Positions 1-37,732 of a stretch of 37,732 nucleotides of DNA are shown piece by piece. Both the position numbers and the translations under genes were made by a program. Numbering within the stretch: the stretch's first letter is position 1; the number at the start of each line of letters is the position of its first letter. The notes under the pieces were generated by a model. That model saw only the letters and a program-made list of their open reading frames with translations, was not told the DNA's origin and made no database searches. This DNA comes from a virus, in IMG/VR virus record IMGVR_UViG_3300047510_000088, positions 1 through 37,732 of that record; one strand, 5' to 3'.

Positions 1-904
1 AACCAAAGGTGCTTGTTGCGTAAAAGTCTCCGGAAGTCTTGTTGTAAGCAAGCACCAAGTTGCCATCGCTTAATTGGCTGCCATAACTACCTGTACCACC
101 CGGACCTTTGTTGATCGGGTTCCAAGTGGGATAGTTCGTCGTCGGCGTGTCGCTCATCACGTCCGTTCCAGTGCCGGAGGTGCTGAAGTTATTAGCGGTC
201 CACGTGTTGCCGTTGCCGCTGGAATCAGTGCCGATACCGCTGCTCTCGAACTTCAGGTAGAAGCCATTGGCGCCGTAGCTGCCGCTGTACTTCTTAGGGA
301 TCCACGCTCCGGTGATGGTGTCGGTTTCACCGAAGGATGATGGAGTCAGCGCAGTTCCGTCGATTAGATTATATTCAGCTAAATAATAATTTCCGTATTC
401 AGCGGGCGAATAACCTCTGCCAATGTAGTGAGTATACGAGTCACTTAAAAGTCGTACTTGATGATTTAAGGGGAAATCTCCATAATCCAAAGATATATCT
501 GTTTGGCGCACGCCATTTGCATAAAGCTTTAATCGATCAGTGGCTGTCGCGTTTGTCGTATCTACAACTATTACAATGTGATACCAAGCTGATGGATCGC
601 GGAAAACAAGGGTCCAACCATATCCGTAGTCTGTGCCACTTTGCTTATCGTAGAAAAGCAGTCTATCTTGGCTGTTGAAATATATTTCGTTGCTATTGCT
701 GCCATCGGTATAATTTCCAAGGATTCCGTAATTAAAGGCTGCTAGTGGACCTGTTTTCTTGATCCAAAAAGATAAAGTAAAAGTCCGACGATTACTTCCT
801 GCTGCCGGAGTGCGATTCAGGTATGCGCTATCCGCCGAGTTAAACCGCAGGCTCTGCTTAATCTCATACGCACCCGATGTGTTCCAAAATTGTGCTAGAT
901 CCAT
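1..904 (-). CDS. Tail-associated LamG-like adhesin, C-terminus cut by window edge
   Basis: An open frame of 301 codons runs from ATG at 904 to the left edge without a stop, so the gene continues outside the window. The start overlaps the upstream stop by one base (TAATG). Residues about 20-210 have the pattern of a concanavalin/LamG-like beta-sandwich: a hydrophobic strand FTLSFWIKK, then WYHIVIVVD, then RLKLYANGVRQ. It is followed by the segment DSSGNGNTWTANNFS and VMSDTPTTNYPTWNP, which I recognise from many marine phage fibre proteins. It is the last visible gene of the fibre block, so a host-recognition or capsule-binding role is inferred. No catalytic motif is visible. Lectin-like adhesin is the best guess, and the exact ligand cannot be told. 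Confidence 0.75.
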   Translation of the reverse strand, partial: MDLAQFWNTSGAYEIKQSLRFNSADSAYLNRTPAAGSNRRTFTLSFWIKKTGPLAAFNYGILGNYTDGSNSNEIYFNSQDRLLFYDKQSGTDYGYGWTLVFRDPSAWYHIVIVVDTTNATATDRLKLYANGVRQTDISLDYGDFPLNHQVRLLSDSYTHYIGRGYSPAEYGNYYLAEYNLIDGTALTPSSFGETDTITGAWIPKKYSGSYGANGFYLKFESSGIGTDSSGNGNTWTANNFSTSGTGTDVMSDTPTTNYPTWNPINKGPGGTGSYGSQLSDGNLVLAYNKTSGDFYATSTFG

Positions 905-1278
905 TAGGCAATACCCTCCGTCCAGTTACCCAGCAGAATCTGAGAACTACTTACCACGTAGTACGGAACAATTGCTGGGAACGTAGCCGGAGCGGTATAA
1001 GATCCACCTGGGAAATCAAAGTTACTGCCAAACGAAGTAGGAGCAGCAGTAACACGAATAAGACCACTGGTCCCAGCAACAGCGTTAGTAGGGTTAGGAA
1101 TAGCAATAGCACCACACGTCCAGAAGTTACCAGTGCTCAGGTCAAAGGTAGAGACGGTGATGGTGCGTTCAGTAGAGGAGATAGTGCCAGCAAGAGCAGC
1201 ACTGCCGTTAGTGTTAAAGGTCAGGGTTTCAACCGTAGCGTTTGGGTTGAGGACCTTTTCGGTTTTTAGTTTGCTCAT
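904..1278 (-). CDS. Small structural or fibre-accessory protein, unknown
   Basis: 124 aa starting MSKLKTEKVLNPNATVETLT. The composition is rich in T, S, A, N and G with beta-strand periodicity, as in phage fibre and adhesin domains. It has no signal peptide or catalytic motif. The start overlaps the 3' end of the preceding gene by four bases (ATGA), and its stop overlaps the next start, so it is translated as part of the fibre operon. By position it is a tail or fibre accessory protein. I do not recognise a named family. The long plus-strand frames over the same region are shadows. Confidence 0.7.
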   Translation of the reverse strand: MSKLKTEKVLNPNATVETLTFNTNGSAALAGTISSTERTITVSTFDLSTGNFWTCGAIAIPNPTNAVAGTSGLIRVTAAPTSFGSNFDFPGGSYTAPATFPAIVPYYVVSSSQILLGNWTEGIA

Positions 1279-1592
1279 TGTGCTGGCTCCTCATTGGGAT
1301 ACGGATAGAGGCTGCGGATCTCAGCAACCTTGAGTTGCCACTCTTCAATGGTGGCTTCACCGCGTTGAGCCTTAAAGAACAGTGGGTCGGCTTCGTTGCG
1401 GTAGGCGGTGGCGCGGTTGCGTTGAGCAGCTGCCAGTGCCTGCTCCTGGGCGACGATGATCGCTGCGGCGTCGACTTTGGCTTGGTCTAGCTGGATCTGG
1501 TTGCCGTCTGCATCTTTGACTCCAAACCCGTCTTCAATAGTGACGGCATTTGGGTATGCCTTGCGGATTGCATCGTGGTTGTAAGTCGTCAT
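1275..1592 (-). CDS. Fibre-operon small protein, possible fibre assembly factor
   Basis: 105 aa. The N-terminus MTTYNHDAIRKAYP and the motif VTIEDGFGVKDADGNQIQLD resemble short phage tail-fibre accessory proteins that describe a position or index. The rest is strongly helical: an Ala/Gln-rich stretch at residues 35-70, then ADPLFFKAQRGEATIEEW and a proline-rich tail. This second half is a common ending of cyanophage and pelagiphage proteins next to fibre genes. It is read between two beta-rich fibre-type genes with four-base overlaps on both sides. A chaperone or assembly role is inferred from position and small helical make-up. No enzyme motif is present. Confidence 0.7.
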   Translation of the reverse strand: MTTYNHDAIRKAYPNAVTIEDGFGVKDADGNQIQLDQAKVDAAAIIVAQEQALAAAQRNRATAYRNEADPLFFKAQRGEATIEEWQLKVAEIRSLYPYPNEEPAQ

Positions 1593-2218
1593 GATGCAAT
1601 CTCCATAAGTGTCAGATGGGAGGCGGCCCTGTGCTCGTAAGAATCGGTAAGGTCTGAGTTAATTTGGGTCCTGTTGACGTACAGGGTGGTCCCACCTTGC
1701 GCTGATGCTTGAGCACCGTATGTATAGGATCCAGATGCGCCCGGCGAATCAACTCCAATAAACGAAAAGCCACTGCTGTGACTACTGGAGTCGTTGTAGA
1801 ACTTGATGCTGGTTTGGCCTCTAGTGCCAGCTGCGGCTCCTAACAAGATTCTTGTCCCGCCTCTGGTAACAGCGAATGATCCTGAGGCGCCATTGGCTGT
1901 ACTTGCTTGGCCGATGGTAAGCATGATCAAAACTTTGCTAGAGCTGGAGGCCAAAGTAATTGACGAGTTCAGCCCGGTTATTTGCTCAAAAGTATTCGCG
2001 GCAGAGGTGCTGAACTCACCCGTGTAATCAGTAGTCACCACCTGCAAAATCTTCCCAGCCGTTACACTTTGCCAACTCAGCGCACCGCTGCCATTCGTCT
2101 GCAGGTACTGCCCGTTTGTCCCGTTTCCATTCGGCAGGACAAGCGTGTTGCTACCAGCGGTTGCCGGTGCATCAATTTCCACATAGCCGGATGTGGAACC
2201 GTTAAGTCTTAGGGTCAT
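1589..2218 (-). CDS. Tail fibre/adhesin-like protein
   Basis: 209 aa. The N-terminus MTLRLNGSTSGYVEIDAPA and the following GSNTLVLPNGNGTNGQYLQT with GALSWQSV is a widespread module found at the start or middle of marine phage fibre proteins. Residues 60-209 are a Ser/Gly/Thr-rich beta domain with no enzyme motif. A strong Shine-Dalgarno sequence (GAGGAGGTGA) lies directly upstream of the ATG, after a 62-base gap, so this gene is initiated independently of the upstream fibre. It probably decorates or extends the tail fibre. The specific ligand is unknown. Confidence 0.75.
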   Translation of the reverse strand: MTLRLNGSTSGYVEIDAPATAGSNTLVLPNGNGTNGQYLQTNGSGALSWQSVTAGKILQVVTTDYTGEFSTSAANTFEQITGLNSSITLASSSSKVLIMLTIGQASTANGASGSFAVTRGGTRILLGAAAGTRGQTSIKFYNDSSSHSSGFSFIGVDSPGASGSYTYGAQASAQGGTTLYVNRTQINSDLTDSYEHRAASHLTLMEIAS

Positions 2219-2280
2219 TGGGTCACCTCCTCAGTGTGCTGTTGTGTGTTGTAAATCATGAGAGTCATAAGAGAAGGGGA
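2219..2280 (-). promoter_or_regulatory. Short gap with strong ribosome binding site
   Basis: This 62-base gap separates two fibre-type genes. Reading on the minus strand, it ends in GAGGAGGTGACCC just before the ATG at 2218, one of the best Shine-Dalgarno matches in the window. The rest is a short pyrimidine/A-rich stretch with no clear promoter or hairpin terminator. It decides the start of the downstream gene and suggests a high, uncoupled translation rate. Confidence 0.6.
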
Positions 2281-3270
2281 CTACGCGCTTTCAAGGGCAG
2301 ACAAGCGGTCTTCCAAGGATTCAATTTTGGCTGTCGCCTCTTGCAGCGCCTTGACTAAAACCGGAATCAGGGAGTCGTAACTAATACCAAGCGGGATAAT
2401 CTCGGTGTCTTCATCGTTGCCAGTAATTGCCGACTTGACACCGCTAAAAACAGCTTCTGGTACAACTGAAACCAATTCATCAGCAATGAAGCCAATAATT
2501 TCTTGGTTTGGATCACCGCCGATAGCCGTATAAGTTCTGGGCTGAATAGCCTTAACCGCGTCCAGTCCCTGCTTAAGATCGGCAATGTTTTCTTTTGCCA
2601 GTCGAGAAGAAGTATCGTAATAAACTTCTTTTGTAGACGTATCGTATTTAATGTTCGCCATTGCGGAAACTGATCCGCTTAGCGTATAGAGAAACAAAGA
2701 GCCATCGTTCGTAATCCTCATCCGCTCCGTCGGAGAACTCGCTCCATCCGCAGTAGTGGAGAACACAAGTCTCCCCGGCATGTCATTAGCGCCACCCCCA
2801 GATACAGCGCCATCTACATAGCCAGCAATCGAAGCTGCTGGATTAGCCGCTGTGCCATTCGTTCCGGCAAATCTAATTTCGCCAAGAACGTCATCTTGAG
2901 CTACAGCCGTTACAGCACCTAAGCTCGTTCCTTTGCTTCTGCCTAACTCCAAATAGGCGCCGAGACCTGCCACATCGCTGTTGGAATAGATGCCAGCGGT
3001 CGTAAAAACACTGGTTGCACCAGCAGTTTCTAATTGCAATTTATGGTTTCCGCCCGCTCCACCAGTGGTGTAGGTACGCGCAGTAGCCGTACCAACTAAC
3101 ACCCTTCCGCTGCTATCAACCGTCGCCCGAGTTGTGCCGCCCGTGTTGATGTTGACCGTATCAGCGCCAAAGCTGATGCCGGTGTTTGAGTCTGTCCCCT
3201 GCAGGGCGGGCGTTCCAGCAGTGCCGTCAATGCCCGAAATACCAGAGGTTCCGTTAATTTGAATAGACAT
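2281..3270 (-). CDS. Tail fibre/spike with C-terminal S74 self-cleaving chaperone
   Basis: 329 aa. Residues 1-210 are Gly/Thr/Ser-rich beta repeats (INGTSGISGIDG, TGGTTRATVDSSGRV) typical of trimeric fibre shafts. Residues 215-329 fit the intramolecular chaperone auto-processing domain (peptidase S74): the entry motif DTSSRLAKENI at 219-229, then the conserved block with IGFIADELVSVVPEAV, and a final coiled coil (YDSLIPVLVKALQEATAKIESLEDRL). In that family a Ser/Lys pair in the entry motif cuts the chaperone off after the trimer has folded. S221 or S222 and K226 are candidates here. The C-terminal coiled coil would trimerise the precursor. It lies two bases behind the gp17-like fibre gene. 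Confidence 0.85.
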   Translation of the reverse strand: MSIQINGTSGISGIDGTAGTPALQGTDSNTGISFGADTVNINTGGTTRATVDSSGRVLVGTATARTYTTGGAGGNHKLQLETAGATSVFTTAGIYSNSDVAGLGAYLELGRSKGTSLGAVTAVAQDDVLGEIRFAGTNGTAANPAASIAGYVDGAVSGGGANDMPGRLVFSTTADGASSPTERMRITNDGSLFLYTLSGSVSAMANIKYDTSTKEVYYDTSSRLAKENIADLKQGLDAVKAIQPRTYTAIGGDPNQEIIGFIADELVSVVPEAVFSGVKSAITGNDEDTEIIPLGISYDSLIPVLVKALQEATAKIESLEDRLSALESA

Positions 3271-3272
3271 AA

Positions 3273-4664
3273 TTAAACAATTACCCAGTTAGAACCAGTA
3301 GGAATGGTGACGGTGGCGCCACTTGAAATTGTGATGGGACCAGCCGAAAGAGCGTTCTTATTGGTGGTCAAGGTATAAGAAGTGGTTACTGTTTGACCAT
3401 TCTCATAGAACACATCGTCCGTACCACCACCAGCTGCTCCACCAGCAGTACCCCAACTCAGGTTGCCAGCACCGTCAGACTTAAGAGCGTGACCAGAGAC
3501 GGTTGCATCAGCATTTGGCAGTGTCCAGGTAACATTTGCTGCGATGGTGCTTGGTGCTTGGAAAGCTACCCAGTTACCACCGTGACCAGTTGCTTCACCA
3601 AAACGAAGATCGGATTGGTTATCGAGAGTAATGTCACCGGTAAGGGTTCCACCGGTAAGGTTCAGCTTCTCATCAGTTAACTCTTGAATAGCACCTTGAA
3701 CGTTATTAGACGCAATAGTGCTGTACGGAGTAAAGCTAATGTTTGCTGCATCACCAGGAACATAAGCAGTAACCCAAGCACTACCTGTATAAACCTTCAT
3801 CACCGAAGAGGTGGTGTTGTAATACAGGTCACCAGCGTTCAGTGGATCACCGTCGTTATCTACGGTTGGATCACTCGCCTTAGCACCAAGGTAACGATCA
3901 TCAAAGCTGTCAAATGCAGCAAGAGCAGACGCAGCAGAAGAGGCAGCACTGGTAGCACTGTTAGCTGCGCTAGTGGCACTTGTAGCGGCGTTAGAGGCGC
4001 TTGTAGAGGCGTTAGAGGCAGAGGTACTAGCGTTGCTTGCAGACGTGCTAGCGGCGCTTGCAGAGCCTGCTGCAGCAGTTGCAGAAGTGCTTGCGTTAGA
4101 CGCTGAGGTAGATGCAGCACTCGCAGACGAAGCTGCGTTGGTTGCACTTGTGGATGCGTTGCTAGCAGATGTAGCAGCAGCCGAAGCTGAAGCAGCAGCA
4201 GCTGTTGCAGACGCACTAACTGAACCAACTTGACTGTCTACATAAGCCTTGGTTGAAGCATCAGCGTTGTTGGTAGGCGTAGCAAGATTAACGATCTTGT
4301 AGTTAGCCATGTCCAGCTGCCCAGACATGGTTCCACCAGTACGGTCAAGGAAACGATCCTTAACTTCTTGGACTGTGTAATTAGACTGAAGGAAGTTATC
4401 ATTCAGATCCTGGGCACGGATGGCTGAACCTGCAAAGAAGGTGGATTGCAGATTGTCAGTATCCGTGTCCCTGTAGATCCTGATCGCTACACCAGCTCCA
4501 GGAGCAGTGGTGAACGAAATAGTTGTAGCGTTGGCAAGGGTGTATGCAGTTGTAACTGTTCCATTAAGACTTACCTTAATGTCAGTCTCTTCAAGATATG
4601 GAAAAGTGAAGGAATAGTTTGTGGTTGAACCATTCCCTGTATATGTGTTTTGAGTTACAGCCAT
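3273..4664 (-). CDS. 17: T7 gp17-like tail fibre protein
   Basis: 463 aa. Residues 1-140 match the N-terminal tail-attachment domain of T7 gp17: MAVTQNTYTGNGSTTNYSFTF, the segment FTTAPGAGVAIRIYRDT, and AIRAQDLNDNFLQ, followed by FLDRTGGTMSGQLDM. This domain docks the fibre to the tail tube. Residues 147-250 are a nearly pure Ala/Ser/Thr/Asn heptad repeat, a long trimeric coiled coil shaft. Residues 255-463 contain two fibre modules, one with DPTVDNDGDPLNAGDLYYNT, and no S74 chaperone. The protein is shorter than T7 gp17 (553 aa), and receptor-binding parts are probably supplied by the genes downstream. Confidence 0.92.
   Translation of the reverse strand: MAVTQNTYTGNGSTTNYSFTFPYLEETDIKVSLNGTVTTAYTLANATTISFTTAPGAGVAIRIYRDTDTDNLQSTFFAGSAIRAQDLNDNFLQSNYTVQEVKDRFLDRTGGTMSGQLDMANYKIVNLATPTNNADASTKAYVDSQVGSVSASATAAAASASAAATSASNASTSATNAASSASAASTSASNASTSATAAAGSASAASTSASNASTSASNASTSASNAATSATSAANSATSAASSAASALAAFDSFDDRYLGAKASDPTVDNDGDPLNAGDLYYNTTSSVMKVYTGSAWVTAYVPGDAANISFTPYSTIASNNVQGAIQELTDEKLNLTGGTLTGDITLDNQSDLRFGEATGHGGNWVAFQAPSTIAANVTWTLPNADATVSGHALKSDGAGNLSWGTAGGAAGGGTDDVFYENGQTVTTSYTLTTNKNALSAGPITISSGATVTIPTGSNWVIV
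3915..4226 (-). repeat. Heptad-coding low-complexity repeat in fibre shaft
   Basis: The DNA encodes consecutive seven-residue units of the type SASNAST, SASAAST, SATSAAN for about 104 residues. The 21-base period is visible on the plus strand as recurring gcgttagaggc and gtagcgg-type blocks. The same sequence produces long false open frames on both strands. It is a coding repeat, not a CRISPR, because the units are contiguous and have no spacers. Confidence 0.85.
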
Positions 4665-4695
4665 TTACGCTAGTAAGTAATTGGGAATGGGTGGA

Positions 4696-7600
4696 TTATT
4701 TGTTTTGCCATTGCAGAATGGATACACCACGCTGCTGGTAGGCTTTATCTAGACCTTGTTCGTATTGCCGACGCATCACTTCATCACGGTTGCTAAGTTG
4801 AACTTCAGCCATACGCTTAGCACGATCAAGAGCTACGTCAATCTGACGATACAGGTTCATCCATTGGTTAGGATCAATACGAGATCCGTTACCACGTTCA
4901 GTCTTAATAGATTCACGCCACACTTTAGCATCGGTACCTTGCATGATACGTTGCAGTTCACCTTTCAGGTAACCTTGCTGACCTATCAAAGAGAAGAGTT
5001 CAGAACGTTCTTTAGGAGTATACTCAACGCCTTTGGTGCTTTTGTTAAAGCTAGGACGTGAGTCGTATTCGATATCCAGCAGGAACTGACGCTCAGCAGA
5101 TTGACCATCATACACCTTCATCGGAGACACAGCATTCCATGCCCGAACAAAGAAGTTCTCAGGATAACCAACTTTACTGCCATCAATCCAGTCGTGCTTA
5201 TCAGGCAGTGCACCTTTAGAATCCACAACATCCAAGAACTTATTACGGTTACGAAGAAGTTGAGTGAACTCCATATCCAACTCACGTAGAGACGGTGCCA
5301 TAAGGCGACCAAGCTCGTTACGTGCGCCGGCTAGGGGAGCAAGAGAGTTAGCAAAAGATGCTGCCCAACGATTCACTGCTGCAGGGTTACCAGACAAAAC
5401 GTCGTTCATCGGTTCGATACCAGCAAGCATAGATTTGTTAGTCAGGTTACCTGCAAGAATAAACCCAAGCTTGTTGATGGTAGTTTCAAGATCGTTTTCA
5501 GTAATGGAATCAAAGTTATCCATTACGTCAGCAGTCAAAGCCAGGAAGTCAGAGATAGGACCAAGACCATCGTAGCTGTACCACTTACCATCCCAACCTT
5601 TGAAAGTACGGGGTTTCCAACCAAGCTCTTGACGAACCTTATTACGTTGTTCATCATAGTGACCATTACCACGAAGACCACCGTTAACAAACATAGCACC
5701 GGCTGCCATCATAGTGATAGTACCGATAGCCTTACGTCCACGAACTTCAGCACGAAGAGTGTTGAACGTATCCATCATGTTGTCATCAACAGGCAACCCA
5801 CGCTTAGTAAGAATGGTCTGTACTTCATCAACAGTGAAGTTACTAAGAGGTTTGTAGGCAATCTCGTTGTACTCCCTAACAAATATGGAAACAGGACTGT
5901 GCTTATTAGCCATGTCCAAGATATTCATACTTGTTCGTGGGAACATCAAGAATGGTTTCAAAACAGGGTACTGCCTAATGATACTAGACAAGCCCTCAAC
6001 ACCGGGGCTATCCAAGTTCATAGCGATTTCACGAGTAGCGTAATCAATCGCTTCGTTGGTAATCATCCCAGAAGAATCAAACATTTTACTGTAATGTTCA
6101 TCCAGGGCTTTCTTCATACCATCAGCATCAAGTTTACGACCACCATCAATGAACTTGTCGTAGATCTGACCACGTGCTTCTGCGTTAGCAATAACAGCTC
6201 GTGCAAAGCCATCCAATGCCGTCATAGCATTCGGACCAAACCGAAGCCACGGATTGTTAGCCATATCTTGTAAAGCCTCAGCCTTGTAATAAAGAGCCAT
6301 TGGACCTTCATTACCTGACTTTTGAGCAGCCATAGCATACGAATGAAGAATATCCATTGTCTGCTCATTCTTTTGCATTACATCATCTCGGATAATGTAA
6401 CCAACAGAATTAGGATCTGCAGCAGCTTTACGGAACACATCGGTCATGTGCTTTATACCTTTCTGCATGGTATCAGCAAAAGCTGAGTATTGATACCAAC
6501 CACGCTTAAGGGTCTTAATATCACCACCAAGTATAGCACCACCAAGAACAGTAACCGGCTTTTCAAGCAGCATAGCTGCGTTAGCAAATCCAGCCTTAAG
6601 TGGAGTAGATACAGAAGTCAGAATAGAGTTGTAGATGTTACTCCACATACCCTGAACAATAACGTTAGGGATTTCAGGAGAACCATCAACAAAGAACTTA
6701 GGGAACCAATCACCAAGACTTTGATCAACAAACCTGTTGAGCTTAGCCATTGTATCCACGTTACCGTCAGTAAACTCCCACGCCATCTCCAACGGCTTGA
6801 GGTACTCAGGACGCTCCTTAGAGACTTGACGAAGAGTGTCAACGGTACGCTTAGCACGCTCAATGATTTCAAGATCAGTTGCTTTCTTGGTTTCATTAAA
6901 GCTATCAATCATCTGCATAACTTTACTGAACTCTTTCTCGTTCAGATGATTGTAGATCTCTTTCAGGCTACCAAACCCTTCAGTTCTAATCTGCTTATTC
7001 CTACCGTGAATAACAGTAAGATATTCAATCTTATCAAGGATCTGTTCTTGAGCACGTTCAATAGCTGCTGTACCGTCCATAAGACGTGAACCTTCAGCCA
7101 AGTCAGAAACTTGACCAGCCAGTGAAGTAGCAAGCAAACCTTGAGCGCCTGTTTTATTCAGATCAATGTAAGCTTCACGAAGACCACGCAAAGCAACCAA
7201 AGCTCCACCAGCAGCAAGATCACCCTTGGCACCTTCAACAAACTTCTCAGCACCGTCTACAACTTCAGTAAACTCTTGGAAGATCTTTTTCATGGCTTCA
7301 GGATCCATACGGGGATCCAACAGCACTGCACCAAGTCTTTGTGCTTCAGCGATAGCTTCGTCTGATGTAATGGTCTTACCGTCACTCAGTTTGTATTCCC
7401 ATTTACCAGCAGAGTTGAGTGAATCAACAAGTGATTGATCAACTGAATCGAACATATCTGGATCAGCATTACGAAGTACATACTTCATAGCTGGTTCAGA
7501 GAAGAAGTTACCAAGTCTTCCGTAGACAGTACCGTAGTTATTAGCAATACGTGTTTGGTCTACAGCAGCACCAACAACTCCCAACGGGTCTACGCTACGA

Positions 7601-8580
7601 ACACCAGCTTCTTCTACATCAAATACATCGTGGATACCAAGGTATGCACCTTCTTTATTGTTAGCTACACCGTAATCAGCTCGTTCATCAAGAACTTCTT
7701 CCCGACGCCCTGCAGACTCAAACACTTCATCAGCAGCTGATTGAGTATCTGTGTCGTGTTGCTTTTTAAAGTTTATAGCTTGTTCATCTTTTGGAATGAA
7801 CCCAGTAGCTTGCTTGGTACCAACAGTAGCTTTGAGAAGTTTAGCACCACCAACCAATAGGTCAGTAAAGATACCAAGACCAACACCTTCGTTGACATTC
7901 TTAGCCCGCTTTACATCAGGACTATCAGAGTCAAGGGTAGCCCAATCATCCGAAATCCAACTAAAGGTTTTGGGGAACATCTTCTTCAGACTACCTTGAA
8001 GGTTGTCATCAGTTTCGTTCAGCTTGTTTGTGGCATCAACAAATGCACCTGCACCTGCAGCCACACCAGCTTCACCCAACCATTTTACCAGTGCATTCTT
8101 ACCAAGTTCCCACTTAACTTTAGCTTGGGTTGCAGCACCGGCTGCTCCAAGACCTTTGGTAAGTAGAACAGTAGGGAGAACAACTGAAGAGATTTCCCGA
8201 GCTGCTTGAAACAACTCATTCTTAAATTTAGGGATCTTAGGAAGATCAGGTGTAGGCAGTACATTATACAAATCCACTGCCCAGTCAACCATACCAGTCG
8301 GAGCTGCAAGACCACCTTCAAAGATGTTCCTAGCTGCTTGACCAATATCCTTAGGGATAATACCTGTGGACTCTTCTTGAGCTTGTGTGGGAGCCGAAGC
8401 CCCCGCTTGTGCTGGTTTAGGCGTACCCGCTGCAGCAGTAGGTGAGGCAGCCGCTTGTTCAGCTGCCTGCATAGTCATGACTGTTTGTTCAGACTGAGCC
8501 TTTTCTTGAAGAAGTTGATTTCTAACGTCTTCACTTAAAGGCTCGTCCTTCGCGTTAAAGTCCTCGTAAGGATTGTACAT
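4696..8580 (-). CDS. 16: Internal virion protein D (gp16-like)
   Basis: 1294 aa, close to T7 gp16 (1318 aa), in the gp16 position between gp15 and the fibre. In T7 this protein is ejected into the cell and helps form the trans-envelope DNA channel. The N-terminal 80 residues are Q/A/E/P-rich and disordered. Hydrophobic segments with Gly/Ala (about residues 130-185 and 230-250) may contact the membrane. The remainder is mostly helical with long charged stretches. Unlike T7 gp16, no lytic transglycosylase motif is visible near its N-terminus. That domain is in the neighbouring gp15-like protein instead. The start at 8580 follows the gp15 stop by three bases. Confidence 0.85.
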   Translation of the reverse strand: MYNPYEDFNAKDEPLSEDVRNQLLQEKAQSEQTVMTMQAAEQAAASPTAAAGTPKPAQAGASAPTQAQEESTGIIPKDIGQAARNIFEGGLAAPTGMVDWAVDLYNVLPTPDLPKIPKFKNELFQAAREISSVVLPTVLLTKGLGAAGAATQAKVKWELGKNALVKWLGEAGVAAGAGAFVDATNKLNETDDNLQGSLKKMFPKTFSWISDDWATLDSDSPDVKRAKNVNEGVGLGIFTDLLVGGAKLLKATVGTKQATGFIPKDEQAINFKKQHDTDTQSAADEVFESAGRREEVLDERADYGVANNKEGAYLGIHDVFDVEEAGVRSVDPLGVVGAAVDQTRIANNYGTVYGRLGNFFSEPAMKYVLRNADPDMFDSVDQSLVDSLNSAGKWEYKLSDGKTITSDEAIAEAQRLGAVLLDPRMDPEAMKKIFQEFTEVVDGAEKFVEGAKGDLAAGGALVALRGLREAYIDLNKTGAQGLLATSLAGQVSDLAEGSRLMDGTAAIERAQEQILDKIEYLTVIHGRNKQIRTEGFGSLKEIYNHLNEKEFSKVMQMIDSFNETKKATDLEIIERAKRTVDTLRQVSKERPEYLKPLEMAWEFTDGNVDTMAKLNRFVDQSLGDWFPKFFVDGSPEIPNVIVQGMWSNIYNSILTSVSTPLKAGFANAAMLLEKPVTVLGGAILGGDIKTLKRGWYQYSAFADTMQKGIKHMTDVFRKAAADPNSVGYIIRDDVMQKNEQTMDILHSYAMAAQKSGNEGPMALYYKAEALQDMANNPWLRFGPNAMTALDGFARAVIANAEARGQIYDKFIDGGRKLDADGMKKALDEHYSKMFDSSGMITNEAIDYATREIAMNLDSPGVEGLSSIIRQYPVLKPFLMFPRTSMNILDMANKHSPVSIFVREYNEIAYKPLSNFTVDEVQTILTKRGLPVDDNMMDTFNTLRAEVRGRKAIGTITMMAAGAMFVNGGLRGNGHYDEQRNKVRQELGWKPRTFKGWDGKWYSYDGLGPISDFLALTADVMDNFDSITENDLETTINKLGFILAGNLTNKSMLAGIEPMNDVLSGNPAAVNRWAASFANSLAPLAGARNELGRLMAPSLRELDMEFTQLLRNRNKFLDVVDSKGALPDKHDWIDGSKVGYPENFFVRAWNAVSPMKVYDGQSAERQFLLDIEYDSRPSFNKSTKGVEYTPKERSELFSLIGQQGYLKGELQRIMQGTDAKVWRESIKTERGNGSRIDPNQWMNLYRQIDVALDRAKRMAEVQLSNRDEVMRRQYEQGLDKAYQQRGVSILQWQNK

Positions 8581-8583
8581 TTT

Positions 8584-11454
8584 TTACACTTTTGTACCAT
8601 GTAAGAATTGGAACCTTCTACCGTCTGGCAGTTCAATGATGAGATGATCAGTACCTTCCTCACCTTTGAATGCTTCAACAACTTGTGCTCCATTTTTCAG
8701 TCTTACTGGCGTACCAGCAGGGGCTGCATAATCCATGCCGTACGAACCACGTGCTCTATGCTGTGCTTCGGCGTCAGTGATTTGTGTACCCTTTGATAGA
8801 GGAAGCCATTTACCATTGACATTGACTTCTGCGAAGTTATCAATCTCATTTGGTTTAATCTGGACAGCACCTGTAGTTTTAGATGTGCCTCTATCAACTC
8901 GTTTTACATCAAGGTGTGGTCCCGTAGAACCATACCCTAAGCTACCAATCTTATAGACAACAGAAGGACGCATGGTGCTGGGATCACGCCAAGCTTGACC
9001 GTAGCCATACTTAGCAGCTTCTTTGAGAACTTTAGGAAGATACTCCCTGTTTTCTTCAGATTTACCAATACCACCAAGTCCACCATTGTAGGCTTGAATA
9101 GCACGATTAACGTCACCACCGGTAGCTGCAATCAAACCCTTAAGGTGTTTGGCAGCATAGTTAATGCTCGCTACAGGATCGTCATAGTTCACACCAGGAT
9201 GATACTTTGGCATGATTTGAGCAATACCCCGAGCGCCTGCCTTTGATTGAGTTCTACCGTAGATAATGTCATCACGCCAACTTGATTCCACTGCGAGGAT
9301 ACCAGTAAGGATAGCAGGATCAATGCCATTGGCCTTTGCAGCCTTCTGTATGGGGTCTCCAAAGCCTTTGGGTACCATGGCAGCCTGGAAGTTTCCTATA
9401 GTGCTCAGAGCCCGTACAGAGCGGTTATACGTCGGTAGACGATTAAGCAGTGCTTGCATCTGAGAGGACATAGCTGTATTAGCTACTTCCATAGAAGCGG
9501 GGGTAATGAGTGGTCTCATACCTGCAGCATCACGTTGACGGTTGATAACCTCAAGACCACTGATACCAAGTTTAGATCCCCAGTATTGTGCTTCCAAAGG
9601 CATCTGCCAACCAGGCTCACCGTAACCATCTTCCATTGCAGTCAATTCTGCAGCGTTAAAGATAAGTCCAGCCTTCTTGTTAAGAGATGATTTACCACCA
9701 CCAGCAATAGAAGCACGAATCTTGTTCAGTTTACCGTTGATAGCTGCTGAGGTTTTAGCAGTACCAAGGCTGAAGTTGGAGAACTCACCCATGTTATTCA
9801 TTGCATAACGGGGTGCAGTTTTAAACTCTGCCATTACTTCGGTGACTGCTGTTTGTGCAGCTTGAGCGGGACTCATGCCACCACCAACATACTCAGAGAC
9901 TTTGCGATTAAACTTAGCTTGAAGCTCACCAATGACAAGGGTAGCCATCCCGCTAGTAGAACCATCAGGAGAAACCTTCACACGAGGATCAGTCTTGACG
10001 TGATTCTCAATAGCTTTGAGTTCAGTTTTAAACGTAGAAGTCCTAGTAGCCTCTTGCTGCTTAGCAGCGGACATCCATTTAGTCTGAAGTTTCCACGGTG
10101 CTCTAGCCACCATTTCAGTGGTAAGAAGATTTTGTTCAGCAAGCTTTTCAAACCGTCCATCAAGTTCTTCTTGCGCTTGTGCATCTACACCGTAGGTAGA
10201 CTCAAGGGTTTTTAGATAAGAGCTTTCTTTACCGTATTTGCTAAAGTATTGTTGTTGAGCACCTTTGATGTTGGCTTCAGTAGCTTCATCTGGGTTATCC
10301 CGAAAATAAGCTTCTAATTGATCTTCACCTTGCTGAGCTGCCATTTCACGGTCAGCTTCATCAGCAGCGTAATTAGCTCGTGCATTAGCAGCACGTTCTT
10401 TGTCAAAAGCTTTAAATTGAGTTTGCCAACGAGTGCCTACAGTGTTACCTGTTTCAGGATCAATAGTATTTTTAGTATTGTTGTATCGTTCTTCGCTTAA
10501 TTCCCCAGCTTTATCGAGATTGCCTAAATGCTTCCAAAACTCTGACCAAGCACCACGCATACCAAGATGATTACCACGAGAATCAACAGTAGCCGCCATG
10601 CGACGGACCCAGGCCAATGGGTCGTTGTCAACTAAAAACTCTGCATCAGCAAATTCTCTAGTTTTAAATGAGTTCTCTTGAGCAAACTCAAAACGGGCAT
10701 CACCAATTACTTCTGTCCTAGCTTTCCGCATAGACGGAAATGCATGTTCGTTCAGAAGGGTGGTGTTCACACCAATCAACCCGTATTGCTTATAGAACTC
10801 TTTGTTTAAAGCACGGATAGCCTGAGCAGTTTTAATAGGATCTCCTTTGGCTCCTTGAGGAGTAAAGGCAGGACCATCTTTGGGACGAATTTCAAGAGTG
10901 TTGTTATTTTGAAGTTGATCTTCTAGCCACGGCTTGTAAGCATCCCCGGCTTGTTTAGCCATAGCACGGGTAAAGCCGATCTTCTCGTAGTGACCAAGCT
11001 GTTTGTACAGGTTAGCAACTTCAAATGGTTCACCTTTAGCAAGTGCATCATTAGCAGCCGTTTGCATAGCTGCATCACCAAGCTTGGCTCGGTTCAGGCT
11101 ATCAGTGTATTCCTGCCATTCTTCAAAAGTAGCACCAGCTTCCAAGGCTTTGTTCATGCCCCGTTCAATGCCAGCTTCAGCATACATCTGTACACCAGCT
11201 TGAACAACCTTACCCAGTGACTCGGAGAACTGAACAAGCTTAGAACCTTCTTCCAAGTTCAGCCTATCAGCCAGATCTTGAAGACGTGCTCCTTGTTCAA
11301 GAGCATCACCTTCAGCTTTAATGTTAGAAAGTTCAACTTGTTTGTTACGCTCAAGTTGTTGAGTTTGATCCGCCAGTTGGAGTGGATTAAAACCTTGGCG
11401 TTCTATTGGGCTTTGATAGCCCTGTTGTAGTTGTAGCTCTTTAGATAGTGCCAT
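8584..11454 (-). CDS. 15: Internal virion protein C (gp15-like) with lytic transglycosylase and M23-like tail
   Basis: 956 aa, longer than T7 gp15 (747 aa). Residues 1-690 are helical core protein. Residues about 700-800 form a soluble lytic transglycosylase domain: NGIDPAILTGILAVESSW with the catalytic Glu at 723, then GARGIAQIMP and AIQAYNGG. Residues about 840-956 resemble an M23/LytM-type peptidase fold read in a permuted order: YGSTGPHLDVK (H847) comes first, then GMDYAAPAGTPV and a final FQFLHGTK. The usual His before the GMD motif is missing (Ser/Tyr there), so peptidase activity is doubtful. The cell-wall-opening activity that T7 carries in gp16 is therefore carried here. The start overlaps the gp14 stop (TAATG). 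Confidence 0.87.
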   Translation of the reverse strand: MALSKELQLQQGYQSPIERQGFNPLQLADQTQQLERNKQVELSNIKAEGDALEQGARLQDLADRLNLEEGSKLVQFSESLGKVVQAGVQMYAEAGIERGMNKALEAGATFEEWQEYTDSLNRAKLGDAAMQTAANDALAKGEPFEVANLYKQLGHYEKIGFTRAMAKQAGDAYKPWLEDQLQNNNTLEIRPKDGPAFTPQGAKGDPIKTAQAIRALNKEFYKQYGLIGVNTTLLNEHAFPSMRKARTEVIGDARFEFAQENSFKTREFADAEFLVDNDPLAWVRRMAATVDSRGNHLGMRGAWSEFWKHLGNLDKAGELSEERYNNTKNTIDPETGNTVGTRWQTQFKAFDKERAANARANYAADEADREMAAQQGEDQLEAYFRDNPDEATEANIKGAQQQYFSKYGKESSYLKTLESTYGVDAQAQEELDGRFEKLAEQNLLTTEMVARAPWKLQTKWMSAAKQQEATRTSTFKTELKAIENHVKTDPRVKVSPDGSTSGMATLVIGELQAKFNRKVSEYVGGGMSPAQAAQTAVTEVMAEFKTAPRYAMNNMGEFSNFSLGTAKTSAAINGKLNKIRASIAGGGKSSLNKKAGLIFNAAELTAMEDGYGEPGWQMPLEAQYWGSKLGISGLEVINRQRDAAGMRPLITPASMEVANTAMSSQMQALLNRLPTYNRSVRALSTIGNFQAAMVPKGFGDPIQKAAKANGIDPAILTGILAVESSWRDDIIYGRTQSKAGARGIAQIMPKYHPGVNYDDPVASINYAAKHLKGLIAATGGDVNRAIQAYNGGLGGIGKSEENREYLPKVLKEAAKYGYGQAWRDPSTMRPSVVYKIGSLGYGSTGPHLDVKRVDRGTSKTTGAVQIKPNEIDNFAEVNVNGKWLPLSKGTQITDAEAQHRARGSYGMDYAAPAGTPVRLKNGAQVVEAFKGEEGTDHLIIELPDGRRFQFLHGTKV

Positions 11455-12140
11455 TAGCTGTTTCCAATAGCTGTGCCCGCAGAAATAGCACTAGAAGCAC
11501 CACTCATAACTGCATTCATAATGGTCAGACCCATGTTTGGCCGGAATGGTTGACTAGGAAGTTCCGCTGCTGTAAATTGCTGTAGCTCAGGAAGAATACC
11601 AAGATCTCCATAAGCATTAAAGATTGATTGAGTAGCTTGCCTACCAAGAGCTTGACGACTCCTACCAGCTTGACCTACTACACCTGTAAGACGTTCAGCT
11701 TCCATAGCAGCGTTACGACCAAATGCACCAAGAGTTCCAAGTACATCTGCACGTTGACGAGAACGACTGGTACCTTCAAAAGCTGCACGGTTAAAACCAA
11801 CAGCTTGAGACAAGGCAGTTAACTGTCCTTGACGAGAATAAGCTGACTGAGCAAATGCTTGCCCAAGTTCACGTTGCAGATCTTCACCAGCACGTGCAAA
11901 GTCTTCTTGAATAAAGCCTAGATTCTGAGAAAACCTACCGGTTTGATAACCATAAATGTCAGCAGTTCGCTTGTTAGAGGCAGCGATCAGGCGGGCATTC
12001 AGTTGGTTTTCCCGAATAGTTCTAGCTTTCTCTTGTTCGTATTGTTGGCGACGTTGGGCGCTTTCTTGACTAGCACCCATAAAAGATTGGGCAATGCCCA
12101 TTACGCCCATAATACTGGCGCTAATCGGATCAAATCCCAT
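11454..12140 (-). CDS. 14: Internal virion protein B (gp14-like)
   Basis: 228 aa, similar in length to T7 gp14 (196 aa) and in the gp14 position. It has a hydrophobic Gly/Met-rich N-terminus (MGFDPISASIMGVMGIAQSF), a long charged helix with many R/Q/E residues (about 25-110), and a final hydrophobic Gly/Ala/Ser stretch (about 205-228). This layout is known for podovirus internal core proteins that insert in the outer membrane during ejection. It overlaps the 3' end of the gp13-like gene by 11 bases and the next start by one base. No enzyme motif. Confidence 0.82.
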   Translation of the reverse strand: MGFDPISASIMGVMGIAQSFMGASQESAQRRQQYEQEKARTIRENQLNARLIAASNKRTADIYGYQTGRFSQNLGFIQEDFARAGEDLQRELGQAFAQSAYSRQGQLTALSQAVGFNRAAFEGTSRSRQRADVLGTLGAFGRNAAMEAERLTGVVGQAGRSRQALGRQATQSIFNAYGDLGILPELQQFTAAELPSQPFRPNMGLTIMNAVMSGASSAISAGTAIGNS

Positions 12141-12582
12141 AATTTACCTTAGCAAATTCCACATAATAGATGTTCTTTGTGTCGCATAGGACGACGTTAA
12201 TTACCTTGAAACCAATTAGCCTCAAGAACTTTCTTAGATTATTGTTTTGAATATCTACTCGGTTCCAGAGCATTGGTCCCAAGGTCTTAACAAATTCCCG
12301 AGCCCAAATAATAAAAGACTTAGGGTGTTTACGAATTTCATAAGTCATGTTCATCCATATACACCCATCATCATAAACACCAAATAGAGCAGCAGGTTTG
12401 TTGTCAGGACTAATTAAAAGGAAGGTTTTACTATCCAAAGTATCTAATGCCATACATAGGACTGGGTTCATACCAGCCCTATTAAAGTCTTCAATACCTT
12501 CCTTTAACAAGTCCTTCGCTATTAAAGGTACATCTTCTAAGGTTGCAGGTCTGACGCTGAACCCTGGGGTGGAATTAGTCAA
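12130..12582 (-). CDS. 13: gp13-like internal virion protein with GNAT-like fold
   Basis: 150 aa. It begins with the N-acetyltransferase-type opening SVRPATLEDVPLIAKDLL, then AALFGVYDDGCIWMN and a C-terminal NNNLRKFLRLIGFKV, which fits a degenerate GNAT fold. T7 gp13 has the same kind of fold and position, so a role in virion assembly is more likely than acetylation. The canonical acetyl-CoA loop (Q/RxxGxG/A) is not evident. The start codon is TTG at 12582. It is supported by a GGAGG six bases upstream, and the preceding gp12 gene ends just before it. Confidence 0.72.
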   Translation of the reverse strand: MTNSTPGFSVRPATLEDVPLIAKDLLKEGIEDFNRAGMNPVLCMALDTLDSKTFLLISPDNKPAALFGVYDDGCIWMNMTYEIRKHPKSFIIWAREFVKTLGPMLWNRVDIQNNNLRKFLRLIGFKVINVVLCDTKNIYYVEFAKVNYGI

Positions 12583-12584
12583 GG

Positions 12585-15515
12585 TTAACCTCCTCGATAG
12601 AACCGGCTGCTATATTTACCTTCCCACGTTAAATCCAAAAGACTCACTGGGAATGGAGTATCCCCAATAATTCTAATAGAAGTATTTCTGTTACGTTGAT
12701 AAATAGGAACAATGTGAACAGAACCAGAAGAAAGGTTAACGTTATTAAGTACGTAGGTATTAGGCAAAGTAGTAGACACAACGTTCTCCCAAGTAGGGAT
12801 ACCTGTCAAGTCAATCTCATAAGTCACAGGACCGCTAAGACCAGTGGCTACGTTAATACGATGAAGAACAAGATCAGCAGTTTGATCACTACTGACATAA
12901 CTCCCCTCTTTCTTAGTAATGTAGAACGTAGGAAGCTCTAAGGACATTTCATATTGGAATCCAACAATCAGATCCCGTCCACGATAGTCCCCATCAATGT
13001 CTGCATAGTAAGCTCCGGTAGATCCCGCTACTGTTGGCGATAGAACAGCACCAACGGATTGACTAGATGTTGTATTACTACCACCAATATACCCACCTAA
13101 GGCTACAACAACAAAGGTCTTACCAGTAACCATTTCATACGGTAAAAATACACGAGTGGTATCAGTACCTGAATTGTATGTACGGTAAGGATTGATAGAC
13201 CAGTAATCCAAGAACACATCAGTCTTTTCTCCAGTAGGAAGAGTCAAGAACCCTTCATCACTAGATTGACGGAGATTGTAGGATTGAACATCTACCTTTG
13301 TACCGTTAGCAACTACAGCGTAGTAAGTACTTTGATCAAAGAATTGATCCAGCAGTGTACCAGTTAAGGTCCATTTGTACCAAGATTGTACACGCTGATC
13401 AGCTAGTTGTAGGAACCTATACTGATAAACTGTACTACTTCCAATCGTACCCAACGACATGATTGAAGCAGCAGCAGAAGAGATAAAGTGATCAATTGTA
13501 CTTGGGATCAACTCAGGAATGTTATACGTGAGTTCTTCTGCTAGAGGCGGTCTATCATTACTTATCTCACCTAAATTGAACACCTTAGTGTACAACGGAG
13601 TCTTAGCAATGAAATTAGTAGAGATACCAGTAGAAACAGCTTCAATATTTGGATCTGCCTCATACGATGACATGGTGTTGATCTTAGCTGTTTTAGGACT
13701 AAGAATGTCAGAGTCAGTACTAAGCAGGAATTGCTCAGTATCTCCAAAAAGAATCAGACCAACAGCAGTAGGTCGTACATAATGTAGAGTAACGGGCTTA
13801 GCAGTAGATGCCGAAATATCAATCGGATCATCATCAGTAGCAGTAAGAGCTGTAGTGTTAAAGAAGTTGAACAGGTCACCTGCTCTACTCATCGTTACAG
13901 TTTCATTGGAAAGGAAACCAAACCTATTCCTATAAAGGAACATGTGCCTGATTTGTGATCCAACAAAGCTAGGATTAGGGTTAGTAGTAAGATCACCAAT
14001 AACTCGATCATCCCACGTAACTGGTCCATAAGTAAAGGAACCATCTGCTTGACGTACCAACTGATGTGGCATAGTCAAAGGATCAAACTTATACGTGATA
14101 CCAGGGCCAACAGTTTCTTCCCAAGTACCAACACCGTAGGTTGCACCTGAGGAAGCGTTAAACTCTAGCCACATATCATCAACATCAATGTCAGCTGAGT
14201 TAACAACCTTTACTACATAACCATCTTTAGCTTGGTTAGGAAGTACTGAAACTGTAGAGACGGTATCCTGGAATGCATACATGGCATCCTGAGATGGACC
14301 GCCTACTGCTTCAATTGTAAACGCAGCAGTACAGCTAATGTAGATACCAGCACCAACACGGACAGCGGTGTAAGTCTTACCACCAAAGGTTTGGTTGTGA
14401 ATATCTCCAACAAGGTCGTTAAGGATTGCATCTACGTCTCCACCACTACCAGCGTTATATGTACCACGAAGGGTACCATCAAGTTTGATTTGGTAATGAC
14501 CAGTGCCTACAATAGACAGGACAACCATAGCTTGATGAGGAAGTGCAGCTGTAGTAGTTGCATCCATGGCTACCGTCTTACCTTTGTTCAAGACAAACGT
14601 GTAGTCATTAAGAGTCAGTACTTCAATATCCTCAGGATTTGCATCCTTAAGGTAAGCATTGGCTGGAACAGTAGTAATAGCACAGTCACCAACTTCAGTG
14701 TTATACAATCCAAGTTTAGTGGCTTCATCCGCTACAGCGTTGTCATAGTTGGTCTGCGCTGTATTCATAGCAGCCAGTGCCGTAGCCAGTTGACCAGCTG
14801 TATGAGTAGCTGCTACTTCATGGATCGCTGTAAAGACCCTGTAACCGTCTGCAGCAAGCCTTGGATGCTCGTCGGTACGTTCTGTACCAAGACTATATCC
14901 AGCGGGCAAGGAGGCGCTTACAGCCACCACTGTGTCAGCGTTCTTAACTGTGTAGACACCTGCAGCATTTTTAATGATACCTGAATACAGGTAAACATCA
15001 TAAACAGTGTTTGGAGTAGCAGGGGGTGTGTAGTTATACTTTACACTAAACAGTTCTTCTGTCGTAGGGTTCTGACCAGCAAGCGTTTCAGCATACGTAG
15101 ACTGAGCATCATTAAGTTCAGTCAGTCTAGTCTTTGTGGTAGCAACTGCAGTGTTGTAGTTAGCCAATGTAGTTTTTACATCAGCAATAACACAAGTACC
15201 AGGTACACCTGTATTACTCCCCATGTTTACTGCACGAGGAGAACCATCTGCAAGACTCCAAATACGAAATACATTGTTTGCGTATTGAGCAATGTACTTC
15301 TCATCTTGATCCCTAAGAATCGAAAACCAACGACCAGTGGTGGTAGCGTTTGTCAACGACTCAATGTATTCACCACCAGGACGCTTCAACATCCCCAACG
15401 CAAAGTCAGGTAGTGTGTTCACAGCATCTCGGACTTGTCCAGGAAACTTCCTGCTATCAGGCTGTTGAGAGATACCAAGAAATAGGTTTGGGATTCTCTG
15501 GGAAATTGTACTCAT
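12585..15515 (-). CDS. 12: Tail tubular protein B (gp12-like nozzle)
   Basis: 976 aa, longer than T7 gp12 (794 aa). It starts MSTISQRIPNLFLGISQQPD, followed by FPGQVRDAVNTLPDFALGMLKRPGGEY, the strongly conserved opening of podovirus nozzle proteins. A middle section with AASIMSLG and LADQRVQSWYKWTL is also family-like. An inserted Ala/Thr helical hairpin segment (about residues 95-290) has no obvious T7 counterpart and accounts for the extra length. It forms the distal part of the short tail and receives the gp17 fibre. It overlaps the gp11 stop by four bases (ATGA). Confidence 0.93.
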   Translation of the reverse strand: MSTISQRIPNLFLGISQQPDSRKFPGQVRDAVNTLPDFALGMLKRPGGEYIESLTNATTTGRWFSILRDQDEKYIAQYANNVFRIWSLADGSPRAVNMGSNTGVPGTCVIADVKTTLANYNTAVATTKTRLTELNDAQSTYAETLAGQNPTTEELFSVKYNYTPPATPNTVYDVYLYSGIIKNAAGVYTVKNADTVVAVSASLPAGYSLGTERTDEHPRLAADGYRVFTAIHEVAATHTAGQLATALAAMNTAQTNYDNAVADEATKLGLYNTEVGDCAITTVPANAYLKDANPEDIEVLTLNDYTFVLNKGKTVAMDATTTAALPHQAMVVLSIVGTGHYQIKLDGTLRGTYNAGSGGDVDAILNDLVGDIHNQTFGGKTYTAVRVGAGIYISCTAAFTIEAVGGPSQDAMYAFQDTVSTVSVLPNQAKDGYVVKVVNSADIDVDDMWLEFNASSGATYGVGTWEETVGPGITYKFDPLTMPHQLVRQADGSFTYGPVTWDDRVIGDLTTNPNPSFVGSQIRHMFLYRNRFGFLSNETVTMSRAGDLFNFFNTTALTATDDDPIDISASTAKPVTLHYVRPTAVGLILFGDTEQFLLSTDSDILSPKTAKINTMSSYEADPNIEAVSTGISTNFIAKTPLYTKVFNLGEISNDRPPLAEELTYNIPELIPSTIDHFISSAAASIMSLGTIGSSTVYQYRFLQLADQRVQSWYKWTLTGTLLDQFFDQSTYYAVVANGTKVDVQSYNLRQSSDEGFLTLPTGEKTDVFLDYWSINPYRTYNSGTDTTRVFLPYEMVTGKTFVVVALGGYIGGSNTTSSQSVGAVLSPTVAGSTGAYYADIDGDYRGRDLIVGFQYEMSLELPTFYITKKEGSYVSSDQTADLVLHRINVATGLSGPVTYEIDLTGIPTWENVVSTTLPNTYVLNNVNLSSGSVHIVPIYQRNRNTSIRIIGDTPFPVSLLDLTWEGKYSSRFYRGG

Positions 15516-16129
15516 CGCATCAAAGCTTGGTAAGGTTGATAGCTTGTGTAATAGTTCTGACCATCCTTGAATCCAAACATGGAGTAATCACCTTGGTTGC
15601 ACTCATATTCCAGAGCAGCAGCTTTAGTGTAAACCTCTTGTTCAGCAAGGAGTTTATTGATTTCTTGGTCACCAATCAATTTAGTAGCACACATGCGAGC
15701 AGCACGTGCAACGATATAAGCTTGTACCGGAGGAGGTACATCAGTAAAGTCAAAGTACCAAGTTAGATCAACATGGACATTCTCGGTAAATTGATATGTA
15801 TGGTGAAGTCGATCGTACAACTTACCATTACGACGTACCAAATCGTAATCGTTTTTATGTTGTTCTACATTTGCATCCATCTGTAGAACGTTGTACGGAT
15901 ACTGGATTTCATTAGTTGTTGAATCAGGAATCATTTCATAATCCCGTTCAGTGTTGAAGATCCAGCCTTCAGCTTGAACTTGACGATTGATTTCCCGAAG
16001 TGTATTTAATACAATAGATACCTCAGGGTTCTGAAGATCTAGTGTGGTGACAGGAGCCTGTCCCACTGAGCTAAGTATTTGATTTACAGCATCCAGTTCG
16101 GTGGACACAGCATAAGTAGGAAAGGGCAT
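15512..16129 (-). CDS. 11: Tail tubular protein A (gp11-like adaptor)
   Basis: 205 aa, near T7 gp11 (196 aa). The sequence ELDAVNQILSSVGQAPVTTL, followed by NPEVSIVLNTLREINRQVQAEGWIFNTERDYEM, is diagnostic of the podovirus tail adaptor that binds below the portal. ARAARMCATKLIGD at about 140-155 is also typical. The gene starts 18 bases downstream of the terminator that follows the capsid gene, so it depends on read-through or on a downstream start of transcription. It overlaps gp12 by four bases. Confidence 0.94.
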   Translation of the reverse strand: MPFPTYAVSTELDAVNQILSSVGQAPVTTLDLQNPEVSIVLNTLREINRQVQAEGWIFNTERDYEMIPDSTTNEIQYPYNVLQMDANVEQHKNDYDLVRRNGKLYDRLHHTYQFTENVHVDLTWYFDFTDVPPPVQAYIVARAARMCATKLIGDQEINKLLAEQEVYTKAAALEYECNQGDYSMFGFKDGQNYYTSYQPYQALMR

Positions 16130-16147
16130 CTCTTATCACAAAAGAAT

Positions 16148-16175
16148 AAAAAAAAGGGGACCCCGAAGGATCCCC
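16148..16175 (-). terminator. Rho-independent terminator after major capsid gene
   Basis: Read on the minus strand: GGGGATCC, the tetraloop TTCG, GGGTCCCC, then eight T residues. The stem is eight pairs with one U-G wobble, and the tetraloop is extra stable. It begins about 20 bases behind the capsid stop and ends about 20 bases before gp11. T7 has its own terminator (T-phi) at the same genetic place, where partial read-through makes capsid far more abundant than tail proteins. Confidence 0.93.
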
Positions 16176-16196
16176 AAGATTGATCGTTAATTAAGA

Positions 16197-17321
16197 TCAG
16201 AAACCGGTAGGAGCGGTAGCACCCACGTACAGCTCAACAGCAGCAGCGGGGTTCAGGTAGTCAGCGCCCATGGCCAGACGGCCAAGGATCACGTCACCCT
16301 GGTAGATCACCGACACGTCGCCGCTGGTCACTTGGACCTGGGGACCGATGGCTTCCACAACACCAGCGGCTTCCTTCTGGAAGATAAGGCCGCAGGACTT
16401 GGTGCCGACTTCAGCAGCGGTACCGTAGTCATTACGGATACCAGTCACAGCAGGATCAGCATCCTCCAGAACAGGGTTGACAAAGCTACCCAGGTTGCCA
16501 GGAGCAGTTTCACCAGTGGTGCCGCCATACTTGGTACCGTAGTTACCCAGGAACGGAATGTTCATGGACTTGTAGATCTTGATACCAGCGATCTCAACGA
16601 TACCTTGACCGTTCTGCAGAGAAGTACCCTGCACGTCACGGTTAACCAGACCGTTGGTTCCGATAGCTTGGATCAGAGCGTAGTACTGGCGGGGGTTCAG
16701 AACACCCACACGACCGTCGGAGCTAACGCCCTTCTCATCCATAGCAGCGGCTGCATCATAGAATGCATTAACCAGAGCAGCGGAATCGAAAGCATCAGAT
16801 TCGTTGGCAGAAGTACCAACACGGATCTGGGTACCACCAGGCTCAACAAAGTTAGCTTTGGTGATGGGGCTTGCCTTACGAGCACCGTTGGCGATAGCAC
16901 GGAAGATATAACGGTCATACTTCTCAGCGAGAGCATAGCCGATCTTACGGGAGATCTCCGAACGCAGATCGTAGTGAGCCAGCACTTCATCAAGCTCATA
17001 CACAAAAGCAGAGCTGATCAGCAGATCATCACAGGTGATGGTCTTCTCAGCCACCGGGGGTGCACCATCCGAGTTGCCAAGGATAGCGTTACCAGGAGTG
17101 TGGAACTCAGCAGTCGTGCGACCCGTGTAGATGAACTGCATAGACTTGCCGTTCTTCAGGGTACGCTTCATCACCAGGTCACGAGCAATAGACTCGCGCT
17201 GGAAACCTTTGAACATCTCACCACTAAACAGGGTGAGGAACAGAGCACGGGCGTCACCCGCACCGTTAGACTGACCAGGACGAGTCAGGCTCGTGGTCAG
17301 AGTAGAAGATTGATGTGCCAT
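16197..17321 (-). CDS. 10: Major capsid protein (gp10-like)
   Basis: 374 aa. MAHQSSTLTTSLTRPGQSNG, followed by LFLTLFSGEMFKGFQRESIARDLVMKRTLKNGKSMQFIYTGR, is the conserved N-arm and E-loop region of T7-type HK97-fold capsids. ILGNSDGAPPVAEKTITCDDLL and RVGVLNPRQYYALIQ also fit. Codons here are visibly more C- and G-ending than in neighbouring genes, as expected for the most highly expressed phage protein. A structured 167-base intergenic region precedes it and a strong terminator follows. No frameshifted gp10B-like extension could be recognised. Confidence 0.96.
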   Translation of the reverse strand: MAHQSSTLTTSLTRPGQSNGAGDARALFLTLFSGEMFKGFQRESIARDLVMKRTLKNGKSMQFIYTGRTTAEFHTPGNAILGNSDGAPPVAEKTITCDDLLISSAFVYELDEVLAHYDLRSEISRKIGYALAEKYDRYIFRAIANGARKASPITKANFVEPGGTQIRVGTSANESDAFDSAALVNAFYDAAAAMDEKGVSSDGRVGVLNPRQYYALIQAIGTNGLVNRDVQGTSLQNGQGIVEIAGIKIYKSMNIPFLGNYGTKYGGTTGETAPGNLGSFVNPVLEDADPAVTGIRNDYGTAAEVGTKSCGLIFQKEAAGVVEAIGPQVQVTSGDVSVIYQGDVILGRLAMGADYLNPAAAVELYVGATAPTGF

Positions 17322-17336
17322 TTTAAAGAGAGTTAA

Positions 17337-17504
17337 TGTTTAATCGACTCTCTGAACGTTCAGAGTTATTTAGTTTTTATTGTGGTCTATCCCACCGTCT
17401 AGACGGCGAAGGGTGTCCTCGTAAGGGCCAACGCCAATGGGTAAGGGAGGGTTCGCACCTCCCAATGCCGCTTTTACGGACTACCTAATGTAGATTTTAA
17501 CGGA
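17337..17504 (-). promoter_or_regulatory. Structured psbA-capsid intergenic region
   Basis: This 168-base gap holds no gene. Reading on the minus strand it contains the 3' half of a tRNA-like fold (see next entry), a perfect 12-base palindrome CCGTCTAGACGG (17395-17406), an A/T-rich stretch, and a perfect 16-base palindrome CTCTGAACGTTCAGAG (17350-17365) about 30 bases before the capsid ATG. These would form hairpins in the capsid mRNA leader. It is the expected place for a phage RNA polymerase promoter and an RNase III-type processing site, but I could not identify a T7- or Syn5-type promoter consensus. A purine-rich AGAG lies near the capsid start. Confidence 0.65.
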
Positions 17505-17510
17505 CTACCC
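17438..17510 (-). other. 73-nt tRNA-like fold (degenerate) spanning the psbA stop
   Basis: On the minus strand, GGGTAG at 17510 pairs with the end segment CTTACCC ending at 17439, followed by an A at tRNA position 73. Exactly where a tRNA has its T arm, GGAGG, TGCGAAC, CCTCC is found, with T54, C56, G57 and A58 in place (position 55 is G instead of T). A CTAC/GTAG hairpin and a three-pair CCG/CGG hairpin lie between. There is no proper five-pair anticodon stem and no T33, so this is not a working tRNA. The psbA stop codon lies inside the 5' acceptor strand. It could be a 3' stability element, a tRNA remnant or chance. Confidence 0.4.
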
Positions 17511-18584
17511 GATTGTAGGAGCAGTCAAAGCAACCGGAGTTGTCTCAGCTGCTGCCAGATCCAGCGGGAAGTTATGTGCATTCCGTTCGTGCATTACCTC
17601 AAAACCAAGGTTAGCTCGATTAAGTATATCAGCCCAAGTATTAACCACCCGACCATTATTATCCAGAAGTGATTGGTTAAAGTTAAAGCCATTGAGATTG
17701 AATGCCATGGTGCTAACACCAAGAGCAGCAAACCAGATACCGACAACAGGCCAAGCTGCAAGGAAGAAGTGTAGCGAACGGGAATTGTTGAAGGAAGCGT
17801 ATTGGAAAATCAGACGACCAAAGTAACCGTGAGCGGCTACGATGTTATACGTCTCTTCCTCTTGTCCAAACTTGTAACCATAGTTCTGAGAAATCTCTTC
17901 AGTGGTTTCACGAATAAGAGAAGAGGTGACAAGGCTACCGTGCATAGCACTAAACAAAGAGCCACCGAAAACACCAGCAACTCCCAGCATATGAAAAGGA
18001 TGCATGAGAATATTGTGTTCAGCTTGGAACACCAGCATGTAATTAAACGTGCCAGAGATACCGAGTGGCATTGCATCAGAGAAAGAACCTTGTCCAAAGG
18101 GGTAGATGAGAAACACTGCAGTTGCTGCTGCAACCGGAGCAGAGTAAGCAACGAAGATCCAGGGACGCATCCCTAGTCGATAGCTAAGTTCCCACTCTCG
18201 TCCCATGTAAGCATAGATGCCAATGAGGAAGTGGAAGACTGTGAGCTGGAATGGACCCCCGTTGTAGAGCCATTCATCAAGTGAATTAGCTTCCCAAATT
18301 GGGTAGAAGTGTAGTCCGATGGCATTGCTGCTCGGAACGACGGCTCCCGATATGATGTTGTTTCCATAAAGAAGACTCCCAGATACGGGCTCTCGGATGC
18401 CATCAATATCGACAGGAGGAGCCGCAACAAATGCAATGATGAAGCAGATGGTGGCTGCAAGAAGACACGGAATCATCAGTGTCCCAAACCACCCAACATA
18501 AAGACGGTTGTTAGTACTGGTTACCCAAGTACAAAAACGCTCCCAGTTATTCTGAGAGCGTGGAGCTGCGAGAATAGCAGTCAT
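17505..18584 (-). CDS. psbA: Photosystem II reaction centre protein D1
   Basis: 359 aa, full length and colinear with plant/cyanobacterial numbering: Tyr161 (TyrZ), Asp170, Glu189 and His190, His198 (P680), His215 and His272 (iron), Ser264 (QB), His332, Glu333, His337, Asp342 and Ala344, followed by a 15-residue C-terminal extension that CtpA removes. Residue 130 is Glu (GREW), as in high-light D1 forms. The residues between the TM helices D and E ([15 protein letters not shown]) differ slightly from most hosts. The phage copy replaces the rapidly damaged host D1 in the thylakoid so that photosynthesis powers replication. It lies directly upstream of the capsid gene, so it is expressed late. 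No intron is present. Confidence 0.99.
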
Positions 18585-18593
18585 GAATTGAAG

Positions 18594-18890
18594 TTAGTTA
18601 AGACGAGTTACTTGAACCCTTCCAACTCCAGAGTTAGTGAGACCGATTGCATCAGCCGCACCTTTACTGAGATCTAGTCCCCTGTCATATGCGTAGGGAC
18701 CGCGATCATTGACCCGAACAACGGCACACCTTTTGAAACAAACTTTAAGCTTGGTTCCAAACGGGAGTGTCTTGTGCGCTGCAGTAAGGCCGTTTTGATT
18801 GTATCGTTCACCATTGGCGGTGAGGTTTCCGTGGAAGCCAGGACCGTACCAACTGGTGATCACTGACAGAGTAGTTAGGATAGGAATCAT
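18594..18890 (-). CDS. RlpA-like double-psi beta-barrel protein
   Basis: 98 aa. MIPILTTLSVITS is a possible short export or membrane signal, and the rest is a single RlpA-type domain: SWYGPGFHGNLTANGERYN, LTAAHKTLPFGTKLKV, VVRVNDRGPYAYDRGLDLSKGAADAIG. In RlpA enzymes, which cleave glycan strands lacking stem peptides, the catalytic region is around the GExYD and TAAH motifs. Here Glu and His are kept, and the Asp is Asn (GERYN). It is preceded by a 78-base gap and followed nine bases later by psbA. It may be a peptidoglycan-cleaving lysis or entry factor. The host division-site role of RlpA would need a SPOR domain, which is absent. Confidence 0.8.
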   Translation of the reverse strand: MIPILTTLSVITSWYGPGFHGNLTANGERYNQNGLTAAHKTLPFGTKLKVCFKRCAVVRVNDRGPYAYDRGLDLSKGAADAIGLTNSGVGRVQVTRLN

Positions 18891-18968
18891 AATTAAAAAG
18901 CAAAGAACTTTTATATGACCACTACGTCTAAGCCCTAGAACTACGCGCTAGAACTAAGGCTCTTTGTA
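18891..18968 (-). promoter_or_regulatory. Gap upstream of RlpA/psbA with TAGTTCTAG repeat
   Basis: This 78-base non-coding gap precedes the RlpA-psbA pair. On the minus strand it contains TAGTTCTAG twice, 13 bases apart (within 18938-18959), then an A/T-rich stretch ending in a T-run before the RlpA ATG. A CATATAAA sequence could act as a -10 element, but no matching -35 was found. It may hold a late promoter. This is weak evidence. Confidence 0.35.
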
Positions 18969-19118
18969 CTACTTCTTCTTAGCAGTTTTAGCAGCTTGTT
19001 TAAATTGTTTAGCTGTGGGAGCACCGGCAGTGCCAGGCTTCTTCATTTTCTCTCCACTGCCTTCAGCGATACGCTTACGTTTGGCGTGGATGTTTGCGTA
19101 GAGTCCAGGCTTAGCCAT
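18969..19118 (-). CDS. Small basic protein, DUF6321-like
   Basis: 49 aa, read directly from the sequence: MAKPGLYANIHAKRKRIAEG, then SGEKMKKPGTAGAPTAKQFK and a Lys-rich end. The pattern of LYANIHAKRKRI followed by GSGEKMRKPG and APTAK is found in many phage and some bacterial small proteins (I believe DUF6321). No function is known to me. The high Lys/Arg content suggests nucleic acid or negatively charged partners. The start overlaps the previous stop (TAATG), so it is co-translated with the other two tiny genes behind scaffold. Confidence 0.8.
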   Translation of the reverse strand: MAKPGLYANIHAKRKRIAEGSGEKMKKPGTAGAPTAKQFKQAAKTAKKK

Positions 19119-19231
19119 TACTTTTTAGGTTTTTTGTTTTGAACTTTCTTACCAGTTTTAGCAGCTTCCTTTTTAGCGGCTGCCATACCCTCTGGGGTAT
19201 AACTGTATTCCTTTTTACCAACTTTAGGCAT
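19118..19231 (-). CDS. 37-aa Lys-rich protein, unknown
   Basis: Reads MPKVGKKEYSYTPEGMAAAK followed by a run dominated by Lys, Ala and Thr and ending in KKPKK. Nearly 40 percent of residues are basic. It is related in style to the DUF6321-like neighbour and has similar Lys/Ala patches, which hints at an old duplication. Both start and stop overlap neighbouring genes by one base (TAATG). It may bind DNA or RNA, or act in virion assembly. No family recognised. Confidence 0.7.
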   Translation of the reverse strand: MPKVGKKEYSYTPEGMAAAKKEAAKTGKKVQNKKPKK

Positions 19232-19407
19232 TACCAAATACCAGGAATAATTTGTCCAGTCAGTGCGTAAGCACCCAAAGCAGCCATGACGCCAAGCATA
19301 GCCAAGCGACCATTGAGCTGTTCAGCTCGTTCATTGTGTGGAACACCGTAGGGATGATCAGTCATAATAATAGGTGGTTCAGTGGGCCAGATGTTAGTGT
19401 CGTTCAT
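19231..19407 (-). CDS. hli: High-light-inducible protein (Hli)
   Basis: 58 aa, read from the sequence. The C-terminal half is a single transmembrane helix with the chlorophyll-binding signature ERAEQLNGRLAMLGVMAALG. This is the ExxNGRxAMxG motif of one-helix HLIP/SCP proteins in the thylakoid, which protect photosystem II and bind chlorophyll. It ends YALTGQIIPGIW. The N-terminal 25 residues are soluble. The start overlaps the scaffold stop (TGATG) and the gene lies about 650 bases upstream of psbA, the usual cyanophage pairing. Dimers of such helices would be needed to bind pigment. Confidence 0.95.
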   Translation of the reverse strand: MNDTNIWPTEPPIIMTDHPYGVPHNERAEQLNGRLAMLGVMAALGAYALTGQIIPGIW

Positions 19408-20195
19408 CAGAACTCAAGATCAGATTGGGCAAGCTTGTCGATAACATCCTGACGATATGCAGGATCACTATCGTAACGAGGATCAGACATTGCACGTACC
19501 AACTCAGCTTGGCTACGGAATACATCTTGTGAGCGTGCTGGCTTACCAGTCAGCATGTTTCCTTCAACTCCCATAGCATCAGTATAGCGGTAGTACAAAG
19601 CCTGCAGTGCAAGCTGGATAGCGTTAGTATTGCCTGACTCAATAAGAGAATCAAAGGCTTCAATCTCACCTTCGCTGAAGTTCTCAGCTGCCCAACTGGT
19701 GAGTTGGTTGTAAGCGGCTTGACCGCCTACCATGTTTTGAAGTTGGTTAACTTCTTGGGTAGACAACTCACGTCCAGATTCAGACGGAGAGTTTTGTTGC
19801 ATCTCAAAGTAAGCTTGGACAAGTTCTTGAGATGACATTTGAGAAAACGCATCAAGCGTCTCTTGACTCAGCTGACCAGTCTCTGCGTACTCATCACCAG
19901 CAGCAGCAAATAGATCAGAAAGTTCACTGTACTCCCGACTGTCTTCTTCAACTGGTTCGTCTTGTTCTTCGGACTCTTCTTCTTCAGAATCATCACGAGA
20001 GTTTTTACCCAGTTTCTTTTCCAGCTCCATATAAGCTTTCTCAAGATCTTGGGCATTCTTATACTTACCAGCCAGCATACCCTCGTGTTGAGCCATCAGC
20101 TCTTCGCCAATAGCTAGGGATTCAGCTTCGTCGGATTCAATTGACGACATTACTTCTGCAGTAGGAGTAGGGTCGTAGCTCAAAAGTTCTGCCAT
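19407..20195 (-). CDS. 9: Capsid assembly scaffolding protein (gp9-like)
   Basis: 262 aa, very acidic and Gln/Ser/Glu-rich, with a run of Glu/Asp/Ser around residues 65-90, and mostly helical. It lies between portal and the capsid region, the gp9 position. It starts MAELLSYDPTPTAEVMSSIE, and the segment EELMAQHEGMLAGKYKNAQDLEKAYMELEKKLG (30-62) is the conserved core of podovirus scaffolds. The C-terminus (VIDKLAQSDLEF) would contact the capsid protein. It starts six bases after the portal stop and is co-transcribed. Confidence 0.92.
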   Translation of the reverse strand: MAELLSYDPTPTAEVMSSIESDEAESLAIGEELMAQHEGMLAGKYKNAQDLEKAYMELEKKLGKNSRDDSEEEESEEQDEPVEEDSREYSELSDLFAAAGDEYAETGQLSQETLDAFSQMSSQELVQAYFEMQQNSPSESGRELSTQEVNQLQNMVGGQAAYNQLTSWAAENFSEGEIEAFDSLIESGNTNAIQLALQALYYRYTDAMGVEGNMLTGKPARSQDVFRSQAELVRAMSDPRYDSDPAYRQDVIDKLAQSDLEF

Positions 20196-20201
20196 AAAAA
20201 G

Positions 20202-21785
20202 TTATTGCATTGGTGGAGCGGCTTGTTGCTGACTGCCCAGGTACTGAGCAACAGCTTCTTCCGCATTGGGGTTCTTGGATGGGTCAGCCATAGGTACTTT
20301 AAGCATATCAGGCAGCTGTTGCATTTGCAGCATCTGTTGCTGTTGTGCCATAGCACCTTGCTTCTCTTGTTGACGTTGGTCAACGGACTTAACAAGATTC
20401 AGTACGTCGATACCTTGTGCAGCTGCAAGACGTTTGATTGCTTCGTCTGCATTGACATACTGTAGCATAGCCTCAGGTCCAAGTGTCTGAGCAATAGTCA
20501 TGATAAAGGCAGTGAGGGACTCACGGTCTTGACCACGACCAAGTGCATTGATACCAGCAACGATAGTTGGGTTAACAAGATCCTTAGGAATCTTTGGAAG
20601 TTCACCAGAACGTTGCAGTACCAGCAGCTTACGATTAAGATAAGGGATAAGGAACTCAACAGTCAACAAGGAGAATAGTCCACCAAGTTGTTGTTCCAGT
20701 TCCATCTGAGTGAGGCGTACCTCTTCAGCAGTTGTACGTTCCGACTGACGAACAGTAAGAACAAGGAATGCTTCAGAGATTCGACGTTCAAGAGTAGCAG
20801 CAAGGTTAGCAGCAGTAGAGAAGTCAGCGGTCTTACCAACTTGAATAACACCAATGTCTTCAGGTCTACCTTGAACGATCGCACCGTTGCCTGCCTGGGC
20901 GATGGTGGCCGGTTTGGTAGTGCTTGAGGGTGATACCACGAAGACAACCTTAGCGGCTGCTGCAGAGCCTTCTACAAGGGACTGAGAGAGTGCATCAAGA
21001 GACTTGAGATCACCCAAGAACTCTTCGACTCTACCACGTCCGTAGTTCTCACCATCAACGGAGTTGAATCTAAGGACCAACCAAGGGTTAGCTTCTTTAG
21101 GGGCTTTACCTTCAGTGCCTTCGATACGTTTACCAAAGGCTTCTTGATGCCACAACCAACGATTGTTGTCAAGACGTACGTGGGTATAGACTTCTACGTC
21201 ATCCTCATGAGCGTAGTTACGATCGTTGACTTGGTTGTTCTTTTCTTGTAGCTCCTTAGGAAGAAGCTTTTTGTTGATCAATTCTTTGGTGACGATCTCA
21301 ATTACGTTACCGTTACCATCCCGATCCACTACGTAGCGGCTCAATGGGTAATGCTTCAGCCCATCTTTACCCATGAAGATCAACGCATTGCCACCAACAA
21401 CAAGGTGTTTGATAGCTTGGTGAACAACGACACGATCACTGGAAGCAGCAATCGAATCCATCACCATACGTTCAATCTTGGCAAAGCTCAGGTCTAGTTC
21501 AGATCGGATCTCAGCAGGCAGCTCAGTGCCTAGCTTGTCATCACGGATCTGTAGCTTAAAGAAAGTAGTCTGGGGAGGAAGCAGCGCAAGCATAAGCTTT
21601 GCTGCCAAGGTAACTACCGACTTAGCACCTACTGATTGCCAAGGTTGTCTAAGGGTTTTGTGGGTGATCCGATGCTCATCACGTTGGATGAGATAAGGGA
21701 TTGTAAGTTCAGAGCATTCAACCGCAGTTTGGAGAAAGTTAGTACGGTAACTACTTAGATGATCGTACCTTGATTTAGCGTCCAT
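20202..21785 (-). CDS. 8: Portal / head-tail connector protein (gp8-like)
   Basis: 527 aa, near T7 gp8 (536 aa). MDAKSRYDHLSSYRTNFLQT, the following AVECSELTIPYLI, and RQPWQSVGAKSVVTLAAKLMLALLPPQTTFFKL are the conserved opening. NALIFMGKDGLKHYPLSRYVVDRD and LTVRQSERTTAEEVRLTQMELEQQLGG are also diagnostic. The dodecamer forms the DNA entry channel. The C-terminal 70 residues are Gln/Met-rich and disordered. It follows a small gp7.3-position gene by four bases. Confidence 0.96.
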   Translation of the reverse strand: MDAKSRYDHLSSYRTNFLQTAVECSELTIPYLIQRDEHRITHKTLRQPWQSVGAKSVVTLAAKLMLALLPPQTTFFKLQIRDDKLGTELPAEIRSELDLSFAKIERMVMDSIAASSDRVVVHQAIKHLVVGGNALIFMGKDGLKHYPLSRYVVDRDGNGNVIEIVTKELINKKLLPKELQEKNNQVNDRNYAHEDDVEVYTHVRLDNNRWLWHQEAFGKRIEGTEGKAPKEANPWLVLRFNSVDGENYGRGRVEEFLGDLKSLDALSQSLVEGSAAAAKVVFVVSPSSTTKPATIAQAGNGAIVQGRPEDIGVIQVGKTADFSTAANLAATLERRISEAFLVLTVRQSERTTAEEVRLTQMELEQQLGGLFSLLTVEFLIPYLNRKLLVLQRSGELPKIPKDLVNPTIVAGINALGRGQDRESLTAFIMTIAQTLGPEAMLQYVNADEAIKRLAAAQGIDVLNLVKSVDQRQQEKQGAMAQQQQMLQMQQLPDMLKVPMADPSKNPNAEEAVAQYLGSQQQAAPPMQ

Positions 21786-21789
21786 CTAA

Positions 21790-22131
21790 TTAACCAATGT
21801 TAGTTCCACTTGTACCCATGCCAATGTTAGTGCCAGGAGTACGGTTGATACGAAGTGATGCAAGGTTAGCAGTGTCTTGTTTTTGACGAGTACGCATCAA
21901 AGGAGTTGTAGCGTCAGCAGCAGTCTTAACTTTAAAGGGTGCTTTAGAACTTTCAGCAATAGCTCTCAGTGCTTCTTGTTGACGCCGGTCAGCGTCAGCT
22001 TGCATTGATGCCATACGAACAAGTTCTGCTTGACGATCACGTTGAGCTTGTTCAAAAATATCGCGTTGCCTAGTTTCGGCTCGCATCGTTTCTTGTGCAG
22101 CGTGGTGAGCGCGTCGTCCTCCTCCACACAT
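21790..22131 (-). CDS. Virion-associated small protein in gp7.3 position
   Basis: 113 aa when started at ATG 22131 (MCGGGRRAHHAAQETMRAET). A longer reading from 22179 runs into the preceding gene and is less likely. It has a Cys-Gly-Gly-Gly N-terminus, then a charged Gln/Arg/Glu helix (20-75), and an ending LASLRINRTPGTNIGMGTSG. The position just before portal and the Gly/Ile-rich ending resemble T7 gp7.3, a tail protein needed for adsorption. MCGGG-type proteins in front of the portal gene are common in marine podoviruses. The function here is inferred from position only. Confidence 0.72.
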   Translation of the reverse strand: MCGGGRRAHHAAQETMRAETRQRDIFEQAQRDRQAELVRMASMQADADRRQQEALRAIAESSKAPFKVKTAADATTPLMRTRQKQDTANLASLRINRTPGTNIGMGTSGTNIG

Positions 22132-22135
22132 AATG

Positions 22136-22321
22136 TTAATCCTCTTGAGTAATTCGTGTACGGATCCACTCCACGACACTTGCTTGACCAGACCTATACA
22201 TGATCTGATTAATTGGAGTATCGGGAGTGGGATTGATTGGTGGATAAAGATCCTCTAGCTCATCCAACAACCGTTCAACGGTCAGAAGGTTAAGCGTATT
22301 GAGGGAGATTGGGGTTTGCAT
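22136..22321 (-). CDS. 61-aa conserved hypothetical protein
   Basis: I choose ATG 22321 (MQTPISLNTLNLLTVERLLD) over an upstream alternative at 22384, because the extra residues only repeat the NrdB reading in another frame. The protein is a short helical piece, then YPPINPTPDTPINQIMYRSG and VVEWIRTRITQED. It looks like a small adaptor-type cyanophage protein with a conserved tyrosine/proline core. It overlaps the NrdB 3' end by 32 bases and ends four bases before the gp7.3-position gene. No function can be assigned. Confidence 0.7.
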   Translation of the reverse strand: MQTPISLNTLNLLTVERLLDELEDLYPPINPTPDTPINQIMYRSGQASVVEWIRTRITQED

Positions 22322-23003
22322 GTTCAAAGAAGGCAGGCATCCTAGCACGTTTGGTGTCGGCAAGCTCAGGAGCTTTACCCTCATACATCAAACGATCGCT
22401 TGCATCCAGCCAAAATTTTTTGTTCAAATATTTAGAGGGTGAGTTACCAAGAGGTTGAAGCACCCAGTTGATAGTAGCCTTGCGTAGCTTATCCAGACTA
22501 GGACTCCAATCGAGGTTAAGCTCACGAGCAACCAAACTATTTGTGGCAACGTGTACTTGTTCATCACGACTAATGTCGGCACTTACGGTACGTAGTCCCG
22601 CATCACCGTTAAATCGGAAGAACGGGAGGAGCACAAAGAAAATCGCACGTTCGGCAACCAACGCTTTGAGGATTGTATGATCTGGATGAGCAATCCAGGC
22701 GTCGCGGAGACGCTTGGCTTCTTCTTCAGCCTTTTCATCAACGCCGATAGCATTGGCGATGTAACCAAGTGCAAGGTCGTGATTCTCCTCGTCCTTGATA
22801 TTGGACAGAAGGAGATCCCTTGCCATCTCCGGTACTTCATTTTTAAGTGCATCATGAATAAAGTCTCCTACCGGAAGCTCCATATGTCGGATTGCCAGAG
22901 CACGGTAGATAGCTTCTTCCGCACCTTCGACAAGAGTACCAGCAGTTGTTTGGACAGGTGTCCAGGTTCTTTTACGTCCAAGAAGTTTTTGATAGGGGTT
23001 CAT
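22290..23003 (-). CDS. nrdB: Ribonucleotide reductase class I small (beta) subunit
   Basis: 237 aa from ATG 23003, which overlaps the nrdA stop by four bases (ATGA). It is a four-helix ferritin-like protein with the carboxylate/His pairs EGAEEAIYRALAIRH, KDEENHDLALG and DISRDEQVHVATN, which bind the dimetal centre. It is shorter than E. coli NrdB (376 aa). The same gene next to the large subunit in related cyanopodoviruses was long left unnamed while the reductase was called class II. The presence of this subunit argues for class I. It makes dNTPs together with NrdA. I could not settle which residue carries the radical. Confidence 0.85.
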   Translation of the reverse strand: MNPYQKLLGRKRTWTPVQTTAGTLVEGAEEAIYRALAIRHMELPVGDFIHDALKNEVPEMARDLLLSNIKDEENHDLALGYIANAIGVDEKAEEEAKRLRDAWIAHPDHTILKALVAERAIFFVLLPFFRFNGDAGLRTVSADISRDEQVHVATNSLVARELNLDWSPSLDKLRKATINWVLQPLGNSPSKYLNKKFWLDASDRLMYEGKAPELADTKRARMPAFFEHANPNLPQYA

Positions 23004-24391
23004 TCGCCGCAATTACAATCAGGAGCAGGATCATTAAGAATCGACTCCAGGTAATCATCGACCTCTGACTCATCCAATGCAGCGTATGCACTGGTCTTGT
23101 CTTGAGTGTCACCCATTACCTGAAGCGAATAGTAGAGACTGGTTTGCGGAGAACGCAGCCAATCTTCAATAAACGCTTCGTCATAGGTGATCACATCAGA
23201 CCAACTATTGAAGCTGTAACCGTGGAGAAGTCCGGTACTATCAAGCATACGCATGATACCGTCTACCACTTTATTATAGTCTTCCCAGCCAACCTCAGAC
23301 GCGATCTCAACAGGACCGTAGTCAAAGCTCTGGACGCCAAACGTACCGCTGTCACGGTCCACCTGACGGGCTATGGGAGGGGCAATTTCAGGACAGGTAG
23401 TATACCCATCCAAGTCCTTATAACGATAACTACAGGACGCTGTAGGGGCGATAGCGAAGGCTCTATCCATGTTGGCGAACCGTGCTACCTGAGCTGCTGC
23501 TGTGATACCAGCTCGCAGTTCATGAGCCAAGACAGAAGCAGCCGTGTGCCCGTATTCGGATTTGTTATTGAGAGCTTCAAGAGCCTCACCAAACTCTTTG
23601 TAAGTTACTCCAGAGCGACGGAGCAGGTTGGCCAGTCCGAGCATGCCCAAACCGACTTGGCGATCCGTCTCTGGAGGGAGGTACTCCCCGCTATCTCCGA
23701 CACCTGTTTTTCCATGGAGGGCGCACAGCTCGGACATTCCGTGGACAAATGCACTTTGAATGTCATTGAGTTCGCATCCCCCGAGGTTGACATGCTGCAG
23801 GAGACAGGTTCCCCGTGACGGCAGATACACCTCCAAGCATACGTTCCCACGGATTCGATTCCCATGTTTATCAATTTTGGTTTTGTTAAGCCAGATGTCA
23901 CCTTGTCGGATACCTTGAAGAAGAGCTTGTCGAACATTAGGAGTAGCTTCTTCCCACCAGTAATCGTTGATGTTAACACAACGCTTTACCCAAGGAAGCT
24001 CAGCACGTGATGCTTGAATGAACTCAAGTACATCAGGATGATTGAGGTCAAGGTGGCACACCACAGCACCATTCTTGTAGACACCCCCACGCCTTAAGAC
24101 TTCATTGAGAGTAGAGTAGATCTTTGCGAAGGACACCGGGCCAGAAGCCACAAGACCCTTGCCATTTTCTGCTCCTTTTGCACGGAGCTTAGATAGATGT
24201 ACAGCAACGCCCGCTCCATGTCGGAGAGCGTGGCTGACAAATCGCCATGAGGCTTCGATTCCATCTGGACCTTCCATCGAATCCTCCACTACGAAGACAG
24301 TGCAGGAGACAGGTAGGCGGCTAGTGGGATCGTCAATCCATGACTGTACTCGCCCAGTACGAGCGATAAGTTCTTTGGTAGTGGCGGACAT
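23000..24391 (-). CDS. nrdA: Ribonucleotide reductase class I large (alpha) subunit
   Basis: 463 aa, much shorter than E. coli NrdA (761 aa) because the N-terminal regulatory and helical domains are absent. The catalytic parts are present: Cys30 in RLPVSCTVFV and Cys206 in NLGGCELND as the redox pair, and Asn183/Cys185/Glu187 in RGNVCLEVYL for the thiyl radical site. PTASCSYRY and SFNSWSDVIT occur near the substrate phosphate loop. The C-terminal Cys459-Asn-Cys461 is the swinging-arm pair that thioredoxin or glutaredoxin reduces. No allosteric ATP cone is present, so dATP inhibition through the cone is not expected. It starts three bases after mazG. Confidence 0.93.
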   Translation of the reverse strand: MSATTKELIARTGRVQSWIDDPTSRLPVSCTVFVVEDSMEGPDGIEASWRFVSHALRHGAGVAVHLSKLRAKGAENGKGLVASGPVSFAKIYSTLNEVLRRGGVYKNGAVVCHLDLNHPDVLEFIQASRAELPWVKRCVNINDYWWEEATPNVRQALLQGIRQGDIWLNKTKIDKHGNRIRGNVCLEVYLPSRGTCLLQHVNLGGCELNDIQSAFVHGMSELCALHGKTGVGDSGEYLPPETDRQVGLGMLGLANLLRRSGVTYKEFGEALEALNNKSEYGHTAASVLAHELRAGITAAAQVARFANMDRAFAIAPTASCSYRYKDLDGYTTCPEIAPPIARQVDRDSGTFGVQSFDYGPVEIASEVGWEDYNKVVDGIMRMLDSTGLLHGYSFNSWSDVITYDEAFIEDWLRSPQTSLYYSLQVMGDTQDKTSAYAALDESEVDDYLESILNDPAPDCNCGE

Positions 24392-24393
24392 TA

Positions 24394-24756
24394 TTAAACG
24401 AGATCAGTAAGGTTTGGTGGTTGATAGTTGGGACCTTTGAGAACCTTGCCATCTTCACGACGGATAGGTTGACCATCTTCACCAAGCTTACTCATGTTGC
24501 TTTGGTGCACACGGTCCATTGCTTCATCCAGGTCCCAACCAAGATTAGCAGCGTATTGATAGCAGACATACACAAGGTCTGCAAGTTCTTTGAGGCAATC
24601 CTCAGCGTTACGTGTGAAGCCATACAGCAACTGCTGCTCAGCTTCTAGAAATTCTTTGAACTCTTCAACGATCAAACGCTTCTGCATCTCCCGTGAACGA
24701 GTCCCAATATTGTTCGTCACTTGAAAGCCACGCCGAAACTCTTTGGCTTGACTCAT
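24394..24756 (-). CDS. mazG: MazG-like nucleotide pyrophosphohydrolase
   Basis: 120 aa from ATG 24756 (MSQAKEFRRGFQV). ATG 24780 is an alternative. The all-alpha NTP pyrophosphatase motifs are present: Glu31-Glu32-x-x-Glu35 and Glu57-x-x-Asp60 (CLKELADLVY), with the cyanophage ending SKLGEDGQPIRREDGKVLKGPNY. Phage MazG proteins hydrolyse nucleotides. For cyanophage MazG, dCTP/dGTP or (p)ppGpp breakdown has been proposed. It overlaps the DUF3310 gene by about 90 bases in another frame, and lies directly in front of nrdA, which fits recycling of nucleotides for DNA synthesis. Confidence 0.9.
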   Translation of the reverse strand: MSQAKEFRRGFQVTNNIGTRSREMQKRLIVEEFKEFLEAEQQLLYGFTRNAEDCLKELADLVYVCYQYAANLGWDLDEAMDRVHQSNMSKLGEDGQPIRREDGKVLKGPNYQPPNLTDLV

Positions 24757-24964
24757 TAAGGATTTCGTTTTCGAGTTCATTCTGTAGATAGTGGATTGCT
24801 TTACGAAGGTCTTTCTTACGGTCATCTGTTTTGTGACCAGCTCGGCAGATATATTTGATTGCGTTACCGAGATGGAAGTTCAATCGTTGGTCTCGGATGA
24901 AATCCCAAACTTGGATAGAACCTCGTCGATAGTACTGGGGTCCAATTGAGTTGGTTTCGGCCAA
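24665..24964 (-). CDS. DUF3310 family protein
   Basis: 99 aa. The core motif YYRRGSIQVWDFI, followed by LNFHLGNAIKYICRAGHKTDDRKKDLRKAIHYLQNEL, matches the phage DUF3310 family, whose members occur alone or fused to nucleotide kinases. The start is a TTG at 24964. No ATG is available, and the conserved YYRRG at residues 11-15 forces a start inside the nblA-like gene, an 85-base overlap. The C-terminal third lies over mazG. Its place between the NblA-like gene and mazG suggests nucleotide metabolism, but no reaction is known. Confidence 0.82.
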   Translation of the reverse strand: MAETNSIGPQYYRRGSIQVWDFIRDQRLNFHLGNAIKYICRAGHKTDDRKKDLRKAIHYLQNELENEILNESSQRVSAWLSSDEQYWDSFTGDAEAFDR

Positions 24965-25167
24965 TTTTTTACAAGGTTAGTGAGTGAATTACCAAGAACA
25001 AAGTTCTGTTTTTGTAGTGCTAGAAAGATAGTAATAATATCTTCCTTAGCAGAGTCAGGATGTTTAAGTGCATCTTCGATCTGACGCATCTTAAACTGCT
25101 GCTCCATAGTTAGTTCAACTATTGGTGGTGGGGGTCCATAACTTGACGGACTGGGTATCGAAGTCAT
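24880..25167 (-). CDS. nblA: NblA-like phycobilisome degradation protein
   Basis: 95 aa from ATG 25167. Residues 17-70 (VELTMEQQFKMRQIEDALKH, then KEDIITIFLALQKQNFVLGN and LTNLVKNW) follow the NblA pattern: an ELTLEQxF start, a first helix, and a second helix ending near a Trp before a Pro. NblA binds phycobiliproteins and delivers phycobilisomes to Clp proteases. Phage versions would release amino acids and alter light harvesting. It has a proline-rich N-terminal extension and a C-terminal tail of about 25 residues not usual for host NblA (about 60 aa). The start overlaps the exonuclease 3' end, and its end overlaps DUF3310. Confidence 0.65.
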   Translation of the reverse strand: MTSIPSPSSYGPPPPIVELTMEQQFKMRQIEDALKHPDSAKEDIITIFLALQKQNFVLGNSLTNLVKNWPKPTQLDPSTIDEVLSKFGISSETND

Positions 25168-25843
25168 AATCGGTATGCTGTAGAATCTTGGCGAGCCTTG
25201 CATTTTGGAGTGCAATAGACTCATCAAGTCCCTTTGACTCAAAGGCTTTGACAACCGACTGCCACGAGTAGCCGTTCTCTTCAAAGAAGGCTTCTGCTCG
25301 TTTGATCCCGAATCCAGGAACTCCGCTATATCCATCAGTCTGGTCACCAGCCAACGTCTGAACGTAGTGCCAATGCTCACCTTTTTCTTTGGTGATGGTG
25401 ACAACTCCATCAGATAAATCATACAAGTCTCCAGGTATTTGTCGCATGTCTTTATCAGGAGAACAAATAATGTGCCCCTGTTCTTTAGTAGCGTAGATGC
25501 CAAGAGCATCATCAGCTTCTAACTCAGGCATCACAACAACGTTGTATTCTTCCTTGAGTTTGTTGATGACCCTGCGGTAGCCGCACGGTTTCTTTCGGTT
25601 TCGATGTCCTTTATACGCTGGGTCAATACGTTTACGAAAGTTGACGCTATCAGTAAAAAACAAAATAGAATCATCGAAGCATCCAAGATCTGTTGCGATC
25701 CTATAGAGGTCTCGTTCGACCATTGCGTAGGCTTCGCTGAATCTGCTGGTGACGACGATAACATCATCTCCCCAGTCGATTTCAGTTTCGTTTGCTGCAC
25801 AGGCTTTGTATACAATAAAGTCTGCATCAATCAATAGACTCAC
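25115..25843 (-). CDS. 6: 5'-3' exonuclease (gp6-like)
   Basis: 242 aa with a GTG start at 25843 that overlaps the upstream stop by four bases (GTGA). It is a FEN/T5-exonuclease fold: metal ligands LLIDADF (5-8) and ELEADDALG (about 107-115), then ICSPDKDMRQIPGDL, and the helix-three-turn-helix DQTDGYSGVPGFGIKRAE. In T7, gp6 removes RNA primers, degrades host DNA and helps process concatemers. The length fits (T7 gp6 is 300 aa). It is read between the polymerase/45-aa pair and the NblA-like gene. Confidence 0.92.
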   Translation of the reverse strand: MSLLIDADFIVYKACAANETEIDWGDDVIVVTSRFSEAYAMVERDLYRIATDLGCFDDSILFFTDSVNFRKRIDPAYKGHRNRKKPCGYRRVINKLKEEYNVVVMPELEADDALGIYATKEQGHIICSPDKDMRQIPGDLYDLSDGVVTITKEKGEHWHYVQTLAGDQTDGYSGVPGFGIKRAEAFFEENGYSWQSVVKAFESKGLDESIALQNARLAKILQHTDYDFDTQSVKLWTPTTNS

Positions 25844-25977
25844 TTACCTTGCCCCCGCTTGAGCTTGCGCCCATGCGAAGGAAGAGAGCGAGTGCCTTGA
25901 CCTTGACGGGTGTGTTTGAATTTAGCACGGGACTTGAATTGTACTCGTCCCAATGCTGTTTTAGATTTTACTGCCAT
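25840..25977 (-). CDS. 45-aa highly basic protein, unknown
   Basis: Reads MAVKSKTALGRVQFKSRAKF, then HTRQGQGTRSLPSHGRKLKR and GQGK. About 40 percent of residues are Lys, Arg or His. The same layout (GRVxFKS followed by TRQGQGxRSxPSHGRKxxRGQGK) is known to me from many cyanophages, always as an unassigned protein near DNA replication genes. A nucleic-acid-binding role is inferred. The start overlaps the polymerase stop (TAATG) and the end overlaps the exonuclease GTG, so the three genes are translationally coupled. Confidence 0.8.
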   Translation of the reverse strand: MAVKSKTALGRVQFKSRAKFKHTRQGQGTRSLPSHGRKLKRGQGK

Positions 25978-27239
25978 TAGTGTACTTCACTCCAGTTGTT
26001 GCCGGTTTGTGCTTCGGCTTCGATTTTGATTCTAAGATTGTAGTAGCGTCCAGCTTCCTCAGCTGAGCGTACCAGGGATGTTCGTAGTGCATCCACGTGT
26101 GATGGGTCGCACTCGAATTGTAGTTCGTCATGTACAAATGCTAGTTGTGAGCAGCAAAGATCTTGGGTGTTGTCATGGTTGATAACCAGCCAACGCTTCG
26201 CTAATACTCCGGCAGATCCCTGCAAGAGGTAGTTGAGGGCCTTGTGGCTACCATCAACGCTGCAGCGGCGATTGTCACAGAGATTGATGTAACCAGATTC
26301 CGCCTTGGACTTAACCGCAGTAACCAGCTTCTCAAGTCCAGGAACTGCATCCATGTAAGCCTGACGTATCTCCTTGCCCTTCTTCTTTGCTTCTTTTTCT
26401 GAGAGTTGCGGATCATAGCTTCTTCCCAGCTTGGCATCGCCAGCCCCGTATAAAAAGGCATAAGTAACTGTCTTTACTTGTTTACGACTAATGCCGATCT
26501 TGTCAGCATTTTCTTGGTGAATGTCACCGTTGAGGAGAACGTCGGCATAACGACCTTCGTCATAGCGAGCCAGATAATGAGCCAACATGCGGAGTTCAAT
26601 ACCAGCAAGATCAGCGCCGACCATAACAAGGCCGGGCGTGGCTCTAAAGAGTCTTCTAAATGCGGATTCACTTGGAACTTGGGCTAAATTTGGACGGCGG
26701 TGTGCACATCTAAAAGTGTTCGTGGCTACAGAACAGTGGTGATGTATTCGGTGGTTATGGACTAGCTTTAACCAGGCATTCTCACCCTCGCTCAGCATAC
26801 CAAGTTGTTTAGTTAACTCAAAGCATCTCAAGAATTGCAGAGATTCCTCTGTTCCTATGTCTTTGAGAACTGTCTCATCAATGGTTGCCTTACCAGTGTT
26901 AGTTACCTTTTCAGGTTCCCAACCGTGTAACGTCTGTAGAATCCACGCAATGTGATCTCTACTTGATGGACTAAATTCTTTTAGGCGCGTGAATGTGGCA
27001 CCTGCTATATAGCCTTGGGTTCGATTAGGTCGCTTAGGAGTAAACTCCGCTCCTGCAACGTAAGGGTACCTGTGGCGTAGTAATTGATCAAGCTCTTCAA
27101 GTTCTTGTCTGAGAGACGATTCAAGTTGCCATGCAGCTTGCTCATCAAAAAACCATCCATGCAGTTCTTGTTCAGTGAGAATCTCTGCGACACGGTGTTC
27201 TAGCGTGACCCATTCAGGTATGGTTGAAAATGGTTCCAA
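25977..27239 (-). CDS. 5: DNA polymerase gp5, polymerase-domain part (frame -1 to exonuclease part)
   Basis: 420 aa counted from a TTG at 27239. Family A motifs: motif A VGADLAGIELRMLAHYLARYD, motif B RKQVKTVTYAFLYGAGD, motif C LAFVHDELQFEC with the catalytic HDE. The thumb segment YVAGAEFTPK...FSPSSRDHIAW lacks the large insertion that holds the thioredoxin-binding loop in T7 gp5. The frame begins inside the 3' end of the exonuclease part, and the next Met is about 150 residues in. A true start is therefore either this TTG, a -1 ribosomal frameshift, or the split is an indel (sequencing or real). The two parts align without gap or overlap to a single T7-type chain. Confidence 0.9.
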   Translation of the reverse strand: MEPFSTIPEWVTLEHRVAEILTEQELHGWFFDEQAAWQLESSLRQELEELDQLLRHRYPYVAGAEFTPKRPNRTQGYIAGATFTRLKEFSPSSRDHIAWILQTLHGWEPEKVTNTGKATIDETVLKDIGTEESLQFLRCFELTKQLGMLSEGENAWLKLVHNHRIHHHCSVATNTFRCAHRRPNLAQVPSESAFRRLFRATPGLVMVGADLAGIELRMLAHYLARYDEGRYADVLLNGDIHQENADKIGISRKQVKTVTYAFLYGAGDAKLGRSYDPQLSEKEAKKKGKEIRQAYMDAVPGLEKLVTAVKSKAESGYINLCDNRRCSVDGSHKALNYLLQGSAGVLAKRWLVINHDNTQDLCCSQLAFVHDELQFECDPSHVDALRTSLVRSAEEAGRYYNLRIKIEAEAQTGNNWSEVH

Positions 27240-27721
27240 AGTTTAGTAGTAACAACAACGTCTTGTATCATATAGTCTTGCATCTCATTGCTCCATTCTT
27301 TCCAGTCAGCGGTTTTACCGTAGTCACCTTTGTATTCCCCTAGCCTGTAGCCGTAGGATTCAAGTGAGTGACGACCGTACAACTGCATTGGCATCTTAGC
27401 CCAGTTGCGCTTTTGATCTGTCTTCAGAATATCAGCGTGATACAAACGGCTAAGAACCAAAGTATCCAGAACCCTACCAGCGTTTTGAAACCAAGGATAT
27501 AGTTTACGGATAACAGGAAGGTCGTAGTTAATAATGTTATGACCCACAATGAGATCTGCGTCTTCAAGACGTTGAATACCACGAGTAAGTGGTTCAGTAT
27601 TTCCCTCGTCATTGTAGACAAGAGTCTGTTTGGTTTCCGTATCATAGATGCCAAGACAGTGGATGTGGGTAACATCATGCAACAATCCGTTTGTCTCAAT
27701 ATCAAAGATTAGTGTAGTCAT
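27200..27721 (-). CDS. 5: DNA polymerase gp5, 3'-5' exonuclease-domain part
   Basis: 173 aa. LIFDIETNGLL (residues 4-14) is exo I with the Asp/Glu pair, LIVGHNIINYDLPVIRKL is exo II, and the segment with YMIQDVVVTTKLW is exo III. The last in-frame residues NHFQPYLNGSR diverge from the family and precede a TAG stop, while the expected continuation is found in the -1 frame from around 27230. Alone this part would be a proofreading exonuclease. The start overlaps the upstream 60-aa gene by four bases (ATGA). Confidence 0.9.
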   Translation of the reverse strand: MTTLIFDIETNGLLHDVTHIHCLGIYDTETKQTLVYNDEGNTEPLTRGIQRLEDADLIVGHNIINYDLPVIRKLYPWFQNAGRVLDTLVLSRLYHADILKTDQKRNWAKMPMQLYGRHSLESYGYRLGEYKGDYGKTADWKEWSNEMQDYMIQDVVVTTKLWNHFQPYLNGSR

Positions 27722-27900
27722 TGCTTATTTGAAGCAGCGCCTTTCCAGTGGTATGTTTTGTCAACGAACTGTGCTTTAGCTACAGCTTCAGGAGTAGGAG
27801 GATTAGGGCGTTTCAGCTGAGCAAGATAATTGAATGCTCGATCCCACGACTCCTTAGAAGTCCGTGGTTGCGTCAAACTCTGGTTCTGGTTGAGTTTCAT
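27718..27900 (-). CDS. 60-aa hypothetical protein between primase and polymerase
   Basis: I choose ATG 27900 (MKLNQNQSLTQPRTSKESWD). A longer frame from 27924 only adds residues inside the primase gene. The C-terminal part NYLAQLKRPNPPTPEAVAKA and the end WKGAASNKQ are basic. It overlaps the primase-helicase by 47 bases and the polymerase start by four bases, a typical coupled gene. No family recognised. Its location hints at a primase or polymerase accessory role, but this is speculation. Confidence 0.65.
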   Translation of the reverse strand: MKLNQNQSLTQPRTSKESWDRAFNYLAQLKRPNPPTPEAVAKAQFVDKTYHWKGAASNKQ

Positions 27901-29434
27901 TGAATTTACAGGTGGATAGATCATAGCTCAGATTGCACGCGATGCCAACTTCGCCCGAATAGCGATTTTTAAGGACTCGCACTGTTGTATTACTTCCTCC
28001 AGCTGCGGCCTGTTGATCGCGTTCGAGTGCAATAACTCCGTCAGAGAGTTGTGCAATTGCCGCGCTTCCGCGCAGTTGTCCAAGTGTAACACGGGCTCCT
28101 TCCTCGTGGTTAGTATCGTTAGATGTTCGCCTGAGGTGGGAGACGAGGAACATTGCGACGCCAGTACGCTCAACAAGAGAGCGCAGTCGGGTCATAGTGG
28201 TGTCAATCATCCGCCGTTCATCACCATCAAGCCCGCTAAGCAGGATAGACAAGTGATCAAGGAAGATGACCTTTGCATCAAGACCTGTTGCCAGATACTC
28301 AATACGATTATAAATCAGGTCTGGGTCAAAAGAACCAAACCCATCGAATAAATAAAGATTCCAATCAGCAAGGGTCTTTTCGTACGCATCGACAAGAGTC
28401 TCTCGATCATGTTCTCCAAGGTGCAGTGATTTGCCAACTGCTGCGGACATTAGCCCAAGAGCAGTTCTTCGGTTTGACTCTTCAAGAGCCAGGTAACCGA
28501 CTCGTTCTCCTCTTTGAAGAAGTGAAGTTGCAAGCTCCCTGCAAAATGAGGACTTGCCGATACCAGATCCTGCAGTGATTGTAACAAGCTCTCCGTATCT
28601 AATACCATGAAGTTTATCTTGGAGTCCTTGGAAGGGGTAGTCATGATCAGCTGGTGGTGTCGGAGTAGTTACAAGTTCTAGGAGTGATTTCCCGTCAACG
28701 ATCCCATCTGGACGGTAAGGCTTTGCATTCCATATAGCCTCACGAATCGCTTGAGAGTCATTGGCAACAAGGGCGTCTGACGCATCTTTGTAATCATTCG
28801 GGAGCGATGCAATCTTGCACTTGCCAGGTGGGAGTACGCTTGCTGCTTCCTCCGTCGCCTTACGGCCTGCGTCGTCATTGTCGAAGAACAGGACAATCTC
28901 CTCATAACCCTGGAGCCAGGGGATAGCCCGTTGAACCGACTTCTTTGCCGCTGCGGCACCGCTAGGTAGAGATACCATCGGCCACCCCGGCATAGCTTCT
29001 TGACATGAAGCTGCATCGAGTTCTCCTTCAGTGATAACGACTCGTTTTCCAGTGGCGGGAAACAAATGTTGTCCAAACAGGGTGCCTGGAACTGTTCCTT
29101 CATAGGTGAATACCTTGTCTTTGGTTTTTACTTTGCATCCTTCTAAGACTCCAGACTCACTGAAGTAATAGAAGCGAAGTACATCTCCGTCCTTGTGGAT
29201 CCTGTACTTCTGGCAAACTTTCTCTGAGATGCGTCGTTTCTGCAGCCGTTCAGCTGAGCCACGCATCTGAATTGGGGCAGACATTTGATGAATGTGGACA
29301 TTTGGTTCGATGTGATCGTACGTATTGCACGAAAAGCAAAAAGTGTGCCCATCGGAATACAAAGAGTTTGCATCCGATGAGCCGCACGTATCACACGGCA
29401 AGTGCCTCACGAACTCGGACTCGGAGTTCTCCAT
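27854..29434 (-). CDS. 4: Primase-helicase (gp4-like)
   Basis: 526 aa from ATG 29434. ATG 29440 is also possible, and a TTG at 29464 is less likely. A four-Cys zinc finger Cys14, Cys17, Cys33, Cys36 (CDTCG, FCFSC) recognises the primase template. The TOPRIM fold has Glu136 (VITEGELDA) and the acidic patch Asp185/187/188 (FFDNDDAG). The DnaB-type helicase has Walker A GSGIGKSS at 289-296, then VIFLDHLSIL, and LKNRYSGEVG. Long zinc-containing gp4A-type protein. It unwinds the fork and makes primers for gp5. It overlaps the 69-aa gene by about 44 bases. Confidence 0.95.
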   Translation of the reverse strand: MENSESEFVRHLPCDTCGSSDANSLYSDGHTFCFSCNTYDHIEPNVHIHQMSAPIQMRGSAERLQKRRISEKVCQKYRIHKDGDVLRFYYFSESGVLEGCKVKTKDKVFTYEGTVPGTLFGQHLFPATGKRVVITEGELDAASCQEAMPGWPMVSLPSGAAAAKKSVQRAIPWLQGYEEIVLFFDNDDAGRKATEEAASVLPPGKCKIASLPNDYKDASDALVANDSQAIREAIWNAKPYRPDGIVDGKSLLELVTTPTPPADHDYPFQGLQDKLHGIRYGELVTITAGSGIGKSSFCRELATSLLQRGERVGYLALEESNRRTALGLMSAAVGKSLHLGEHDRETLVDAYEKTLADWNLYLFDGFGSFDPDLIYNRIEYLATGLDAKVIFLDHLSILLSGLDGDERRMIDTTMTRLRSLVERTGVAMFLVSHLRRTSNDTNHEEGARVTLGQLRGSAAIAQLSDGVIALERDQQAAAGGSNTTVRVLKNRYSGEVGIACNLSYDLSTCKFNETQPEPEFDATTDF

Positions 29435-29600
29435 ATGCATCTGCTTGTTTCTTGTGATAGTCAAACCAGTCGTCTAGTGCGAGATAGAAGCCAGCCAAGA
29501 TGTTGTCAACAGTAGCAACCTCTTCGCCATCTACGTCAGCGAGAAGATCGCCAAACATATCTGCGTAGTATTCAACTGTGCCGTATTTTAGGTGAGCCAT
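29391..29600 (-). CDS. 69-aa acidic hypothetical protein
   Basis: Reads MAHLKYGTVEYYADMFGDLL, a stretch with several acidic residues, and then ILAGFYLALDDWFDYHKKQA. It is helical and aromatic-rich with no membrane segment. The gene overlaps the endonuclease 3' end by 13 bases and the primase 5' end by 44 bases. This pattern, a small acidic protein between gp3 and gp4, recurs in related cyanopodoviruses as far as I know. It could modulate one of the two flanking enzymes. No function assigned. Confidence 0.75.
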   Translation of the reverse strand: MAHLKYGTVEYYADMFGDLLADVDGEEVATVDNILAGFYLALDDWFDYHKKQADAYGELRVRVREALAV

Positions 29601-29938
29601 TCAATTGGGATGGATTGATAGGATGACCAAGGGAAGCCGTGTTTCTCAGCCCACTTGGCATAGGTGGTTTTAGATCCTTTGTAGATCTTATTAAATGGTG
29701 CTTGAAAGACGAACCGAATATCTAAGTCGGGATTGCTCTTCTTCACTGCAATCATCTTCCTTCGATCTTCGCTTGTCAGGCGTCCTTTCACTTCTAGAAA
29801 GACACCATTCGGTAAAAGAAAGTCGGGGGTGTAGTTGCATTGTAGAACATAGGCAAGTTTGCGTGACTCATATTCAAAACTGACTTTCAAGCTAGAGAGA
29901 AGGTCAGCGACCCTCTCCTCTAAGCCTGAACGATACAT
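29588..29938 (-). CDS. 3: Endonuclease I, Holliday junction resolvase (gp3-like)
   Basis: 116 aa (T7 gp3 is 149). The catalytic set is visible with T7 spacing: Asp39, Glu49 and Lys51 (YTPDFLLPNGVFLEVKG), plus Glu7 or Glu8 from the N-terminal SGLEERVADLL. It resolves branched DNA and breaks host DNA for nucleotide supply. The start codon touches the stop of the gp2.5 gene, and its end overlaps the 69-aa gene. Confidence 0.94.
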   Translation of the reverse strand: MYRSGLEERVADLLSSLKVSFEYESRKLAYVLQCNYTPDFLLPNGVFLEVKGRLTSEDRRKMIAVKKSNPDLDIRFVFQAPFNKIYKGSKTTYAKWAEKHGFPWSSYQSIPIEWLT

Positions 29939-30507
29939 CAGAAGTCGTCTTCCTCACTCACCTCAGTGGTGGTGGTAATGTTTGGTTCGGATGCTTTGAA
30001 CCCGGCGGTGGTACCAAACAGTGCAGCCACATCTTCAGCAGCCATATCACCAGTGTCAACAGCAGCAGCACCATTCAAGGCTACAAGCTGGACACCAACA
30101 AGCTTCAAACTGGTACCGTAGGTAATACCATCACGCAGGATGTAGGGCTTCTGGTAGAAGGCAAGCTTCACACGACTACCAGAGTACATAGGAATGTTCT
30201 CATCGGTGATGTGAGTACCCTCAGTGTCAACCACAGGGGGCTTGCTCTCTTCATTCCAAGAGAACTTGATCTTGTACTTACCATCAGACACCTCTTCCCA
30301 AGGCTCAGGCTTGAGGGTAGAACGCTTAGGGTTTTTGAGCTTAGTCTCAGCCCACTTCAGGGATTCAGTACGATCTTCTTCCAGTTTCTCAACCAGATCA
30401 GAATCGACAAGAGCAGACAACGAATAGCCAAACTTGCTTGGCTTCAGTACAGCTTGGTAACCTTCAAGGACAACAGGCTGTTCAGTTTTGTGGATGGTGC
30501 GGGTCAT
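29938..30507 (-). CDS. 2.5: Single-stranded DNA-binding protein (gp2.5-like)
   Basis: 189 aa from ATG 30507, whose A overlaps the RNA polymerase TAA (TAATG). A TTG two codons upstream is not needed. It has an OB-fold-type middle (VKLAFYQKPYILRDGITYGT, then SLKLVGVQLVAL) and a C-terminal acidic tail ending EVSEEDDF. The terminal Phe preceded by acidic residues is the hallmark of T7 gp2.5, which uses it to contact gp4 and gp5. It coordinates leading and lagging strand synthesis and annealing. The length is slightly below T7 gp2.5 (232 aa). Confidence 0.92.
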   Translation of the reverse strand: MTRTIHKTEQPVVLEGYQAVLKPSKFGYSLSALVDSDLVEKLEEDRTESLKWAETKLKNPKRSTLKPEPWEEVSDGKYKIKFSWNEESKPPVVDTEGTHITDENIPMYSGSRVKLAFYQKPYILRDGITYGTSLKLVGVQLVALNGAAAVDTGDMAAEDVAALFGTTAGFKASEPNITTTTEVSEEDDF

Positions 30508-32846
30508 TAACAAAAAAAGTAGGTGGATTCAATCACGGATTCTGGTTCCAGATCTCCGATGATCGGTGGTTCAGTCTCTGCCCCTATCTGTTGGGCAAAG
30601 TCTCTAAGGTAATCATGCTCTGCGAATAGGTGCATGTAGGTTTCTCGTACAATAGCAGACAATGTAGACATGTCCGTTGCACGACAAAGCACAGAATCGT
30701 GAATGAGAGCAATAGGTGCATCAAAGTTTAAAGCAGCCAGGTGGAGGAGGCTAGCATCGAGGCTGTGGATAAGGTTAGGAGCTGTTGCGTTCTTGTGGTG
30801 TTGCTTGTCAACCTTCTCGGTATCATCAACAGCCACATCTAACTCACAACGACCCAATAACTGAAGCTTGATGGTAACAGTCTGTTTCTTCATCAGCTTC
30901 TGAGTAACGACAAACCCAGATGGTGTTGTCCATGTTAACTCATCCTCACCTCTGTCAATAGCTTTGGCTACTTCATCCTCAATCCAAGCCATAACAGCCA
31001 TGGGACCAGGGACGACAACATGCATAGCATCTCTAACTGCTTTAACAGTAGCAGTCAAGTCATCCTTCTCAATCTCTACACCTTTCTCTTTCAGTGCGTC
31101 CTTGATGTACCCACGATTAGAATAAGGTTTAGCATTGTAAGGCACGGTCATGACTACGCGCTTGACCGTTTTCCTGTCCATGTAAGGTTGAATGGACTCA
31201 GGACAATGTGGCTTGGCAGTGTCAGAGACGACCTGATAAGCATCTTGTGGTTTAGTACCAGGCAGGACGTTTACAAGACGTGCTGTAGACTTATCACGAG
31301 CTAATCCTGCAAGGATCTGAAGACCTGAACACGTAGCATCTGTTGCTACAAACAATCCAGTGAAACTACGATCACAAGTTACTACACAACGATAGTATTC
31401 TTCACAAGCTGCAAGGAATTGCCAAGGCTCATCAGCAGACTCCCAATCAGGAAGACACCCAATAGGATCTAAAACAATACGCTCGATGAATGTGGTATTA
31501 TCTTTTACCCATTGTAATCTCTCCTGCATAGGTGCTTTATCAAGACCCCAAGTAGTAGCTACCTGAAAGGCTAACCAATCTTCAGCTTCAGGAGTCATGA
31601 AAGCTTCCTCAGCACTTCTCAACAAACTTTTTCCAAAGTCGGTATCTTGTGGTGTAAGGAAAGCAGGGATCGGGTAAGCTCTACCTCTGTAATCAAAAGA
31701 CCACGGAATGTAGAACTTACTCCTACCTTTAAACCTCTTTACTGCTTCCATAGTCATGCGAGTTCTACATGACTTCCTAAACTCTTGAGATTTGAGGTTC
31801 ATTACCTCTGCTACTTGTCTTCTATAAGACTTTCTAGCTTCTGCATTCTCTGCAATATCTACTGGTTTAGGTGGTAGATCGTAGTCAGTTATCGGGAGGA
31901 ACTTTCCAACTTGTCTTCCTCTTTCTTCTAACTGCTTCGCTATCTCTACAATAAATGGATTTAGACAGTAGGCTACCTTCTGAATTTTATTGATAAATTC
32001 AAGAGGTTTCTCCCCCTGTATACGGCCGCCATGTCCACGACGCACTAGCTCATGACCACGAATTACCTCGTTCAAAAGGTAACCACCAGCTCGGTCATTT
32101 GTCCAGTCATTAGGCTCAATCAACATCGGCCATGCAAGCGGACTGAATAGCTCAGCATCACGCATTACTTGGTCTTTGATAGCCATAAACTCTGGCGTAG
32201 GTACAACGTACTGGACTGTTTTACGACCCTCTCGTTTGTTCTCCTTGGTAAACCAGCCACTACATTGCATGATGCAATCAAGTAACCAGCCACCTAGTTT
32301 AACACGGTTAGCACGTCCCCATGTGTCCCACTTCTTTACATCGTAGCGGTTCATCAAGGTACGAATGACAACCATCTTTTGTTGGGTGCCAATCGACTTG
32401 TGCCAATAGTTCTTCTTGAGTGTCTCTAACAGTCCAGGAGCGTGTGTCTCATAGTGACGCATGTGGCACTCATCTTCAACAGCGTGACCAATGGCATCAC
32501 ACACGTTGACAAGCTGATTACTTTTGTCTTTGTATGAGAATACTTTATCAAAGGTAATCTTGAGTGCAATAGTAGCAGATGCTAATATTTCTAGTTGTGA
32601 TACATACTGCTTGATTAATTGAAATTGATGACCAGTACCACGTGTTAATCTAGCGTGTGTAGTATCTTCAATGTACTTGACAAGTAGCGGAAGAATAGTA
32701 TCAATAGAAGCGTTACCGTACACACTAGCAGATGCGTACTCTTTAGCTTCAAGATCTCGTGTGTTCTTGTGAAGCCGTTCTAGCCCCTGTGCAATAGCTT
32801 CACGTTCTAGTTTAACCTGCTCTTCAATCTCCGCTGGTGTTGCCAA
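30507..32846 (-). CDS. 1: Single-subunit phage RNA polymerase
   Basis: 779 aa, shorter than T7 RNAP (883). Catalytic and nucleotide-binding residues align: Asp503 (VATDATCSGLQ), Lys562/Arg563, Met566 and Tyr570 (KRVVMTVPYN), and His716-Asp717 (LIHDSVL). WSFDYRGRAYPIPAF (382-396) is also conserved. The C-terminal end YFFC takes the place of the FAFA foot of T7. It transcribes the middle and late genes. The start is TTG at 32846, because no in-frame ATG exists upstream and GGAGG lies six bases before it. The start lies inside a 43-aa gene in another frame. Confidence 0.97.
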   Translation of the reverse strand: MATPAEIEEQVKLEREAIAQGLERLHKNTRDLEAKEYASASVYGNASIDTILPLLVKYIEDTTHARLTRGTGHQFQLIKQYVSQLEILASATIALKITFDKVFSYKDKSNQLVNVCDAIGHAVEDECHMRHYETHAPGLLETLKKNYWHKSIGTQQKMVVIRTLMNRYDVKKWDTWGRANRVKLGGWLLDCIMQCSGWFTKENKREGRKTVQYVVPTPEFMAIKDQVMRDAELFSPLAWPMLIEPNDWTNDRAGGYLLNEVIRGHELVRRGHGGRIQGEKPLEFINKIQKVAYCLNPFIVEIAKQLEERGRQVGKFLPITDYDLPPKPVDIAENAEARKSYRRQVAEVMNLKSQEFRKSCRTRMTMEAVKRFKGRSKFYIPWSFDYRGRAYPIPAFLTPQDTDFGKSLLRSAEEAFMTPEAEDWLAFQVATTWGLDKAPMQERLQWVKDNTTFIERIVLDPIGCLPDWESADEPWQFLAACEEYYRCVVTCDRSFTGLFVATDATCSGLQILAGLARDKSTARLVNVLPGTKPQDAYQVVSDTAKPHCPESIQPYMDRKTVKRVVMTVPYNAKPYSNRGYIKDALKEKGVEIEKDDLTATVKAVRDAMHVVVPGPMAVMAWIEDEVAKAIDRGEDELTWTTPSGFVVTQKLMKKQTVTIKLQLLGRCELDVAVDDTEKVDKQHHKNATAPNLIHSLDASLLHLAALNFDAPIALIHDSVLCRATDMSTLSAIVRETYMHLFAEHDYLRDFAQQIGAETEPPIIGDLEPESVIESTYFFC

Positions 32847-32955
32847 TAAAATCCTCCGCTGCGTCCATGTGATCGGTGTGAATGTGGATAAGTTGTGCTA
32901 GCTCTGGGTAATCCTCAGCCAGCTCGTGATACTGTTCAATCGTAATCAATGACAT
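32824..32955 (-). CDS. 43-aa acidic protein overlapping RNA polymerase start
   Basis: Read from the sequence: MSLITIEQYHELAEDYPELA, then QLIHIHTDHMDAAEDFIGNT and SGD. The protein is acidic, His-rich and helical. It starts inside the 3' end of the 103-aa gene (20-base overlap) behind a GGAG sequence, and it ends 23 bases into the RNA polymerase gene. The polymerase Shine-Dalgarno sequence lies within its coding sequence, so its translation may open or block polymerase initiation. No family recognised. Confidence 0.62.
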   Translation of the reverse strand: MSLITIEQYHELAEDYPELAQLIHIHTDHMDAAEDFIGNTSGD

Positions 32956-33247
32956 TAGTTTCTCCAGCAGTTACAAAATGAATAGCTTCGTCAGTACAAA
33001 CAGTGAACTCTGCACCCTCAGCCATAAGATCTTTTACTTTAGCTTCAGCAGCGTGACGCTTCTGATAGACAAACTCTTTGATCTTACCAGACTTAGTATT
33101 AGCGCGGATGATACAACACACAGAACCAGGCAGCTCCCAACCTGCTACCTTCCAAGACATAATCTCTTCAAATGTATGACGCTCGAACATCTCATCAGGA
33201 GCATCTTTGTATTCTTGCCAGTTGTTAGGATAATACTTACCACTCAT
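32936..33247 (-). CDS. 103-aa conserved early hypothetical protein
   Basis: Contains MSGKYYPNNWQEYKDAPDEM, SWKVAGWELPGSVCCIIRAN, then KIKEFVYQKRHAAEAKVKDL and a beta-type end. This layout (short N-terminal YYPNNW, then a strand-rich domain and a helix) is common for cyanopodovirus proteins in front of the RNA polymerase, but I know no function. Its start overlaps the preceding 50-aa gene by 11 bases, and its end overlaps the 43-aa gene. Host take-over is a plausible role for early genes. Confidence 0.78.
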   Translation of the reverse strand: MSGKYYPNNWQEYKDAPDEMFERHTFEEIMSWKVAGWELPGSVCCIIRANTKSGKIKEFVYQKRHAAEAKVKDLMAEGAEFTVCTDEAIHFVTAGETNVIDYD

Positions 33248-33389
33248 CAGCTTGCCTCACGTTGATTAGTTCATCATCTCGTTCGTTGGACAACTCTAAC
33301 GCTGCCCACGCAGCAGACTCAGAGTCGGGCGCTAACAGGTGTATAGTGCCTGAACGTAGGGTCACCTCGTATAGACGTGGTTGTGCCAT
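33237..33389 (-). CDS. 50-aa early protein, unknown
   Basis: Read from the sequence: MAQPRLYEVTLRSGTIHLLA, PDSESAAWAALELSNERDDE, LINVRQADEW. It has two beta strands, an Ala-rich helix and a charged end. The YEVTxRSGTxHLLA and AAWAALELS pattern is shared with unassigned proteins of marine phages, as I recall. The start overlaps the previous stop (TAATG) and it overlaps the 103-aa gene by 11 bases. It is likely translationally coupled. Confidence 0.75.
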   Translation of the reverse strand: MAQPRLYEVTLRSGTIHLLAPDSESAAWAALELSNERDDELINVRQADEW

Positions 33390-33601
33390 TAGGATGCCTT
33401 AGGTGTACGTTTGCGTGGGGTTGGTTTGGATGTAGTTTCGGGTGCGTCCTTGTTATCTGTGAATGTGTCAGTTTCTTTGACAGCCTGACGCAACTCATCA
33501 CGAAGTTTGATGTAATCATCGGTGAACTTACCGACGTTAGAGTAGTGATGAAGCCAACATTCTACAGCGTTAAGTAGCAACCATTCGCGTGTTTCAGTCA
33601 T
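33389..33601 (-). CDS. 70-aa early protein with Trp-rich helix and basic tail
   Basis: MTETREWLLLNAVECWLHHY, then YIKLRDELRQAVKE and a disordered Thr/Pro/Lys/Arg tail ending RKRTPKAS. The basic tail suggests nucleic acid contact. The start overlaps the 39-aa gene stop (ATGA), and the first 11 bases after and including ATG (ATGACTGAAAC) are identical to those of that gene, hinting at a duplicated start cassette. No family recognised. Confidence 0.72.
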   Translation of the reverse strand: MTETREWLLLNAVECWLHHYSNVGKFTDDYIKLRDELRQAVKETDTFTDNKDAPETTSKPTPRKRTPKAS

Positions 33602-33717
33602 TTAGTTAGTTGTTTCTCGTAACGTGTAACGGCAGTGTTAGCTCGTGAGTACACAGCAAGTGTAGACAACAAGCCAACACAGCCGATGATAGCCAAGATG
33701 ATGTTAGTTTCAGTCAT
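33598..33717 (-). CDS. 39-aa single-pass membrane protein
   Basis: Read from the sequence: MTETNIILAIIGCVGLLSTL, then AVYSRANTAVTRYEKQLTK. Residues 5-23 form one hydrophobic helix with a short acidic N-terminus and a basic C-terminus, as in small phage inner-membrane proteins, so N-out or N-in topology is undecided. It may act on the cell envelope, on superinfection or on a host membrane sensor. It overlaps both neighbours by 4-8 bases and is expected to be translated from the same mRNA. Confidence 0.75.
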   Translation of the reverse strand: MTETNIILAIIGCVGLLSTLAVYSRANTAVTRYEKQLTK

Positions 33718-33856
33718 TCAGGAGAGTTAGTTGTTCAAAGTTAATGTGATCGCAGCATGAATCATCATCATGCAAATCTATCATATCAGTGTCAACAGTA
33801 GACACAAGCTTGTCAAACAAGAAGTTAACAAACTCTCGATTCTCTTGACTAATCAT
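33710..33856 (-). CDS. 48-aa acidic early protein
   Basis: Read from the sequence: MISQENREFVNFLFDKLVST, then VDTDMIDLHDDDSCCDHINF and EQLTLLND. It is acidic (Asp-rich middle), with one Cys-Cys pair next to Asp and His residues that could bind a metal, but this is speculative. The start directly follows the stop of the 64-aa gene (TGA, ATG), and its end overlaps the 39-aa gene by eight bases. No family recognised. Confidence 0.68.
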   Translation of the reverse strand: MISQENREFVNFLFDKLVSTVDTDMIDLHDDDSCCDHINFEQLTLLND

Positions 33857-34051
33857 TCAGTAATTCTCCTCAGTTTGATCGTACGATTCAGCCCACGCAA
33901 GATACCTATAATAGTCTACATGATTCTCACGATACTCATGCCATGGATCTACAGTAGACAACACTACCTCAGGATTGGCTAAGATACGTTTCCAATACTT
34001 GATAAGATCGTGTGCAGTGTTAATGAGTTCGTAGCAGGTGTTGCTAATCAT
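33857..34051 (-). CDS. 64-aa early protein, unknown
   Basis: MISNTCYELINTAHDLIKYW, then RILANPEVVLSTVDPWHEYR and an acidic Tyr-rich end SYDQTEENY. It is helical with many aromatic residues. It starts within the stop of the 95-aa gene (ATGA) and is followed without gap by the 48-aa gene. The first two codons and the bases around the start (CTGAATGATTAG) are the same in the next gene. No family recognised. Confidence 0.7.
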   Translation of the reverse strand: MISNTCYELINTAHDLIKYWKRILANPEVVLSTVDPWHEYRENHVDYYRYLAWAESYDQTEENY

Positions 34052-34335
34052 TCAGCGTCCTCCTCTTTTTTGTAAGCGTCAAGAAACCCTTCAAGTGCTT
34101 CGATCATTTCACGTGCAGACTCTAGTTGATGAGGTTTGCCCTCAAGTTCTTTGAGGATGTTATCACCAGCGCAGAAAGCATTGCGAGCACATGTAAACAT
34201 TGTACGTGCACTGATACCTGCAATTTCTACACGAGACTCATCATCAGCGATAAAGTTCATGGTATCATCATGCTTACAATAGAACATGTGAGCATCTTTG
34301 AGAAAGAAGTTATAGCTAACAGTGGGAGCTTGCAT
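34048..34335 (-). CDS. 95-aa early protein, unknown
   Basis: MQAPTVSYNFFLKDAHMFYC, a beta-rich stretch up to residue 40, then a Cys/Ala helix, and a helical acidic end with HQLESAREMIEALEGF. It has four Cys or His pairs without a clear finger spacing. It is the first gene of the coupled chain that leads toward the RNA polymerase. Its leader is a G-poor CA-rich stretch ending in an AAGGA 13 bases before the ATG, so this start has a Shine-Dalgarno sequence although others nearby do not. Confidence 0.72.
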   Translation of the reverse strand: MQAPTVSYNFFLKDAHMFYCKHDDTMNFIADDESRVEIAGISARTMFTCARNAFCAGDNILKELEGKPHQLESAREMIEALEGFLDAYKKEEDAE

Positions 34336-34382
34336 TAATTGAGTGCGTCCTTGTGATGTGTGAATGTGTTGGTTTGTGTTAG
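34336..34382 (-). promoter_or_regulatory. CA-rich, nearly guanine-free leader
   Basis: Reading on the minus strand, the first 36 or so bases after the preceding stop contain no G (CTAACTAACACAAACC, then AACACATTCACACATCACAA), followed by GGACGCACTCAATTA and the ATG. Parts of it (AACTAACA and ACACATTCACA) also occur in the leader of the gene at 35026. Unstructured CA-rich leaders favour ribosome loading. Confidence 0.5.
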
Positions 34383-34709
34383 TTAGGCAGCGACGGTTTG
34401 TTCCATGTCTTGCATAACTTTCTGGCAGTAAGCCTCAACGACAAACCAAACTGCTTGCGTTTTAAGTTCAAGAATTGACGAGATCTTGGCTTGCTTAGTG
34501 AGCGTAGCCATCCAATCATTGCCGAGCATGTCATAGCAAACATCCTCTACGCTGTCTTCGTGAGTATCAAAGAACTCGTTACATTCTTGGTTGTAGATGA
34601 AACCAGACACACCACCACTACAACCGTGGTGTGCAACATCGCGGATCTCGTCCATATCATCGAAACGCTCTTTAAGAGCATCGGTGAGTTCGTGGGTGTA
34701 GAAAAGCAT
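34383..34709 (-). CDS. 108-aa early protein with HGCSGG motif
   Basis: I choose ATG 34709 (MLFYTHELTDALKERFDDMD). The longer frame from 34835 runs back through hairpin elements and is unlikely. The sequence DVAHHGCSGGVSGFIYNQEC, then FFDTHEDSVEDVCYDML, is similar in layout to small phage proteins with an HGxxGGxxGFIYYxxT motif (a DUF7222-type family, recalled with moderate certainty). The rest is helical. No enzyme function is known. It follows the double hairpin at 34744-34791 and has no clear Shine-Dalgarno sequence. Confidence 0.75.
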   Translation of the reverse strand: MLFYTHELTDALKERFDDMDEIRDVAHHGCSGGVSGFIYNQECNEFFDTHEDSVEDVCYDMLGNDWMATLTKQAKISSILELKTQAVWFVVEAYCQKVMQDMEQTVAA

Positions 34710-34743
34710 CAGGCGGAAAAGGTGAAGAACACATAGTCTCGTT

Positions 34744-34791
34744 GAGTGTAACGAAACACTCTTGAGGACTATAGAAAAGCCCGAAGGCTTT
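34744..34791 (-). other. Double hairpin element A
   Basis: Minus strand, beginning 11 bases after the stop of the 74-aa gene: AAAGCC, TTCG, GGCTTT, a short spacer, then GAGTGT, TTCGTT, ACACTC. The first hairpin has the very stable UUCG tetraloop and is followed by only four T, so it is at best a weak terminator. It is one of three related elements located behind consecutive small genes. Confidence 0.75.
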
Positions 34792-34801
34792 AGTATAATC
34801 G

Positions 34802-35026
34802 TCAGCCAACGACGGTGTACTGATTGCCCTTGCAATATGCATTGACAAACTTACCAGCAGACTCAAACTCTCCGAAGAAGAAGTCAGTAATTGCTTCAGC
34901 GTTAACGTTCTCATACAGGAACGATTTAGCACTGGAGACATACTCAACGAGTGCCTGGCTAGTAGCAGGATTGAGCTTCAGGCTACGGATAGCGGAAGAC
35001 TGCAGGTTGTCAGCTTGAAAGAACAT
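34802..35026 (-). CDS. 74-aa KTSC-domain-like protein
   Basis: I choose ATG 35026 (MFFQADNLQSSAIRSLKLNP), since residues upstream cross a hairpin element. The order SSAIRSL, ALVEYVSSAKSFLYENVNAE, FFGEFESAGKFVNAYCKG matches the short KTSC domain (strands with a xYENV turn, then a Ser-x-Gly-Lys-Phe loop). The family is small and its function is uncertain; KTSC has been seen near RNA or translation proteins. No Shine-Dalgarno sequence is present. The leader is guanine-free. Confidence 0.72.
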   Translation of the reverse strand: MFFQADNLQSSAIRSLKLNPATSQALVEYVSSAKSFLYENVNAEAITDFFFGEFESAGKFVNAYCKGNQYTVVG

Positions 35027-35053
35027 GATGTGAATGTGTAATGTTAGTTGAGC

Positions 35054-35089
35054 GTAGTCGTGAGGACTACAGAAAACCCCGAAGGGTTT
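35054..35089 (-). other. Double hairpin element B with guanine-free leader behind it
   Basis: Minus strand, 10 bases after the stop of the 78-aa gene: AAACCC, TTCG, GGGTTT, TCT, then GTAGTC, CTCAC, GACTAC. It is followed by a 27-base leader that has only one G and ends CATTACACATTCACATC in front of the ATG at 35026. The stop-to-hairpin segment TGACGATTACACTAAA is nearly identical to that of element A. Confidence 0.78.
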
Positions 35090-35099
35090 AGTGTAATCG

Positions 35100-35336
35100 T
35101 CAGGCAATAGCGAGATTAACACCGAATGCTTGCTTAACTCGTGGGTTGTTGATGATGTTATCGTTCACCCAAAACCCAAGAGACATGTTAGGATTAAGCT
35201 CAAGGTTGAGGATAGCACGACGGCTCACGTTAGTATAACGATACCAATGTCCATTAGCAAACTTGACGTTAACACGTCCAAGGAAGATATCGGTGACGAT
35301 GTAATCAATTGCGTCAGAAGTGCGAGTGATAAGCAT
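35100..35336 (-). CDS. 78-aa KTSC-domain-like protein, paralogue of the next gene
   Basis: MLITRTSDAIDYIVTDIFLG, then RVNVKFANGHWYRYTNVSRR and LELNPNMSLGFWVNDNIINN. It has the KTSC layout: a strand with VKFANGxWYRY and a TNV turn, followed by a SxGxW loop in place of the usual SxGKF. It is clearly related in pattern to the 74-aa neighbour but strongly diverged, as in an old tandem duplication. No Shine-Dalgarno sequence precedes the ATG. The leader AACCTTAAACACTTCACAAC is guanine-free. Confidence 0.7.
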   Translation of the reverse strand: MLITRTSDAIDYIVTDIFLGRVNVKFANGHWYRYTNVSRRAILNLELNPNMSLGFWVNDNIINNPRVKQAFGVNLAIA

Positions 35337-35364
35337 GTTGTGAAGTGTTTAAGGTTGAATGAGT

Positions 35365-35404
35365 GTAGCCTGTAAGCTACAGAAACCCATCAGATGTTGA
35401 TGGG
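35365..35404 (-). other. Double hairpin element C
   Basis: Minus strand, about 14 bases after the stop of the 67-aa gene: CCCATCA, ACATC, TGATGGG, TTTCT, then GTAGC, TTACAG, GCTAC. It has the same layout as elements A and B (GC-rich stem, TTTCT-type link, second stem starting GTAG) but different stem sequences, so the structure is conserved rather than the sequence. A guanine-free leader follows. Confidence 0.75.
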
Positions 35405-35418
35405 AAAGTGTAACTAAC

Positions 35419-35622
35419 TCAAAGCCAATGGCGGATATACTCATCGAGATCGTCAGAAGATGACTCATCGATAAGCTCAGCATCTGTCAGCTGTTGCAGC
35501 ATCTGAAGATATTCGTCAGGAGTAGGATCAACATCGGGATCGAAGTCGTCATGACAAAGGAACTGGTACTCGTGATACAAGGCAGAGATAAGGTGAGAGC
35601 GGTTGAAAGCTGTGGTTGTCAT
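35419..35622 (-). CDS. 67-aa acidic early protein, leaderless
   Basis: I choose ATG 35622 (MTTTAFNRSHLISALYHEYQ), because the promoter -10 element ends six bases upstream. The longer frame from 35712 would include the promoter. Acidic and Asp-rich (FDPDVDPTPDEYLQMLQQLT, then SSSDDLDEYIRHWL), helical, with a proline/Asp turn. Such small acidic early proteins often inhibit host enzymes by mimicking DNA, but no direct match is known. It should be translated from an mRNA that starts at the ATG. Confidence 0.75.
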   Translation of the reverse strand: MTTTAFNRSHLISALYHEYQFLCHDDFDPDVDPTPDEYLQMLQQLTDAELIDESSSDDLDEYIRHWL

Positions 35623-35628
35623 GCTGTA

Positions 35629-35657
35629 AGTATGGCACAGAATCGGTGGAAAGTCAA
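35629..35657 (-). promoter_or_regulatory. Sigma70 promoter for 67-aa gene, leaderless
   Basis: Minus strand: -35 TTGACT (35652-35657), 17-base spacer, extended -10 TGC-CATACT (CATACT at 35629-35634). The start of transcription, seven bases below the -10, falls on the A of ATG 35622. The stop codon TGA of the upstream 56-aa gene lies inside the -35 box. The stretch upstream (ACTGTCCACCATCGC) is nearly the same as at the second promoter. Confidence 0.85.
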
Positions 35658-35824
35658 GCGATGGTGGACAGTATGCGAAGCGCCACAGTGCCACCGCAGA
35701 TGATGCTATCACTGTTCAGCTTCTCCTGCACAACAGGAAGGAAGCGAGACGAGAAGCCAGTATCACGCCATTCGGCGGCGTGCTCGGCGTACCATTGCAG
35801 GCGGTAAGAGGTTTGTTCTTTCAT
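35654..35824 (-). CDS. 56-aa early protein, leaderless
   Basis: I choose ATG 35824 (MKEQTSYRLQWYAEHAAEWR), six bases below the promoter -10. The protein is a Trp/Tyr/Glu helix followed by FSSRFLPVVQEKLNSDSIIC and GGTVALRILSTIA. It has no family match that I recognise. The -35 box of the next promoter contains its TGA stop. It is likely among the first proteins made after infection by host RNA polymerase. Confidence 0.68.
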   Translation of the reverse strand: MKEQTSYRLQWYAEHAAEWRDTGFSSRFLPVVQEKLNSDSIICGGTVALRILSTIA

Positions 35825-35830
35825 GCTTTT

Positions 35831-35859
35831 AGTATGGCACACCTTGAGGCAAAAGTCAA
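35831..35859 (-). promoter_or_regulatory. Sigma70 promoter for 56-aa gene, leaderless
   Basis: Minus strand: -35 TTGACT (35854-35859), 17-base spacer, extended -10 TGC-CATACT (CATACT at 35831-35836). The predicted transcription start is the A of ATG 35824. ACTGTCCACTACCCC lies directly before the -35. This is a near copy of the promoter at 35629-35657, with identical boxes and spacing. Confidence 0.87.
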
Positions 35860-35873
35860 GGGGTAGTGGACAG

Positions 35874-36053
35874 TTAATTGACTGGCATGTAGTACACGTG
35901 TTCTACAGCATCAGATACTTCGCTATGTTGAACACCGTTAATCTTAGCGGGTTTGTTACGCTTACCCTTTGGCACTTTGTTACACCAAAGCAGGTTAGAC
36001 ATAGGCTTAGCACCTAGTACAAAGGTTGTGTCTTTTAGTTTAATGCGTGGCAC
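35874..36053 (-). CDS. 59-aa basic early protein, GTG start
   Basis: I choose GTG 36053: AAGGGAG lies five bases upstream, a very good Shine-Dalgarno sequence, and the promoter box at 36078 lies just before. A longer frame from a TTG at 36128 would start upstream of the promoter. The protein is basic with many Lys, one WCNKVPKGKRNKPAKINGVQ segment, and a VSDAVEHVYYMPVN end, helical to mixed. No family recognised. Function unknown. Confidence 0.68.
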   Translation of the reverse strand: MPRIKLKDTTFVLGAKPMSNLLWCNKVPKGKRNKPAKINGVQHSEVSDAVEHVYYMPVN

Positions 36054-36077
36054 TGTTGCTCCCTTGACTACCTTAGT

Positions 36078-36086
36078 AGTATGGCA
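36078..36086 (-). promoter_or_regulatory. Extended -10 (TGC-CATACT) for 59-aa gene
   Basis: This is the same TGTGCCATACT block as in the two leaderless promoters, but no -35 match is present at 17 bases. An extended -10 can work without it. The start would be near 36071, giving an 18-base leader with the AAGGGAG ribosome site before GTG 36053. Confidence 0.55.
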
Positions 36087-36385
36087 CAGCGCCAAGCCGT
36101 TTGGTTGAAATGGTGTGCACTTGTTCAACTGGCGCTCAACTGACGCTAACAGGCGGAAGGCATGACAGATGTTTTGATGTCGGTATGCGCGTTAACGCAT
36201 ATTAGCTTATTGCAAACCATTCTCAATAAGGCGTAACGATAGATGCTTAACCGCTCCGCGCTTCGCGCTCCGCTCCCTTTGCCGAGCTGGATGATACAGC
36301 ATAACACGGGATGAAGGAAGCGAGGCGAAGCCGAGCGGCATTGATAGGGATTGGTGATACCCCCCATGGGGGATTGATCAGCGTC
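36087..36385 (-). ncRNA. Structured early leader, candidate ncRNA
   Basis: About 300 bases follow the strong promoter at 36392-36421 before the next gene control region. No convincing gene is present. A 73-codon frame (36146-36367) is judged spurious. The stretch contains the palindrome CCCCCATGGGGG (36361-36372), GC-rich repeats built on GCGAAGC/GCTTCGC (36250-36275 and 36315-36340), a GCGC-TTC-GCGC hairpin (36258-36268) and the palindrome GCGTTAACGC (36189-36198). It should fold strongly. It may be a leader, a small RNA or a processing region. Confidence 0.4.
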
Positions 36386-36391
36386 GCTTAT

Positions 36392-36421
36392 ATGATATAT
36401 GGTAAGACAAAATTATGTCAA
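36392..36421 (-). promoter_or_regulatory. Strong sigma70-type early promoter
   Basis: Minus strand: perfect -35 TTGACA (36416-36421), then an 18-base spacer to TATCAT (36392-36397), or 16 bases to TATATC. The -35 directly follows the T-run of the large inverted repeat. It faces the small early genes, so host RNA polymerase would read it at once after DNA entry. Confidence 0.8.
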
Positions 36422-36425
36422 AAAT

Positions 36426-36531
36426 CTAAGACCCCTCTACAAGCCCTCTGGGGGCTCGCTACGCTCGCTCACCTCACCAACGTACCAAGGAGCGGTCAAA
36501 CGCATCTCAGGGAGGCTTGTAGAGGTCTTAG
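36426..36531 (-). repeat. Long inverted repeat, likely terminator
   Basis: Arms CTAAGACCCCTCTACAAGCC (36426-36445) and GGCTTGTAGAGGTCTTAG (36514-36531) are complementary over 18 pairs, apart from a two-base bulge. The loop is 68 bases and includes a GCTCGCTACGCTCGCTC block. On the minus strand, ATTTTT follows the stem. This would end the thyX transcript right before the early promoter. The left end of the loop and one arm are also coding for the 103-aa protein below thyX. Confidence 0.75.
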
Positions 36532-36748
36532 ACGGCGTTTCCTTGTAGATCGGAGTGACCATATCGGGCATAGGAGGTAATTTAACCTCTTCAATGGCTT
36601 TTGTTACCTCTGTTTTGACTCTATAGTCGATTATTTTCTCCTCAAGCCACCACAAAAGGGCGAAGACGAGGTGATCCCACCACGGGATACCCCGACTCCA
36701 CGCCTTTTGAAGAGTCTTAAACTCATTTAGTCTAAGTTTTTGTTCCAC
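36437..36748 (-). CDS. 103-aa protein with one hydrophobic helix
   Basis: MEQKLRLNEFKTLQKAWSRG, then the hydrophobic WWDHLVFALLWWLEEKI (23-39), a basic/acidic helix, and a long disordered end. It overlaps the thyX 3' end by 22 bases. The last residues (GEVSERSEPPEGL) are encoded by the inverted-repeat/GC-block region, so this tail was probably added by a repeat that entered the gene. Single-pass membrane association is likely. Function unknown, and a chance frame cannot be fully excluded. Confidence 0.6.
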   Translation of the reverse strand: MEQKLRLNEFKTLQKAWSRGIPWWDHLVFALLWWLEEKIIDYRVKTEVTKAIEEVKLPPMPDMVTPIYKETPSKTSTSLPEMRLTAPWYVGEVSERSEPPEGL

Positions 36749-37368
36749 ATCGCTTCGGATACGCTTGGAAGGTGTTGATAAAGTAGGTCTTGTACCTGTG
36801 CAGCTATTTGTGCGTGTTCTTTTTGAGTACCGTTAGAGGTTCGGAGGTCACAATAGTGTAGCCAACTTCTAATACTACCATTCATGTACATACGGGTAGG
36901 CATAGACAACGGTAACACCTCTCTTGCACACTCCTTAGCTACACCTTGTTCAAGTAGTTTCTTATAGACTAACTCCGAATGTTTAAAGAGTTGAGTAATT
37001 TCTTGTTTAAGAAACAGGTCTTCCTCTTCTACTTCGATGCTATTCTGTCTATTCTTTGTGTCTTGTAAACGCAGTTGAGGTACTGTAGGACTTCCGAGTT
37101 GGGAAGCATCTGCATACCGTTGGCTAAACTCTTGAAAGCTAAAGCTTCTATGTCTTAGTATCTGTGCTGCTATGCTTCGGGTTGTTTCTATTTCTACACA
37201 CATGTTCACCATCTCAAAGGGTGACCAATGAGAATGATCAATAAGGTACTTAATTAGTTTAGCACTAGTCTTAGTGTTTGTTTGGTTAGAGGGATTAGAT
37301 ACTCTAGCCATGTAACTAATTAGTTCTTCTGCATCAGGTGTTACATGAATGAGTTTAACGGAGTGCAT
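36727..37368 (-). CDS. thyX: Flavin-dependent thymidylate synthase
   Basis: 213 aa. The RHRX7S signature is present: Arg72-His73-Arg74 and Ser82 in LRHRSFSFQEFSQRYADASQ, with HSHWSPFEMVNM before it and SWLHYCDLRTSNGTQKEHAQ near the substrate and FAD contacts. It makes dTMP from dUMP with FAD and methylene-tetrahydrofolate. It supplies thymidylate together with the reductase genes, but lies in the early block far from them. Its start is preceded by a 135-base gap behind a strong terminator, so it must have its own promoter. Confidence 0.96.
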   Translation of the reverse strand: MHSVKLIHVTPDAEELISYMARVSNPSNQTNTKTSAKLIKYLIDHSHWSPFEMVNMCVEIETTRSIAAQILRHRSFSFQEFSQRYADASQLGSPTVPQLRLQDTKNRQNSIEVEEEDLFLKQEITQLFKHSELVYKKLLEQGVAKECAREVLPLSMPTRMYMNGSIRSWLHYCDLRTSNGTQKEHAQIAAQVQDLLYQHLPSVSEAMWNKNLD

Positions 37369-37503
37369 ACAGTAGTATCAGTAGTGGTGGGATTCAGATG
37401 GATTGAAAGAATCAGTACTCACTGGATTCAGACAGTAGAGTAGATGAATGAACTAAGAGGGAGAATGTTTGTCTTTGGAGTCTTTGTTCCCTCACTGTTC
37501 ATT
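37369..37503 (-). promoter_or_regulatory. Gap upstream of thyX, with short repeats
   Basis: No gene was found. The stretch contains GGATTCAGA twice (37390-37398 and 37424-37432) and several CAGTAG/TAGTAT words, all A/G-rich on the plus strand. No consensus -35/-10 pair or Shine-Dalgarno sequence before the thyX ATG is evident. It must hold the promoter for thyX, since the upstream transcript ends at 37504. Confidence 0.35.
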
Positions 37504-37544
37504 AAAGGAAAAAGGAGGAATGAGAGCTTGTCTCGAATTCCTCC
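37504..37544 (-). terminator. Rho-independent terminator upstream of thyX
   Basis: Minus strand: GGAGGAATTCGAGA, CAAGC, TCTCATTCCTCC, then TTTTTCCTTT. The stem is 12 pairs with a two-base bulge. It ends the transcript of the gene cut by the right edge. Confidence 0.9.
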
Positions 37545-37595
37545 CGTCGGGAAATGGGTCCACCCTTCCCATCCCCCTTTACGGCCGCCATGTGT

Positions 37596-37732
37596 CTAAA
37601 CCCAGGTGGGGACACCGTTCTTAGCGTTTCCTCTTGCTTGTCTTTTTTGGTCTAAATTCATACCTAAAACGATATGATTTGTCTCACTTTGAGGGTCGTC
37701 TAAAAAGGCGTGTAACATGTCGTTCCACTCTT
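37596..37732 (-). CDS. C-terminus of an unidentified protein, cut by right edge
   Basis: The last 44 codons read EWNDMLHAFLDDPQSETNHI, then VLGMNLDQKRQARGNAKNGV and PTWV, ending at TAG 37596. The segment with NHIVLGMNLDQKRQARGNA resembles the end of HNH-type endonucleases (xHLxLGTxxxNxxDxxxRGR), but this is weak. The start is outside the window. Two small GC-rich hairpins and a terminator follow. Confidence 0.5.
   Translation of the reverse strand, partial: EWNDMLHAFLDDPQSETNHIVLGMNLDQKRQARGNAKNGVPTWV

Follow-up and report, generated by a model that had tools for sequence, protein, structure and literature searches.

A three-strand RNA element at the early-gene borders of T7-like cyanophages, a probable counterpart of the T7 RNase III sites

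Three elements (E1, E2 and E3) lying between tiny genes in the early region of a T7-like podovirus that infects marine Synechococcus belong to a real structured RNA, for which comparative analysis establishes two folds and the conservation of a third strand. On the analogy with T7, these elements are probably cis-acting mRNA processing sites that correspond to the early RNase III R-sites of T7 and carry a third strand of their own. Early mRNA production in marine T7-like cyanophages has been little described: the literature searched, which consisted of open-licence papers, contained no paper on it and none describing RNase III sites or intergenic hairpins in cyanopodoviruses, an absence that is weak evidence. 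A widespread element that covaries and lies at the borders of early genes would extend T7-style RNA processing to ocean phages, and its third strand suggests in concrete terms how processed mRNAs might persist where the host has RNase J. For synthetic biology in cyanobacteria, the element would serve as a small device for separating genes, which defines the 5' end and whose leader does not depend on a Shine-Dalgarno (SD) sequence.

The whole stretch of DNA analysed here (the window) is a 37,732-nt (37.7 kb) record, in which the main genes lie on the minus strand. Its nearest named relatives are S-RIP2, KBS-P-1A, S-CBP3 and others, and its RNA polymerase is 71–78% identical to those of 7B11-B, S-RIP1, S-B28 and S-RIP2. 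In the early region, a series of tiny genes separates ThyX from the phage RNA polymerase gene, and the elements are located ~1.6–2.7 kb upstream of the latter gene, in the window as well as in the relatives (Table 1).

On the RNA-sense strand, all three elements were confirmed at the places where they had been predicted, 10–14 bases behind stop codons: the first hairpins of E1, E2 and E3 begin 14, 10 and 10 bases behind the stops of the genes ending at 35419, 35100 and 34802, respectively. The folding z-scores were −3.9, −3.7 and −3.2, and for each element at most 1 of 300 dinucleotide shuffles was as stable. In addition, a covariance model (R1), built from an alignment of 83 distinct members (A1), matched exactly these three sites in the 37.7 kb, with E-values that are rough (Table 1); E2 was in the training set and E1 was represented there by a near copy, and E3 itself was not included. 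These results indicate that the elements are more than chance.

Table 1. Features of the early region and of elements E1–E3 in the window (motifs in RNA sense; bit scores and rough E-values from model R1), and tRNA-like structures in related loci
Feature	Position	Strand	Remarks
ThyX gene	36727–37368		
Inverted arms	~36420–36535	−	between ThyX and first early promoter
Early promoter	35859–35831	−	
Early promoter	35657–35629	−	
Upstream early gene, 67 aa	35419–35622	−	PHROG 734; probably leaderless
E1, whole match	35355–35423	−	between genes 35419–35622 and 35100–35336; 47.8 bits, E 1e-10
E1 strand A, GUUACA	35409–35414	−	bubble CU follows at 35407–35408
E1 inner hairpin, CCCAUCA-acauc-UGAUGGG	35386–35404	−	
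E1 strand B, UGUAGC	35376–35381	−	bubble UC before it, 35382–35383
E1 strand C, GCUACA	35364–35369	−	alternative partner of B
E1 leader	35337–35363	−	no G, no SD; ahead of ATG at 35336
Early gene, 78 aa	35100–35336	−	PHROG 7365
E2, whole match	35044–35106	−	between genes 35100–35336 and 34802–35026; 63.8 bits, E 5e-15
E2 strand A, AUUACA	35092–35097	−	five bases from first base of UGA stop
E2 inner hairpin, AAACCC-UUCG-GGGUUU	35074–35089	−	
E2 strand B, UGUAGU	35066–35071	−	
E2 strand C, ACUACG	35053–35058	−	
E2 leader	35027–35052	−	no G; ahead of ATG at 35026
Early gene, 74 aa	34802–35026	−	PHROG 7365 paralog; weak KTSC match
E3, match to core only	34746–34808	−	between genes 34802–35026 and 34383–34709; 48.0 bits, E 9e-11
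E3 strand A, AUUAUA	34794–34799	−	
E3 inner hairpin, AAAGCC-UUCG-GGCUUU	34776–34791	−	
E3 strand B, UAUAGU	34768–34773	−	G-to-A change matched in A and C
E3 extra hairpin, GAGUGU-UUCGUU-ACACUC	34744–34761	−	inserted in B–C loop
E3 strand C, ACUAUG	34732–34737	−	kept behind inserted hairpin
Early gene, 108 aa	34383–34709	−	DUF7222
Phage RNA polymerase gene	30507–32846		
tRNA-like structures, L164 (S-CBP42)	381, 840, 1149, 1574, 2266		
tRNA-like structures, L002 (S-RIP2), L095, L100, L104, L124, L140, L169			

The minimum-energy fold of the intact RNA is one long bubble hairpin, in which strand B (UGUAGUC), after the first hairpin, is the partner of strand A (e.g. GAUUACA), located just behind the stop codon, and the two enclose the inner hairpin. 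A nearly invariant 2x2 CU/UC mismatch separates this outer helix from the inner hairpin. Strand C (e.g. GACUAC) is usually located 6–8 nt behind B; it is a repeat of A and an alternative partner for B. Since the second hairpin (B:C) and the A:B helix use the same strand B, the two folds compete and are mutually exclusive. The long stem reaches the upstream stop codon, the UGA of which pairs with a conserved UCA (columns 5–7 with 61–63); both sides were changed at pair 7:61 in 13 sequences, and where UGU replaces UGA, the partner is mostly ACA. The bubble and the UCA are conserved in sequence, beyond pairing alone, and the distance from the stop codon to the bubble is 11 nt in 54 of 114 distinct instances. 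A:B was the more stable fold in 105 of 105 instances (median of −21.2 kcal/mol, compared to −16.8 kcal/mol when A was blocked), and in the modelled 3' product, cut before B, strand B was paired in 97 of 105. The two consecutive hairpins of the original prediction are not independent, but are parts of one three-strand element with exclusive folds, which holds the stop codon inside its stem.

In the window, the second hairpin reads TGTAGC-ttacag-GCTACA in E1, GTAGT-cctcacg-ACTAC in E2 and ATAGT-...-ACTAT in E3, all in the RNA sense. The UUCG loops, which had been noted for two of the elements, are those of E2 and E3. Strand C of E3 falls outside the model match because of the hairpin inserted ahead of it. 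The position of this extra hairpin reads CCUCAGAGGCUAUG in a relative, and a similar insertion is seen in L113 (3977–4048).

Among the 83 sequences of A1, 14 of the 15 pairs in the A:B and inner stem were changed on both sides with the pairing kept. The covariation score for this A:B form was 0.457, compared to 0.157 for shuffled alignments and 0.09–0.12 with the partners slid, and the B:C helix covaried in 4 of its 6 pairs. Because the members of A1 had been partly chosen by pairing, the test was repeated blind to A, using 94 sites picked by the inner stem, the UC and the B:C hairpin. In this set, 52 of the 94 sites had an A strand that pairs fully at the expected offset, compared to only one in eight other offsets together, and CU was present on the 5' side, opposite UC, in 51 of these 52 A-paired sites. 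The three strands change together, as seen in the B/C sets TGTAGC/GCTAC, TATAGT/ACTAT, TGAGGG/CCCTC, TGCAGT/ACTGC, AGTAGA/TCTAC and TGTAGG/CCTAC.

Over the loci examined, R1 gave 141 covariance-model matches, 114 of which are distinct, with the sequences used to build the model matching by construction. The same architecture is kept across the 114 distinct instances, which bears out the idea of a standard unit; covariation and recurrence in relatives, both set beforehand as the test of the original prediction, were found. The element is present in four cultured Synechococcus podoviruses (S-RIP2, S-CBP3, S-RIP1 and S-CBP4) and in many uncultured relatives. Of 30 whole records, 21 carried one to three copies, IMG/VR records often being fragmentary; the model also detected three copies in S-CBP4 and two in S-RIP2. 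When 80 loci around related RNA polymerases were scanned for structure, CU/UC was the commonest bubble by far, and almost always in one sequence context. Two patterns that fixed A, the bubble, B and UCA, and left the inner stem and C free, yielded 54 distinct matches in IMG/VR, in which the inner stem was present in 51 and C in 48. The three matches with no good stem also fail the covariance model and are attributed to chance, as are 5 pattern matches in 257 billion bases of bacterial and archaeal genomes, which come from diverse species and score 16.5 bits or less with the model. C is absent in a few instances (L094 and L132).

R1 gave no match in Syn5, P60, P-SSP7 and T7, in S-CBP1, S-SRP01, DSL-LC07, 7B11-B, S-B28, S-SBP1 and S-TIP37, or in NATL1A-7, AP013539, 9515-10a, S-CBP42 and AP013538. 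These results indicate that the family belongs to one part of the T7-like cyanophages, not to all of them, and that the element is not essential to their life style. A generic three-strand scan of the genomes with no model match gave little above shuffles, except for L039 and L059, which are divergent likely members with a CU/AU bubble. Rfam 15 gave no match at the gathering threshold, and none at E-values up to 1 for the element region; the element is an RNA family absent from Rfam. A tRNA scan detected none. A divergent subclass, to which the model matches weakly, was observed in L039, L051, L059, L073, L111 and L125; its bubbles are different, mostly CU/AU, and its strands are, for example, GUAGAC for B and GUCUAC for C.

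The genes starting at 35336 and 35026 both belong to PHROG 7365 and are paralogs, each with its own element, as would be expected if the element was copied with each gene. This proposal does not extend to E3, which precedes the unrelated DUF7222 gene (start 34709), or to a fourth gene, which has no element. Tallies of the gene borders suggest that single-copy relatives have the order 35622-type gene, element, 35336-type gene, element, 34709-type gene. As a mark of the gene border, the element was duplicated together with one gene.

The genes at 35336 and 35026 have leaders that lack an SD, as had been described, and that contain no G in their last 26–27 bases. Across the family, G accounts for 5% of the last 20 nt of the leaders, compared to 22% around them, and SD-like motifs are present in 1 of 89 leaders. 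The leader after C has a median length of 24 nt, with 6% G compared to the same 22%.

In T7, the host RNase III cuts the early RNA, which yields mono- and dicistronic mRNAs (PMC4858673). The T7 R-sites (R0.3–R1.3) and the cyanophage element are alike in that both lie between early genes of a T7-like phage, on the early transcript and upstream of the phage RNA polymerase gene. They are also alike in design, each forming an imperfect hairpin that adjoins the upstream stop codon and comprises about two helix turns broken by a bubble. Most of the T7 sites that were folded have a 5' arm that begins at the upstream stop codon, together with a bubble and a ACUCAAGG...CCUUUAUGA core, and this core is similar to that of the cyanophage element (ACUCAAGG/CCUUUAUGA in T7 and ACACUNAGG/CCYYUCUGUA in the cyanophages). 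Conversely, the bubble of the element is small and symmetric, whereas that of T7 is larger (ACUC/UAUGA), the outer helix differs in sequence from the T7 R-sites, and R1 matches no T7 site. The novelty relative to T7 is strand C, which is conserved and covarying in the aligned cyanophage family and was found in one T7 site only, R1.1. After the known cut, the 3' product of R1.1 starts with a hairpin, AUUGACC...GGUUAAU, which uses bases of the cut arm and follows the same logic as B:C. The shared position and design make a processing role, as originally suggested, the best reading of the element, and both systems are expected to yield separate mRNAs, in the cyanophages through a cleavage proposed by analogy. 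RNase III genes are reported for all sequenced cyanobacteria, and RNase III mutants of Synechococcus PCC 7002 are reported to be viable (PMC10989914). A control search that found RNase III in Synechococcus elongatus did not find it in the window.

In the proposed mechanism, the early transcript made by the host polymerase would fold co-transcriptionally into A:B, and the host RNase III, the likely enzyme, would cut at the bubble, on the 3' side. By analogy with the cores of the T7 R-sites, the cut is predicted close to UCU^G, which in E1 would be at strand B. The upstream mRNA would keep the inner hairpin as its 3' end, whereas the freed B would pair with C, and thus the downstream mRNA would begin with a 5' hairpin, followed by the ~25-nt G-poor leader without an SD. 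The first and second hairpins would then represent the two product ends, and the tiny early genes would be separated into single messages with both ends putatively protected. In cyanobacteria, such a 5' hairpin would be relevant because RNase J, a 5'–3' nuclease, is reported to be present there and absent from E. coli (PMC10989914).

The two folds might instead form a ribosome-gated switch that does not require cutting, in which a ribosome terminating at the UGA covers A and leaves B to pair with C, and the absence of the ribosome leads to A:B, thereby linking the fate or the translation of one gene to the translation of the tiny gene before it. The pairing of the stop codon within the stem, the usually constant distance from the stop to the bubble and the exclusivity of the folds are consistent with such a switch, but C ends ~25 nt ahead of the AUG and both folds leave the leader open, so that the start site would never be hidden. 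Moreover, the T7 R-sites likewise begin at stop codons, yet are cut, and the switch would leave the invariant bubble unexplained. We regard it as rather unlikely.

It is unlikely that the element is only a stabiliser, at which a host or phage protein would bind the conserved bubble and protect the mRNA, since this would not explain why B has two partners. The conservation of the bubble and UCA beyond pairing fits such a site, as does the early protein with a weak match to KTSC, a domain for which a role in RNA binding has been suggested.

Weak intrinsic terminators or attenuators between the early genes are very unlikely, although the inner hairpin of E1, together with the UUUCUG behind it, resembles a terminator, for which B:C could be the anti-structure. 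In a loose terminator scan, E1 was the only one of the three inner hairpins to pass, and most members of the family have no U-run after the inner stem (consensus YUCUGUAG). In addition, a scan gave no promoter candidate between E1–E3 and the genes that they precede, and termination would cut off the RNA polymerase gene downstream. Neither a terminator nor a promoter function of the elements is supported by the family consensus or the scan. Finally, a DNA-level feature (a phage promoter, a recombination repeat or a mobile unit) is scarcely credible, despite the likeness of the copies within one genome and the paralogy of two genes, given that the covariation, with compensatory changes that include G-U pairs, and the constant orientation with respect to the genes indicate RNA, and that the sites lie at orthologous gene borders.

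Returning to the processing sites, we tentatively raise the possibility that the third strand was selected to displace the cut end and form the 5' hairpin, as a 'cut-and-cap' switch that would be an adaptation to hosts with RNase J. Related cyanophages would then reach the same product via a tRNA-like structure and a hairpin, and the design of the product, rather than the enzyme, would be conserved.

The tRNA-like structures, consisting of a 7-bp acceptor-like stem and a T-arm-like hairpin, were observed in S-CBP42, S-RIP2 and several contigs, where they separate or precede early genes (Table 1). At the loci tried, ARAGORN recognised no full tRNA in them and Rfam gave no match, and they are possibly processing signals of the RNase P or RNase Z type. 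A hairpin starts ~1–4 nt after the acceptor-like stem in 12 of 12 tRNA-like structures, a small set that was partly found by pattern, with a median z-score of −2.8, a stability reached by 18% of random stop-following 36-mers in the window. In several of these cases, the hairpin is followed by a G-poor leader. The occurrence of a tRNA-like structure and then a hairpin in this second lineage suggests, as a lead and not as proof, that the 5'-hairpin product is constant, whereas the cutting signal varies. L095, L100, L104 and L124 contain both the element and a tRNA-like structure.

Two other known systems resemble parts of this arrangement. The 5'-terminal stem-loops of the ompA type stabilise mRNA, and they share with the element a short 5' hairpin followed by an unstructured leader; their 5' end comes from the transcription start, whereas that of the cyanophage mRNA is proposed to come from processing. 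The t-elements, which occur in plant mitochondrial mRNAs, resemble the tRNA-like structures at comparable places in S-CBP42 and S-RIP2 as an analogy only, and no t-element-like structures were seen in the window.

At the upstream end of the early region, the window contains two early promoters of the form TTGACT-N17-CATACT (usually TGCCATACT), and the same form was observed in L088, L093, L110, L112, L020 and other related loci. In 26 of 26 matches from the window and the related phages, an ATG is located exactly 6 nt behind the −10 box, and the first early genes look leaderless. Ahead of the first of these promoters, the two long inverted arms, tctaagacctctacaagcc ... ggcttgtagaggggtcttaga, are followed by TTTTTG and could be a strong terminator.
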